Of a stretch of DNA of 64,000 bases, positions 1-64,000 are shown one piece after another. Every line of letters starts with the position of its first letter. The first letter of the stretch is position 1. The translations under genes and the position numbers were made by a program. Below the pieces are notes generated by a model, which worked only from the letters and a program-made list of their open reading frames with translations, was not told the origin of the DNA and made no database searches. The stretch comes from Pseudopyrenochaeta lycopersici (taxonomy: Eukaryota > Ascomycota > Dothideomycetes > Pleosporales > Pseudopyrenochaetaceae): contig NHZP01000012.1 in NCBI GenBank assembly GCA_003313425.1, forward strand, positions 1,364,001 to 1,428,000, read 5' to 3'.

Positions 1-398
1 GACGCACGTAGCTTTGCTTATCAGCGGAAGGCGGATGCTTCTGCACTGGAAAAGTATGCAGGACCTCCATGCTCCATGATCCTTTCTAACAGATCAACAG
101 TGACCTTGCAACTCGAATGAACTCTCTCAGTCTTCAGCAGGCGAACTCGAACGCTTTACAACAACAGAAACAAGCAGACGCGCACAACCCACAGTATGCC
201 GCAAATGCACATGCAGATGAGCCTTTGACTGCCCCAACTCCTACGAGAGCTGCTGTGCCGCCCCCATCTGGGATGTGGACGCCAGACGTTGGGATTCGAT
301 TTGGTGGGGTCCCTACTACATCTGGGAATGCTCGACCGTCAAATGGCCCTTCCCAAGATGGGCGTTGGGATCCTGCACAAGGATTAAAGTTTGGGTAG
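1..398 (+). CDS. 3' end of an unidentified gene (partial)
   Basis: C-terminal part of a gene cut by the left edge. I read two exons, 1..53 and 101..398, joined over a 47-nt intron (54..100) with a GTATGC donor, a CTAAC branch site and a CAG acceptor. The joined frame is open from base 1 to the TAG at 396-398 and gives about 116 residues. The upstream exon frame (RSFAYQRKADAS) runs into NSLSLQQANSNALQQQ. The tail is rich in Q, N, A and P and ends in two similar short units, GMWTPDVGIRFG and GRWDPAQGLKFG, about 30 residues apart. I do not recognise the family. An ATG at 117 could be mistaken for a start, but the open frame across the intron argues that it is internal. Confidence 0.6.
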
Positions 399-2122
399 AT
401 TGTTTGGGATTTGGGATGGTGATTCATCCATGCTTTCATAGGACACACACAAATTCCAAAAAATGTACCGACGATACTCAATTCAAATCATAATCGCTTA
501 TGTTTAACTCGGTCTCTTCGCTGTTCTGGCTTCTCTAATCCGCCGAAATGAATTGGTCGCGCACGGATCACTTTATCTAGCGATGTGGAACGACTTCGCA
601 CCCGGCGCTAAGCGAAGGTGTGTGGAGGCTCTATGTAGTGGGAATAGTCGTAGAGTTGTGGGGCCTGGATTGACGAATGATGCGTGACATGACCATTATT
701 GACGGGATATTAAGGAATGTGAGAAATCCCAGTGCTTGAGTGCATCTTAAAGAGGCTTATTATAATCAAGGCCAATGAATTAATGGGTACCATGTTTGAG
801 GACATGTACAGGATCCAAGTATGAGCATCTCCAGGTGAGTGAACAACCGCTGTAACAATGCTCATAGACATAAAAAAACGGTCCCACTACATGAATCTAG
901 ACGTCGATTGTAGTAATCAGCCATTCCCCGCATTGGGAATAATGCACAGTTCTCAAATAACGGTCATAACCGCTGACGTGCGGCTCACAGAAAGGATTTT
1001 AGAAAGTTTCACATCTATTATTATCGCAGCAGTGTGATGCAATGCTATGCGCTGTGCGGGAAGTTATTAATCTTCCGACGTTGTGTAGGCGTGGGAATAA
1101 TAACTGGGTTACGTATGGAATCTGCCTCGCATCGATGTGTGCCTCGCGACGCTTCGTGGCTGTGTAAAGCATCTTCTACGGGATTGGGGCACGTCTTCTA
1201 CCACAGGAACGAGTCGCTGACTGGCCTACGCGCCCAAGAAATGAGAGCATTGTGAAATTTGCCCGCCCAGTTGCTTTGGCGCAATTGGTGCAACAGGCTG
1301 GTAGCGTGGTGTAGACTGCAGGCGGCGAGTGTTCTGTGACAGCTCGGCGACACTTGAGGTTCTCTTAGACTCGGCGCCGATCTGGTTCAACATGTGATTC
1401 ACCAGTCTATGGCCAGCGTTGGATGACACGCCTATTATCAAGGCAAGCTCCACCCTCTGTATAAGGCTGGGGGCTGAGCTGCACGTCGTCGCGTACAGTT
1501 GTGCTCCAAGGACCGAACAGTGACAAGCAACTCCACTTCCACGGTTGAGAATAGCAGCCGCCGATCATCATACGACAGGATTGCATCTTTGTCTCGAGGT
1601 TGTGCTCCCGTCGCACACCTGCTGAATACCTCGCCGTGCCTGCGAACAGCACCCCGGATCTCCTCTCGACGTCATCCCCTGGGGACAGAACAACAACGCA
1701 TATCGCGCCTCGTGCCGCGCCCTAGGCCTATCGTTTCACGACTCTCTCGCCTCTGAAACCAGGAACGCAGAGGAGCATCCACAGTGTGTGCAATTGCAGC
1801 CGACGGGTCGCATCTCAGCGCGGAGCTTATTGTTAGCAACAGCTAGGCCGGTTTGGGTGTCATCTTAGCACAGCCCACGCTCACCAGCGAGCAGGCCACA
1901 CAGCCTCCTTCACCCACCAGCCTCAGTCAAGCTCAGTCAAGCCAGGCACGTTGCGCGTTGCTCTCGGCCTCTCGACCAGTCATTGTGGCCGATTGCTGCT
2001 GTACATTTGACCGAGCCCCAGCCCACTGGCACACAGGGCGATCTCCAAGCGGTGGCCCAAGCGCTGCCGTCTCCCTCCACATCCCACTCCAAGAATAACC
2101 ACACACCAGTGTTTGCTGCATC
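399..2122. other. intergenic region and long CRZ1 5' flank
   Basis: About 1.7 kb with only short overlapping ORFs on both strands, none with recognisable protein character. The last 300 bases are rich in CA and CT, fitting promoter and 5' UTR sequence for the gene at 2123. A 10-base direct repeat (TCAGTCAAGC) lies near 1922-1942. No transposon or RNA gene was seen. Confidence 0.5.
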
Positions 2123-4314
2123 ATGGATATCCAGCAGCGCGGGCGCTCACCCTCGGCGGGTCAGCCTATCCACACTATAAGACAGTCGCCCTCGCCTTCG
2201 CCTCATGCGCCCTTCCAGCATAACGTTGGCCTTGGCTTCGACCCGTCGCTCTCAGCCAGCAACAACCCCGCCAGCTTTCAAGTGACGAGCGCAGGCTTCG
2301 ACAGCTCCTCCCAGTACCTGACCACGACGCAGGGCCAGTCGTTTCCGCAGCAGACGGTTCTCGCAGACCAGAGCTTCCTGCAGGCCAACCAGAGCCTCTC
2401 GCAGCACAACACGCCGCACTTTGGGCCCCAAGGCAGCAACATCTCACCGGATCCACTTGACATCACCAACAACAGCAACCCCGACTTCAACACCTTCTTT
2501 CCGGGCAACGACCTCAACCAGAACCAGTTCTTGGGCAGCACACTCGACCCTCAGCTGCTGGACTCTCAGCCGCAATCGGCCCAATCCGTCAACCCGTCTG
2601 ACCTAATGAGCCAGATGGCGACTACCCAGCCCAACGCGCCCACGCCGCCGCACCTCCTGCCCACCATGAATTCTCGCCAGACTCCAAGCCCACACGCCTC
2701 GCCGAACATGAACCAGGGCGCATTCACCTCCCCAGGACATTCGCGACATGCCTCACTCGACCCCAGTGCCGCATACACACAGGGCACCGAGTGGGGTAAC
2801 ATGGCCAACTTTCGAGGCCATAGGCGCACCCCCAGCGAGACATACTCGGATGTCTCCTCGGCACATGCATCGCCCTATCTGACCCAGCAGGACAGCTTCG
2901 AGACGGACCAGCCCTCGCCCCTGCTCAATGCGCAAAACGACCCGCAGCTGTTCCACGACCCTGTGATGCAATTTGGGCAGTTCAATCTGAATGACGGCAA
3001 TGCGCACATTAGCCCTGGCCACAGCCCTCACATCTCGCCTCGCTTGATCCCGCAGCAGCAGCAGGCATTGCCGCCATTTCAGCCGGGTTCATTTGGCCTG
3101 GATCCCGGCATGAACAGCCAGTATGGGCAACAGGGCATGGGCGCATACCAGAACCCTGGCCCGGAGCCCTTCCCGTCTTTGAACCAGGGTGTGCCCGAGT
3201 TTGGCCAAGCTGATACCATGTCACCACCGGAGATCAACATTGACTTCGCACCTCCGTCGCGGCAAGCGAGCTTTGAGCCGCCCAAACCTGAACACCAAGT
3301 TGATGCCCTCAGCCCACCGGATCGATGTAAGTACCTGCACTGCTGTGTGCGACCAACTCTAATCATTTCATAGCACGCAGCCGCAACAGAATACGTGCCA
3401 AGTCGGATCCGTTTAGCAGCGCCAGCTCTCGCGCCTCTACACCAGGCTCAGAAGTGCACCGGTCGCTCTCTCCCAGCGCCGCCAAGTCTCGATCTCCCTC
3501 CCCCTCTAACAAGTCTTCTCGACGGTCGTCTACTTCGAGCGTCCCAAATCGTGACTACATCCTTGACCTCGCCGACCCTTCAAGGCCGGCACCGGCCGAC
3601 GGATCAAATCCTAAGCGCACACAAAAGCATCCTGCCACATTTCAATGCACATTGTGCCCGAAGCGGTTTACTAGGGCGTACAACCTCCGGTCGCACTTGC
3701 GAACGCACACCGATGAGCGTCCCTTTGTATGCAGCGTCTGCGGCAAAGCATTTGCTCGCCAGCACGATCGAAAGCGGCACGAGGGCTTGCACTCTGGGGA
3801 GAAGAAGTTTGTCTGCCGCGGGAACCTGAAAGATGGTAACCATTGGGGCTGCGGTAGGCGATTTGCGCGCGCGGATGCTCTTGGCCGGCATTTTAGGTCT
3901 GAGGCTGGCCGCGTATGCATTCGTCCCCTGCTCGAGGAAGAGGCACAGGAGAAGGGCGGCTGGGACGGCCAGAATCAGCAGCTGAACAACACCAATGGCA
4001 TGTTTGCGCCAATGCCCGGTCAGAACTTCGGCGGCATGATGCAGCCACAGCCAGGCTTCGAACAGTTCCCTCAAGCGCCGCAACCATTCTTGCCCGCTGC
4101 TCTTATCGCTCAGTACCCAGCGCTTGCGGGCATCCAGTGGGATCAGCTTCCGCCAGGCCAACCTGATGAGGTAGAAGGCGATATCAGCGGCCGCAGCAGC
4201 TTCGACGCGTCTAGCGGAGGGGAGTACTTTGAGGAAGAGAGCGACTACCAGGCCCAGCAGCCCATCTATGGCGGCAACGGCGGTGGTTGGACGAGCGACT
4301 ACGATGGGCGGTAG
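2123..4314 (+). CDS. CRZ1: Crz1-type calcineurin-responsive C2H2 transcription factor
   Basis: Exons 2123..3326 and 3374..4314 with a 47-nt intron; 714 aa. In this family, Ca2+-activated calcineurin dephosphorylates the factor, which then enters the nucleus and activates stress, cell-wall and ion-homeostasis genes. The N-terminal two thirds are low-complexity and rich in Q, S, P and N, as usual for Crz1. The DNA-binding region lies near residues 491-575: two classical C2H2 fingers (CTLC...HLRTH and CSVC...HEGLH) and a third longer finger with an insertion ([13 protein letters not shown]...H), the arrangement I associate with Crz1. PEINID at about residues 369-374 fits the degenerate calcineurin docking pattern PxIxIT. 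The C-terminal tail is acidic and glycine-rich. The ATG at 2123 is the first in frame and opens a Crz1-like serine/proline-rich start. Family assignment is strong; regulation is known from the family and not visible here. Confidence 0.92.
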
Positions 4315-4329
4315 TTTTGACTTTTCGAC

Positions 4330-4355
4330 TTTTTTTTTTTTTTTTTTTTTTTTTT
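4330..4355. repeat. 26-base poly(T) run
   Basis: An uninterrupted run of 26 T begins 16 bases after the CRZ1 stop codon, in its 3' UTR region. Such homopolymers are length-variable and prone to sequencing error, so the exact count should not be trusted. Confidence 0.9.
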
Positions 4356-4958
4356 CAATTTTCGCTTATTACAGCGGCCTTTGATTTCTCTTCATGATTT
4401 GCACGCGTTTATGACTTGAGTTATGATTGCGGGACGACATGTCTGTTGACCTTTCGTTTGGATACCACTGTAATTGCTTCAGGCGCGAGCAAGGTGTCGG
4501 GTTACGATACCCCGGATTGGAGAATATCGCGTTTTTGGAAAGAACAGTCGACCTTTCCGCATGGAGTTTGGGTAGATGATAGAGAACTGGACATGCAACG
4601 CAGTAATCAAAGTATAATCTCAAACGTGTGTATTATGTGCTTGTGAGTTGCAGACATTTTCCATCACCAGAGGCTGCCCATCAACAAGGACGGTAAGAGT
4701 ATGGTCCATAAGTGCAAGCATTCGGCTTGAGTCGGATTCCTATTATCCCAGCATTTGACAGGAGTATATGCGATTCGCAAAAGGTCAAAAGAAAGGCAAG
4801 AACAAAAAGACGCAACAAGGCCCAAAGCATAAGATTGTCCCTCATTCTGATGACTGTTATGCTGGTATGAAAATATGCCATCGGCAAAGTAATGATCTAT
4901 ACGGAGCCAAAATGATGAAAAAGAGAGACAAAAAGATGCAAAAAGGCCAAAAAAATGC
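4356..4958. other. intergenic region between CRZ1 and the tRNA
   Basis: About 600 bases, probably the CRZ1 3' UTR followed by AT-rich spacer. The last 200 bases carry many short A runs on the plus strand. Nothing protein-like was seen. Confidence 0.5.
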
Positions 4959-4964
4959 AAAAAA
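4959..4964 (-). terminator. RNA polymerase III terminator of tRNA-Pro
   Basis: Six A on the plus strand, so TTTTTT on the transcribed minus strand, six bases beyond the last tRNA nucleotide at 4971. Further T runs follow. This is the expected Pol III termination signal and supports transcription of the tRNA by Pol III. Confidence 0.75.
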
Positions 4965-4970
4965 GAGATC

Positions 4971-5122
4971 GGGCCTGACCGGGATTCGAACCCGGGGCCT
5001 GTCACATAACAGATACACTGTATCCAGGCGAGTAACCCGAAGCGACAATCATACCACTAGACTGGAGGATGTTAGGAGAGGGAGGAGATTTGAGGGAGGT
5101 AGTTTTGCTTACCCATCAGGCC
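4971..5122 (-). tRNA. tRNA-Pro(CGG) with two introns
   Basis: Minus-strand tRNA gene of 152 nt. The 3' half is standard: T arm CCGGG-TTCGAAT-CCCGG with a perfect B box (GGTTCGAATCC), 3' acceptor strand TCAGGCC and discriminator C at 4971. The anticodon loop TTCGGGT gives CGG (5039..5037, proline). A canonical 29-nt intron (5007..5035) follows position 37; the stem GTCGC/GTGAC pairs with one G-U. Upstream of TCTAGTGGTATGATT the expected 5' end is missing, but it is found 51 nt further out at 5122..5113 as GGCCTGATGG. This gives seven of seven acceptor pairs plus the proline-typical TGG. The intervening 5112..5062 looks like a spliceosomal intron. Removing both introns leaves exactly 72 nt with all stems intact. 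If the second intron cannot be removed, this copy is a pseudogene. Confidence 0.85.
5062..5112 (-). other. spliceosomal-type intron inside the tRNA D arm
   Basis: 51 nt between tRNA nucleotides 10 and 11. On the minus strand it starts GTAAGC, contains CTAAC at 5075..5071 and ends CAG at 5064..5062, with pyrimidine-rich sequence between. Length, donor, branch site and acceptor match the protein-gene introns of this window (46-60 nt). It shows no obvious bulge-helix-bulge pairing of the type used by tRNA endonuclease at non-canonical sites, although I could not fold it. Confidence 0.7.
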
Positions 5123-6285
5123 GACTTTTATTGCAGATGGCAAAATTTGAAATTACAGTATATATGTAGTTTATACAACAAGTCAAACGGTGAGAGTCAC
5201 GTGATTCAATACGCTTAGTGACGGATTGTGGGCCTTTGCGCTGTCGACGCGTGGGTCAGCTTTACCGGTTTGAGAAGACTTTGCGAAAGATATCTTTGGA
5301 ACACAGCTTCACTATTGTTGTTGTGCAAGGCTCCGTCTGTTGAGCTGTCCATCCCACTCTGGTCGATATGCTCATGACCCAACAGAAGATCATGACGTCC
5401 GGGTTGCGGGATGTGATGATTTGGTTCATCATAGTGGACGAAGAATGACTGACAAGCAGCTTATCAGTCTGCCCTGCACGAAGCTGATTGGAGCCCTTTC
5501 CAAGCGCCCGGCTCAGCCAACTCGTGCCTGTATGATCGGCTCTCCGCCAGCAGTGCCGCTGCATAAGCTTCCGTGACGAGTTGCACAGTGCATTGCGGCA
5601 TGGCTGAAGTCGATGCCCCTGGCGGACGTGCGTTCAACAAAGTCGGCACACCGACATTATCGCGCGATGGCGTCAACCTTCAGAGTACCCGGAAAAGCTA
5701 CGGCAGCGCCGCCGCGTCGCGTGTGCCGTGGATTGCCGCGGCCCAGACACGGATATGGCAGACAGATTACCAAACATTGTCTTTGATAAGGGATAGATGA
5801 CTGTTTCGAGCATGCTTCAATGTGTATTAAAGTGCGGGGACAAAGTGCTGGGCAGGTCAAGTGGATCTCGTCCATTGGCTCGGGTCGTGCGGTAGACTGC
5901 AATCAGCATAGTACACGCGTCCAAGCTCTTTGCGATGCGTTGAGCATAACGGACATGAGGGCTGCATCCCCGAATTGCCAATGAAGCGGGCGAATTTATG
6001 AACAATTCGTGGAATTGAATAGCTACACACCCTGTTGACCGCCTTCCGAAACCTTCCAGAAGACAGCCAAGGGTGCCGACCGTTGTTGTGCGACTCTGCT
6101 CAAAAGCGGGCAGCTTCCCCTCACCTTTCTCCATTGCTCATTCCTCCCACCACGTCTCGCGTCTAACGGACTCCGAAGACGTCCGCTGCCACAGTCCAAT
6201 TGATTCCGTACTACTTGCAATTTAATCTTTGTACTAATCGCTACCTCCTGCTCCTTCCTTCTACCTCACCTCACATCCCACAACC
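5123..6285. other. intergenic region
   Basis: About 1.15 kb upstream of the tRNA and of the gene at 6286. Short ORFs on both strands show no family resemblance. The final 100 bases (about 6200-6285) are rich in CT and CA, fitting a fungal promoter and 5' UTR. No repeat or RNA gene was seen. Confidence 0.45.
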
Positions 6286-6971
6286 ATGCAAGCCTCAAGA
6301 GCTTTCACCCGCGCCATCGCTGCCGGCAGCAAAACCTCGACCCGCCAACTCCACATGACCGGCCCGGCAACCTTCTCGTCGCTGCTCACATCTGACAAGC
6401 CTCACTCGCGCGGTTCAAATGCCCCCCGGTTGCCCGTCTCCGCAACCATTCCCGTCCCAGATACAGACACCGGCAAGCCCGCCCGCCATTTCAACACGAG
6501 CCGAAGCCTGAAAGCGGTTGGCGACTCGAGCACAATCGACTTCATGTACATTCCTGATTTTGACCCGGATCTAAGAAGTGCGTCGGTGGAGATCCGGGTG
6601 CCGATTACGCCATGGACCCAGCCTTCGGAGGCGACAAAGGCGGAGCTTACTGAGGCGGAGGAACCTGTAAGTTCATCCCGATTACGCCGATTTCTCCCAA
6701 TTGGAAAGTTCGAATAAGCGCTGATACGGTGTGATTGCAGGTCATGATCCCAACTATCCACACCGTCGCGGCTGATGGCACCCACATCCATGCGCCCTCT
6801 GCCATGTCCGATGTGTCCGATAGCAATCACTTCGACTACCAAGGCATGGCTGCGCAGGTCGCGAGCCAGCTGTCAAAGCCGGTCGAAGGCGGCGCAGGAA
6901 TGGCAAAACAGCTGTGGGGCGGCTTTGTAGATGATATCCTTGGTCCTAAACGTGGTTCTGCCAAAGCATAA
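6286..6971 (+). CDS. putative mitochondrial protein of unknown function
   Basis: Exons 6286..6666 and 6741..6971, intron of 74 nt (GTAAGT...TTGCAG); 203 aa. The first 35 residues are basic and hydroxylated without acidic residues (MQASRAFTRAIAAGSK), a likely mitochondrial presequence. The middle contains an acidic, proline-rich stretch (FMYIPDFDPDL...) and a tail with HTVAADGTHIHAPS. No membrane segment or catalytic motif is evident. The ATG follows a CT- and CA-rich leader with ACAACC just before it, a good fungal start context. I do not recognise the family. Matrix location is inferred only from the N terminus. Confidence 0.7.
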
Positions 6972-8864
6972 GCCTGCTGCCACTGTCATCTGATAGAAGC
7001 CGGCATATTACGTGGGAAATGAAGCAACCTGGAGTATACATTCACGACATCTGGATGCTTTATCAAGTCATCCAGAGGGTGGTTGTGCAATGGTTTTCTG
7101 TTCATGGGCGGTGAAACGATCAGTGTGGCTTGAAGTGCTCGGGCTCATGAGATTACGAATATATTTAATTCTTGTTTGCTGATGTGCTTAATCATGTTCC
7201 ATGCTGGTAATGCTGGTTTTGATGTCTAAGTCCAAGGAAACTCCTGTCCCTTGATATGAGAATTTGTGTGCTGAATGTCAGTAGCATATACAGCATTGCA
7301 GCGAAGTAGACCTGCTCTACTTCTTTGTCCTTGTTCTCCTCTATTTCAAATCTCTTATAGCCTAACCTGGCTCATTCCAAACTATAATCAGCTTCCCCGT
7401 TGCATCTTGTATACAAGTCATCAAAGATTCAACCCCTTCTCATCCTCAGCCTCAGCCTTTACTCTGTCCTCATCCTGCTCTCGGTTGTTCAATGCGCCGA
7501 GTCTCCCCGAATAATTTTGATGCCCCTAAAAACTCGAAAGAACAAAATCTGAAAAGGAGCGCCTTTCGGCCCTTTTCAGCGTTACACTTTGTTCGCCCAG
7601 ATAGAAACCATGACTCGCAGGAATATTATCGACAGGGGGATTGTGGATTCATGAATAGTGGAGATTGGGCTTGCAGGAATCGGTTGCGGATTTTTCAAGT
7701 ATCGTATTCTTTCTCTAGAGTGCTACTTTCAACTCGCCTTGCAGGTTTTCAGACATGGCACTACGCCCTTCTGAACCACATCCTCAAGCCTCAAAGAACA
7801 TTGCAAAGGTGCTCAGAATATTGTCTCAGGCTTAGATTGCCCAGGTTGATTGTTTTGCTTTCAGTTCGTAATCGCAGCCTATGTGTTCGCGGCTAAGCGC
7901 AGTGCGGGAAAGCGCGTTAGTCTCAGATAGTGACCAACTAGGTAATATATAGCGGACGTGAAGCATAGCCGATGTCGGCTAAGAGTTTCAATATCCATGG
8001 CTGTCTTGCAATATGATTTGTAGAAGCAATGACAATCACTAGTGTTAGTAGCGTATTGGTACACCGTCAATGAAGAAGAAATGAGGAATTTCAAATCAGC
8101 GAAAGTGATTTGAAAGCCAAGCTCAAACATAAGTTCAATTATCTGCACCAGGATTAATGTACTCGAGCTTGGTCTGTACACAGCCCCTGAAGTACCTTAT
8201 GGATATAGTACTATAATTCGACTATATTATCATGACGACACTCTCACTAACCAGCAGGGCTACGGCTATTGCCGAGTCCATCTCCTAGACTAGCTTATCC
8301 AAGCATTGACATTTGGGGTTTAATGCCGTTGATAGAGTCACGTACAAGCACAGGCCAAAAAAGTACCAATGGTAAACACACTGGAAATGTAAGTTTAGTT
8401 AACCTGCCTTTAGCTTGAGAGACCGTTCGTCCATCAAAAGCATGTCTGACCACAGCAGTCTATCGTAAACATCAACAATCAAAGGCTTGAACATAATAGC
8501 TGAACGTCAATGCAGTGTTGAACGGGCGAATTGGACTTGGATTTTGCTAGTATGACATGCCTTCTTAACTTACTGTATCTCTGACGATGCTTCCTATTCC
8601 TCTCTTCTTTTCTCTAATCTTGCAGATCTCTCCGCATTTCCAAAGTCTTATTCCTTCATCTGCCTCTCCAGTACTTCATTACGCTCTTGCAAAACAAATA
8701 AGGCGATATGCAAAACATTCATAAAGAAAATTCATGGGTATGCGCACATTCCGAGCCGCAAAGATCCCCGTTCCATTCCTAGGCGTCACCGCAAGCAAGT
8801 CAGAGAACTAAGAGGTGTACAAAAGAAGCTACACCCAACTGTCGACCTGTAATTTGGATACCTG
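6972..8864. other. intergenic region with a hairpin
   Basis: Nearly 1.9 kb between convergent genes. The longest ORF (7492..7896, plus) has no recognisable features and atypical composition. A perfect 9-bp inverted repeat with a 13-nt loop lies at 7549..7557 and 7571..7579. Otherwise AT-rich sequence with nothing I can name. Confidence 0.45.
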
Positions 8865-11751
8865 TCAGCTCATCTGGTCTGAGCCACCACTCGCATTGGG
8901 CCACCAAGAGCCATCGTATGCCTCTTGCGCATGCCCATGGACACCATCGTGGGTAGATTGCTGGTATGTGACCCCAGCGCCGGATTGTGCATAGTTACTA
9001 CTGCCCCTATGAACGTAGCCAGCACCTGTCTGATCGTTTTGGGTACCATAGACATTCCCAGCTGCGCCAGCGTTGAAGCCGTTAACGTGGCTTGACCGCC
9101 AGTCTTCGTTGATTTTAAAGCCGTCGCGTCCAAGTCGGTCACCTATGTCTGTCGATTGTAGCACGCTCTCAAGGCCCATGGGGCCCATTTGTTGATAACT
9201 AGTGCGTGGCAGGATCGGGCCCTGCATTCCCGGAATAGGATTCCAGAACATAGTTTCCCCTGCCTCTGTTGCTGGTGAAGTGCTCGCCGCAGATACGTTA
9301 GCAGGTACAGAGGACATTGACTGCGAATATTGATACGACGGTGGCATCGTAGAGTTATATGTGGTTTGTGTTGGCGTGTGACCGACGACAGGCGACTGGA
9401 AATGCTGGCTAGAGACGACACTGCTCGGTCTTGATGTTGCGGGATGTGTAGCTAGCTGCATTCGTCCTGGTCCAAACATCGACAGACTCTCCCTCCGATT
9501 AGGATTTCCAATAGACGGGTACGCTACGTTTAATCCCATGCGACTACCAGTAGTGGTTGCTGTGTTTGGAGCAACCAGAAGTGGGTCGGCCGGGGGACTG
9601 ACTGTTCCTTGAGGCTGGTCTGGATCGCTCTTGGGCACCAGCTTGGACTGCCCTAACTCTTCTGGCCAGGGCAGGTTCCATTTCTTTGCCAATGTATATA
9701 CGATCCTAAAACTACGCGCTCCGAAATAGTGGCACTCGTGCAAATCTTCAAGGCCCTGCAGACCTTCAACGAGGTTTTGGCGCGAAGTGCTGTTGTCTTT
9801 TGAATAGAGCAGATGTACGATGCAGATTGAGAGTAGAATGTGTGGGATAGCAAGATGAGCCATGCGGAAGTCGTAGAGAGACCGATAAATCCTAACAAGT
9901 CTCGAAACATTGTTCGCTGCATCGATGCAGATCTCGCGTGGGTGGATATCCGATTGTACAAGGTCTACTTTGAGCATGGGACGGAAAAGATGCACAATGA
10001 TCGTATAGTATAGCATGCTATTATGTATTAGCTTTGAGAGCACATAACGAAACCGGATGGTCATACTGTAGCACTAGAATGTGTGGCTCAGGTTCTTTCT
10101 TGCCCTCTACTCCCAATGCGGGCGGTAGCCTTCTATGCCATGCCTGGTATTTATTGTAACAGTCGAGCAATCTGGTACTAGTGAGGCGTTCCTTGGGTGC
10201 GAAGAACATGTAGTTGTTGTCGTTTACGAGTTCTGAAAGCGATGCAAACTCTTGTAAGAACATGCGTGAAGTTACGATGCCAGGCGGAACCCGCGATGCT
10301 CCGGCGAACGATTCTGGAAGACTAGCAGATTCATCGAGAATCGGTTTGTCGAGGGTGATAGCAGCTCGGGGAAGTTGGGAGATGCGGCCCATGCAGATCG
10401 ACCATACTCTGTGACACATAAGTCAGAAAGCTGGAAGGATTTTTAGAGGAGTACTTACGTGTCAACAGTAAAACAGCCCCAAAATGTTACCTTCCTGACT
10501 TCAATCTCACTCTCCGTCAAGCCCAGGACCGGGCTGGCATTGTTGTTTAAATGCAAGCCAAGTTCAACACACATGCTAATGCATCTCCCGATGTATCCAT
10601 AACCCGTGCTGTCCCTTCCTGTACTCGGTTCGCGCATTGCCATGATGCAAAGTGCTTGTGTTGTTGTAAGTGTCGGCGTTTCATCCTCAAAAAGCAATCT
10701 CCTAGCTTCAGCGAAGAAGTGGTCGCCCGCGGTGCGGAAGTTGGAGGGGTCCGTTCGACCTGCGGGTGCATTTGTCAAGTGGCAAGCATAGGCGCATATG
10801 CTGTTGACGAGTAAAGGAGAGCAGTACTTGTCGCGGCCGGCTCTAAAGTCTTTGTAGAAGCATTCGCGACTGAGGAGCACGTAGAATGGGTGACTCCACG
10901 TGAAATAGAGAGCCAACAGTGTCTCAACAAAGGCAACATCGTTTGTTACTGTCGTCCATGTTGTTCCCTGACGCTCTGGCATGATGCTTCCCGTACGCGT
11001 TCGGCCACCAGCAAAGTTCTCCTCATCAGGGACCAGACCCAGGCTGGCGGAGTGCCCAAAGTGCCTGCTTTCGCCTGTGAATGTGATTGTCGGTTTCCCG
11101 AGCAGCACGCTCAGGTCTGACTCTAAGCTCCGAGCCTCGAGAGGCGTGCTGGGGGGGAGTGTCACTGTCTTGCGCCATGACTCTGCAAGGGCAACGATGT
11201 CAAGCTTTGGATCTTTCCGGATATGCTGGATCAACTCGTGGACATGGTCCTCTGGGAGAGACCTGAGAGAGTGGATGATGAAGTCTGCACTGGAGGATTT
11301 TTCAAAGTTGGAGGCAGCTACGACTGAAGCATCGCGCTTGGTCCCTGCAGTCGACGTGGAGGAGGAGCCTGACTTAGAGCGACGGCTCTCGCTCTCGGCG
11401 TCATAGTGACAGTCGGTCTTATAGACGGCGGTACATGTAGCGCACTCAGGTGTGCCCCCATCGCACTGTGGGTAAGCTGTCAGCAGCCGGCCAATTCACG
11501 AGGGCCGGGAAGGTTGCCCGGGGCCATGCCAGGAGTCGATGCACAAGCGATCCGCGGACGCGACTCTCCCAACATCAGACCATACTTTTATTCTAGCCTA
11601 GTGATAGGGAGGCACTTACTTTGGATTTGCGTTTACGGCATGGGACACATGCAGACTGGACGCAGCGCCGCTTGCTGACCTTGGAATCTCCCTGCGCTTG
11701 TAAGTTGTCCTCGCCGTCTCGATGCGCGGAGGCTGTAGCGCCGCGGGCCAT
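8865..11751 (-). CDS. Zn2Cys6 transcription factor with fungal-specific regulatory domain
   Basis: Exons (minus) 11751..11620, 11465..10459, 10408..10067 and 10017..8865; introns of 154, 50 and 49 nt; 877 aa. The zinc cluster spans the first intron: ACVPCRKRKSK ends exon 1 and CDGGTPECATC...DCHYD opens exon 2, giving the six cysteines of a binuclear cluster near residues 35-63. A middle-homology region typical of fungal_trans factors follows (LALYFTWSHPFYVLLSRECFY; later GRCISMCVELGLHLNN and FWGCFTVDT). The C-terminal 300 residues are rich in S, Q, N and P, probably activating. The cluster resembles nitrate-regulator-type (NirA/NIT-4) clusters to my eye, but the target pathway cannot be told and no cluster genes lie next to it. 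Nuclear location is inferred. Confidence 0.88.
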
Positions 11752-13052
11752 TGTTGATTGCAGTCAAGAGTGAATGACAGCACTGGCGAGCTCCGGGGAG
11801 GGTCAAGTTCTTGACATCCTCCACTCCAGGAGAAAAACTCCAGGGTTGATTAGCCACCGTCCAAAAGAAACGGCACCCAAAGTCGGATTAGGTAGCTGTG
11901 ATGTGAAAGCCTGGTCGCGATTCTCGACGCGCCACCTGAACTATTCGATCGGTAAGATTAAAAGCACATGAATTCGGCGAAGTGGCAAACCAGTTCGGCA
12001 AGAACGAAGAGCTTCAATTGGATTGAATGCAAGGAATCTAGAATGAGGACAAGATCGCGTAGCTTTCGTTGGTAGTCGCTTGCAAGCGGCCGAGAGGCGA
12101 ACACGTCAGAATGGGCGAATAACATCGAAATTCAGCCCTTTTCGGTTATTCGTATCGAATTCCTGAACATTCCCATGTGTGAAGCTTAAGTTTGCGGCAC
12201 CACGCTTGCACTTAGGGCCCGTGTGGGCCATCGCGGAAACCCCCGGGAATATCGTCGCGGGCAATGTCAAGTCCTTGGCCAGTTGAATTGTCTTGTACTT
12301 GCGGTCGGAGGCTGCGGTGATGAATGAAGGCTCCGAGCCAACAGCGAGCAATTGCTGGTCAGCCAGTTTCGGCGATGTGGTTTCCACTTGCTCTAACACA
12401 CAGGATTCGGTGCATCTCGATGAATCTTTTGCTTAGCACCGACTGTGGGGCATGATCGATGATCTTATTGCAGGTCGTTGGGAACAAAGCGGACATGGTT
12501 GGTCGGAAAGGATCGAGATGCTCAAGTCTTCGAGGCGGATGATCTCCAGGGTCTCGTGGAGAAGGCCCGAATAGAACCGTTCGTGCCGCGCTCCCGAACG
12601 TGGCGATTTTTGACACGGGGAAATGATAGGCCTGAGGTTTGTTCTCTTGAGTGGTTCGGCTTGCAAAGCTCGGCCTTTGCCTACGAGTAGCACCCGCGAG
12701 CCTTACATCACCGTAACGTACTGGTCCGAGCTATGAATGGTCATCCCTGCCTCTACTTTCGTTATGGACTGTACATTGTTGGCTGCATACCACTTTGACA
12801 GGAGGCAAGTGCTACTAGCGCCATGGTGGTATTATAGCTTTCTTCTGCGTCGCAGTGCTCACATTTCGTGTCGAATCTCTCTTATCGCATGTTAGACGTC
12901 GTACCACAACAAAAGCTCATGCGACTGCAGAACACAATACTGGCCTTGATCCATCTATAGCTGGTAATAAGGTGAATTTTGGCATCTACTGTATATACAA
13001 GGTGTCCTGCTACTCCCAACTCCTGGTCATACCATACGACCTAACATACCAT
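11752..13052. other. intergenic region
   Basis: 1.3 kb between the transcription factor start and the ARO2 stop. A minus-strand stretch 12106..12399 is open for 97 codons and looks faintly protein-like, but it has no start, family or splice context I can support. No RNA gene was seen. Confidence 0.4.
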
Positions 13053-14377
13053 CTACCTTTCGACAGGCACAACGCCCTTGAGTGGTGACAACAGGCTTCT
13101 TGCTCCTTGTCTTGCCTGTTGTGCAAGCACGGCATCGATGATTACGAGCGCAGCCATTGTCTCAACGATGGGAACTGCGCGCGGTACAACACACGGATCG
13201 TGTCTCCCCTTGGCCTCGAGCACACCGTCAATCTGATCGTATGTGACCGTCGCCTGCGATTGCCCTATGGTTGCCGCAGGTTTGAATGCGACATTGAAGT
13301 AGATTGGCGCCCCGTTCGTGATACCCCCTTGGATACCGCCCGAATTGTTAGTCTTGGTGGTGAGTTTTGGCCGCGGAACGTTTGCAGACGGATTCTCACC
13401 CGCTGGAACTGCTGGGGCCTTGATGAAAGGGTCGTTATGAATCGAGCCCGGAACTTGTGTGCCGCCGAATCCAGATCCGATTTCGAAGCCCTTGGTTGCT
13501 GGAATTGAAAGCATAGCGTGTGCCAACTTCGCTTCGAGTTTATCAAAGCAAGGCTCTCCAAGGCCCGTTGGGCAATTTCGTATTACGCAAGTTACTGTGC
13601 CGCCGATACTGTCTTGAGCGTCTCGGTACTTTGCTACCAAGTCCTCCATGCGCCTGGTGACGTCCTCATTTGGACACCGGACTGGCAGGAACTCGTCTAC
13701 TTGTTTGCGGGTGATGGTGTCGACAAGTTTCAGGTACTCTGGATTTGTGGAGGCAGTGGGATGCTCAGGTGTAGGGGGGAAGAGAAACTCGTTTCCGATA
13801 GAGTTTGTGAAGGCAACAATCTCGATGCCGTAGGCTTCTCGAAGGTACTTTTCTGCGATGGCACCAGCTGCGACTCGTCCTATGTCATGTCAGTCACCAT
13901 TGCAGTGATGAGCGATCGCTTGCAACTTACCAATGGTTTCTCTAGCACTACTCCTTCCACCACCCGAGCTGGCTTTGACACCGTACTTCTCCAAGTATGT
14001 CCAATCAGCATGACTAGGTCTTGGGTACTTGTCCATGGTCTGGTTGCCATAGTCCTGCTTGCGCTGATTCTCGTTCATGACCCTAAGACCAATCGGCGTA
14101 CCCAATGTGATGCCAAACTCGGTGCCAGATTGGATTTCTACGCGATCTTTCTCATTGCGTGGAGTTGTAATAGCGGACTGGCCTGGTCTCCGACGAGTCA
14201 TTTGAGGCTGGATGTCGGTTTCGGTGAGGGCCATGCCTGGTGGGCAGCCGTCGACAATGGCGCCAACGGAGAGGCAGTGGGACTCGCCATAGCTGTAGAC
14301 TGTAAGAGTATGCCATGAGAATAGAAAGCGGCCATGACGTACGTAGTGACCCTGAAATGCGTGCCAAATGTTGACAT
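13053..14377 (-). CDS. ARO2: chorismate synthase
   Basis: Exons (minus) 14377..14343, 14292..13931 and 13879..13053; introns of 50 and 51 nt; 407 aa against 376 in yeast. It converts 5-enolpyruvylshikimate-3-phosphate to chorismate, the last shared step to aromatic amino acids; the fungal enzyme also reduces its own FMN. The protein begins [18 protein letters not shown] and carries the family blocks [41 protein letters not shown] and, near the end, RHDPC. The first intron has two AG acceptors seven bases apart (TTACAG and TCTACAG); only the second restores VTTYGESH. The C-terminal extension past the RHDPC region is modest. Cytosolic, constitutive in related fungi. Assignment is secure. Confidence 0.95.
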
Positions 14378-15423
14378 GATTGCGGTGAAATGTTGGTCTT
14401 AACTCCGTCGAGAATCGCCTGCTGTGAGAAGAGGCCGTGCAATTGCTGCCAATGTGTAAAGGCTTCAAGGCTAAGGGATGTCGCAACTGTATCCCGTACG
14501 ATTGGCAGGATCTAAACGCGTGGTACTTTGAATAGTGAGAAGAGTCACCGGGACTTTTATTTGTTTAGTGGGGCGCGGAGCTGACCCGATCTACATCCCC
14601 GACCTCGGCCGCCGATAGTGTCCACAAGGCTGTTATCGATAACTTCGTCTCTTCATCAACCGGATCCGATACTTAGCTTTCATTTCTGCTGTGTCGGCTC
14701 CGGAAAGCTGAGAGTCTGGCGGTGAGAAGCGAAGAAGTCGAAGTCAACAAAGTTCACAAAAGCTGCCACATGGCTATGGCTGACTCAAACAATCAAGATT
14801 CAGGTGAGGCTGAACATCCATCGCACGAGCTCGAATAAAGTCAAAACTGCAATCGATCAGCTCCGCGCACAAATGGGTCACTTTGCCCAAAACATTTCCT
14901 TTCTCTCCACTATCCAGAAGGTTGGCTACAAACTGTGGCAATCGTGGGTAGCTGACAGTCAAGGCAACCACGCCACGCTTCCGCGACGGGCGTAGGATCT
15001 TGATTCTCGACGGTAGCTAAGAGAGTTGAAAAAGGTCTAAGAAAAGATGTTCTTAAGGGCTGGCCTGACTGCTGATGGCACATGACAGTTATTCATGGAA
15101 TATGTCTAGCTGAGCGGTGTAGCGGGAGACAGGAGATGCGGTTCGGAGCAATTCATGGGCAACAACGAGCTGCAGTGAAGTTCTTGCAAAGCTCTTGGAG
15201 TCTTTGCTACATCTATTTCAGTCGAAAGAGCTGCCCTTAGCTGAATGTGCGCACCAGATCATTCCTCATTAGACGATTCCTCACTGAAATGTTCTTCGTA
15301 AGAACACTCCACCTCAGGATCCTCTTTCGCCACACCCGCAGGCTACCTAATGATAACCAACGGCCCTGCTTTGTACGAGCAGGCGATACCCGCACACATT
15401 CATCTTCTTCTTCAGCCCCCATA
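14378..15423. other. intergenic region between ARO2 start and the BTB relic
   Basis: About 1.05 kb. The first 200 bases are the likely ARO2 promoter. Short ORFs near 14774..14995 on both strands resemble nothing I know. It may contain decayed sequence related to the neighbouring relic. Confidence 0.4.
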
Positions 15424-16029
15424 TCATGGTGAATCATTTGAAAGCCTTCGCAGACGAATTAGCGCACCTCCAGCAACATGGTGACATTGCTGTCGCATCA
15501 TCCGTTCTTCAGGCACCTCGAGATACCGCTCTAACATGAGGGAATAGTTGACACTAAAACGTTGATGCATCCGGATCTGGTGATTCATTTTCGCATATCT
15601 GATCATGATTGCTTCGGGAAAAGTGTTGTCAAGACCTACGCGTTGGTGGATAGTACGGTCGGCTTCGTCTTCGAGGCACGGCTCCTAGAAACGGGCAAAA
15701 ACATCCACCATGAGCTTACACAATTGGCTATTTTCTGGTAGTCGAGCGAAAGCCGCATTGATGGTCGTATAAGTTGGCAAAAGTCCTTCAATCGCCCACT
15801 GGTGGAACATTTGTATAACAATTTCGTCCCTCATGATTGGTATACCATACCTATCAGCGCATGCGTACTTTCGGAACAGACTGTTGGTCGAATACTATGG
15901 AGTCTAGTCCTGCAACCGCTCGATGCCTTTCCGATGGACCAAATAGGACGAGCACAACATGTTCACTTAATTAAAGAAAGGATTTCGGACTGCTTTGGCG
16001 AAGAACAGACCTAGGCTCGCAGGGAAAGA
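15424..16029 (-). pseudogene. relic of a BTB/POZ-type gene
   Basis: Read on the minus strand, one frame from 16029 to 15424 gives about 200 codons with protein character but four in-frame stops: TAA at 15967-15969 and TAG at 15904-15906, 15895-15897 and 15685-15687. The preserved text resembles fungal BTB-domain proteins: FFAKAVRNPFF, then KYACADRYGIPIMRDE, then AFARLPENSQLCKLMVDVF. This is the order of the dimerisation fold, the adaptor-like helix and the C-terminal block as I remember it. No GT/AG pair removes the stops in frame. Three of four stops are TAG, as expected if CAG or TGG codons were hit by C-to-T (RIP-like) mutation. The 5' end beyond a further TAG at 16030-16032 is not readable. 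Family identification is by eye only. Confidence 0.55.
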
Positions 16030-16710
16030 CTAACATAAAGAGAAAGAAAACATGCAGAAGACAGGTGAGCTTAGTTTGCGAATCAAGCAAGTCACGAAGG
16101 AGTTGGAGCGACTCTGATGGTTGTTTTGATAGTAGACACAATAGGCAAGCGTAATAACGTGGCGTCCGTTGCGGTCAAATGACTGCGGGAGGGCTCCTAC
16201 CAAAGTAAAGCCTCTCGACGCGAAAGCATGAATGAGCCGCGACCTCGTGACAGCATCTTAATGAGGGTGAGTGGTCACGGGGACGTTGGCGAGTGAGTTG
16301 AAAAAGCGGTGGGAGATGGCCTGCATAGAGGCCAGTGTGCCCGGTGTTTCATAGAATACAACATCCATGGTTCAACGCGTAATTTGGCAGTTTTGACAGG
16401 TGCGAATGCTTCAGACAATGACAAGTGCGGATAACCGCAGCTGTAGCTGGGAGCAGAGACACGTTAGCGGACGAGTGTACAAAGGGATTTGACGAGTGAA
16501 GAGATATGGATTCACAAATGCACACGTTGTCGGATAAGTGGTGGGAATGGCGAGCTTCAGCCGGGGCCTCCCGTTAGCGCCATTTCGGGTGCCCTGACCT
16601 CACGCAGCGAGGTGTTTTCTCTACTGGCAGAAGAAGATTTCCTCTCCAACCAGCATCCCACACCACATCATCCATTCTTCAACCCCAATCCTCCACACAA
16701 AACCACCATC
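16030..16710. other. intergenic region and porin 5' flank
   Basis: About 680 bases. The distal part may hold the unreadable 5' end of the BTB relic. The last 100 bases (CATCCCACACCACATCATCC and following) form a CA- and CT-rich leader typical of highly expressed fungal genes, ending ACCATCATGG at the porin start. Confidence 0.5.
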
Positions 16711-17977
16711 ATGGCCGAATACGTCAAGGTCGAGAAGATCGTCCCCAAGGTCCCCCCGCCGGCGTTCAGCGACATCGCTAAGGCGTCCAACGACGTATGT
16801 TTTGGCTACTTTTCCAGAGCTGCAGAGGGATGCGATTGCTGACTACCCTGTCTTCCAGCTCATCAACAAGGACTTCTACCACACTGCCGCAGGTCGGAGA
16901 AATCAATTGAGCTCGGCGCGCAACTACTGACACTCTTGCAGCTGCCCTCGAGGTCAAGCTGAAGGCGCCCAACGGTGTCAACTTCACCGCCAAGGGCACG
17001 TCGGCGCACGATGGTCCCGTCACCTCCTCGGTAGGTACATGGCAGCGCATGGAAGAATTTCATGGCTAACACACCCAACAGCTCGAGGGCAAGAAGGCTA
17101 TCTCCAACGGTACCCCGCCCCGTTCATTTACCCCCCGTTCTGTGAGACTTGTCTTACCCGTTCACTCGACGCCTCATTTCTCGTCGTTTATATTTCATAT
17201 GTCGCAGCCTCCGGGCAAATTTTCTGTCACTGGTATCGGAATCTCCCTGCTGACGACACAACGCGCAGGTATCAGCATCACCCAGTCGTGGAACACCGCC
17301 AACCTCCTTGCTACCAAGGTCGAGCTCAACGACACCTTTGCCAGCGGCTTGAAGGCCGAGGTCCTCTCCAACTTCAACCCCAATGCCGGCAACAAGGGCC
17401 AGAAGGTCAACTTCCACTTCAAGCAGCCCAACTTCCACGGCCGCGCCTTTGTTGACTACTCGGCTGCCGGTGCCATTGGCACCATTGCCGATGCTGTAGT
17501 CAGCCACGAGGGTTTCGTTGTTGGCGGCGAGGTTGGCTACGATGTGCAGAAGGCTGCCATCACCAAGTACTCGGCTGCTCTCGGCTACACCACCCCTCTC
17601 TACAACGCCGCCGTCACTGCCACCAACTCCCTGAGCGTTTTCTCCGCTTCTTACTACCAGAAGGTCAACCCCGCCGTTGAGGCTGGTGCTAAGGCCACCT
17701 GGGACTCAAAGTCCGGCTCCAACGTTGGCCTTGAGCTTGCTGCCAAGTACAAGCTCGACCCTGCCTCGTTCGCCAAGGTACGCATCGGACCTGAATAGTC
17801 TGGAATACACATACTGACCCCCTGCAGGCTAAGATCAACAACCTTGGCATCGCCTCCCTCGCATACAACACCAAGGTCAACAGCGGTCTGACTTTCGGTA
17901 TTGGCGGCTCTTTCGATACCCAGAAGCTGAACGAGGCCGGCCACAAGCTCGGCACCAGCTTCACCTTTGAGGGTTAA
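16711..17977 (+). CDS. POR1: mitochondrial outer-membrane porin (VDAC)
   Basis: Exons 16711..16794, 16859..16892, 16942..17030, 17082..17109, 17269..17777 and 17828..17977; 297 aa against 283 in yeast Por1. It forms the voltage-dependent anion channel for metabolites across the outer mitochondrial membrane. It starts MAEYVKVEKIVPKVPPPAFSD, a slightly extended porin N-terminal helix. LINKDFYHT, the GLELAAKYKLDP block near the C-terminal third and the terminal HKLGTSFTFEG, a closing beta strand, are family features. The rest shows the alternating pattern of a beta barrel without hydrophobic helices. Two tiny exons (34 and 28 nt) sit in the 5' half; the exon-2 donor is GTCGGA, weaker than the others. 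The exon structure keeps one open frame throughout. Confidence 0.94.
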
Positions 17978-18193
17978 GCGGTCTAATGATTGGAGGACTG
18001 TGTAAAAAGGAGCGAGAGAGTCGTTTATTAGATTCCCTTTAGGTCTATAGTGAAGCGGTCTCATCTGCTCGATCTGGTGCAGTGAGCGAGTGTAGTATGG
18101 CTTCTGGCATGTACAACAGTTTGTCTCTATGCATACTTTTGAAAAAGTCCAATTCCAGCAGGTGTTTAATGCGCGTGATGTCGTGTATTATGC

Positions 18194-19108
18194 TCATAAT
18201 TCTTCCTTCCGCTTGCCAGGATTGCGGCCCTCGTTGTGGTCGCCAAAAATGTTCACAGTCATACCAATGAGCCCTATGACGCTGGAGACAAGCAGAAAAT
18301 TCATCAGCATGCCCCCTCTCTCATACTCTTCCTCTACACGAACTGTTCTCTGCATTCTCCGTCGCCGCGCATAAATGTGCTCATTAACGCTATCGTGTGT
18401 CTCCTTGTGTCTCCTATCATCAAAATGCGGCACTTGATTACCATGCTTCTGCTGCCCAGGACCAAAACCCCCCCACTCACCATAGCTCTCTTGTCCGGCA
18501 TGTCCCTGCTCCCCCCTTTGGGCGTTGTCTTGTGCGTGCTCGGCCCTCTTCGCGCCATGTTTTCCATAGCCGCCAGTTTTGTAGAAGGACGGTGGTGGGC
18601 CGCGAAATGTGCTTCGTTTCTTGTTCAGGCCAGAAGCTGGCCGCGAGCCAAAGGACGCTGAACTGTAGCTTCCCTGTGGATAGCTGTCGCCTCCCGCCCT
18701 GCCCCACCGGGACGAGCGCGCCTGCGACTGTTGGAGGTGCGCATCGTATTGCTGCCGCTTCTCGGGCACGGATAGGACATGGTATGCTTCACTGATTGCG
18801 ACAAATCGCGTGGATGCTGTGGGGTCCTCTGGGTTGCGGTCTGGGTGGTGTTTCTTGGACAGGGTGTAGAATTGGCGCTTGACGTCCGCGGCTGTTGCAT
18901 TGGTGGTAAGCTGCAGTGTCTCGTAGTGGTTCGGCAGGCTATCGCTCAGGAGTTGGGCCGTGCTGTGAAACAAAGAGGCATGCTGGGGCCGCTGCGGAGA
19001 CGGATAATGCGGAAGAAAGGTGCGGCGGTAACGGAGACACGAGTGACATATCGATGACTGGGGCGTACAAGCGATTGGCCGCAGGAGGAAGAATGGGCGG
19101 AGTGGCAT
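18194..19108 (-). CDS. mitochondrial-type J-domain (DnaJ) protein
   Basis: Single exon, 304 aa. A basic, Cys/Ser/Pro-rich N terminus of about 50 residues could be a mitochondrial presequence. The J domain follows at about residues 61-125 (NHYETLQL... to ...EKRQQYD) with an intact HPD motif in KHHPDRNP. It should stimulate the ATPase of an Hsp70 partner. There is no G/F-zinc-finger body. Instead a glycine- and serine-rich linker (GPPPSFYKTGGYGKHG) leads to a basic segment (YARRRRMQRT) and one membrane span near the C terminus (MLMNFLLVSSVIGLIGMTVNIF). This layout suggests a membrane-tethered type III J protein of the mitochondrion; the exact partner is unknown. Convergent with the porin gene, 216 bases between stops. 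Confidence 0.85.
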   Translation of the reverse strand: MPLRPFFLLRPIACTPQSSICHSCLRYRRTFLPHYPSPQRPQHASLFHSTAQLLSDSLPNHYETLQLTTNATAADVKRQFYTLSKKHHPDRNPEDPTASTRFVAISEAYHVLSVPEKRQQYDAHLQQSQARSSRWGRAGGDSYPQGSYSSASFGSRPASGLNKKRSTFRGPPPSFYKTGGYGKHGAKRAEHAQDNAQRGEQGHAGQESYGEWGGFGPGQQKHGNQVPHFDDRRHKETHDSVNEHIYARRRRMQRTVRVEEEYERGGMLMNFLLVSSVIGLIGMTVNIFGDHNEGRNPGKRKEEL

Positions 19109-19334
19109 TGCCCATTACGGGTGTTGGAGAGCAATGTAGGTGGGAGTGAGCGTGTCTCAGTGAGCGTGGAAGGGCGCATATAGTGCGTCATCGCTGCTGC
19201 GCGCTCAACCAGGGCAATTCTAGCCGAGACCCAACTCCGAGTTTAAGCTTCGGTGTGCGTGAGTGGGGCGCTTCTAGATTCTACAAATTCCACGCCTGCC
19301 CTTGAGTCGGCTGGAACTCGACCTCTTTTCCTAG

Positions 19335-20874
<1,540 letters not shown>

Positions 20875-21648
20875 AATTTGGAGATATGTGCAGTTGTAGG
20901 AGAAGCCCAGGGGTAGAAGAACACGGCGTGGGAGATATGCGTGATGAATTCTCTCGGTTTGGGGGCGTTTATCACGATTTCACGACCCGGAAAAACCCCA
21001 ATAGCACACAGCGGTAAAAACGAAAAATACAAAACGTCAATTCACCCAAATGAGAACTTGAGTTTTCGTGACCAAATCATAGTATCATCCGTCTACTCTT
21101 GCTCAAGAACTAGAGCAAAAATTCACGGGACCCTGGGATAGCGTGACTTTGCGCAACTGCGCAATCTGCAGGACTCATGGGCGACCAGATTCACGGTTTG
21201 CTAATAGAATACCATCCTTCCTTCTGCGGGACCACATCTCAACCGACCGGTATGTTAAGCTGCCTTGCAAGGCCGCGCTGCCACGTCAGACGTCCTTCTC
21301 ATCTTTTGTCCAATCAGTGATCCATTCAACAGGCGTCTAGATGCTGAAGTACGAAATACGAGCTTCTCCTACTTGTTCTGGAAAGCGAACATGAAACACG
21401 AGAGCTGATCGTATGCAGGAACAGACCTGTAACCCGAGCTTGGGTCGACGGTAGGCTTCACGTAAGCGAAAGCAAGATGCGCTGACACCTGATGATGAGC
21501 CCGTTTGGACGTCGGATATGCACACTAAAAGCTTGATAGAGCGTGTATAAAGGTTAGACTTGTCAAATGACAACAAGTCACGAAATAGTGACTGGTCCAA
21601 TCCAAACGTGTGCAGCATCTGATCTCGGATTTCTTATACCATAGCATT
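20875..21648. other. intergenic region
   Basis: About 770 bases: MAP2 3' UTR and the promoter of the phosphatase gene. No ORF with protein character and no repeats were noticed. Confidence 0.5.
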
Positions 21649-22494
21649 ATGACAGACCCCTCCTTCCCACGAGAAGTCTTTCCGCTGGAAGACCTTGTCA
21701 GTATCGACATGAACACTACCATTGAACCCGATACCATCGGCGAAGTCCTTGCAACCCCGCCCTTTGTCCAGATCCCTCACGTCATCAACATCCGCGACCT
21801 GGGCCTCGTCCCTTCCTCTCCAATCCCTGCCGGCCTGGTATTCCGCTCTGGTGCGATTCACAATGCCAATCCTACCAGCATTGCCATGTTGAATGTCAAA
21901 CTCATCCTCGACCTACGCTCCGAACGCGAGGCTCAGCGCGACCCTACGCCCGTTATCGATGGCGTCCTAAACCTCCACACCCCTAGCATGAAGCCGCCCT
22001 CGCCCATCAACATGGCTGACTTTGTGGAAGGTGGGGGAGTAAAGGCGTACACGGCGATGTACATTCAGGTTCTCACTCTCTACGCGCCGGCTTTCAAAGC
22101 TGCTCTCGACCACCTTGCGAAGGAGCGAACAGCTATTCTATTTCATTGCACGGCGGGTAAAGACCGCACTGGAGTGCTTGCTGCCTTGCTACTGAGCCTT
22201 GCTGGCGCACCGAGAGATGTAATCGGGTATGATTATGCTCTGACGCGTGTAGGCATTGAGCCCAGCAGGGAACTGCTCCTGCAGATGCTGAAACTCTGGA
22301 ATTCAGACTGGACACCCGAGACGCCTGGGATGTACGAATTTACGCAGGTAAAGGGGGACTTCATTCTGGGGTTTCTGGATGCTGTGGAGGAGAAGTATGG
22401 CAGTGTGGAGGGGTATGTAACACATGTCCTGGGTGTCAGTGCGGAAGATGTTGAGGTTATCAAACGAGTGTTGACTCGGGCAGGAGAACAGTAA
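21649..22494 (+). CDS. protein tyrosine phosphatase (Y_phosphatase3 / LipA-like)
   Basis: Single exon, 281 aa from the first in-frame ATG at 21649. The active-site loop HCTAGKDRTGV gives the C(X)5R signature with Cys167 and Arg173. Upstream NIRDLG...GLVFRSGAIHNANP and LILDLRSERE match the N-terminal part of the Y_phosphatase3 family (PF13350), whose members act on phosphotyrosine or phosphoinositides. No signal peptide or membrane span, so probably cytosolic. The substrate cannot be predicted. The stop codon lies four bases from the stop of the opposite-strand hydrolase, so the two mRNAs almost certainly overlap at their 3' ends. Confidence 0.9.
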   Translation: MTDPSFPREVFPLEDLVSIDMNTTIEPDTIGEVLATPPFVQIPHVINIRDLGLVPSSPIPAGLVFRSGAIHNANPTSIAMLNVKLILDLRSEREAQRDPTPVIDGVLNLHTPSMKPPSPINMADFVEGGGVKAYTAMYIQVLTLYAPAFKAALDHLAKERTAILFHCTAGKDRTGVLAALLLSLAGAPRDVIGYDYALTRVGIEPSRELLLQMLKLWNSDWTPETPGMYEFTQVKGDFILGFLDAVEEKYGSVEGYVTHVLGVSAEDVEVIKRVLTRAGEQ

Positions 22495-22498
22495 TCGT

Positions 22499-23404
22499 TT
22501 ATGGTTCAGATAGGCTAGTCTGAAGGAAAGTAATAATATCTCGCAACATGAAACCGGAGTACCAGTGTCCTAGGCTGGTATACTCTTTGTATTCTGTGTT
22601 AATGTTGATATTTTGCAATAATAATGCTGCATCTTTTCCATTTTGAGTCGGAACCTTTACATCTTCACTTCCATGTCCTAGGAAGAAAGGAATTTTCAGC
22701 GGTGCCTGGTCTACTGCCTCGGTCCTTCCCGTTGTATCTCTACCCAAATCCAACTCTTCTCTAAGGACCTCGGTCGCCAATTGAAATCTTGTCTTATCGG
22801 CTTCCGCTGCCACGTCTTGCTCAAAAACATCATCTCTCCCGTCACTCATGTGCTCCCGTTCGCTGATTGCTTCGGCCATGGACTGGGCAAATGGCAGCCA
22901 CCCACACATCCCCACCACCGCACCCAATGGCGCTCCTTGCCATAGCAGCGCACTCGTAAGTACTGTCGCGCATCCCTGACTCAGGCCCAGGAGCACCACA
23001 TTCTTCGCTCCGACTTCCTGTACCGCATCTTCTACCAGCTTATGCACATACCGCACCGATTCTCCAAGGCCCTGAATTTGGATGTGATTCCTATACTCCG
23101 CTGGATATTCGTCAAGCGGGAACATATCAAACCATTGATGTATCAACGATCTATTGTACGCCCGAGCACGCAAAAATCTTGCTGTCGGAAATACGAATTT
23201 AGCGTTGGGAAAGTATGATTGGAAAGGCCTGTATTCGTGTTCACTTTTTGATGTAGATGTGACACCATGGGACATGAGGGGTTCGGCGAACTTTTCAGCC
23301 GTCGATCCACGGCCGTGGAGGATTATGAAGGTTGATTTGTGGATAGCTGATGTTGGTGGCATGATGAGGGGTGGTGGAAAGGGGATCATGTTTGAGGTAG
23401 CCAT
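22499..23404 (-). CDS. alpha/beta serine hydrolase (phospholipase/carboxylesterase type)
   Basis: Single exon, 301 aa. The fold is that of acyl-protein thioesterase and carboxylesterase enzymes: FIILHGRGSTAEKF (oxyanion loop), the nucleophile elbow GLSQG, an acid near GHGSEDVKVP and the catalytic His in LGHWYS. The arrangement FPNAKFVFPTA followed by HQWFDMF also fits acyl-protein thioesterase relatives. An insertion rich in E and D between the elbow and the acid is longer than in Apt1. No signal peptide. It likely cleaves short esters or thioesters; substrate unknown. Tail-to-tail with the phosphatase gene, four bases apart. Confidence 0.88.
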   Translation of the reverse strand: MATSNMIPFPPPLIMPPTSAIHKSTFIILHGRGSTAEKFAEPLMSHGVTSTSKSEHEYRPFQSYFPNAKFVFPTARFLRARAYNRSLIHQWFDMFPLDEYPAEYRNHIQIQGLGESVRYVHKLVEDAVQEVGAKNVVLLGLSQGCATVLTSALLWQGAPLGAVVGMCGWLPFAQSMAEAISEREHMSDGRDDVFEQDVAAEADKTRFQLATEVLREELDLGRDTTGRTEAVDQAPLKIPFFLGHGSEDVKVPTQNGKDAALLLQNININTEYKEYTSLGHWYSGFMLRDIITFLQTSLSEP

Positions 23405-24228
23405 TCTGGGGCTAATGAGTGCGTGAGGGTGGGTCAGAGCGACGTTTGTCTGAGGTGTTGAGTGGCTGATCAGGGGAAGTAGATATACATGCTTGATAAT
23501 GAGCGTAAAACCAACAAAAGAAAATTGAGAATGGTTTCCGGGATAACACTAGTCCGGCTGCTGCCTAAATCCTCAATCTAGAGACCAGTAGGAGAAGTGG
23601 AACGAGGTGGGAACACTTTGTACCTCTTTGAGCATGCTGAACGAAAGATATTTAAGAGATGTGGATCATGTTAAAGCCAAAGTCGTCCCAGAAACTGCCA
23701 TCTGTATCAGAAAGCAAAGGTAGGATGTGAGAGAGAGAGTTAGTCTGCCGCCATGATGGGGGTGATGCAACAATTATGCAGTACATTGGCTGCGATAGTC
23801 TCAAATGTGGTCTGCACTCAGGAATCACCTGTGAAAGCTGGCCGATGGATATCCGGTGTGTTATTTCTATAAGCTTTGCATGTCATGGTATGAAGTTCCT
23901 GCAAGCCAAAGTGCGAAAGCCTCTAACCACCCTGCAAGCTGCCATTTAGGATTCACAAAGCACTTCGAAGTCGTTCAGGCTTATTCCGCTCTTGGGTGCC
24001 CACTAGCTTTACTTTGGCGCCCTTATGTTTCGACCGTGCGCTCACAACCACCATTTCAGGCGTTGCATCTAGACGCTGAGGCAGTATGAATTCACAGGCC
24101 CTATCTCTGCTGCGAGCGATTCTCTCCTCCTCGTCCTTCCTTGGTCGAATGATGTTCCACAGGATGTATGCCGGGTGTTCTGTCATCATACAGGAAAGAT
24201 TTCTTTGCTTGACCCCGTTTACATAGAG
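23405..24228. other. spacer with possible extra 3' coding sequence
   Basis: The left 500 bases are the likely promoter of the hydrolase gene. On the minus strand, 24228..23953 continues the frame of the gene at 24229 for 91 codons after its TAA. This may be a last exon (see that gene). Confidence 0.4.
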
Positions 24229-25328
24229 TTACCATGACAATAATGTCCTTGAACTGTCTTTTCGGAAAGCATATCCACTTTCCGCCTCGGTTGGTAGCTG
24301 CAGTTCCCCTGAATTATGCAGATAAGAAAAGTGCTGCCAAGTTGACTTGCGGAACCACATATGTATCCACCAGCCTGGAATAATCACACGCGCTTTGGAC
24401 GTAGATGAATGGTCAAGGACCTCCGAGGGTGTGTAATAGGTAGTCATATGCTCAGGGTGGTCAATAGCCCATATACTGCCTCCAAATGTGAATTGTTCCC
24501 ACGAGTGCCCCAACTCGACGATATTATCGGTCCATTGGTAGAGCGGCTCTTTAATCACACCATCGGCCCTTGTAGTCAGGCCAGGTCAGCAAAATCTTAT
24601 TGCATGCAACTTAAATCAGCAGGTAGGTGATTGACTTACGTATACGTAATGTCCCCACCCTCTCTATACTTCCACACAATGTGGGCCAATTCATGGACTA
24701 AGGTTATTGCAATTCCCAAATGGACTTGTTCCACATCGCGAGTGTATCCATAAGAGTTGAGGTATAGAAGGCCCCAAAGGTAGTGACTGTGCAGCATAAT
24801 TCGAGGATCACCGAAGACCATTGGGCGTGGCTCCTGAATGCCTTCGCGGAACTGGGCAAAGGTTGCTGTGCTGCCAAAGTTCATGCCATCAAAATGAGCT
24901 CCAACAGGGTAGAAACCAAGTCGCAGCACACGAGGCAGAGTGATGTTCAAGAGCTGGAGAGTGGATTTATGGGCCTCGTCGTTGAGTTCGGCATCGCTTG
25001 GCGCTAAATAGTGGCCTTGTCCTAGATCATGGCGTAAATCTCCATACAACGTATGTTTCCACCATGACAAGAGAGCAGATTGCTGGACCAGGAGTGAGGC
25101 TATTCTCAACGCAGGAAGGAGCAGTTGGTAGTGCTCAAATGCGATATCTAGCCAGTTGTAAAATTGGAACAAATCGTGTACATCGTTGTCGAGGTCTTCG
25201 GGTGGACTACATTGCTGGAGGTGTGCTAATAACGGGCGGAGCTTGGGTGGCACATCGGTTGAATCAATAGCGGGGACGCGAAGCGCCCGAAGATATTCGT
25301 AGCCCAGTTCCATTCGAGGTTCAGCCAT
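24229..25328 (-). CDS. zincin-like protein with HELAH motif, family unknown
   Basis: Exons (minus) 25328..24640 and 24568..24229, intron 71 nt; 342 aa. VHELAHIVWKYREGG near residue 220 is an HEXXH-type zinc site in a hydrophobic context (LGIAITLVHELAHIVW), which suggests a metallopeptidase-like fold. The third ligand cannot be assigned, though E in WEQF or H in DHPEH are candidates. The N-terminal half is helical and rich in Leu and Trp without a signal peptide. The frame is open upstream to 25391 but without ATG, so 25328 is the first start. The TAA at 24229 is followed in the same frame by 91 open codons. A 99-nt intron (24278..24180, GTGGAT...GACAG) would bypass the stop and give 401 aa. 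I cannot decide between the two ends. Confidence 0.65.
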
Positions 25329-25799
25329 ATGTGGCGAATACACACAACCAATATAGAGTGACGCAAGAACACGATAGTGACAAGGTAACAAACGTCAGGG
25401 CTGCGAATGGATAATCAGTGTAGCTCCTGCTAATTGGGATCTGAAGCCGGGAAGGTGAGGCGGGATATTGGATGTCACGGTGGCCAAATAGCTAATGGGG
25501 GTTGACGGGCAGGTGGTTAAAAAGGTCAGGGTGGTAGCTTTGGTGGAGCTTTTGAAGGATCACTTAAAGTGCCTGGCAAGCGGCCTGGGTCCGTGGATTT
25601 TATGGCTGTTGTAGCATGGACAACTTTTCACCAGGCATCTGTACGCCACACCATTCCATGGTTGCGATACTGAATCAATTTTCAGAACACACACACCCTT
25701 TACCTCCAACTTTAACATAGCTTTCCTCTTTCGCCGTTTTCAGCTTGGATTGCAAGCCTTTTTTGGGACCTTGCCGTTGTCCAATGGTATATCCGCGGC
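25329..25799. other. intergenic region
   Basis: 470 bases between the zincin-like gene start and the methyltransferase stop. Promoter and 3' UTR sequence; nothing else recognised. Confidence 0.5.
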
Positions 25800-26540
25800 T
25801 CAGACCCTCTTTTTCCTAATTTGATATCTGTTTATAGTAAGCAACAATTCTCAACCCGTTCATCAATGCAAAACTTACAAGAACAACTTTTCACGTGAGT
25901 ATACTTCTTTATCGGGGTCGTCGTCCACCTCTTGCACGTCAAACATCTTCTTCGCGGTTTTCATAAAAGTCAAATCTGCCCGTCTCCTCCTCTTGAAGCA
26001 GAAGTAGCACACCGTATTCTCACCAATTAGGTCTTTTAGCGTTTTCTGCAAGAGTGGAAATGCAGGCTCGAAATACACACAATCGGCAGCAAGGATGATG
26101 TCGGGGTGTGGTGGCAGTTGCGAGGGAGTCGGTGTCCCCCAATCGTATATGGATGCAATTACCCGTGAATCAAGTTGATTCAAAGCGATATTTTGCTTCA
26201 TAAGTTTGAACATCGGTTCTTGATCAGTGATGTGTAGCGTGGTGTTGGTTCTGCAACCTATTGCCACTGCGAGGCCAACGAGCCCTCCACCAGCGCCTAG
26301 CTCTAATATCTCTTTACCTGCGAGATCATCTCGGTGCTTCCTCAACATGTACTTGCTCAGAACCATGCCTGCCGGCCACAGTTGCCCACCGCACCCATTT
26401 TTTAAATCCTCGTGCAGTCTGAGTGGGGGTGAAAGCAATCCGTCGAAATCGACTTCCGAGACACCAGCGGGCTTGATAGGAGCCGGCGGAACGAGGTCTT
26501 GGCTGACACCGAAGACATCGTTTTCTTCGCTGTCAGACAT
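25800..26540 (-). CDS. EFM6: EFM6-like protein lysine methyltransferase
   Basis: Exons (minus) 26540..25879 and 25827..25800, intron 51 nt; 229 aa. A seven-beta-strand SAM methyltransferase of the Methyltransf_16 group, which modifies lysines of translation elongation factors; yeast Efm6 acts on eEF1A. Visible: the SAM-binding motif I LELGAGGGLVGLA, ITDQEP, YDWGTP and ADCVYF, all typical of the group. FCFKRRRRADLTFMKTAKK followed by VDDDP and the C-terminal SREKLFLYQIRKK recall Efm6 sequences I remember. The last exon is an inference: without splicing the frame ends four bases later at 25875, at KLFL. The spliced form adds the basic aromatic ending expected for the family. Specific substrate is inferred from resemblance only. 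Divergent from the ammonium transporter gene. Confidence 0.82.
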
Positions 26541-27130
26541 TGTGGTAGTTTTGGTGAGTAAGGTGTGGTAAAATGTGGAAGTTCAGAAATGAATGACCAA
26601 TTTCTTAGACGCTTGATAGGGTTAGTGCGAACAGGTGGGGCCAGAATAACCGGGTCTGTGGTAGGGAGCAGTCAACGCCCTCGGTAGTGTAATTGTCTTC
26701 TCCATCTGTCTCACTACTGGCTTGAGTATAGGTCATTGGGAGCACATCCTTGTTCTGAGCTCACTGAACAATTCGTCGTTGACCTATCGGCTACTGCACC
26801 GTTTTCCAAGCACCCGGGCATCCGTCCTGTAATCAGCCTTGGAAATGATTCCTTATCTTATCAATGCGCCGTCTGCCCATGCTGTACTACGTTTGACCAA
26901 TCCATGCCCTGTTAAGGAAGATCGACTACGCGCCTCATAGCTAGGCTTGTCGAAAAGAGAAGTCGATTCCACCTCCTGGGCGCGTCCAACCGAGGTGGCT
27001 TGATTGTACCTGCGCGCCATAAACCTATAGCTTCCTCCTCGTGTTGACTTCCTTCGTTTCTTCACGTCTTGCTTTCCTCGTTATGCTATTTGTAGCTGCT
27101 GAGGGCTGAACCAGCATCACCGAAGCCATC
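26541..27130. promoter_or_regulatory. divergent promoter of EFM6-like and ammonium transporter genes
   Basis: 590 bases between two divergent starts. It contains overlapping GATA sites TTATCTTATCA at 26853..26863 (AGATAA and TGATAA on the minus strand), about 270 bases before the transporter ATG, and a further TGATAG at 26614..26619. Paired HGATAR sites are what AreA/NIT2-type nitrogen regulators bind in ammonium permease promoters, so nitrogen control is likely, though inferred. Confidence 0.5.
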
Positions 27131-28685
27131 ATGGGCCTTCCTACAGAAGTTTTGAAAGCCTGGGAGGCGTGCGATCGTACCGACACGCTCTTCGTGCTCG
27201 TCTGTTCTGTGTTCTGTATGTCCTCCTGAGGAGCGTTCCTCAGTAACTTTCTTAATTGACGAAACCGTTTCATGCCTACTCACAATTGCTTACTTTGTCA
27301 AGGCTGGGGTATCATTCCCGCAGTAGGCATTGCGTATTCCGGGTACACGACGCGCTCCAATTCCCTTGCAGCTGTGATGCCAGCTATTCTAGCCGTAATT
27401 GTCTGCTCAATTCAGTGGTTCCTGATCGGCTACACCTTGACGTATGGAGAAGGTGGAGCAATCTTTGGCGACTTTACATATGCGCTACATAGAAATGTTC
27501 TGGCTGAGCCAGTCGGTACAATACCAGCAGTGCTGTTCAGCTTCTTTCAGCTGGTCTTTCAAGCCACGGTCTGTGCGATTGCAGTTGGAGGTGCTTGTGA
27601 GAGGGGAAGAATACTTCCACTGATACCATTCATCTTCGTAAGTTCAAAAATCACTATGTATCAGACTTTAGAAATCTGATATGTGGATGACAGCTATGGT
27701 CAACGTTCATCTACAATCCACTAGCCCATATGGTATGGGGAGGAGGCTTCTTGATGGACCTAGGTGTTGTTGATTTCGCCGGAGGCACGCCTGTCCACAT
27801 TAATTCTGGTGCAACCGCAACTGCAATGTCCGTCTACCTCTCGTATCCGCTTTTCCGCTCACGAAAGTCCTCGACCCGAACACCATCCCATCTAGTCATC
27901 CATCGCCCGGTAAATTCGCTCTGCCAGCTTCTCGCAATGATTAGTATATGGGGATCATGGCTCGCGTTCGACGCTGGCACCACGCTGGCTTTCAACTTCA
28001 AATCCGTCATGGCGTTGTGCGTCACGAACCTGTGTGCGGCCAGTGGAGCCTTAACGTGGATGTTGTATACCTACATCGAGGTCGGCCGCTGGAGTCTGGA
28101 CTCCTGTTTCGTGGGCGCCATTTCAGGCCTCATCATGATCACACCATCGGCAGGATTTATCGATGCCCCAACTGCTTTCTTTTTCGGCATTCTTGGTGCT
28201 CTTTTCTGTAGACAAGCGCTTCGAATCAAGTTCACCGAGTTTGCGAGACGTTGGCGATGGGTCGACCACGGCGATACTTTTGCAACGCACTGTCTTGGTG
28301 GTATCCTGGCAACAATTGCAACAGGATGTTTCGCTCAAGCCAGTGTCGCAGGCTATGATGGTGTCACAGAGATTCCTGGGGGTGTCTTCTTCGACGGAAA
28401 CGTTAGACAGCTCGGCATACAGATTGTTGAAGCATCTATTGGTTTCCTCTGGTCGTTCATTGGAAGCTATGTCATCTACGCATTGATCGACTGTGTACCA
28501 GGATTCGAAGTTCTGGCGGAGGACAAGTGGGTTACGTTCTCAGAGTATTTTGGTCGAGCTAACATCTTCTCAGGGACATCATTGCAGGTTTAGATGCCAG
28601 TCAGATGGACGAAGAGACGCTATGGACCGAGACACAGAAGTACTATCCGTATGCAGATCGTGAAGGTGAGCTACATCTTGACTAA
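27131..28685 (+). CDS. ammonium transporter (Mep/Amt family)
   Basis: Exons 27131..27215, 27303..27637, 27694..28526 and 28574..28685; introns 87, 56 and 47 nt; 454 aa. A plasma-membrane ammonium permease with about 11 spans. Landmarks: VCSVFCWGIIPAVGIAYSG in the first span, GGACERGRILP, NPLAHMVW, and DFAGGTPVHINSG carrying the first pore histidine. DHGDTFATHCLGG carries the second. The usual LWFGWFGFNxG segment is replaced by IWGSWLAFDAG, so this is a divergent paralogue. The last intron (CTAAC branch) is needed to reach the cytosolic tail DIIAGLDASQMDE, a conserved regulatory ending; without it the frame runs into a premature TAG. Upstream tandem GATA sites suggest nitrogen regulation. Confidence 0.92.
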
Positions 28686-29782
28686 GTTACGATCCTTGGG
28701 CCAGGCGTGCGTAGCAACCCTGCGTCAACTAAGTGTAGTTGATGTCTATCTTACTACATAAATATAAAATATCCCGAATTCTTATTTGCTGGGGCTCACT
28801 GCACAATTCTACTTGACTGGGGCCTCCAAGGTTGAGGATGTTTCTCACATATTGCCGGTGTATGATTAGGGTTCTTACACTCTCTGTAACCATGCAAGAA
28901 ACCAAATTTAAAGAGTCGCGAGGAATAAAACATGGGAGAAACACATCAACTGGTGAGTAGAGTGAACTTTCGTTCCTTCGCGATGCTGAGAGCACATGGT
29001 CTGTGCTACGATCATGGATATTCACAGCCTTACGCCATCAATTGATCACGAACTCGTGGTTTTCGTTCTCTAAATACGATTATGCGAACAAAATCCCATG
29101 TCGGCGCCTAACATTCCCTAGACTGAGTTAATGACTGGCCCCTGTCCCAGGGTCATGACTTGCAGCCTGCTGAGCCATCTAACACCCTCCATAACGGCCG
29201 GGAGGCTCTCCTGTCCAGTCAGTCTAAAAGATGCGGCGTCCCTTGATCATGTGTGAGTACAGCTTAGAGAGCGCTTTCACCCAACGTAGATGTGGTTGGT
29301 CAGAGAGTTATGACATGGGAGCACAAGGCTGAACAATGTGAGAAGCAACTGTCTAGCCCAGCTCCAGCCAAGAGAGCTGAGTTCATGCTCCTTGGAATCA
29401 TGCTCGACGATCCAATCCACAAAGTCGTTATACACCGTTCGCTGCATCAATAAGCATCTGAAACACCAGCCAATCATCTCTGGAGGCGATTTCGATCACG
29501 CCGAGGACATTGCTGGCGCCCCATTTCTTGGGGACGCGCCACCTCTAAGATTTACGCGCCCAGACACTCCGATGTCTTACGTTCGCTGTCATCTTGTGTT
29601 GAGGATGCAGTTTTCGAGTCTGCCTTGAGTAAATATTTATAAAGAATGAAAAACAAGGTATGAGATATTGAGACGTCCGACTCAGTCTTGCATCTCGTCA
29701 CTTTGTTGCCTCTTTAAAGAATCTCCACTCTGCTAATGCTCCCATGCTTCTCAACTGATTTTCATAAGACAATCAGCAAACC
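28686..29782. other. intergenic region
   Basis: 1.1 kb. A small perfect hairpin CAACTAAGTGTAGTTG lies near 28727. The minus strand around 29277..29630 shows protein-like text in two frames (for example LGVIEIASRDDWLVFQML and VYNDFVDWIVEHDSKEHEL) interrupted by stops, possibly a decayed gene that I cannot identify. The last 150 bases are the promoter of the next gene. Confidence 0.4.
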
Positions 29783-31177
29783 ATGAGTTTCTCAAAATGG
29801 TGGTCTCGTCATGGCCGCACCATACTGCAATGGCTGCTCTATGTGTTCCTCGCCATGACCATCGTGCTGCTCATATTGCTGGTGTGGGTAAACATCAAAT
29901 GTGTTCGAACGGATACCACTGGTTTTGAAGAGGACGACTTCAATTTTACGCTCTACAAAAACAGCCGCTTCCAGGGCTGTTCGACGACCACGCCAGTTAA
30001 TGTTAACTGCACTGTGCTCTTTTGGCAATTGCGCGAATCCTATGGGAACGGGAGCTTACAGTACAAATGGGAAAAGATGAATCATCTCTCACAGTCGCAT
30101 CTAAGCGAGCGAAGCTTGTTGAATTCCACTCTAGGACTCAACGAAACCAATTCAAAGTATGACTGGTGCAGTCTGGCTAGCTGCTTGCGAGACTACAAGG
30201 TCATACCATCCGAGCCATACGAGACTGCCTTTGCAGTCAGAGGAATCGAGCCCTTGCGTGTCTGGGGCTACATCAACATCTCCGCCCTGCTCGGATTGCT
30301 ATTGGTTCGTACTTTATTTCTCACCAAGCGGCACGATCGGGAAGACTGCAAGGAGCGCATAAAAGCTCTTGATTGGTTTTTTTGGGTAATCGTCATAGGG
30401 AGCTTCATCTACTGGGTGTTTTCCTTCTCGCGAGCAGCCAGCAATCCTCAACGCTTCGCTCCTGTATCCATCATTGCCTGGACAACGCTCTGGTACAAGG
30501 CCGTCACCATGCTGAACTGTCCGATCACATGTCACTACGGGGGACAACGACGTCAGCGAACGACCTTTACTGTCTTGACCTGTTTGGCTTTTGCGCAGTG
30601 GCTTGCTTGCGTATACATGGCCGTCACCATGCCTCTACTCCGCGAAACCAAGCCAGTGGCACGATATCAATGTCTCGAAGCGGAAATCACAAATGCGCCA
30701 GGGACAACTGTTTGCTCGCCTCAACAACTGTGTTCAAAGGCCTGGCTCTTCGAGTCCTGGAGGTTTCGAGATTTGACGGACGATTGGTCCGCCTGGAAGG
30801 TGTCTAATCACTATGCTGGCATCTTCATCATGAGCTCTGTTGCCGCTTGGGGTGTGCCTTTAGGGCTGATTTTACATGAACACGGGCATTCCATTTTGGC
30901 CGGACGTCCATGTCCTGAAAAATGGTATCAGTGGCGTTTGGTCCTGAACTTCACTGTCATACTATCCCTAGCATATGTGGTTGTGGCTTGTGTCATCAAC
31001 GCCAGCCCAGCTTTTTCTGCAGTCATGCGTGACAATACCATGAATCGCGAAGCTGTTCTTGCGTTTGACGTCGATTGTACGGCGGTGCATGTTTCTCTTA
31101 GCGAGTGGAGATATTTTTTGGACGTCGGCAAATACAACAGACCGATGAGGCTTGCGAAAATGTGGCTCAATGCTTAG
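29783..31177 (+). CDS. multipass membrane protein with an HEHGH motif, unknown family
   Basis: Single exon, 464 aa. The first span lies at about residues 14-37 (WLLYVFLAMTIVLLILLVWV). An extracytoplasmic loop follows with several N-glycosylation sequons (NFT, NCT, NGS, NST, NET) and cysteines. About five more hydrophobic spans come in the second and last thirds. Near residue 370, within or next to a span, is LGLILHEHGHSILAG: HEHGH fits HEXXH. The S2P-type companion motif (NxxPxxxxDG) is not present, so peptidase function is only a possibility. The start is followed by basic residues (SRHGR), suggesting a cytosolic N terminus. I do not recognise the family; it looks fungus-specific. Confidence 0.75.
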   Translation: MSFSKWWSRHGRTILQWLLYVFLAMTIVLLILLVWVNIKCVRTDTTGFEEDDFNFTLYKNSRFQGCSTTTPVNVNCTVLFWQLRESYGNGSLQYKWEKMNHLSQSHLSERSLLNSTLGLNETNSKYDWCSLASCLRDYKVIPSEPYETAFAVRGIEPLRVWGYINISALLGLLLVRTLFLTKRHDREDCKERIKALDWFFWVIVIGSFIYWVFSFSRAASNPQRFAPVSIIAWTTLWYKAVTMLNCPITCHYGGQRRQRTTFTVLTCLAFAQWLACVYMAVTMPLLRETKPVARYQCLEAEITNAPGTTVCSPQQLCSKAWLFESWRFRDLTDDWSAWKVSNHYAGIFIMSSVAAWGVPLGLILHEHGHSILAGRPCPEKWYQWRLVLNFTVILSLAYVVVACVINASPAFSAVMRDNTMNREAVLAFDVDCTAVHVSLSEWRYFLDVGKYNRPMRLAKMWLNA

Positions 31178-31483
31178 GCGCTCCCACCTGTTGAAAGCCA
31201 CTGATTAGGGACAAATCGAAAGCTGGCGAGGCGACAGTCCGGAAAGGGCTTCTTCATTGTCCTAGTCGACAAACCACTCCTTAATTCGAGGTGCCATTGA
31301 GGTAAGCTTTTATTAATGTGTGGTGATGGAGATCCAAGAACAGGTACTAGAGATGAGGGGGGATGAGGTACTAGTTCGCTCAGCGTTATGCCAGTGAAAT
31401 CAAGTCCTAAGTTACAAGTAATGCATGAATAAATGCAAAGAAAGGGTATCCTGATAAGAAAAGTCCTCCGCAGCTAAAAGCAC
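31178..31483. other. 3' intergenic region between convergent genes
   Basis: 306 bases between two stop codons, presumably both 3' UTRs. Nothing else seen. Confidence 0.5.
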
Positions 31484-34029
31484 TCAAGCATACCTCACCC
31501 TTCCCGCTTCAACAAGCGCGCTTGCCGTCCCGGCCCTCTCCTCATACAACCTTCTCAAATCATCTACAGACTGTTTCTTCAAATTCAACTTTTTCGGTGT
31601 GAACATCTTCCTTACTGGACATGGCCCATCTTCCTGCTGTTGATTTTTTTCAAAGCTTGGCATACGTTGCAGCAAGCCTGGACTTGGTGCACGTAGCCTT
31701 GGAGTAGAGTTTGGAACGGGAAGACTTGTTGATTTTGATATGGGACGGTTAGCGAGGTTTTGAGGTGCTCCGGGGTGTACTGGACGTGCAAGGGAATTGA
31801 TCGAGGGTGTACGAGACGCGGAGGCAGGAATACTCGGCCGGCGAAAGCTGGAGTCTGATGATGCTTCTGACGTTGCGCTTATTGGGCTTGGGGATTGCGT
31901 CTCGCTCTGCTTCGACGAGATTGATGGCGCACGTTTCGCCCCGCTATTGCTATTGGGCCTCGTGGTAAGCCCGGGCAGGGCGAAACCTCCCTGGACAACG
32001 CGCCCAGTACCCAGTCCCTGGATATCAGACACGTTGCGAACTTCATCCTGCGCAACGGCTGATTTTCCGACGTTATTGACCTGTGTTGCAGTCAGGGTTT
32101 TCCTCTTTGGAAGACTGAGTTTAGACGCAAAAGCAGTAACAGGACATGGTGGGTCATCTTGTGCATGGTATCGAGCAGAAGCTGAAACAGGAACTGGATT
32201 GCTCGTACCAGACTTCTTCTCATCTGTCACTGAGTTCCGCCGTGGAGGCAAGGGTGGAGCCTGATCATCATCGGCTCTTCGTGGTGCGAAGCCATCTGTT
32301 GTCGCGGCGTAGGTACTGGGCGACTCAGCAACGTCTGCTGGGGCGTCTGAAATGACAGACGAGTATCGTGGGGGTGCTGTAATCGGAGGTGCGGGCTTTC
32401 GCTTCGTCGAGTCGGCGGACGACTTTGTGACTGGCTCTCGGGAGCGTGGGGGTAGTGGAGGCGGCACCTCTTCATTATCTGAGTGTGGCTCAGAATATGT
32501 AGACAGCTTCTCGTCGTTATCTTGTAGTGTTATGCCCTGCGCTTGTTCTTCTACTGACGCTCTGCCCTCGACTGAAGCCCTCTTTCCTTCCACTGGATCA
32601 TCCCACTCATATTCATCTTTTGGCAGCTTCAGCTCTTCGAGGAAGGACGCTGCGGTCTGTCCACAGGCCTCTCGGAGACCCTCCGACCAGAGGTCGATGG
32701 CTTGGGTAAATATCCTCCGGATGATGGAAGACATCTTGGCATCTTCCAGCTGGTCTGGACCGCACAATAGTGCTGGGGCAAAGCAGACGGCCAGGTTCTC
32801 AGCTGTCATCTTGTTCTGTTCTTGCCGCGCAGCTACCAGGTTTAGCAGTGGCAATAGATGTCTCACAACAATCTCGCGAGAGATGGCAGGCAAAAAAGAC
32901 CACTCAGAAGCGGGCGAGAGTAGGTCTCTTAGTCGATCAATCTCGGGAATGTCCTGAGCATCGCCATAGAGCCGCTTCAAATCGGTATATGAGGTTTGAG
33001 GGAAGATTGGTTGCCGTAGAGAGGCGTACCAAGCTTTGATCAGGGCAGCAGCCATGAAGACTGAGTAGGCGTCCCTCGGATCTACCTCGGCCAGTATGTC
33101 ATCCTGATGCTCAGCATTCTGGTAGGGCGGTATGGGCAACGTGACCTCATTGTCCTTCCAGACGATGTACTTCTGGCCCCTGTCGTAGGCTTCCTTCAGT
33201 ACATCTCGCAGTTTCGAGTTGGGGGGGACTCGGAAGATGCCTTCCGAAATGATGTTTGGCTCCAGAAGGAGAAAGCTTGTTGTCTCTCTCAGCACACGGG
33301 GAAAGCGCGTCTGGCCACTAGCACTAGTGGGGAATGGGTTGCGGGCAGCGAATGCTCGCTTCCCACTGGCATAAGGGGCGTATATGTCATCGGACACACG
33401 GCGGTCGGTGAGGTAGGTGGAGGGTGGTATGAGCAAATCCTCGATGGGGATCTGGAGGGCGAGGCTGCTCAAGCTGGACACTGGAAGCGATCAGTAGGAT
33501 GGAAGGCGAAATCACCAAGGGCAAGAATACAATGATAGATCTTCCTCCTGAACTTGGGGCTGACAATGGTTGAGAAGATCTCCGTCAAGATCCTCACCCA
33601 TGCTTTCTCGTGCACAATGTACAGTTTCTGGAGGCGCTTCCGCATCGCTCTCGACAGGACATGGTACGCCTGCAGAAACCAGCCCCAGCCCGGCCGGTGT
33701 TTCTTCGATGTGGCCGACGTGTCGCCATCTCCTGCAAAAAACACCACCTCGTACTCGAACCCCTTCAGCAGTTCGTCTTCTTCGGGGAGGCGCGCCAGCA
33801 CGTAGGGAAGGAGCGAGTCGTAGTCGGCTTCGTGCGAGTCCGGAAGGGCAGCAGCGTTGAGGATGAAGACCGGCCTGCCCTCCTTGGACGGCAGCGGCGA
33901 GCGGTAGAGCACCGAAGCCGCAATCTTTGCCAGGTTCCCAGAGTATTCAGAGCTCTGCCGTGACGGGGGCACAGCCGAGAGCGAGGAGCTCCGCAGCCGG
34001 CTGGCGATGTGGGCGCGCATGCCGCTCAT
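31484..34029 (-). CDS. ECM25: ECM25-like RhoGAP protein with N-terminal CRAL-TRIO-like domain
   Basis: Exons (minus) 34029..33531 and 33480..31484, intron 50 nt (GTATTC...TTCCAG); 831 aa. The N-terminal 190 residues resemble the Sec14/BCH-like lipid-binding module of p50RhoGAP and Ecm25 (GRPVFILNAAALP, KRLQKLYIVHEKAWVRILTE, SPKFRRKIYH). The RhoGAP domain follows: ISEGIFRVPPNSKLRDVL with the arginine finger, LIKAWYASLRQPIFP, and KMTAENLAVCFAPALL. It should stimulate GTP hydrolysis by a Rho-type GTPase in polarity or wall control. The C-terminal half is disordered, with repeated PPLPP-type proline motifs that could bind SH3 domains. I chose the GTATTC donor over an equally in-frame GTGATT because it restores the family text RRKIYHL-SSLSSLAL. 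The extreme C terminus is uncertain. Confidence 0.88.
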
Positions 34030-34566
34030 GGCTACGAGCTGCTTGAAAGTGGCGAGAGGTCCAGCAGTTATTCAGCGTCAGAGCATCAACGTCTTGACGA
34101 CTTGGGGAACTTGACACGTGCCAATGCGACTGTGCTAAGGAGCAATGGAGGGGCTACAGGCGTGCGATTTGGGTTTAGGCGGTGCATATAAACAAAAGAG
34201 ACGTCACTTGTCGACTCGCAGCAGGGATGCCCAGGTCCCCAGCGCACGGACGTGGCTGGCTTTGATTCGAGTCGACAGACAGATGCCTCGTTTCAGACCG
34301 CTGTGCTTGCGGTATATGCAAGCTGCGGCTCCGCATGTTGCCCGTATGAGCATAGTGGAATCGGATCCGGAGTCCGTCATACGGAAGACGCGTGGGGGGG
34401 CTGTGCCTGCAACATCACCATCACGTATCACAGACAAGATCTGCGAATCACTGGGCAGATACACTCCGCCTGGGCACCTCGCATCCACTAAATTCCCACG
34501 TATTGCTACAACAAGGCCCATCGCTGAAATCTAGCCTTAGCGCTCTAGTCTAGTCCCTGCTGATGC
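34030..34566. other. intergenic region, RhoGAP promoter side
   Basis: 537 bases upstream of the RhoGAP start and downstream of the TCF25 stop. Mixed ORFs on both strands, none convincing. Confidence 0.5.
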
Positions 34567-36685
34567 TCAAGTCTCTTCGTCGCTTTCTACCTCCAATTCG
34601 TCTCCGCGGGCATCAGCTTCACCGTCAAACACTACCTCTACACCCTCTTCTTGTAGCCTCATCCGGACCATCTGAAGGCGCTCCGAGTTTCTCCTGAACT
34701 CATTCAGACTACTTCCTGCCTCCTCTAATGCCTGGATGAGAGTGTCCTCTGTAAGCCCGCCGACTACCAGGTTCTCTATATCTACCCTTTGGAAGTACTG
34801 CCGGAATTCCTCAAGCTCGGCGAGGAGTTGTTGTCGTACTGCAGCATTGCGGTGAGGCCCAAGACCTGAGCCGACTACAGAAGGGCCGTACGAAGTCAAG
34901 TTGTCGTCGGGAGGCAGTGGGTCAGAGACAGACGTGTATCTTGATTTAACGCGTGTGTCGAGTAGGCTGATGAGACTGCGGTCATCGGAGAGTATGACAT
35001 GTCTTGCCAAGTCGGTCTCCGGGATCTGGGCGAGCCAGTAGGGATCTTCTCCGTCTCCAAGCTCCTCTTCGATCGAATAGCAGACCTCTACCAGCAGGCT
35101 TGTCCCTTCAGTGGTATTCCATAGATCCTTTGCCTTCGGTACGTATAGCTGGCATAGCAGTTCTTGGTAGTCATTGTTCGGCTCTTTGCCCCATACAGAC
35201 TTAGGGATGGGGGATATTTCAAGCTCTTTGCAAAGCCGGGCTGCTAGCCATGGGTACTGCTTGATGGCGTTTCGAAGCGCCGAACGGGCCTTATGTGGTT
35301 GCTTGAGGCGGTCATGAGCAAGAGTAACGCCGAAGGCGAGGTTAGGCGGGACTTTCCAAAGCCGTTGTAGATAATCAACGTCTACCATTTCCACTAACGC
35401 TTGTGGATCCCGTCCCCGGAGCGCCAGCTGGTCAAATAGCAGCCGAATACAGTAGGGGTCTCGCTCCGGGTCCATAGCAATGAGTAATTTTGCCCACTCG
35501 AGAGCAGTCCGCCAAGTCGCGCGAACGCCTAACGTAGCTATGTATCGCCAAATTGCGAGCCAAAACTCGCGATTTTCTGGACGCCGAAAATCAAGGCGCG
35601 CTTTTCCGGCAGCCAGGTTTGCAGAGAAAGTGGAATGAACTGAGCGACCAAAGGTAAATAGAGCGCGCTCAAGGAGGTCGGACGCTGTAGCATTGTCACG
35701 TTGTTGCTTCGCAATCTCTGAGACCTGAAGGAGTGTAGAAATATGATATGCTGTATTTCTGTTAGGGTCTTGCCCCTTGAAACAAACAATCAATCAACTT
35801 ACGGTTATGGTGCAGCAGCTGCACCATACGCTCAGGATCCATGCTGCCGACACATACTTGGAACTGCCGTTGGACTTCTTGATATGTGGTATTGTGAATG
35901 AACCTATATTCCACGCTCCCATCTACCCGCTTCTCGACAATTTCCATTCCCAGGCCACCTGAGGTTGCACGTGGCCACTCTTCTTTCCCTTGGATGAAGA
36001 TGTTTCTTCGAAGGCCTATGGAGGCAAGATTACGGTTACCTGGAGCGTTGCGACCAGCAGTTGCTGCAGCAATTCCGCCTTGCTGTCCTTGTCCTCTTTG
36101 TCGAGCCCGTGGCTGCTCTTCGTCGGTGTTTTGGAGAGCTGCTCGGCCAAAGAGCTTCTTCATCTCATTAGCGGCGTGCAAATGCTGTGTGTCCACGCTC
36201 AGAACGGAGAACAGCTGTTGCTTTTCTTCGCTCACGGCGGATATGTTTTGATTGGAGCCAGGGTTTGTGTATGTGCTTGACGTGATATTAAGTGCAAGCA
36301 AGGCCTTGTCAATCTCATCAAGACCAGATGAGGATCTTGACTGGGCACCACTCTTCTCTGGAGCTGCAGTATCAGCTCTGGCTTTGGCCTTCTTTTTTTT
36401 CTTCTTGCTCTTCTTCGCAGGCTTTGGTGCCGGCGTGGGCTCGGCCTCAGCGTTATCCAACACTTCGGCTTGTTGGAGGCCGGCATCTTGCTCTAAATCT
36501 TCATCTTCCTCGTCATTTTCATCCCCGCCATCTCCTAGCATGGCAAATAGGCTGGGTTTCGGGTTTGTCTTCGGCGCCACTTCCTCTTCTGACTCTTCCT
36601 CATCATATTCTTCCCGAGCTAGCTTTTCCTGTATTTGCTTCTCTTCAAGCTCACGCTGTGCTCGCCTTAGGGCGCGTGATGACAT
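34567..36685 (-). CDS. RQC1: TCF25/Rqc1 family ribosome quality control protein
   Basis: Exons (minus) 36685..35803 and 35750..34567, intron 52 nt with CTAAC; 688 aa. Rqc1/TCF25 works with the Ltn1 ligase in ubiquitination of stalled nascent chains on 60S subunits. The N terminus begins MSSRALRRAQRELEEKQ and continues with acidic tracts and a lysine block (KKSKKKKKKAKAR), as in the family. The core (RRNIFIQGKEEWPRATSGGLGME, MVQLLHHNPYHISTLLQVSEIAK, FGRSVHSTFSANLAAGKARLDF, NREFWLAIWRYI) is the TCF25 domain. Three nearby AGs compete as acceptor; CAG just before CATATC is chosen because it restores the family text HHNPYHISTLLQ. Cytosolic. Shares a short divergent promoter with the PP2C gene. Confidence 0.93.
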
Positions 36686-36911
36686 TTTGCTATGCTGGAG
36701 TATTTTCTAGTTGGACTCGAGGCTATGACGTACTAATAGAAGCGATTTCGCGAGCCGTTGAGACGCTTTTGTACGGGCTGGCGCTAATTGGTCGTTCGGG
36801 GAGGGTGCACGGGCACGCATTCGGGTACTCGTTCCCGACTGCACCATGATTCCATTCTCGTAGCTTGTCCTGGCGACCTCTCTTTGCTAGACCATTCGCC
36901 CTGTCTGCCAA
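36686..36911. promoter_or_regulatory. 226-bp divergent promoter of RQC1 and PTC5
   Basis: Only 226 bases separate the two start codons, so both core promoters and 5' UTRs must fit or overlap here. No clear TATA box was seen in either direction. Confidence 0.6.
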
Positions 36912-38785
36912 ATGCGTGCGGCCTTTCAAGTTCTTCGGGTCGCACGCCGTCCGTGTCTGCGCAAGCTCGTCCGCAGTCGTACTGGGGCCTTTGCGCCGAG
37001 CAATGGCCTAGTCTTCCGGGCCCATCACCACCTTCGCCAGCGTACCTCACCCGTCGTCCTCGCGTCGTCGATGCAGTTCCGCGCTATTACGGGTGCGCTG
37101 GTAGCTGCCGCCGTTGCTTCTGGTGCGTTCTATGCTTACAACGGCAACCAGTCCGGAAGCTTCGCATCGCCTACGGAACAAGCCAGGAACCTCACCACTG
37201 TTGCGAGCAGCGAGCCGACCAGGAAGGCGCTTGTCGTAGGCCCTGGTGAATTATACACGGGCACAATCACAGGCACAGGCCCTATCTCCAAAGAGACGGA
37301 TGACTACGGCAGGAAAGTTTTGGAGATGTTGGACCCTGAGCAAGCTACCGCCAAGTTGAGGAAGAACGAAGAATCATGGCTGGTAGGCAGGGGCCAGGGT
37401 GTAGTGCGATACGATGTTGTGCAGATACCCAGCAACGACCCCATCGAGGACGACCATGCCGAAAAGATTATAGAGGTGCCGTCAAACCTGGCAGCTACGG
37501 ATAATGGTGCTACAGCCAGCGACTGGATGTTCTGGGGCGTCTTCGATGGTCACAGGTACATCACAACCCGTGCCAGTATCATATCACTGCTAACTTGCAC
37601 AGTGGCTGGGTCACCTCAGCCAAACTCCGTCAAACACTCATCTCTTACGTTGCGCGCGAACTCAACACGACATACAAATCCGCCGTCGAAGACCCGGCGC
37701 TGCACTTCCCAACACCAGAAGCTATTGACAAGGCGATCAAGACTGGTTTCGTGCGACTAGATAATGAAATCGTGCATGAGTCGGTTAAGAAGGTGAAGAA
37801 GGCACAGTCTAAAGTGGCCGCTGCTGAGCTCCTCGCACCTGCCCTTTCTGGCTCGTGCGCACTACTTTCCTTCTACGACAGTCGATCTAAGCTCCTTCGA
37901 GTCGCGTGCACTGGCGACTCCAGGGCAGTTCTGGGGCGACGAAGCACTAACGGGAAGTGGACTGCGACCCCGTTGTCAGAAGACCAGACCGGAGGTACTA
38001 CCAGCGAGGCCGAACGCTTGCGCAAAGAACACCCGGGTGAGCCCAATGTGGTCAGAAATGGCCGTATTCTCGGTGGACTGGAGCCATCCCGTGCTTTTGG
38101 AGACGCTTACTACAAGTGGTCACTGGAGACCAATGCAGAGCTGAAGAAATCCTACTTTGCTCGTACTCCTTCCGCACTTCTTAAGACGCCACCTTACGTG
38201 ACTGCCGAGCCTGTAATCACCACGACTAAAGTGGAGCCTGAGAAAGGTGACTTCGTCGTCATGGCCACTGACGGTCTGTGGGAGATGCTCACGAATGAGG
38301 AAGTCGTTGGCCTGGTTGGGCAGTGGCTTGATGCGCAGGGTAATCCGGGTAGCCAAGGCTCGCAGACTCAATCTTGGTTGAAGAGCTGGTGGTCAACGCA
38401 GCAGCAACTCCCTGTTGAGCAAAAGGCAGGTGAGAATGGTGAAGGGCAACGAGCGCCCATTCGCCAGCAGCAGTGGGGCACGAAGACGAGCCTAAACGAG
38501 AGGTTTGTGGTTGAGGATAAGAACGCAGCAACTCATCTAGTGCGAAATGCGCTTGGTGGAAAGGATCAGGATCAACTGAGTGCACTTCTTACTCTGCCCA
38601 GCCCTTTCTCGAGACGATATCGGTATATTGCACCCACTAAGCTCTAATTGAAACTAAGAGCTAACTAGTCCAGGGACGATTTGACTGTCGAAGTCATCTT
38701 TTTCGGCGAAGGCGCGGGTACTGGAAATGTAACACTGAACAAAGAGGCCAGTGCAGCATCACCCGATGTTAAGGCGAAACTATAG
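36912..38785 (+). CDS. PTC5: mitochondrial PP2C phosphatase (pyruvate dehydrogenase phosphatase type)
   Basis: Exons 36912..37555, 37603..38622 and 38674..38785; introns 47 and 51 nt, both with CTAAC; 591 aa against 572 in yeast Ptc5. The N terminus is arginine-rich with no acidic residue (MRAAFQVLRVARRPCLRKLVRSR), a mitochondrial presequence; a hydrophobic stretch follows (GALVAAAVASGAFYAY). PP2C motifs: MFWGVFDGHSGW, SGSCALLSF, ACTGDSRAVLGRR, GGLEPSRAFGD, VVMATDGLWEML and, in the last exon, RDDLTVEVIFFGEG. Metal-binding aspartates are present in each. The role inferred from resemblance is dephosphorylation, and so activation, of pyruvate dehydrogenase. Without the second intron the frame ends at 38647 and loses the RDD motif, so the three-exon model is preferred. 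Confidence 0.93.
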
Positions 38786-39420
38786 ATTTCTCGTTGCATC
38801 TTCCATTTTGTCCGCTATACTGCCGATGTTATACCCTCCCTTTTCATCTGTCCGCGAATCATGTATGTACATACTTCGAGCACGGCGTTCTGGAGAAAAG
38901 GAACACATCCGAGACTGGAAGGTGCTCGGACCGGTATGTATTATAGAGCATACCCAGCAATCCAGTCCCGCTATTTTCGAAACACAGAAAATGCTTGTTT
39001 CCCCAGCCGACTCGGGTGCCACCATCTATTAAATTTCTCCGAACGTCCTAATTCTCCGCTGCCAGTCCGTTGGTCGTTTCGAGTCATTGCCCCTAGGGCT
39101 GAAGGATGCAACACCCCTGCTGCCGACAGCGCATGGAAATGTTCCGTTTGCCGTAGCCATTCACTACCTTGTTTCAGACACCCCTTCGTTGTTTCTTACC
39201 CATTATTGCCAAGGCACGATCATCAACAGCCAACTTTCATTTCCTCAAAAGTCTTTGCGCATTAATATGAAGGGATGAAAGTTGGCCGTCCCCATAATAG
39301 GAGTAGGCAGTCAGTCAGAGATGCGAACTATAAAGACCTTGGATCCCCGCTTTTTTGAACCATTCATTCGATTTACTTCTATATTCGTTGTTCATATTCA
39401 TAAAAGTCTGTTCTGCCGCT
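38786..39420. other. intergenic region with TATA-like element
   Basis: 635 bases between two same-strand genes. A clear TATAAAG lies near the right end (39329..39335). The rest is AT-rich spacer with no ORF of interest. Confidence 0.5.
39329..39335 (+). promoter_or_regulatory. TATA box of the HEYGH secreted protein gene
   Basis: TATAAAG 92 bases upstream of the ATG at 39421, in a plausible position for a core promoter with a short leader. Sequence match only. Confidence 0.45.
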
Positions 39421-40876
39421 ATGTTAAACATGTACATCATCGCGCTGGTCGCTGCACAGTACAGCATTCTTACTGCAGCACGACCAGCTTCTTCCCAACC
39501 TCGGTCCAAGCTCTCAGCATTGCCAGCTGTTTGCTCTGTCTCTATCGCCCCTATTGCATCCCCTGACTCATTGAGCTTGTCACCCTCACCAGTCGAAAGG
39601 GCTGTTGTCCATGCCCGCGCTGTTGGCCCCGCTACCTACACTGCCAACCCGAATATTGGCGGTGGCGGCTCCCAGTTCAAAGATTCAGCGCATTTCCGCG
39701 TTTATAGTGCATCTGATAGTAACGCTGCTACTACACTCCAACACCTCGAAGCCGCCCATGCATGCTTTGTTGAGACTCTCGGCTGGACAACGCCAGCCCA
39801 GGGATGGCCGTCCAAGGCGGATAAGAATTACTATAAAACCAACATTTACAGTAAGACATCTGGGCAGCTTCCAGGAGCGGCTGGTGTTATGGGTGCCGAT
39901 GGAGTGACAGGGCTCGCTTGGTTGGAGGTTGTAGATGCATACTTGACTAATCCCAGTGTGACGGTGCACGAGTATGGGCATGCCTTGACTTATGCGGAAA
40001 GGAACTGGATTGACCAAGGACGGACTGGCGCGTGGTGGGAACCGATTGCAAACCTGGTTGCCGACATTTACATCTCCACGCCTACCTGCAGTGCCGCGAA
40101 AGCCGCTCAGGGCCTCTCTAGCGCAGCAGGCGCTTCAATAATCGAACTGCAGACTGTGATCAGCAGGTCATATCAAGTTCTCGTCGACGGCACGCCGAAC
40201 TCTGGTAATGTATGTGATATCCTATCGGCAGCTCCTCTTCATCGCTCTGGCTGATTTCGTGCTATAGTACTATGAATCATGGCCTTTCCTCACCTACTTG
40301 ATCAACAATCCTGATAACTACGCGGGTCTTGGTAGCAACACACTCCTGAACATGTTCCGCAAATACACACTTAACAGTAACGATACTCCATTGCACGCAT
40401 TGTCGAAGCTTCTCGCCGGCACCGACGCAACAGTACAAAAGGTAGTTGGTAGATACTGGGCGCATATGGCATACGTCGACATCGGGCACGCGAAAGCACG
40501 TGAGGCCTTTGTAGCACAGCGGGCAAGGTTGACATACGGTAATTTGGATTCTGCTGGGAAGGTGAAGAGCGAGAGAGCACCAAGGTATATGGGCGCCAAC
40601 ATCAACCCCCTGAAAGTTACCGGATCAACTGTCGGTGTAACGATCACTTCAAGTGGAGCATATACCGCGACACTGGTGGTCAGCAGCGGCGGAAAATTTA
40701 CCTACACTGATGTGGTGAATGGCAAGGCCAGCGTGACGGTCGCGAGCGGCAGCGAAGTCAGTCTTGTTGTTGCAAACACTCCTTCTACGCTTACTCAGTA
40801 TGATCCATTCGCTATCCCATCAGCGCTGAACCAAGGACTCCAGTATAGTGTTCAGCTCACTGGCGCGACGGTCTAG
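39421..40876 (+). CDS. secreted HEYGH metalloprotease-like protein
   Basis: Exons 39421..40209 and 40268..40876, intron 58 nt; 465 aa. The start MLNMYIIALVAAQYSILTAARP is a signal peptide, so the protein is secreted or in the wall. SVTVHEYGHALTY near residue 185 is an HEXXH zinc site, followed by GAWWEPIANLVADIY, where the downstream E is a likely third ligand or support. The body resembles fungal and bacterial proteins grouped as DUF6055 in my memory (SEHFRVY-type opening seen as DSAHFRVYSASDSN). The C-terminal 100 residues form a beta-rich, Gly/Thr/Val-rich module. The frame extends upstream without ATG. Peptidase activity is an inference from the motif; substrate unknown. Confidence 0.83.
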
Positions 40877-41233
40877 GCTGACATCAGTGGTCGTTGGTGA
40901 ATGACTAGGGTCCTGCTTCGCCTGCAACAAGGCTTCCCTTACTTCTTGTATTTATTTTACCATTTTTGAAACAAAGCCATTTCTCGAGTACATTATTTTG
41001 GACGTTTCATGTAACATGTCGTTCTTTGTGCACGTGCTCGCGCGTTCATGATCCCATTGGGGCTAGATTCCGCGAAGTCCGAGGTCTGCATGATGTCATC
41101 GTTGCGAAGTCAAAGGAAGCTCTCTGGGGGCCATATTGTACCTGCCGAAAGCCACCCTCTTATAATTGAGGCTTACAACATATTTCCCTTACAATTTACT
41201 CCCAATTGATCATCTGACGTATATGCACTCAAG
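40877..41233. other. intergenic region
   Basis: 357 bases, 3' UTR and promoter. Nothing notable. Confidence 0.5.
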
Positions 41234-41848
41234 ATGTCCGAATCTTTAGCAGCATTTCGTGACGGTCGCTCAAAAGACCTACGCCAACTCGCGGAGGAAC
41301 ATCTTCAGCATGAGTACGTGCTTGGCCTCCAATCTCATTCCTCATCATGTAGTGGGATGTACTGAACAGACTTCTATAGCCTCAATCAACAAGACCGAGA
41401 CCTACTCAAAAGTGCTGGCAGTAAAGTCTCAACACATGCGGGAATTGCATCTGGCATAGGCCTTGGCCTGGGCATTTACTTTGCCTTCCGACTACGCGCC
41501 ATGCGCCTGGCATACTTCAAGGCCTTCCGTGCAATGGAAAAGCCTGTCGAAGTACGATTTGCCGACGGCCGGACTGAGCCTATCCCTGACATCAGCGCTA
41601 AACTCTCGCCATCGCGCTGGGGCGATGCTGCGACATACTTCCTCTTCAGCGTCGGCGGTTTGTTTCTTGGTGGAGAAATTGGCCTTCTGACGGGCACAGC
41701 AAGCGCTTCAAGGACGATCACAAAGGATCCCGCGAGCAGAGAGAGGATTGAGAAGGCGTTCAAAAATTACAGGATTGATGTGTTGAAGAGAGAGCTACAG
41801 GCCATGGAGGGGAAGAGCAAATTTGAGGAGTTCTTCAGTTCACCGTGA
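41234..41848 (+). CDS. small membrane protein of unknown function
   Basis: Exons 41234..41313 and 41380..41848, intron 66 nt; 182 aa. Two glycine-rich hydrophobic segments are visible: GIASGIGLGLGIYFAF at about residues 48-63 and YFLFSVGGLFLGGEIGLLTG at about 115-134. Between them is a basic, proline-containing loop (RFADGRTEPIPDISAKLSPS). The N-terminal 40 residues and the C-terminal 45 are charged and helical. There is no signal peptide and no catalytic motif. The GxGxG pattern is a packing motif often seen in mitochondrial inner-membrane proteins, so that location is possible, but I do not recognise the family. Confidence 0.75.
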
Positions 41849-42516
41849 GCTGTTTCAGTTTATGCAATTAATATGAGAATGAAGGTTTAGATGGGATCCT
41901 GGTTACGAATGTAAAACCTTTGTACATAGAGTGTTCTTCGCATCCAACCAGCTGCGAGTCAATGCAACGATTTCTGTATGAGTATACAGGTGTCACACGG
42001 CCAATAACCAGTGCCTTGCCGTGCAGTCACCAACATACCAAGCCCGTCTGGAGCCTTATATTACGTGCACGCTAAAATGGTTGCGCGGCTCGTGGAGATC
42101 GTTGGCTGAGTTAAAAGCTTGTCTCCCGTCTAGCGGGCGCTTGACGTCACATGGAAGTTCCTAAAGGGGAGACGGCGCATGGCCCGTGAGAGCAACTTGG
42201 GAAAACATTGCTGTCCCATCCATGTAGATTTCCTCAACAACCGCACCTTTGTCAATTATATTCTTTCGCTTTGGGGATGCCATATCTATTTGAGTGCACA
42301 CAAGATCAACGAGTCACGAATACACTATTCATATTCCATCCGGACAAGTGCTAAGCCCTGTTAAACAACAAACATTTCTACCAATCGATCATTTGCGTTC
42401 ATTCCATAGTAGGATAAATAGCAGGATATACCGACATAATTTGGCATCAATAAACTCGCTCGCACACCTACCACATCAACACCAAATCGTGCAGGACTCA
42501 ACACCATCCGGCAATT
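41849..42516. other. intergenic region
   Basis: 668 bases between same-strand genes, AT-rich in the last 250. Probably the promoter of the phosphodiesterase gene. Confidence 0.5.
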
Positions 42517-43903
42517 ATGAAAGTGTCCCTACTTCCATTGTTGGGGTTGACAAGCTTCGCTGCAGCCCAGAGCAGTTCCTCACAATCTCCAGTCGCGGTC
42601 ACGTTGAGTGGCTCAGCAAGGAGCCTCACTCGCGGTGATTTTGGACCCATCCCAACCGTGCCCTCGGACTTTGAGGGCAGTACCTTTGCATCGATAACAA
42701 TGAACGCATCCTCTAGCGTCACCGGAACTTCCAACACTACAGCAACAAGTTCAACAACCACTGAAGACGCTCTGACGAATATTGGAGGGACGAACAGGAC
42801 ATTGACCCCTACCGGTACAGGAACTACCCCAGCTCGACCATCAAATACACAGCCATGTAACAACTACCCGGAGTTCTGCAACCGCAAATACTCAAATATA
42901 ACTGAAGTTTGCGCACACAACTCACCCTTTACGCGTCCGAACAATGTAGCCCGTAACCAAGACTATGGTGTTACTCAGCAATTGAATGATGGTATTCGTA
43001 TGCTGCAAGGGCAGGCGCACTACATCAATGGCACACTATACTACTGCCATTCATCTTGTGACCTATTGAATGCTGGGACTGTGGAAGACTACCTCCGCGA
43101 AGTAACAGCGTGGGTGGAGACGCATCCATTCGACGTCATTACAATCATCTTCGGAAATTACAATTGGCAGGACAAAGATGCAGATGGCAATGCCTTGGTC
43201 ACTTCAGCTGACTATGTTGATCCTATCGAGAAATCTGGACTAAGAAAATACATCTATCAGCCGCCCAAAACCGCAATGACACTAGAAGATTGGCCCACGC
43301 TTGGAGAAATGATCATCAAGAATGAACGCGTCGTCACATTTATCGACTACAACTTTGACACCACTACCGTACCTTACATGTTATGGGAATTCTACAATAT
43401 TTGGGAAACTCCGTTTAGTCCAACCGATTTTGAGTTTCCTTGTACACTTGGGAGGCCCGAAGGATTGTCCGAGGATCAGATGAAAGAGATGATGTATATG
43501 GCGAACCATAACCTCAACGCTGAAATTGCGTTCGGTGGTTTCAGTCTGTTGGTTCCAAATGTGGCCCAAATAAATCAGACCAACGCTCTTTCGGGAGATG
43601 GCAGTCTAGGGCTCATGTCCAATCAGTGCACTGGTAAGAGTAACGCCTGAAAGCTCGTCATGTACTCGCATATTAACAAACTAAACAGCACAATGGGACC
43701 GTCCCCCGAATTTCCTCTTGGTTGACTTTTACAACCAAGGCCCAACGAATGGATCTGTGTTTGAAGTTGCAGCGCGCGCAAACGGTGTCAACTACAACCG
43801 CGAGTGCTGCGGAAGTACGAGATCACTTGCAGCAGTCATGATCAGGCCGTCAACCGCATATTTTAGCTTTGTAATTGCGATTGCAGCAGCTTTAGTGTTG
43901 TAA
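42517..43903 (+). CDS. GPI-anchored PLC-like phosphodiesterase
   Basis: Exons 42517..43633 and 43689..43903, intron 55 nt; 443 aa. A signal peptide (MKVSLLPLLGLTSFAAAQ) is followed by about 90 residues rich in S, T and N with glycosylation sequons. Then comes a PI-PLC-like TIM-barrel domain: CAHNSPFTRPNNVARNQDYG with the first catalytic-type His, LNDGIRMLQGQAHY, HPFDVITIIFGNY, ERVVTFIDYNFD and, after the intron, NFLLVDFYNQG. The C terminus is hydrophobic (TAYFSFVIAIAAALVL) without charged tail, a GPI-addition signal. A surface or wall phosphodiesterase is likely. The second catalytic His of true PI-PLCs is not evident, as in many fungal members, so activity is unproven. Confidence 0.88.
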
Positions 43904-45009
43904 ACCTGCGAGGTGATCCAATGAAGCAGAAAACACCACTATATGACTTTTTGGGTTTGCGCGTTTGGCATATCCTAGCATGCATAGGTGTTCAAGGCTA
44001 TGCATTTGCTATTATAATTTTCTAGCGGCGTTTCTGTCTTCTATTCGAATGACTAAATCTATTGTCTCAAAATGTCCCCAGTGTATAGAAAATTTAGAGG
44101 TTTTGTGCCAATCATTTCGGATATTCACATCACCGAGCCTCGACCTATAGACGCGGGTATGTAGCAGATTTGTAGAGTTCACTACTTGTGAAACACGGCC
44201 CACTGGAGGGTTGACATCTATTTTCAATTCTTTAGAAACAGTTCAACAGCCGATTACACCTAGCTCACGACGTTTTGGTTTATGTGGCCTTTTGCATAAG
44301 TATAAGTATGCAGCTGGAATGGCTGGAAAAGACCATCAAGAAATTCTCATGTCTCCGACTTCCCTTCCCGGACTCCTTTCCAAGTTTTTCACAAATTTCT
44401 TCTCATTTGCAAGTCAGCTCCTCTGCCACAATGAATCAAGTTGCATCTTGATTCTCTATTTCAGGTTCTGCATTTGCGCAGGGTCCTCCCGGGCGTCTAG
44501 CCACGAATGCGAGAAGTGCTCTGGTCTTACTGTTCCGAGGTGTCGAACCACCCTCCTAATCAACTCTCATAACTTGGTACATTTGGCTTGGTCGAATGAG
44601 TATATGGAGACACTGGAAACAGTAGTGTGTTTAAAAAAAAAAAAGGTCGAAAAGGGGTGCTGAGGCCAGCTTACATCCGTCAGCAAGATCAAGCGACTAG
44701 TATGCTAGATCCAAGGTTGAAGATTGGGCTGCAATACAGCTTAATTCTCTCATGCTGGACGACTGGAAGACTTTTTTTTTATAACTTTTGACTGCGCGAG
44801 TCGAGGTGACATGTCACGAAATGTATTGAGGTTCGCTTACCAAGAGATAAACTCTATCCCTATTCCTCTTGCAGAGGTTCTATCTCTGCATCTAAGTGAG
44901 TTGTAAAACTAATCTAATGTTTTTGTGCAACCCGCTTTGAAAGGAAACAAACGCTAGCTGTCCGATTTGGTCGTGTTGTGTCTTCAATGCCAATTGCTTA
45001 GTATTTTGC
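43904..45009. other. intergenic region between convergent genes
   Basis: 1.1 kb. It holds a 12-base A run at 44633..44644 and a 9-base T run at 44772..44780. An ORF at 44211..44663 (plus) has no recognisable character. Confidence 0.45.
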
Positions 45010-45836
45010 TTACGAACTCGTCTCGCCCTCTCCAAATGCCTTGATCTTATGATAGATCGCAGCATCAATCGCTTTCGCATTGCTCATTACTTTTTTCGTC
45101 CAATCTGAAATTGGCTCAAGAGCCTTGACATCCATTCCTAATTCGTTCTCTTCGCCAAACTCGTGGATAGCCAGAAAGGACAGCTCCGGACTTTCTCTGA
45201 AGTCGTTGCCGTGCTGGAATAACAGATTATAGCGCCATGTTCGTCTCCAGCCGGGCTGCTCCGACATCTGCTGATTGTGCTCTTCACGATACCCTGCCGT
45301 TTTAAATAAGACGTCAGCCATTGTGTCGCATGCACTTCGTCTGCGAGTTTGACTTACAAGCATCTAGATCGGCTTCTTCTCCGAGTGACGGTTGCATCAT
45401 GGCAAGCAAGAGAGTTGGCGGCGCTTCTAGTGTATTCGTAATTAGCTGACCTTTTGTCCCACGTGGAAGTGTATCTCTTACCTTCAGTCTGCTTTGAAGT
45501 CTCGTATAACTGCTCGAAAGAAAAGATTCTTGTTTCGAAGTCCATAACATTATCCACATCCCCATCGAAAAATCCCCTATCGCTATTTCTTGAAACTTCC
45601 ATGAGCTTTCCAGCGTGCACCAACTCCAGCTTCGGCACCCTGTACATAGCCACTACTTGCTTGTCATAGTCCGGATTTGCAGCCTGGTAATGAGATGCAT
45701 GACTGACTACTCCAGAAGCTAGTAATCTGGGAACATATTCCTCTTGAAACCACTCTGTTGCTTCCTCTTCCGTCATTTTCGCTGAACGATGTAGCTTGAC
45801 GAAGCTGAGAATGATGCCAGGTCCAGACCAGGACAT
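45010..45836 (-). CDS. EthD-domain-like (dimeric alpha/beta-barrel) protein
   Basis: Exons (minus) 45836..45482, 45426..45358 and 45293..45010; introns 55 and 64 nt; 235 aa. It begins MSWSGPGIILSFVKLHRSAKM and appears to consist of two similar halves. The first has MTEEEATEWFQEEYVPRLLASG...SHYQAANPDYDKQVVAMYRVP; the second WYREEHNQQMSEQPGWRRTWRYNLL...LSFLAIHEFGE. The pattern of a tryptophan/tyrosine helix ending in EEH or EEY, then a strand with an aromatic, is that of EthD and related ferredoxin-like dimeric barrels, often found in fungal secondary metabolism or small-molecule handling. The middle exon of 69 nt is required to keep frame. Function is not predictable and no biosynthetic genes lie near. 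Confidence 0.78.
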
Positions 45837-46282
45837 CTTTGTGTAATTAAATGCAGGACTTAAGCGACTATAGGCGGATGAAAATGCCCGCGAGTGATAG
45901 TTCCAATGGATTGCTTGAGTTTCCTGGTATTGAGCTGGCGTTTTCGTAGGTCAAGCCAGCTCAATGTAATTAGGGGTGCGGCTGGAGAACGCCTTACTCC
46001 GCAATCTTCCGAAACGGGTTATCCGAAGCGAGTCATCCAGCATCTCCGACGTAGTTCAAGAACATGTCAATGATATTGCAACATCCTACACTCAAAATGG
46101 CATTTATTAAAGAGGACCTCGAAGAGATCCCTTCGGTTCTTACATGTTCTCCAGATGTACAAGCACCCTTTTCGAAGCTTGCCTCCTATATATACATGAA
46201 TATCATAAATCAGATCGCTTCTAGTACAGAATAGGAATGATCATCGATAGCTTAGATTCCTTGATAGTTTGTATGTCTTCGC
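45837..46282. other. intergenic region
   Basis: 446 bases between two minus-strand genes; promoter and 3' UTR. Nothing notable. Confidence 0.5.
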
Positions 46283-47693
46283 TCACAAAATGATCATAGC
46301 AAACCCTGCCATAATCGCAGTAAGCGTCATCACGTAGAATGGGAACTCCGATGTAAAAGATGCTGAACTCGGCGCAACCTTCTGCGAAACACCAGATTGT
46401 CCTGACGCAGTCGCCGTACACTGCTCGCCGCATTCATAACCATTGGGACAGCAGTTCCCACCACGATTCGCAGGGCAGCTGTACCAACTACTTGGACACG
46501 ATCCGCTCTGAGGAGCTGCTGTGGTTGCAACGCCTGCTCCTGTTGGGGCTACGATGATTACGCCATTGGTACTAAGAATTGTTTCTGTTGGCAGAACGCA
46601 TGTTCCAGTAGTCTGGCAGTCACGTCCGACTCTACAGCATCCGGACGGGTAGTAGGCGCTGCATACGTAGAATCCGCTAGGGCACACATCATCCGTAGGT
46701 ACTGCGCTCGGGGCAGCAGACCCACTTGTTGGTCGCACAGGGGCCGATGGCGCTTGTGTGCTGGCAGGATTGTCGCCGAGACAAGAAGCACCTGTCGCAC
46801 AGGTTCGTCCATTCTGACAGCAACCGCCACCAAGACTGGCCGCACAGGAAAACCAGCCGGTGGAGCAAGTGTAGGCAGATGTCGATGTTGGCGTAGAAGT
46901 TGTTGAGGGTGTAGTTGGTACTACGATAACAGCTGTAGAAGATGGTGGAGAGGCCGCTGAAGATGAGGGTGGTTGAACATATGTTGTCGATGTACCCTCA
47001 AAAACACCTGATGCGTGTAAGTGGTTATAAGTTCTGGATGTTCTAGTGGTTGCAAGACTACTTACATCCAATACCCTGGCAGCGAAACCCAGGCAGACAA
47101 CATCCGCCATTAGAGGAGCCTGGGCAGGAAGAGTACCCATTAGCTGTGTCACACTTGACAGATCCCGCACAGGTCTGTCCTTGTGGGCAACAACCGATCG
47201 AACCGGCATCGGAATTGCTGTTGAGGTTTATACATGTAGTCCCAGTGCCACAGCAGACGTCAGGCGCGCCAATTGCGGAACAGCTATTTGTTCCGCTTGG
47301 ACAACTAAATTGCCTCTTGAGTAGCACGTCTCTTAAATGCAGTCGTGAAAGAAAGTCTTCATCAGCTAGTGGCCGTAGCGGCGATAATACCTGACAAGTC
47401 CCATTTCCAAAGTCTTCGAGGTCAGCTTTCCTTTGCAAATCGGAGGCGAAAATCCAGTTCTCCAACATGAACATCTCCCCCTCATCTATGCTCATTTTCC
47501 TAATTCCAATCGGCTTTTCTTTCTGGAGTCTTTCCTGAATACTGATACCGCGCTTAGCATGTGCCTCATCTTCCGGGAAGTACTTCATGTGTCTCGGAAG
47601 ATTGTGCGGCCATTGCGGCTCCGCACACAGGGGAGTTGCGCAGAGCAGCAAAATTATCGTTGGCGGTAAAGATAAGAATTTAGATAAATACAT
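46283..47693 (-). CDS. GPI-anchored protein with five cysteine-rich modules
   Basis: Exons (minus) 47693..47066 and 47007..46283, intron 58 nt that splits the codon of a cysteine; 450 aa. A signal peptide (MYLSKFLSLPPTIILLLCATPLCA) is followed by a charged segment and then five related modules with adjacent cysteines: DVCCGTGTTC, GGCCLPGFRC, GGGCCQNGRTC, SGCCRVGRDC and GNCCPNGYEC. Each is preceded by a C-x(4-7)-C pair, as in CSTGWFSC, CPSGFYVC and CPSSWYSC. Modules 2 and 3 are separated by an S/T/P linker and others by shorter ones. The C terminus is hydrophobic (YVMTLTAIMAGFAMIIL), a GPI signal. It is probably a disulfide-stabilised surface protein. The modules are granulin-like in spacing, but I cannot assign a function. 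Confidence 0.85.
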
Positions 47694-49886
47694 CTTAATA
47701 ATTCGTCAAGTTGAACAATGATTCAAAATGGAGTGGTAAAAATGCAAAAGCTCGCTGTCGCGATGAATGAAGCAAGCTTTCGGTGAGGTGGCTGGTGGAG
47801 CCTGGGCGGTGAGAATCCAGGAAACAACGAGGCTGGGATGCGTTGGCGACGCTATCCGCTGAGGCGACAACAAGGTACATCCTGTCGCAAATTAGCGTAG
47901 CGAAAACAACGCTGTATTATTGATGACACTTGCCACAGTCGCAAGTCGGATAAGGTAAGATAGTGAAGGTATATCGGAGGTTGGCTCTAGCGTCAGCCCC
48001 ACCTATTCCAGATTTGGCGGTGCCTTCATACTTCAAACCACCAACCACCAAAGGCTTTCCAAATCATCGAACCAACCGTTCCAATCTTCACGTTTATATT
48101 GATTTCTATGTTTTCTTGAGGTAAAGGTAAGACTTCCTGTTTAGATTGAAAACTTGGAATGTCAGGGAGAGCGGTTGGTAGATGTGATACAATATTCGCA
48201 TATCGCCATCAGCCAAGATTTTACATAACTTCAGCGCAAACAGTGCTAAGGTACGTGATAATTATGATCTGGATGGAATGTCTCTATTGTTCAAGTACGA
48301 GGCGTATTTACACAAAGAGATTCAGAAACATTAGTACCATTTGAATTATATAGAAAGCAATCGAGGGCTGAAGCGGCGAAGATTCCTTTCCGTTGAAGGG
48401 CGCAGGAGGGTTTTGTCATTGAACATACAGCTAGATGGCCGCCGGGTGGGTGGAGAGTCATCGATGCAAAGTATGAAGAAACTGTTCTAGATCATTGAGA
48501 CCGCATAACAATAGGCGTCTTGGGGCTGGGATTACGCCCGTCGCAATCAAAGTAACGTTATATGCTATAAGTGGAGCTTCTCACTTTAAGGATCTTACAT
48601 TGGGTCTTCAAGCCATTGAAAAAGCTTGCTGTTCCGTAACAGGAATCACAAATTGATAGCATCATTCCACTTCGGTGCGCCAAATGAAGGAGAAAATGTT
48701 TCTTATTGACAGTCATAAATATCAACTGAATGCCACTTCCCACAGCCTTGAATAGCTGGACAAAGCATCACACAAGACCAAAGCCGTCAGTACTTCAAAG
48801 CACTCCACAAAGATATCTCGCTCAAAAACAATTCGAGGGCACTAGACTGACACTCAGCAAAGCAGGTGACATTGCATACAAAAAGGAGAGTCACAATGGG
48901 AGACAACAGTCCTTGTAGCAATGCAAAATGAATCCTTACAGATATCTCCTGTAGTTCACAGCAATATTTCCAGCAGCCGTTCAATCACACAATTCATGGG
49001 CGGCGGTGTGGAACCCCCCAAAAAAAAGGTGAGGGCTCCAACCCACAAACAAAGGGTGGTGGAGACGCTCTCACAACAGGTCAGAGCTATCATGATCTTA
49101 CAAGTAGATCGCCTGATAGGGCGGATCATGAATGATTCCGTCGAGCACCGGTACGAGGGTTGAAGGGTACTAAGCCTTCGCATGGAGTGGGGCATGGGAA
49201 GGAGTAGAATGGAGGATACAAGTATTAGGAGAATGGAGGCTGTAAAAAGAAGTGATATCTTGCTACATGGGGAAGCATATATGCGAGAACGTCTTACCTA
49301 GATTGTGCATGCTCGTTATTTGCGAATGCTGATGGGAAGGTGATGAAATGGCGACCAGGACCTTGAAGAAAGCTACAGGAATGTACACTATAATATACTG
49401 TGGCTCGTTTAGTAGTAGTGGTGTCTTCTAGCTCTGTCTAGAACTCGTTGATATGCTATACGTATGAAGATTTATCAGGTTGTAGAAACCAGCATAACTG
49501 AGTTGCATGGGGTTCAAAATGTAGCTAGTCCCTGTCTAAGTTTGAGTCACTGTCTAGCGATTGGGTTGGGTGCACTGTGTATTAATCACATAGTACGGTT
49601 TGAACCAAAACATTTGTTAAAATAGTGTACAGTCGTATGAGATTGAAGATTTTGTTACTGCTTCCTCACTCTAGAGTGTGGGTTGTCTTTCTACGCTATC
49701 GCTATGCTATTTGATCATGGTAATTGGCACCGCATCAGGCCCTATTCTGCTCAGTGGCCTTTTATTTGTGGGGCGTCGGTCTAACAACCCTTTGCATGCT
49801 GCTAAGCAGTCACTCGGCTGCATCTGTTGCCTTGAATTCGTTCATATTCCATTGAAGCATCTCGCGCCTCGTGGCCGAAGATGCAC
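47694..49886. other. long intergenic region
   Basis: About 2.2 kb, one of the largest gene-free stretches here, between the start of the cysteine-rich gene and the SKI8 stop. All ORFs are under 85 codons. The best, 48921..49163 (plus), has no family resemblance. No terminal repeats, tRNA or coding relic could be made out. Confidence 0.45.
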
Positions 49887-51092
49887 TCAACCCGCAGCCT
49901 CTCGGTAGAAGCTGATCGCGTTGTTACCCCCAGCCAGCGCAAACATCTCGCTCTTCGTAGGAACCTTCGGTAGCCACTTTGCGGTCCACAGTGGTTTGTC
50001 CCCATGAGAGTGTGTCGCTACACAGGAACGAGTCTCGATGCGCCATACCTTGGCTTTCGAGTCGTGAGAACTGAGCTCCTGTCAGTACTCATACATCACG
50101 CATTTTAGACTGAGGTGCCCGAAACCTACCCTGATAGAAGATACTCGCCGGTATCACTCCAGTCGAGAGTCAGTACCCAACCTCCATGTCCAGTGAAATT
50201 TGCTACTTGCTCGCCAGAGGTGACGTCGTACAGCGCGATGATTCTCGCGTCTCCTCCAGCCGCAAGTAGCTTCGAAGCCGGTGAGAAAGACACACTGCGA
50301 ACGGGATGGACTAGGCCGGCCAAAGAATGCGCAAGGCGACCGCTCTCATTATTGAAGACATAAATGGAGCCGTTCTCGTGGCCTGAAGCTGTGAAGCTGC
50401 CATTGCGGCTCTGGAAATTCTTAGCATTAGCACCATTGTCAGGCAACCATGGGGAGGATAGACGTACCAGATCAACACAAAGCCCAAAGCTGCCTTTTGT
50501 CTCATATTCCCGGATCCTGGGCATACCCTCCTCATTTAAGCTCCAAACATTAATCTTGCCATTGATGCTGGTGCTTGCTAGGTACTGGCCATCTGCGCTC
50601 AGTGCAATAGCCCAGATCTCGCCTGGCTTATTTCGATCTACCGTTTGTGTCAGTGCCGTGTTTGTAGAAGATCCAATACACAGATCTTGTAGGTGCATGA
50701 AAGCACAAGGCGTACCCACCAACAATCTCGCCATCCTCACTCCACACACCATCCTCATTTTGGCGCCATATCTTGACCTTTCCCTCGAAGCCAGCACTCG
50801 CTGCCCGTTTTGCCTTTTCTTCTCGTGCGGTGACTAGGTGATGTATACCCAATGGATGCGCTTTATCAATGGTTTGTACTATGGGGAACTCTGCTTGTGT
50901 GGTATCGTAGACGTTGATGGTGCTGGAACCTGAAGCGGAGAGAAGTTGTGTGCTAGTCGGCGCTACGGCGAAGATATCGCTAGCTTTTGGGTGCGCTGAG
51001 TCTACTGTGTGGAGGGTGAGGTACTGTTTTGACTATTGGCCATTTAGGACATGTACCTGCATACGAATACTTGGAGCATTGAGACATACCAT
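49887..51092 (-). CDS. SKI8: Ski8 (Rec14) WD40 protein of the superkiller complex
   Basis: Exons (minus) 51092..51090, 51032..50720, 50637..50468, 50410..50130 and 50070..49887; introns 57, 82, 57 and 59 nt; 316 aa. Ski8 is the WD40 subunit of the Ski complex, which feeds mRNA to the cytosolic exosome; it also acts in meiotic recombination with Spo11 in yeast. The protein starts MSKQYLTLHTVDSAHPKASD, the family start. Repeats are visible in AGFEGKVKIWRQ, ADGQYLASTSINGKINVWSL, ASGHENGSIYVFNNESG, PASKLLAAGGDARIIALYD, DTGEYLLSGSHDSKAKVWR and the C-terminal NNAISFYREAAG. The first coding exon consists of the ATG alone, followed at once by GTATGT; no other nearby ATG fits the conserved N terminus. 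The last acceptor is CTCAG, not the earlier GACAG, to keep SGSHDSK. Confidence 0.92.
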
Positions 51093-51560
51093 GGCGATGA
51101 GTTTGGAGCTCTAAAGCTTCCAGAGATGCGCAACACTCCTATACTATAACAAAGACATGCATAGAATTGTCTGATGTCTGAACTGTAAAAACGACGGGAA
51201 ATAGATCAGAGCTCGATGAGGTCAGTAGAAACGCGAAAACGCGATGTCACCAGTGCAACCATCCCACTTCCAGCCCCGCAATGCAAATACGCCAAACACT
51301 CAGACATTAGGCCCTTGCTTCACCGCCAATCACACCGCACAGCAGCTTCGAGTTACCCAGATGTCAAGAATGTTGCCTCGATGCCATTGATTCTACCTAG
51401 AAGTTCAGCGAGCTTCTGTAAAACCCTAGCTATACAGTCACAAAGTAGTGCCATACGACGAGCGACAACTCAGCGATTAGGTCACCAGCAGCCATTCACA
51501 AGTTCAAAGAACGCACTAAACGCACCCCCCGCTCGCACCTTTTCCCTCACCTCCTTCACC
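51093..51560. promoter_or_regulatory. divergent SKI8/GUK1 region with possible GUK1 presequence
   Basis: 468 bases between the two most likely starts. The right part (51216..51560) is open in the GUK1 frame and has ATGs at 51216 and 51381. It encodes a basic, S/R/A-rich sequence that could be a mitochondrial presequence in a longer isoform. Confidence 0.5.
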
Positions 51561-52230
51561 ATGGCACCCGTCGATCCCGTGGACACCAAGGCGGTGCAAT
51601 CCAATCGCCCCATCGTAATCTCCGGCCCCAGTGGCGCCGGCAAGTCCACCATCCTCAAGCGCCTGTTCGACGAGTACCCTGATAAGTTTGGCTTCAGCGT
51701 TTCACACACGACACGGGGGCCTCGCGGAAGCGAGAAGGATGGCGTGGAATACAACTTCGTGACCAAGGACGAGTTCCTGAAGCTGGTCGACGAAAAAGGC
51801 TTCATTGAGCACGCAAAGTTTGGAAGCAACCACTATGGAACAAGTATCAAGGCGGTGAACGACATTGCAGAGAAGGGAAGGATTTGTGTTCTAGACATTG
51901 AGATGGAGGTATGTCTATGCTTTTCTCCGTCTTGTTTGAGCGCAACTATTCACAAAAATGCAGGGCGTCAAGCAAGTCGCAAATCACCCCACCTTCCCTC
52001 GCCCACGGTTCCTTTTCCTCTCCCCACCGTCCACCGAGATCCTTGAGCAGCGGCTAAGGAGCCGGGCGACAGACAAGGAGGAGGACATTTTGAAGAGATT
52101 AAACCAGGCAAAGGTCGAGATGGATTTCGCATATAGTGGGGAGGCACCCCATGATAAGATCGTGGTTAATGATGACCTTGACAAGGCCTATAAAGAGGTC
52201 AAGGAATTCATTATTGGTAGCGACGCGTGA
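51561..52230 (+). CDS. GUK1: guanylate kinase
   Basis: Exons 51561..51908 and 51964..52230, intron 55 nt; 204 aa against 187 in yeast. It phosphorylates GMP to GDP with ATP, essential for GTP supply. The P-loop GPSGAGKST sits at residues 22-30, followed by the GMP-binding region [46 protein letters not shown] and the lid ([16 protein letters not shown]). I chose the ATG at 51561 (TTCACCATGGC, strong context) because it matches the length of cytosolic enzymes. The frame is also open from ATGs at 51216 and 51381, which would add 115 or 60 residues of presequence-like text. Confidence 0.92.
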
Positions 52231-53483
52231 ACAAACGAGAATAGGGAACGCAGCAAAGGCAGGCTCAGTCGAGCATCTAGAGGTCAAGCAAGAAAGAGGC
52301 ATAGCTAGACACAGTGATACCACAACACATTGAACAGCACAAGCAAAAGCATAGAGGAATTGAGTAGACATGAATTCGATTGGAGCAAAACTATATAAGC
52401 CGTCAAGTTTATCAGATACCGTCGTAGAAAATTCAGCAGTGGCCATCCTACCCTTTGGGATTCAGACAGCCTCAGTGCTTGACTCTATTTCTATTTTGAT
52501 CATCATGTAAACCCGATTAATGGCTGAAAGGATCTGGCTTGTTCGACCAAGCACGCATAGCCCGCCCATGAGGTTGATCAATGAAGAACAGTTCCAAGGG
52601 ACGCCTACCGTCAGATCCGAAAAGTTTGGAAGGAACGTTCCTCGCGTCAAGAATAAGCCCCATTGAGTTACCCCCCACACGCCTCGCATGAGCAAGACGG
52701 CAGAAGGCAATCGCATAACCATAGACTGGACGAGAAGACCCTCCATACCTTGCAATCCCCCGGCACATCCCTCCTCCTCGTGTTTTCCAACAACCCTTCA
52801 GCGCACAGGCAAGGTAGCCAGCGGACTCATATCATCGCCCAGGGGCCAGCTCCTCCGCCTGCGGCATCGAGAAAGCGAAGAACAAGAGTGCAGGCGGAAA
52901 AGAGGGCGAAGAAGAGCGTAAAGCGGTAGAGAGGCCGCGCTTCTGTGGCGGTTCGTTGCTGAAAGTGCGATCGCGAGAATCGATGTCCGGGGACTTTCTC
53001 CCAAAGCGTAGGTGGAGAGATGCCCGGAGGCACTCTGTGTGTGTGCTTCGTTGCGATTCTTTGAGCGAGGAACGTTGGAGGGAAAGAAAGCTGGGGCTCG
53101 AGGAAAATACTAGTTGCTCCGGCGGCCGGGCAAAGGTAAAGCCGTTGGACTAGGCAGCGCTAGGCGGTGATTGGGCTGGCGCCTTGCCAGGGTGCCTGGG
53201 GAGCTTTGGACTGCAGGCTTTCTTTGCGCAGCGCGTCGGTCAAGGACATAAAGAGTCTACAGCGGAACATTGAGATTGTGCGCCTCTTGGATCCTTTTCC
53301 TCACAGCCGGGAATATCTTCAGCCTCTATCTTGTACCATCGACCAGGCGCGAGCAAGAATAAGCCTGCCTCACCTACCAGAGCTTAACAACACAAGGCTC
53401 GCGCACAGCTCCACTGCCGCCTACCCACTGCCGCCCCAAACGCCAATCCAACCCGCCCAACGCGCGGAACATAACTGAGCAAC
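52231..53483. other. intergenic region and RAE1 5' flank
   Basis: 1.25 kb between same-strand genes. Short arginine-rich ORFs overlap on both strands at 52663..53033 without recognisable family. The last 150 bases are a CA- and CT-rich leader ending AGCAACATGGC at the RAE1 start. Confidence 0.45.
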
Positions 53484-54679
53484 ATGGCGCTTTTCGGACA
53501 GACGGCTGCGGCTACCACAAGCTCTACTACGGGCGACACCAGCAAAGATGTCGAAGTACAACAGAGCCAGCTTCCATCAGACAGCATATCCGATCTCCAG
53601 TTCTCGCCCACCAACGACTTCCTCGCAGTAGGAAGCTGGGACAAGAAGGTCTACATCTACGAAGTCGGCAACAATGGCGCACAGGGGAAATGGCTGTTTG
53701 AATGCCAGGGCCATGTTCTTGGTCTGGGATGGTCAAAGGTAAGCGCCCGTACATCCGCCCATGCAAATTGCGAGAGACTGACATCACACAGGATGGCACC
53801 CGCGTAGCAGCAGGCGACTCCACGGGCATGCTCAACATCGTCGACTTCCGCACTGCTCCTGCCAACGGCCAAATCCAAGCGCAGCAAGCCAAGGCCCACG
53901 CCGAAGGCATCAAGTGCGTGCGCTGGTTCCAATCCAACGGCAAAGACTTTGTCGCCACAGGCTCCTGGGACAAGACGGTCAAGTTCTGGGACTTGCAGGG
54001 CGCCGAGCCCGTCGCTACTCTGCAGACACAAGAGCGTGTGTACAGTATGGACATCAAGGACCAACTGCTGGTCATTGCGACTGCAGAGAGGCACATCCAC
54101 ATGGTCAATCTAAACGACCCCACCAAGATTTACAAGACCATCACTAGCCCATTGAAGTGGCAGACAAGGGTTGTGAGCTGCTTCTCGGATGCGACTGGTT
54201 TCGCTGTGGGATCCATCGAAGGAAGATGCGCTATTCAGTATGTCGAAGACAAAGACACTAGGTAAGCCTGTATCTCGCAACCTCATCTCGCACCAAATGC
54301 TAACATTCTTGCCAGCCTCAACTTCTCCTTCAAATGTCACCGCCAACAAGACCCCACCTCCCGCGACGTCGCCAAAGTCTTTTCTGTCAATGCCATTTCC
54401 TTCCACCCACAACACGGCACCTTCAGCACTGCCGGCTCCGATGGCACTTTCCACTTCTGGGACAAGGACGCCAAGCACCGTCTTAAAGGCTACCCCGAAG
54501 TTGGCGGCTCCATCACAGCCACCGCGTTCAGCAAGGACGGCAACATCTTTGCGTACGCGGTCAGCTATGATTGGAGCAAGGGATACAGCGGAAACACAGC
54601 CGGGTACCCGATCAAACTGAAACTCCATCCGATATTGGGAGATGAGTGCAAACCCCGACCAGGCAGCAAGAAGAGGTAA
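53484..54679 (+). CDS. RAE1: mRNA export factor Rae1/Gle2 (WD40)
   Basis: Exons 53484..53738, 53792..54261 and 54316..54679; introns 53 and 54 nt; 362 aa, the family length. Rae1/Gle2 binds the Nup98-type GLEBS motif at nuclear pores and takes part in mRNA export. After a short low-complexity N terminus (MALFGQTAAATTSSTTG) come the blades: SISDLQFSPTNDFLAVGSWD, GHVLGLGWSKDGTRVAAGDS, GIKCVRWFQSNGKDFVATGSWDKTVKFWD, VYSMDIKDQLLVIATAERHI, QTRVVSCFSDATGFAVGSIEGR, and NAISFHPQHGTFSTAGSDGTFHFWDK. It ends with AYAVSYDWSKGY and a basic tail. Several of these are signature Rae1 sequences. Confidence 0.95.
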
Positions 54680-55344
54680 TCCCTTGATGTCGACATATAG
54701 GCCGAATTGCTTTCCTTTTTCGCTTTTTATACTTGCTGACACTTGCCGCTGACGCTCATCTTTTTGAAGAAACGCCGGCCGTGAGTGGAGGACCAGCACT
54801 CTGTATTGCGCCGTGTGGCTCTCGAGTATCCTGTCATCGAACATGGACCCGATGACCTGCGGCGCAACGAAGACTGTGAGAGATGGTATCATGGTGTTTT
54901 CCTTTGGTTTTGCATTAGCGTTCATGGTTGGCTTGGCGCATACGGGCAGCAGCAAGAGCCTCAAGAGCTCGCTTTCGATAGGATAGCACGAAATCGTCCA
55001 AACTTCTCCCTACCCATGTTGTCCGACAAATCGTTCACTGCAGAATCCTTTATGAATCGGCCGTCGGTGCCATGTTTCCAGCAATGTGAACAACTCTTCA
55101 TAGATAGGTTTTAGTTCAATACTTGAATTTCGTAAATAGCGAGAACCCCCACCCCTAGTTTTCCTTCATCAAATCAAGTCTGCAAACCTGTAACCTGGTT
55201 AATGTAAATTATGCCGCATTCGTAGTACCAAAACACCATGTCCCTTGCCCATCTTAATACGCCCGTATCGCTATGTATGGAGCACAGAAACGCCATTGAA
55301 CATGCAAAACAACTTCTCTCGTACACATAGGTACCTCCCGGTGT
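54680..55344. other. intergenic region between convergent genes
   Basis: 665 bases, two 3' UTRs facing each other. Nothing notable. Confidence 0.5.
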
Positions 55345-57290
55345 CTATGTGTCAACTGTTCCGACGTTCTCTACACCTGGCGCCTCAACCCTTTGCTTCT
55401 TTGCATCTGGGCCTTCTACACTGGCCACCCCGTTGCCGTTCGTGCCTGTATTACTGACATCCTGCAACGCCGGCCTCTCTCTCTTCAGTCCATTAGGCGG
55501 TCCTCCTCCATTGGCAAAAGTAGGCGGCTTATACGCACCCCGATTCGCACTGGGACTCATTGCATAGTTCGGCGCACCAATCCGACGATTGGCATCTTGG
55601 TGGGGGTTCACGAAGTTTGTTGGGCGTACGATGTTTGCTCCAGCTTGCGCTGCAGTGTTGGGTCGTGGCGCTGCTTGGGGTGGTGGCTGAGAAGGCGGAG
55701 CACCGACTGTCTCGCGCTTTATTGGGACGCTGCGTGCGTGGTCGATTCCCGGAGTGCGTTGCTCCTTGGGTATGGGAGACTCAGCGTGGGGGTTAAAGGC
55801 GGGGAGGTGGTTGAGGGATGGTGCTGAGTCTTCCTTTTGTAGCAGCTCAGCAGCACGGGATGTTACAAAACCTATAGGCGGGCGGTAGTTCGGTGGTGCT
55901 CCGCTAGTGGAGGGAGCTGTGGCACCCTGGGGTTGCGGTCCAGGGCGCTGCTGATTAGGTGGTTGCTGTAACTGTGGAGGATTTGGTCGATGAGGTTGAT
56001 TCTGCATAGGCTGAGCAGGGTTTTGCTGTTGTTGGCCGTTTGGTCTTGAAACTTGTCCGTTGTCGCCAGATGGAGGAGGCATTCGCCCACGATACTGGTC
56101 TGGTCGAGTCTGATGCTGTTGCTGAATTGGTGTCTGCGGCTGACGTGCGTTTTGCATGTTCTGCGGTGGCCGCCCAGGTGCTTGGTTGGGCTGATGTGGT
56201 TGCATGCCTACGTGAGCACGACCGGCTGGCACAGGCTGCATACGTGGGTTGGACTGTAAAGGAGGAGGGGCGGGCGAGGCACGAGCCGACAGGGCACCGC
56301 TTGATCTTGCTGTTTCCAGTGCCCGGGGCACTGCGGTGTCTGGAGCTGACAATTTCTCGGAGACGTCCTCACCACCGTGCCCGCTGATATCAACACCATC
56401 GAACAAATTCCCGTCAAATTCATCGTCAAAGTCAGCCGAAAAGGATTCGCGTAGGTTCTCAGTGCGCGTTCTTAGAATTTGGTTCGCGCGGATCGGTGTT
56501 CTTTGCGGTTCTGACTTTACCATGCTCTGCTCTTCTTGTGGTGGCTGTGTGTAGTCTGCGTGTCGGTGTAGGCTGCCTTCGGTAAACTTGATTGGTTTCA
56601 CCTTCATGGCCTGCACCTTCTTGAGATACTCCTTGTCGTATAAGCAGTTGCCGAGAACATTGCCAAACGTGCGTAATGCGCGTTTCAGTCCATCTGTCGC
56701 TGCCTCTTTTTTCGCTTTCTCGAATGATGCTGCTTTGCCTTTGCCATTTTCTATTGAACCGTAACCAATATCCTACATAGGATTTAGCAGAGAAATAGGT
56801 TCACCCAAGTTAGATACTTACTTCATGATACGTGCCATCCTTGAGCGTAATTCTGACTACTATAGAAAGTCCCAGGCTCACCTTGCCGCTCTGATGCTCA
56901 TCGACCTGCTACTGTCAATACAGGAATCCGATCTACAGCTTTTAAACATACGTAGTCGATCTGCACCTGCCCCAGCGAGCTTGACCAGCCATTGAATCCA
57001 AACACCTCATTCGCGAGCGCTATCGCCTTATTCCCCTCCAAATATGCCACTTTGCCGCCTCCATTACCCGGTCTCTGTGATATATATTCGGGCCCGAGTT
57101 GTTTGTTCAGTCTGCTTTGCAGCGTTGCGATTTCTTGTGCTGTGAAGCCATTTACGACGCGTTCTTCGTATGGGTTCTTGACGTTGCCGCCATGATATTG
57201 ATCACCAGGCCTGCGGACCGTCAGAAAATGGATTATGCGTCCAATGACAAACAAAGATGGGTCGGAGGTCTATTATACATACGCAGGCAT
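55345..57290 (-). CDS. RAD52: Rad52 recombination mediator
   Basis: Exons (minus) 57290..57283, 57210..56952, 56905..56822 and 56772..55345; introns 72, 46 and 49 nt; 592 aa. Rad52 loads Rad51 on RPA-coated single strands and anneals complementary DNA. The conserved N-terminal domain covers about residues 25-185: [89 protein letters not shown] and [20 protein letters not shown]. The remaining 400 residues are disordered and rich in Q, P and N, longer in low-complexity sequence than yeast Rad52. The first coding exon is only 8 nt (ATGCCTGC), needed to give the start [11 protein letters not shown]. Nuclear. Confidence 0.94.
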
Positions 57291-57653
57291 TGTCTTCTTG
57301 TTAGTAGGCGGAGTGCATGGGGTCACCGCTGGGATGAAGTTGAAGCGGTGGCTGAGAATGACGCGCGTGGGACCGAGCGGACGCGCTTCCCTTGGACCAT
57401 AACGACCCGCAGTCACATGACGATACCCAGCATCTATGGATCGCAAGCGATATCAAGTCTAACGCGATAAAGGTATGTTCATATTGGCGTGACTTTAGCA
57501 TAAATATCTCATTATATTGCGCCGATATCAAGTGTATAGTATATGCCACACACGCCTGCAATGCTGTTCTTCTCAAAAATGTAGGAAGAAATCCCGACGC
57601 CTTTTGCCTAGGTGTAATGATGCGATGTTTGGACGATTACAAATTGATCAACA
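57291..57653. other. intergenic region, RAD52 promoter and KEX1 3' UTR
   Basis: 363 bases between the RAD52 start and the KEX1 stop. Nothing notable. Confidence 0.5.
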
Positions 57654-59864
57654 TTATTCCTTCCTCCTCCCACGTTCGCTTCCCTCTGCCTCATCATCGC
57701 TGTCTGCTCCGAGAGAGAAAGTGGAATCATTTTGTGGCATTCGTCCCTTCTCGTTTGATCCAACATTCGAGTAGCCATTCGCCGTCCTCTTTGGACCGTC
57801 ATCCAGATCATCGAGCTCTCGCTCGTCAAAATCGGCAGCCTCGAGATCCTGCCTTCGTTCTTTTCTTCTAAAGTTGTCAAGACCCATGCCAGTAAGCAAA
57901 GACTCTCGGCCCTCATCGCCATCAACGCCCTTGTACCCACTGGCGGCCCGTCGGGTGCGCCAAAGGAAGAAGGCCCAAAGACCCGCAACGATGACAACAA
58001 CGACGAGCGCAACCTCTCCGGAGCGGTAGTAAGCCTTCCACTCGGCCTCTTTGAGCTGCTTGGTCTTGTCCTCTTCGGCTTTGGTCGAGTTCGGGTGGCC
58101 GCCGACACTGGTCATAGGGCCCTTTTCACCATCGATGCGGCTATCCGAAGGATCACCGCCAATCGCGCCAATGTCGACACCCATGAAGCGATCGAGCATG
58201 TCTCGCGTGCGCCTTGGGTAATCAAAGGGAACCATGTGGCTGGAGTTATAGAAGACCACGTAAGTAAGGTTTCGTGCCTCCTGCCAAGTCCCAGCGGCTT
58301 CTCCCTCGAACGTCCAGTCCTGCTTGGCAGTCATAACACCAGGGGATACCTCGAAGCCTTTTCCACCATTCCAGCTCATATTCTCGATCATTGCCTCTGT
58401 TCCTACGTGGTTGCAAATGAAATCTTTATCGCCGGAAAAGAGCAGAGTTGGAACCTGCGCGATAAGTTCAGGCAAAAACTTAACAGACGGCTCGCTGTTC
58501 CTGGCTCGAAAATGTCCAGAAACAGCTCCATTGCATTCTTGCCATCCAGTCTTCTTGTCGGGGTTGATATGCAAGGCCTGAATGACATCTGGGCGGCGAA
58601 GGTAGGGGGTGACTTGTGTCAGATCCGGAGGCCAGTTCATTCCGCATGACGAGTCGTCTCGGAGTCGGATGTCGTACATGTTGAGGCACTGGCTCATCCT
58701 ATCGGCTTTTTTGTCTTTGGTCTCCTCGAGAATGGCAACCATGATCTGCTCACACTCGCTTGTATCAACATTATTCATGGCGCCATTGTTTAGCTTTTCT
58801 ATGCATATCTTCTGCTGGTTCTCGACACGCCGCGCGATGTCCGTGTCGGCCTGCATGAGGCCATTTTGGTAAGCGAAAGGAATATAGGCGAGGTACTGGT
58901 CCACGGGCGACATCCAACCGTTTCCAATCAGGAGGCCTTTGAGTGCCCACGGCTTCTTGGACTTGTCTTTATTTCGATTCAAGATAGCGCGAGCGATGTA
59001 TGGGATGTGCTGTCCGGCGTATGATTCGCCGGCGATGTATAGCTGTTCCACGTTAGCAGTGCATCGCATTGTCTCGGACCGTCCGCTACTGACATCGTCG
59101 TGCTCATATTCGGGGAATAGACCAAACCACTTCTCCAAGAAGATCATCATGTGGTCGGCCATCTGGTCGAGATCGCTGAGGTAGCTGTCTGTGTTGACAT
59201 AACTGAATCCGGTTCCCACAGGCTGGTCTACGAAGAGTAGATTCGCAAACTCGTCCCATGAGCCGTTGTTGTATTCCAGATTACCACCTTCCCGCACTCT
59301 GTATGGTCCAACCTCCATCATCGCGCCGTCCATTGATGAGCAGCCGGGTCCGCCGTTCAGCCATAGTACTAAAATTTTCCAAGTCAGCTAAATGGCCGTC
59401 TTGGATAATTACTGAGATGCTACAAGTCAAGGAAGCTATGGGAGAAGTCGCCGTATCGTCGATGCATCGTGCGGGTTGCTATGCTGATCAACAGCAAATA
59501 TACGAAAACCAGGGTAGAAAAAGCATAGAAGTACAAAAGGGCTAGAGAAGGGTAGTACCTGTTCGCTGCCTGTCTGCAATGTGGCGGTTCTGGTAGTGCC
59601 AGAAAAAGAGGTTGCCATTGTGTTCAGCGTCGACTTCAATGTGTCTGTAGCACAGGGTCAGCGTCCCCGTCTTCACCTTTGCCCAAAGCCGTAGTCTTAC
59701 CCTGCGTGCATCTTTAACAGCGGAAGTGGCGCCCCGGGTAAATCATGAATAAAGTAGTCGGCCTGTGTTTTTTCTGCTGCCATGCTCGGGAGCCATGATA
59801 GCGTGGCCAACAGTCCTCCTACGAGTGCCATCCGCCATCGCGGCGAAGAAGATGTGAAGGCCAT
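57654..59864 (-). CDS. KEX1: Kex1 carboxypeptidase of the late Golgi
   Basis: Exons (minus) 59864..59701, 59644..59559 and 59368..57654; introns 56 and 190 nt; 654 aa. A membrane-bound serine carboxypeptidase that trims C-terminal Lys and Arg from proteins processed by Kex2. Signal peptide at about residues 1-34; then [35 protein letters not shown] (oxyanion), [24 protein letters not shown] with the catalytic Ser, [15 protein letters not shown] with the Asp and [13 protein letters not shown] with the His. A single membrane span ([18 protein letters not shown]) near residue 520 is followed by an acidic cytosolic tail with DDLDDG and SDDEAEGSE stretches, as in Kex1 proteins. The 190-nt intron is unusually long for this window. 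Confidence 0.95.
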
Positions 59865-60924
59865 GGTGAGGCCGCGTTTCGGAGTGGTGAAGCCGGCGAG
59901 GATCCGGTGTGCTGTCGCTATCGCATGGGCAGTCGCGGGCGAGGTGATATATAGCGAGAACGGAGAAACTTTGGGCGCGGCGACGGATGCTTTATTGTTA
60001 TTTAAGTTCTAGGCGCTGAAGAGATTGTATGCTTCGGAGTTTGAGGGTTTGGATTAGGTGGCTACTGCGGCAGCTGACGAGGCCTGTCAGGGTCGCGAGC
60101 CAGGGGTGGATGGTAAAGATAGGCACACGAGCGTTCCACCAAAGGGAACAGAAATCTAACAACAATCTCAACTGTGATCAACACCAAAAGACAAAATTAT
60201 GTTGAATTCTAACAGGACTAAACCAACATCGAAAGCCGTATTGAGGGCATCTTGGAGCTTTGTCCGCGTTGCGCCAAGCGTTCCTCGCCAAGCTGGAGCG
60301 GCCCAATCAAACACATAGCGCTCTGGCCGGCTGCGTGAGCCTCCGCGTCTCGAAGACACCTCCTCAATCCACAATGGTAGTGCGCATTAGGTCTGGCACC
60401 GTTAGAGCGTGCCTCAACCATGTATCATATGCTTCCTGAGGCCTCAAGCACGCGGGAGGTGTAGATCGATGAGCTTAACGACGCGTCCTTTGCCGTCAAC
60501 GGTCGCCTTGCATCACTAGCATACCCATCCACGCACACATCGTTATTTCGGCTTGTTTGACATTGTAAATTGCTGGCAGGGACTTCTGAACAACAAAGAT
60601 CAAGAAGTATGTGATTGTGGAGAGGCTCTTCTTGAATTCTTCGCAACAGCGAGCATAGCATCAGAGAGTCGACGAGGAATTGTCTACATACAGTAGTTTG
60701 TAGATCAGCCCGTTTCTCTCAGTACCCACTTTTAGACACCAAATCCCGTCCAGCATCACACCAGCTACCCATCTCAATATTCGACCAGCTATGGTATTTC
60801 CATATGTGGCACGTCTGGAATATTGTCGAAGACTGCGTGCCACAGTGGCGCAGACGCATTTGCCTGATATTGCAGGCGCCCTATTGAACTTTTGAAGCTC
60901 AGAAGCAGATGATATCTGCAGTCT
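59865..60924. other. intergenic region
   Basis: 1.06 kb containing the KEX1 promoter at its left end and the SFM1 3' UTR at its right. Short ORFs only (for example 60168..60374, minus), none convincing. Confidence 0.45.
59948..59953 (-). promoter_or_regulatory. TATA box of KEX1
   Basis: TATATA (same on both strands) 84 bases upstream of the KEX1 start, in suitable position for a core promoter. Sequence match only. Confidence 0.4.
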
Positions 60925-61796
60925 CTATAAAAGGTCGTCGAGGCTCTTTTCCGAGTCTTTGATGATCAGATCGACCATACCCTGTTAGGCCAGCTAAGTA
61001 TCCCATTTCTGGTGAAACACGGCATGATGGAAGTTTCTCGGCACTTACCTTTGGCATAATTGGCTGCCCATCTTCTCCCTTTACATAACGGAACGGCATC
61101 TGCGTGCTCTCGTTCTTGTTGATCTTTAGATCGGGGTTGTCAATGTAGGGGATCTTGTCGACGGGTACTGTGCCAAGTAAGTATCTCACTCAGTAGCATG
61201 CGTTTCACACTCTCGACATACCCCTGTCCTGGACGACGATTCTTGTAACACGGACTGCAGTGTCAGTCGTCATCTGTACAGGTCCCAAACGACGTCCTTG
61301 ATAACCCTTCTTGCGCAGCTCTGAGGTTCGATCTACAGCGATGGTATTGTTAGTAGCTTGAACGGAGCAAACACACACATGCTCAGCACCACATTACATA
61401 CCGCGAGGCGGGTCATCTCCTACGCCCGTGTCAGCTAGGTGGAACGATTTGTGAGGATACAGCACGACATGGCTTACCTAGAATGCCACCAAACAGAAAT
61501 ATGTCAAAGGCATCGCCATCCTCTGGGCTCAGGTCCTTAGAGGCGGCAGGATCGAGCAGACATACCCGATCTTTTTTATCGGCATAGATGTCCTCGATGC
61601 CTCTTGTTTCGACGTTGAGGCCTTTCGCACCTTGAAGGTTGGCCGGGAGCTTCAGCGAGGTTGGCACCGATGACAGCAAAAATTGTGCGCCAGAGGCATG
61701 GGACTCAGTCGCAATAGTGAGGTATTCAAGCGAAGACCAGTCTTCCAACTCGGGATCGAGGTGTTCCACTACGAATATTTTGCCTGAGTTGGCCAT
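60925..61796 (-). CDS. SFM1: Sfm1-type SPOUT arginine methyltransferase
   Basis: Exons (minus) 61796..61478, 61419..61402, 61332..61222, 61167..61049 and 60981..60925; introns 58, 69, 54 and 67 nt; 207 aa against 213 in yeast. In yeast Sfm1 methylates an arginine of ribosomal protein Rps3. Family features: IFVVEHLDPELEDWSSLEY at the N terminus, FDIFLFGGILGDDPPRDRTSELR across exons 1-3, RRLGPVQMTTDTAVRVTRIV and the tail VPVDKIPYIDNPDLKI with MPFRYV and VDLIIKDSEKSLDDLL. Exon 2 is only 18 nt, coding DDPPR with two split codons. Without all four introns the conserved text is broken by stops. Cytosolic. Confidence 0.92.
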
Positions 61797-63128
61797 TGCG
61801 TGCAGTGGAGCGGAAGGTACTTCCGAGGTGCCTTTTGTCGATGAGAGTGAGCGAGCTGCACAGCCAAACGAATCGAAAAGACCAGTGGCCCGACGCAGTT
61901 TGTTCTTCTCTTCAGGGTAAGTTTACTTGGGCGGTGGTAATTCTCGGTCCAATGCAAGCAATCCTGCAGTAGCAATTCGGCAGGCGGATCGGGTGGTGAG
62001 GAAAACTACCCGTCAAGGTTTGGCGAGGACCGAATCTAGTGGAGCGGATCTGCTAAGCGGCCTATTACGTTTAGGCAAGAATGTACTCTGCAAACCAAGT
62101 GTCCCTGCTCTCTCTGTCGAGAATCCATGTCCAATCCAGAGTGCTTGTTTGAAGTGGCCTTGAGGTAGAGCAACGAGGTTGGTTCCGTGCGACAAGGCTG
62201 CACGGCAAAAGGCCAATGGCATCATTAATTAATGGAGGATTTCCAGCTCAATTGAGACGGCCCTGGCGATCAAGCGGGTGAGGAGGCCAATGACCATTAC
62301 GCGTGACGTTGCGAGGCATCTGTGTCTGGTAAGGCAGATGACAATCCAACGACAGCATCGCACCAGCAGTGGACGTCGTCCCTCGTCGCGGCAGCAGCTT
62401 CTGCATCCGCATTCCGTGTGTCCCCTGAGTCAATTAAGTTGTCGAATTAAGCCACCGCTTGGTAATTGCTGCAGTCGGCCCACACCTTGTGTTGCTACAT
62501 ATTTGCTGCATCTACCCCTCCTTAGTCGTTAACCTGCCTCGTTGCGAAAGCGACCTGGACGACGACAGCTACTCACGAGACGGCAACCAGCACACTATAC
62601 GCAATCCACGGCTCTGTGTCTTTATTTGACCCGTTCCAGCGGTGCACGCCCAGTAGCAGGAATTGTTTCATTACTGTTGCTCTGCCCACCTACAGTGTCC
62701 CGAACAGTCGGAACGCACCTCGGGCGATCAAAGGCTTATCGCATTCTGGATAGAGGGGCATCCTCCAGGCGACACACACGCACCTGTTTCAGCACAACAA
62801 GAAACACGCACCGCACAGAGTCATCGCACGTTGCTAATCTGCGTTGTCAGGCAGCAGCAACGGAGACAAGCCCAAGCTCCGTCGACACCCAATCGTCAGC
62901 GCTGGAAAGGCGGATCAATCACGCTGCAATTCACCCTGTCCTTGTCACCCAAGTGGTCTGCGCGAGCCAACGACATCCAACTTTTAAACGAGCTACCGCC
63001 CTGGGCCCTTTTCCCGCGCGACAACAGAACAAAGAATAAACATAACAACTTCGCCCTCTCGCGACGAGCTGCCCCTCCTACCCACGTCATTTGCCATCTG
63101 CAGCCCCGACGCCGTTACAACCGCCATC
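61797..63128. other. intergenic region and long IGO1 leader
   Basis: 1.3 kb between divergent genes. The right half, from about 62500, is rich in CA and CT with several short ORFs that overlap one another (for example 62542..63039), as expected for a long 5' UTR and promoter. No family resemblance was found. Confidence 0.45.
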
Positions 63129-63707
63129 ATGAACCCGCACCAGCAGAACAAGGTGGACATTAGCGTACGTCATTGGCCGCCCCTGCATCGCAGCTGCCCT
63201 TCTCCCTGAGATGCTGCCTCGAAAGTGCAAGAACAAGCCCTGGGAAGCTCCCACTCTAACATGCTGCCACAGAAAATGTCGGCCGACGAGGCCCGCCTCT
63301 TCCGCCTGTACGGCAAGCTCCCCAATAAGAAGGACTTGCTCCAGAACAAGCTCAAGGTACGCATCCCATGCTGTGTGCATGTATCCCCGCTAAATTCATA
63401 CCTGCAGGAGCGCAAGTACTTCGACAGTGGTGATTATGCCCTCTCCAAAGCCGGCAAGGCCTCAGACGTCGGCGTCACCCAAGTCGGCCGAGAGCACCCC
63501 AACCCAGACAAAATCCCCCATATCGCTCCGCCCATACAGAATGGACAAAACATACAAAACGGCAATAGCCAGGAGAAAGCCGGCAGCCCGGTCAAGGAGA
63601 GCACCTTCTTGCACCGAGAGACGAGCTTGAACCGAGAGACCTCGGCCTCGGATTTTGACAACGAGGACGCGCAAGAAGGCTCACAGGAAGGACCTGCAAA
63701 GGTATAG
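63129..63707 (+). CDS. IGO1: endosulfine family protein (Igo1/ENSA)
   Basis: Exons 63129..63164, 63273..63356 and 63408..63707; introns 108 and 51 nt; 139 aa. The family motif KYFDSGDYAL lies at residues 43-52. Ser47 is the site phosphorylated by Greatwall/Rim15 kinases in yeast and animals, after which the protein inhibits PP2A-B55 and controls entry into mitosis or quiescence. The preceding helix EARLFRLYGKLPNKKDLLQNKLKERK is also typical. The C-terminal 70 residues are disordered, rich in E, S, N and Q, with TSLNRETSASDFDNED. The frame ends at TAG in AAGGTATAG, which could also be a donor, so one more exon cannot be excluded. Confidence 0.92.
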
Positions 63708-64000
63708 GCAGCTCGTCTTCCTTGTTATCCTTTGCCCAAGTCACTTCTTGTCGACCTTCGTCGGGCGTTTTGGACCATGGTGCCTAAAATGTATACCATA
63801 GTACCCTTACACGGCCCTGTCTGCTTCGGTTGCGATGGATGGTGGAGTCAGTTACGGCGTTTAGGTGAGCTATTGCTTGTTTCGACGACAGCCAGCAGCT
63901 GCGGTTCCATTCTGGATTATACTGCCTTCGCGGCCGTTCTCCTCGGGCACGAAGCTGCCAGCCCGAGGGCGCCCTTCACTTCATGTGTAGTATGTTACGA
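63708..64000. other. 3' flank of IGO1 to the window edge
   Basis: 293 bases, probably the IGO1 3' UTR. No coding sequence seen. Confidence 0.5.

Follow-up and report, generated by a model that had tools for sequence, protein, structure and literature searches.

In eukaryotes, nuclear tRNA introns sit at position 37/38 and have no GT-branch-AG consensus, and spliceosomal introns are normally coupled to Pol II. What, then, is to be made of a tRNA-Pro(CGG) gene of Pseudopyrenochaeta lycopersici in which a second insert, in the D arm, looks like an mRNA intron? The gene lies in the window, the whole stretch of 64,000 nt analysed here (C12:1364001-1428000; the assembly has 62.7 Mb in 188 contigs). 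The initial annotation had left three readings: the spliceosome processes a Pol III transcript, the transcript is also made by Pol II, or a recent intron gain has killed this copy. The first is the best supported, given the GT-AG fits, the identity of paralogs and the T-runs described below. Judging from the sequences, the insert is very probably spliceosomal, of the U2 type, and the nuclear tRNA-Pro(CGG) gene around it a working one; at least 13 tRNA genes of this fungus carry introns of this kind, and the spliceosome would splice their Pol III transcripts.

The window gene and its two introns

The gene and its surroundings comprise the following features.

4971-5122, minus strand: tRNA-Pro(CGG) gene with two introns of different kinds, 152 nt, 72 nt once both are removed
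5113-5122, minus strand: exon 1, positions 1-10 (5' strand of the acceptor stem plus TGG), GGCCTGATGG
5062-5112, minus strand: 51-nt spliceosomal-type intron at 10/11, with GTAAGC, CTAAC (A 10 nt from the 3' end) and CAG
5036-5061, minus strand: exon 2, position 11 to 37 (D arm to anticodon CGG)
5007-5035, minus strand: 29-nt canonical-type tRNA intron at 37/38, by its position a presumed substrate of tRNA endonuclease
4971-5006, minus strand: exon 3, position 38 to the discriminator base, with an intact B box at 4982-4992
4959-4964, minus strand: T6 run, presumed Pol III terminator, separated by six bases from the tRNA 3' end
5159-5164, minus strand: TATATA, presumed TFIIIB/TBP site, starting at -42 from the tRNA 5' end

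The 5' acceptor strand was confirmed base for base 51 nt upstream of its expected place, with 7/7 pairing, and the acceptor stem forms in both folds, unspliced and joined. The letters of the insert also read as had been described, from GTAAGC through CTAAC nine bases before the end to CAG, and its tail after CTAAC is ATCCTCCAG. Just two placements of the 51 nt yield the same product, GT-AG and GG-CA, and exon 1 is the same as the 5' end of Pro(TGG), which has no intron there. The second, canonical intron after position 37 was found at 5035-5007, and the Pol III terminator six bases downstream is the T6 run at 4964-4959. The joined 72 nt had been said to keep every stem intact. The length was confirmed and the stems can pair, although the MFE fold of the joined tRNA shows the acceptor, anticodon and T stems and not the D stem. 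Joined Pro(CGG) and spliced Pro(TGG) are identical at 64/72 positions.

Position 37/38 is thus taken by the 29-nt insert, which we presume to be a canonical tRNA intron since those occupy this place, and not by the 51-nt insert at 10/11. The anticodon was assigned as CGG because eukaryotic tRNA introns sit at 37/38 and the gene matches Pro(AGG) and Pro(TGG). ARAGORN and Rfam at gathering reported no tRNA in the unspliced window gene. When the spliced and unspliced forms were compared, as the initial annotation had proposed, ARAGORN called a tRNA only after splicing; it placed the 29-nt intron elsewhere and named the tRNA Lys(ctt). A count of other Pro(CGG) genes, also proposed there, found no second copy in the genome, and the sole match of a whole-genome search with the gene including its intron was the window copy.

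The insert had been likened to mRNA introns all over the window. Two introns supported by protein homology have the same build (this comparison set is n=2): one of 52 nt in TCF25 (GTAAGT...CCCTAAC...CAG, A 11 nt from the end) and one of 56 nt in KEX1 (GTAAGA...GCTGAC...CAG, A 13 nt from the end). The TCF25 of the window is 82% identical to that of Pyrenochaeta and 81% to that of Cucurbitaria, and its KEX1-like protein is 89% identical to the Neocucurbitaria one, which places the host within or close to the Cucurbitariaceae (order Pleosporales). In the window at large the generic pattern GTRNGY..CTRAY..YAG was in no clear excess (40 matches versus 25-44 in ten simulations). Because this pattern is not clearly enriched, the evidence lies in the exact fit of the inserts to exon junctions, not in the motifs alone.

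Interrupted tRNA genes in the genome

The observation made on a single gene could be extended. A partial survey of the genome found 13 nuclear tRNA genes, the window gene being one, that carry 16 spliceosomal-type introns at eleven positions; as search patterns and lists covered the genome partially, 13 is a lower bound. B-box sites and RF00005 matches served as input, short stretches were fetched, and pairing in the T stem and the acceptor stem was demanded. The other 12 genes are listed here, with intron positions numbered by eye.

C1:883724-883863: Gln(CTG), intron at 18/19 (B-box survey)
C6:486857-486994: Gln(CTG), intron at 11/12 (B-box survey)
C39:259779-259917: Gln(CTG), intron at 11/12 (B-box survey)
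C7:323301-323453: His(GTG), intron at 11/12 (B-box survey)
C7:1244938-1245083: Leu(TAG), intron at 13/14 (B-box survey)
C7:1460990-1461132: Ile(AAT), intron at 13/14 (B-box survey)
C8:1035345-1035483: Ala(CGC), intron at about 26/27 (B-box survey)
C19:979586-979726: Glu(TTC), intron at 13/14 (B-box survey)
C5:1163227-1163472, minus strand: Asp(GTC), introns at 15/16, 30/31 and 48/49 (by eye)
C3:1552470-1552676: second His(GTG), introns at 11/12 and 58/59 (by eye)
C8:1070078-1070240: Ile(TAT), intron at 68/69 (by eye)
C20:243501-243656, plus strand: Pro(TGG), T-loop intron at 54/55, 53 nt, GTAAGT...TCTAACAGGCGCACAG

Eight of the 13 genes were recovered without requiring GT-AG, by B box, T stem and acceptor pairing alone. 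The introns are 50-57 nt long (mean 52.6). All 16 begin with GTRNGN (GTAAGT in seven), contain the branch motif CTRAY (CTAAC in 12, CTAAT in three, CTGAC in one) and end in YAG with the branch A 10-14 nt from the 3' end. For every intron, GT-AG is among its 1-5 slide-equivalent placements. The chance of these fits under random insertion is about 10 to the -34.5 with 16 independent cases assumed, a figure that is too strong given shared introns and by-eye junctions, although not in a way that matters. Furthermore, paralogs that lack an intron at the corresponding site confirmed the junctions of the Ala, Gln and Pro genes and of the T-loop intron of His. At most 14 independent gains are required, because the 11/12 introns are shared by the two His genes and by the Gln genes on C6 and C39. 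Group I and II introns have a catalytic core of some 200 nt or more; self-splicing introns of these groups were rejected for inserts of 50-57 nt, and Rfam at gathering gave only tRNA matches over 20 loci.

Could a relaxed tRNA endonuclease remove the inserts instead, at bulge-helix-bulge sites? In the consulted part of PMC4090602, introns at non-canonical tRNA positions, sometimes several per gene, are described for archaea and for Cyanidioschyzon merolae, so that such introns do exist in some eukaryotes, and in both respects the genes found here are alike. However, a central 4-bp helix in the canonical register, looked for with a simple script, was present in 0/16 introns and, slid by one, in 3/16; a bulge-helix-bulge at the cut sites had been named in the initial annotation as the sign that would point to this enzyme. 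The endonuclease pathway also has no call for GT...CTRAY...YAG, which is present in 16/16. We regard removal of the inserts by this route as extremely unlikely.

The Asp(GTC) gene on C5 has three spliceosomal-type introns and a canonical-type one, and two of its exons are 15 nt long. Three other Asp genes have the canonical-type intron only. In the Ile(TAT) gene, the bases GAC follow the supposed 3' splice site, and the 5' acceptor strand predicts a T next; the extended stretch reads GACTA, in line with this, and has a T5 run downstream.

Standard tools mostly overlook these genes. In unspliced form, ARAGORN missed 11/13 and misnamed two. Once spliced, all 13 were called as tRNAs, ten with the expected anticodon; Pro(CGG), the second His gene and Ile(TAT) were misnamed because ARAGORN places the canonical intron elsewhere. 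Rfam at gathering likewise missed 11/13 unspliced loci (the Asp stretch was scanned without its first exon) and found Ala(CGC) on C8 and Ile(TAT). Among six control loci without such an intron it found four and missed the two Pro(AGG) genes. A possible further tRNA at C3:1018720-1018960, also missed by Rfam at gathering, has a T-stem GT-AG insert with a poor donor and no U33 seen; it was not counted. Neither was a tRNA-like sequence at C71:158677-158957, for which ARAGORN gives Ile(tat) and an insert of 72 nt.

Several searches define the scope of the survey. Whole-genome lists for the B boxes GGTTCGATTCC, GGTTCGAATCC and GGTTCGASYCC gave 34, 11 and 62 matches versus 36, 19 and 146 for reversed-pattern controls, so that many matches are due to chance, the counts being about equal to or below the controls. 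Of 73 stretches newly fetched from B-box matches, 52 held no tRNA. Other B-box variants were followed among the matches listed, on contigs C1 to C11 (counts 36 + 143), and RF00005 scoring covered 63 of 2106 candidates. A tRNA-Pro pattern (D loop to anticodon, up to three mismatches) matched 22 times; the Pro count rests on the four exact matches (two AGG, one CGG, one TGG), the other 18 having 2-3 mismatches and one of them being Ala(CGC) at C3:1118048. In both Pro(AGG) genes the sole intron is of the canonical type, with a length of 17 nt according to ARAGORN. The His pattern gave four matches: both His genes exactly, and two others with three mismatches. The Gln(CTG) genes came via the B-box survey, not via a Gln-specific pattern. 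A search for introns at 54/55 returned 13 matches, of which C20 alone proved on reading to be a tRNA.

ARAGORN named 52 distinct sequences on the nuclear loci fetched, two being misnamed interrupted genes and a few others doubtful. With 13 interrupted genes against these 52, about one fifth of the nuclear tRNA genes seen in this incomplete survey are interrupted. Contig C107 (45,414 bases) is dense in tRNA matches and probably mitochondrial; many of its matches recur 32,607-32,608 bases apart, as if it were partly assembled twice. Uninterrupted tRNA-Pro-like sequences were found in three MAG contigs, which are not close relatives, and none were found in viral contigs.

Need for the spliced products and the polymerase

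Paralogs served as empty sites. Spliced His on C7 and on C3 agree at 70/70 positions, the three Gln(CTG) genes, interrupted at 11/12 or 18/19, are identical after splicing at 71/71, and spliced Ala(CGC) on C8 agrees at 72/72 with the C3 copy that has no such insert (we set the 37/38 boundaries in these comparisons ourselves, with a possible error of one or two bases). Pro(CGG) and Pro(TGG) show each other's empty site, since the D arm is intact in TGG and the T arm in CGG. The shared introns are alike at 38 of 54 columns for His and 43 of 55 for Gln (70-78%), compared with an all-pair mean of 57.6% by the same method, and the upstream flanks of the paralog pairs are alike at 36 of 64 and 36 of 69 columns (52-56%). 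With identical mature sequences over such introns and flanks, the exons were held while introns and flanks drifted. Gene conversion of exons between paralogs could, too, underlie intron drift without exon drift.

Are the spliced products needed? Every gene found is interrupted for four tRNAs: His(GTG) with two genes found, Gln(CTG) with three, and Pro(CGG) and Pro(TGG) with one each. Histidine codons are read by His(GTG) only, and by the wobble rules CCG codons need a CGG or UGG anticodon. At least one of Pro(CGG) and Pro(TGG) must therefore be spliced, unless a gene was missed. ARAGORN named no uninterrupted His, Gln, Ile, Pro(CGG/TGG), Glu(TTC) or Leu(TAG) gene on the nuclear loci fetched; this is weak evidence, because Trp, Phe, Tyr and Gln(TTG) genes, interrupted or not, were missing from the same loci too. 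Copies of His, Gln or Pro that are divergent in sequence or otherwise split and have no such intron may exist beyond these searches. We conclude that the spliceosome probably has to splice tRNA genes that the cell can hardly live without.

This bears on the view that a recent intron gain kills the gene and makes the window copy a pseudogene. It would account for the failure of ARAGORN and Rfam to detect a tRNA in the unspliced gene. Also in its favour, the three-intron Asp copy coexists with the Asp genes that have a canonical-type intron only, and the interrupted Ala(CGC) with an Ala(CGC) without the insert. However, it fits badly with 13 genes that share the same kind of intron, His, Gln(CTG), Pro(CGG) and Pro(TGG) among them in every copy found, and with paralogs whose mature sequences are identical despite diverged introns. 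Even the Asp copy keeps its pairing across four exons (by eye, acceptor 7/7 with one G-U, anticodon stem 5/5, D stem 3/4). A killed copy is accordingly rated as very unlikely.

Which polymerase reads working genes of this kind? Downstream of each of the 13 genes lies a T4-T7 run whose first base is the 3rd to the 18th after the gene (5.5% expected per 22 nt), and six of the 13 have a TATAWW that begins between -38 and -45 (0.5% expected per 13 nt; the range was picked post hoc); for both signals the background was random stretches of the window and not uninterrupted tRNA genes. The B box scores 9/9 in 11 of 13 genes and 8/9 in the two T-loop cases, and in Pro(TGG) an 8/9 match sits inside the intron (shuffle mean 7.0). 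The signals outside the introns make Pol III transcription of the interrupted genes likely. Two findings count against it: TTTT occurs in the canonical intron of Pro(TGG), and the spliceosomal-type introns showed no significant depletion of T-runs (one seen versus 3.3 expected, P 0.13). In three Leu(AAG) genes (L165, L168 and L181) the 3' flank starts with GCATTCGTC, and this trio, unlike the 13 interrupted genes, has no T4 run in 29 downstream bases.

The A box is a further point against. Positions 10-19 hold 10 of the 16 introns, and the A boxes restored by splice sites in the unspliced genes were no better than those with shuffled introns, so Pol III initiation is hard to explain. In the window gene, for example, with its B box of 9/9 and its T6 run, the A box is split and the best remaining match is 6/8, versus a shuffle mean of 6.0. 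The same observation, together with the usual coupling of spliceosomal introns to Pol II, speaks for a longer capped Pol II transcript on which the spliceosome acts and from which RNase P and RNase Z excise the tRNA. However, the T-runs in all 13 genes, the TATA motifs in six and the B boxes argue against it, and U6, which belongs to a class made by Pol III, has an intron of the same kind. Given chiefly the T-runs and the TATA motifs, transcription by Pol II is less likely than by Pol III, and we consider it improbable.

The genome has two U6 matches above cut-off. The one on C19 (C19:201228-201322 and downstream), whose core we take to be standard, has a 52-nt GT...CTAAC...CAG intron near its 3' end, and its removal joins CTCA to ATCAAAGAGAAGCTACC. 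This intron carries a B-box-like GTTCGAGAC, comparable to the intronic B-box match in Pro(TGG). The match on C14 (C14:415719-415826) is uninterrupted and slightly deviant in its core, with a B-box-like GGTTCGAACGC downstream of its T-run. An RNase MRP RNA was also noticed in the window (52640-53071, minus strand; 88 bits; 432 nt versus 266 for the model); a pattern search found no GT-CTRAY-AG intron in it.

For spliceosomal processing of Pol III transcripts, the following course is proposed. Pol III would read from the upstream start to the T-run. From the motifs, the spliceosome would recognise GTRNGN, the CTRAY branch site and YAG, and join the exons via a lariat. The 37/38 intron, by its position, would be taken out by tRNA endonuclease and ligase, and RNase P, RNase Z and CCA addition would complete the tRNA. 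Two splicing systems would be needed wherever a precursor has both kinds of intron, because spliceosome and endonuclease each remove one. The sequences, the junctions and the paralog identity of the spliced products are established, whereas we infer the enzymes and the polymerase. Ten of the 13 genes have a first exon of 10-18 nt, and Ile(TAT) ends in an exon of 5 nt; exons as short as these are a further point against, being very short for splicing.

Precedents and meaning

The S. pombe U6 intron carries a B-box-like element, as the C19 U6 does here, and a study by Canzler from 2016 reportedly dealt with U6 introns. According to the consulted part of a later paper, frequent interruption by an intron is known, among small structured RNAs, for U3 and U6 only, and U6 introns are known in fungi (Canzler, 2017; PMC5832005). 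The U6 genes of Schizosaccharomyces pombe and other fungi are alike in placing a short spliceosomal intron in a small structured Pol III RNA, and are for this reason a precedent for the tRNA case. However, the hosts here are tRNAs, many of them needed for translation, with introns at many positions, and the precursors bear a second intron of the tRNA-endonuclease type. Canonical nuclear tRNA introns, of which the 29-nt window intron is presumably one, also interrupt nuclear tRNA genes; they differ from the present inserts in lying at 37/38 and in their lack of the GT-branch-AG consensus. The introns of C. merolae and archaea differ by the bulge-helix-bulge, absent in canonical register from the 16 introns here, all of which have spliceosomal signals.

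Introner-like elements are a route of intron gain in the Dothideomycetes, as far as the excerpt of Collemare (2015; PMC4457414) goes, and the word tRNA is absent from that paper. Being a form of intron gain in the same fungal class, they are a possible source of the tRNA introns. An introner-like element was nevertheless rejected, as the window gene with its intron finds only itself and the 16 introns are not alike. Their mean pairwise identity is not above background, and the highest value, 78%, belongs to a gene pair that shares its intron; the tRNA introns therefore did not arise by recent copying of a single element.

By the standard account, nuclear tRNA splicing does not depend on the spliceosome (PMC13149111, in the part consulted). 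Exact-phrase queries on spliceosomal tRNA introns gave 0 matches in open-access papers, and no report of such introns was found in open-access titles and abstract openings, a scope mostly outside subscription papers and preprints. Each part is known, in that U6 is a Pol III gene with an mRNA-type intron, but needed tRNA genes that require the spliceosome were found nowhere in the literature searched.

If our reading is true, Pol III transcripts are broadly open to the spliceosome, even where first exons measure 10-18 nt, a last exon measures 5 nt and a cap is presumably absent. It would help to explain why tRNA genes are missing from annotations, as ARAGORN and Rfam each miss 11/13 in unspliced form. 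The way in which splice sites are recognised without Pol II could be tested directly in this system, as could the invasion of essential RNA genes by introns. We think it quite likely that this is a lineage in which the spliceosome is an essential tRNA-processing enzyme: a large share of isoacceptors (His, Gln, Ile, Pro, Leu and Glu among those found) would be made only by splicing Pol III transcripts, usually also cut by tRNA endonuclease, after repeated intron gains that fell most often in the A box, and translation capacity would be coupled to mRNA splicing.
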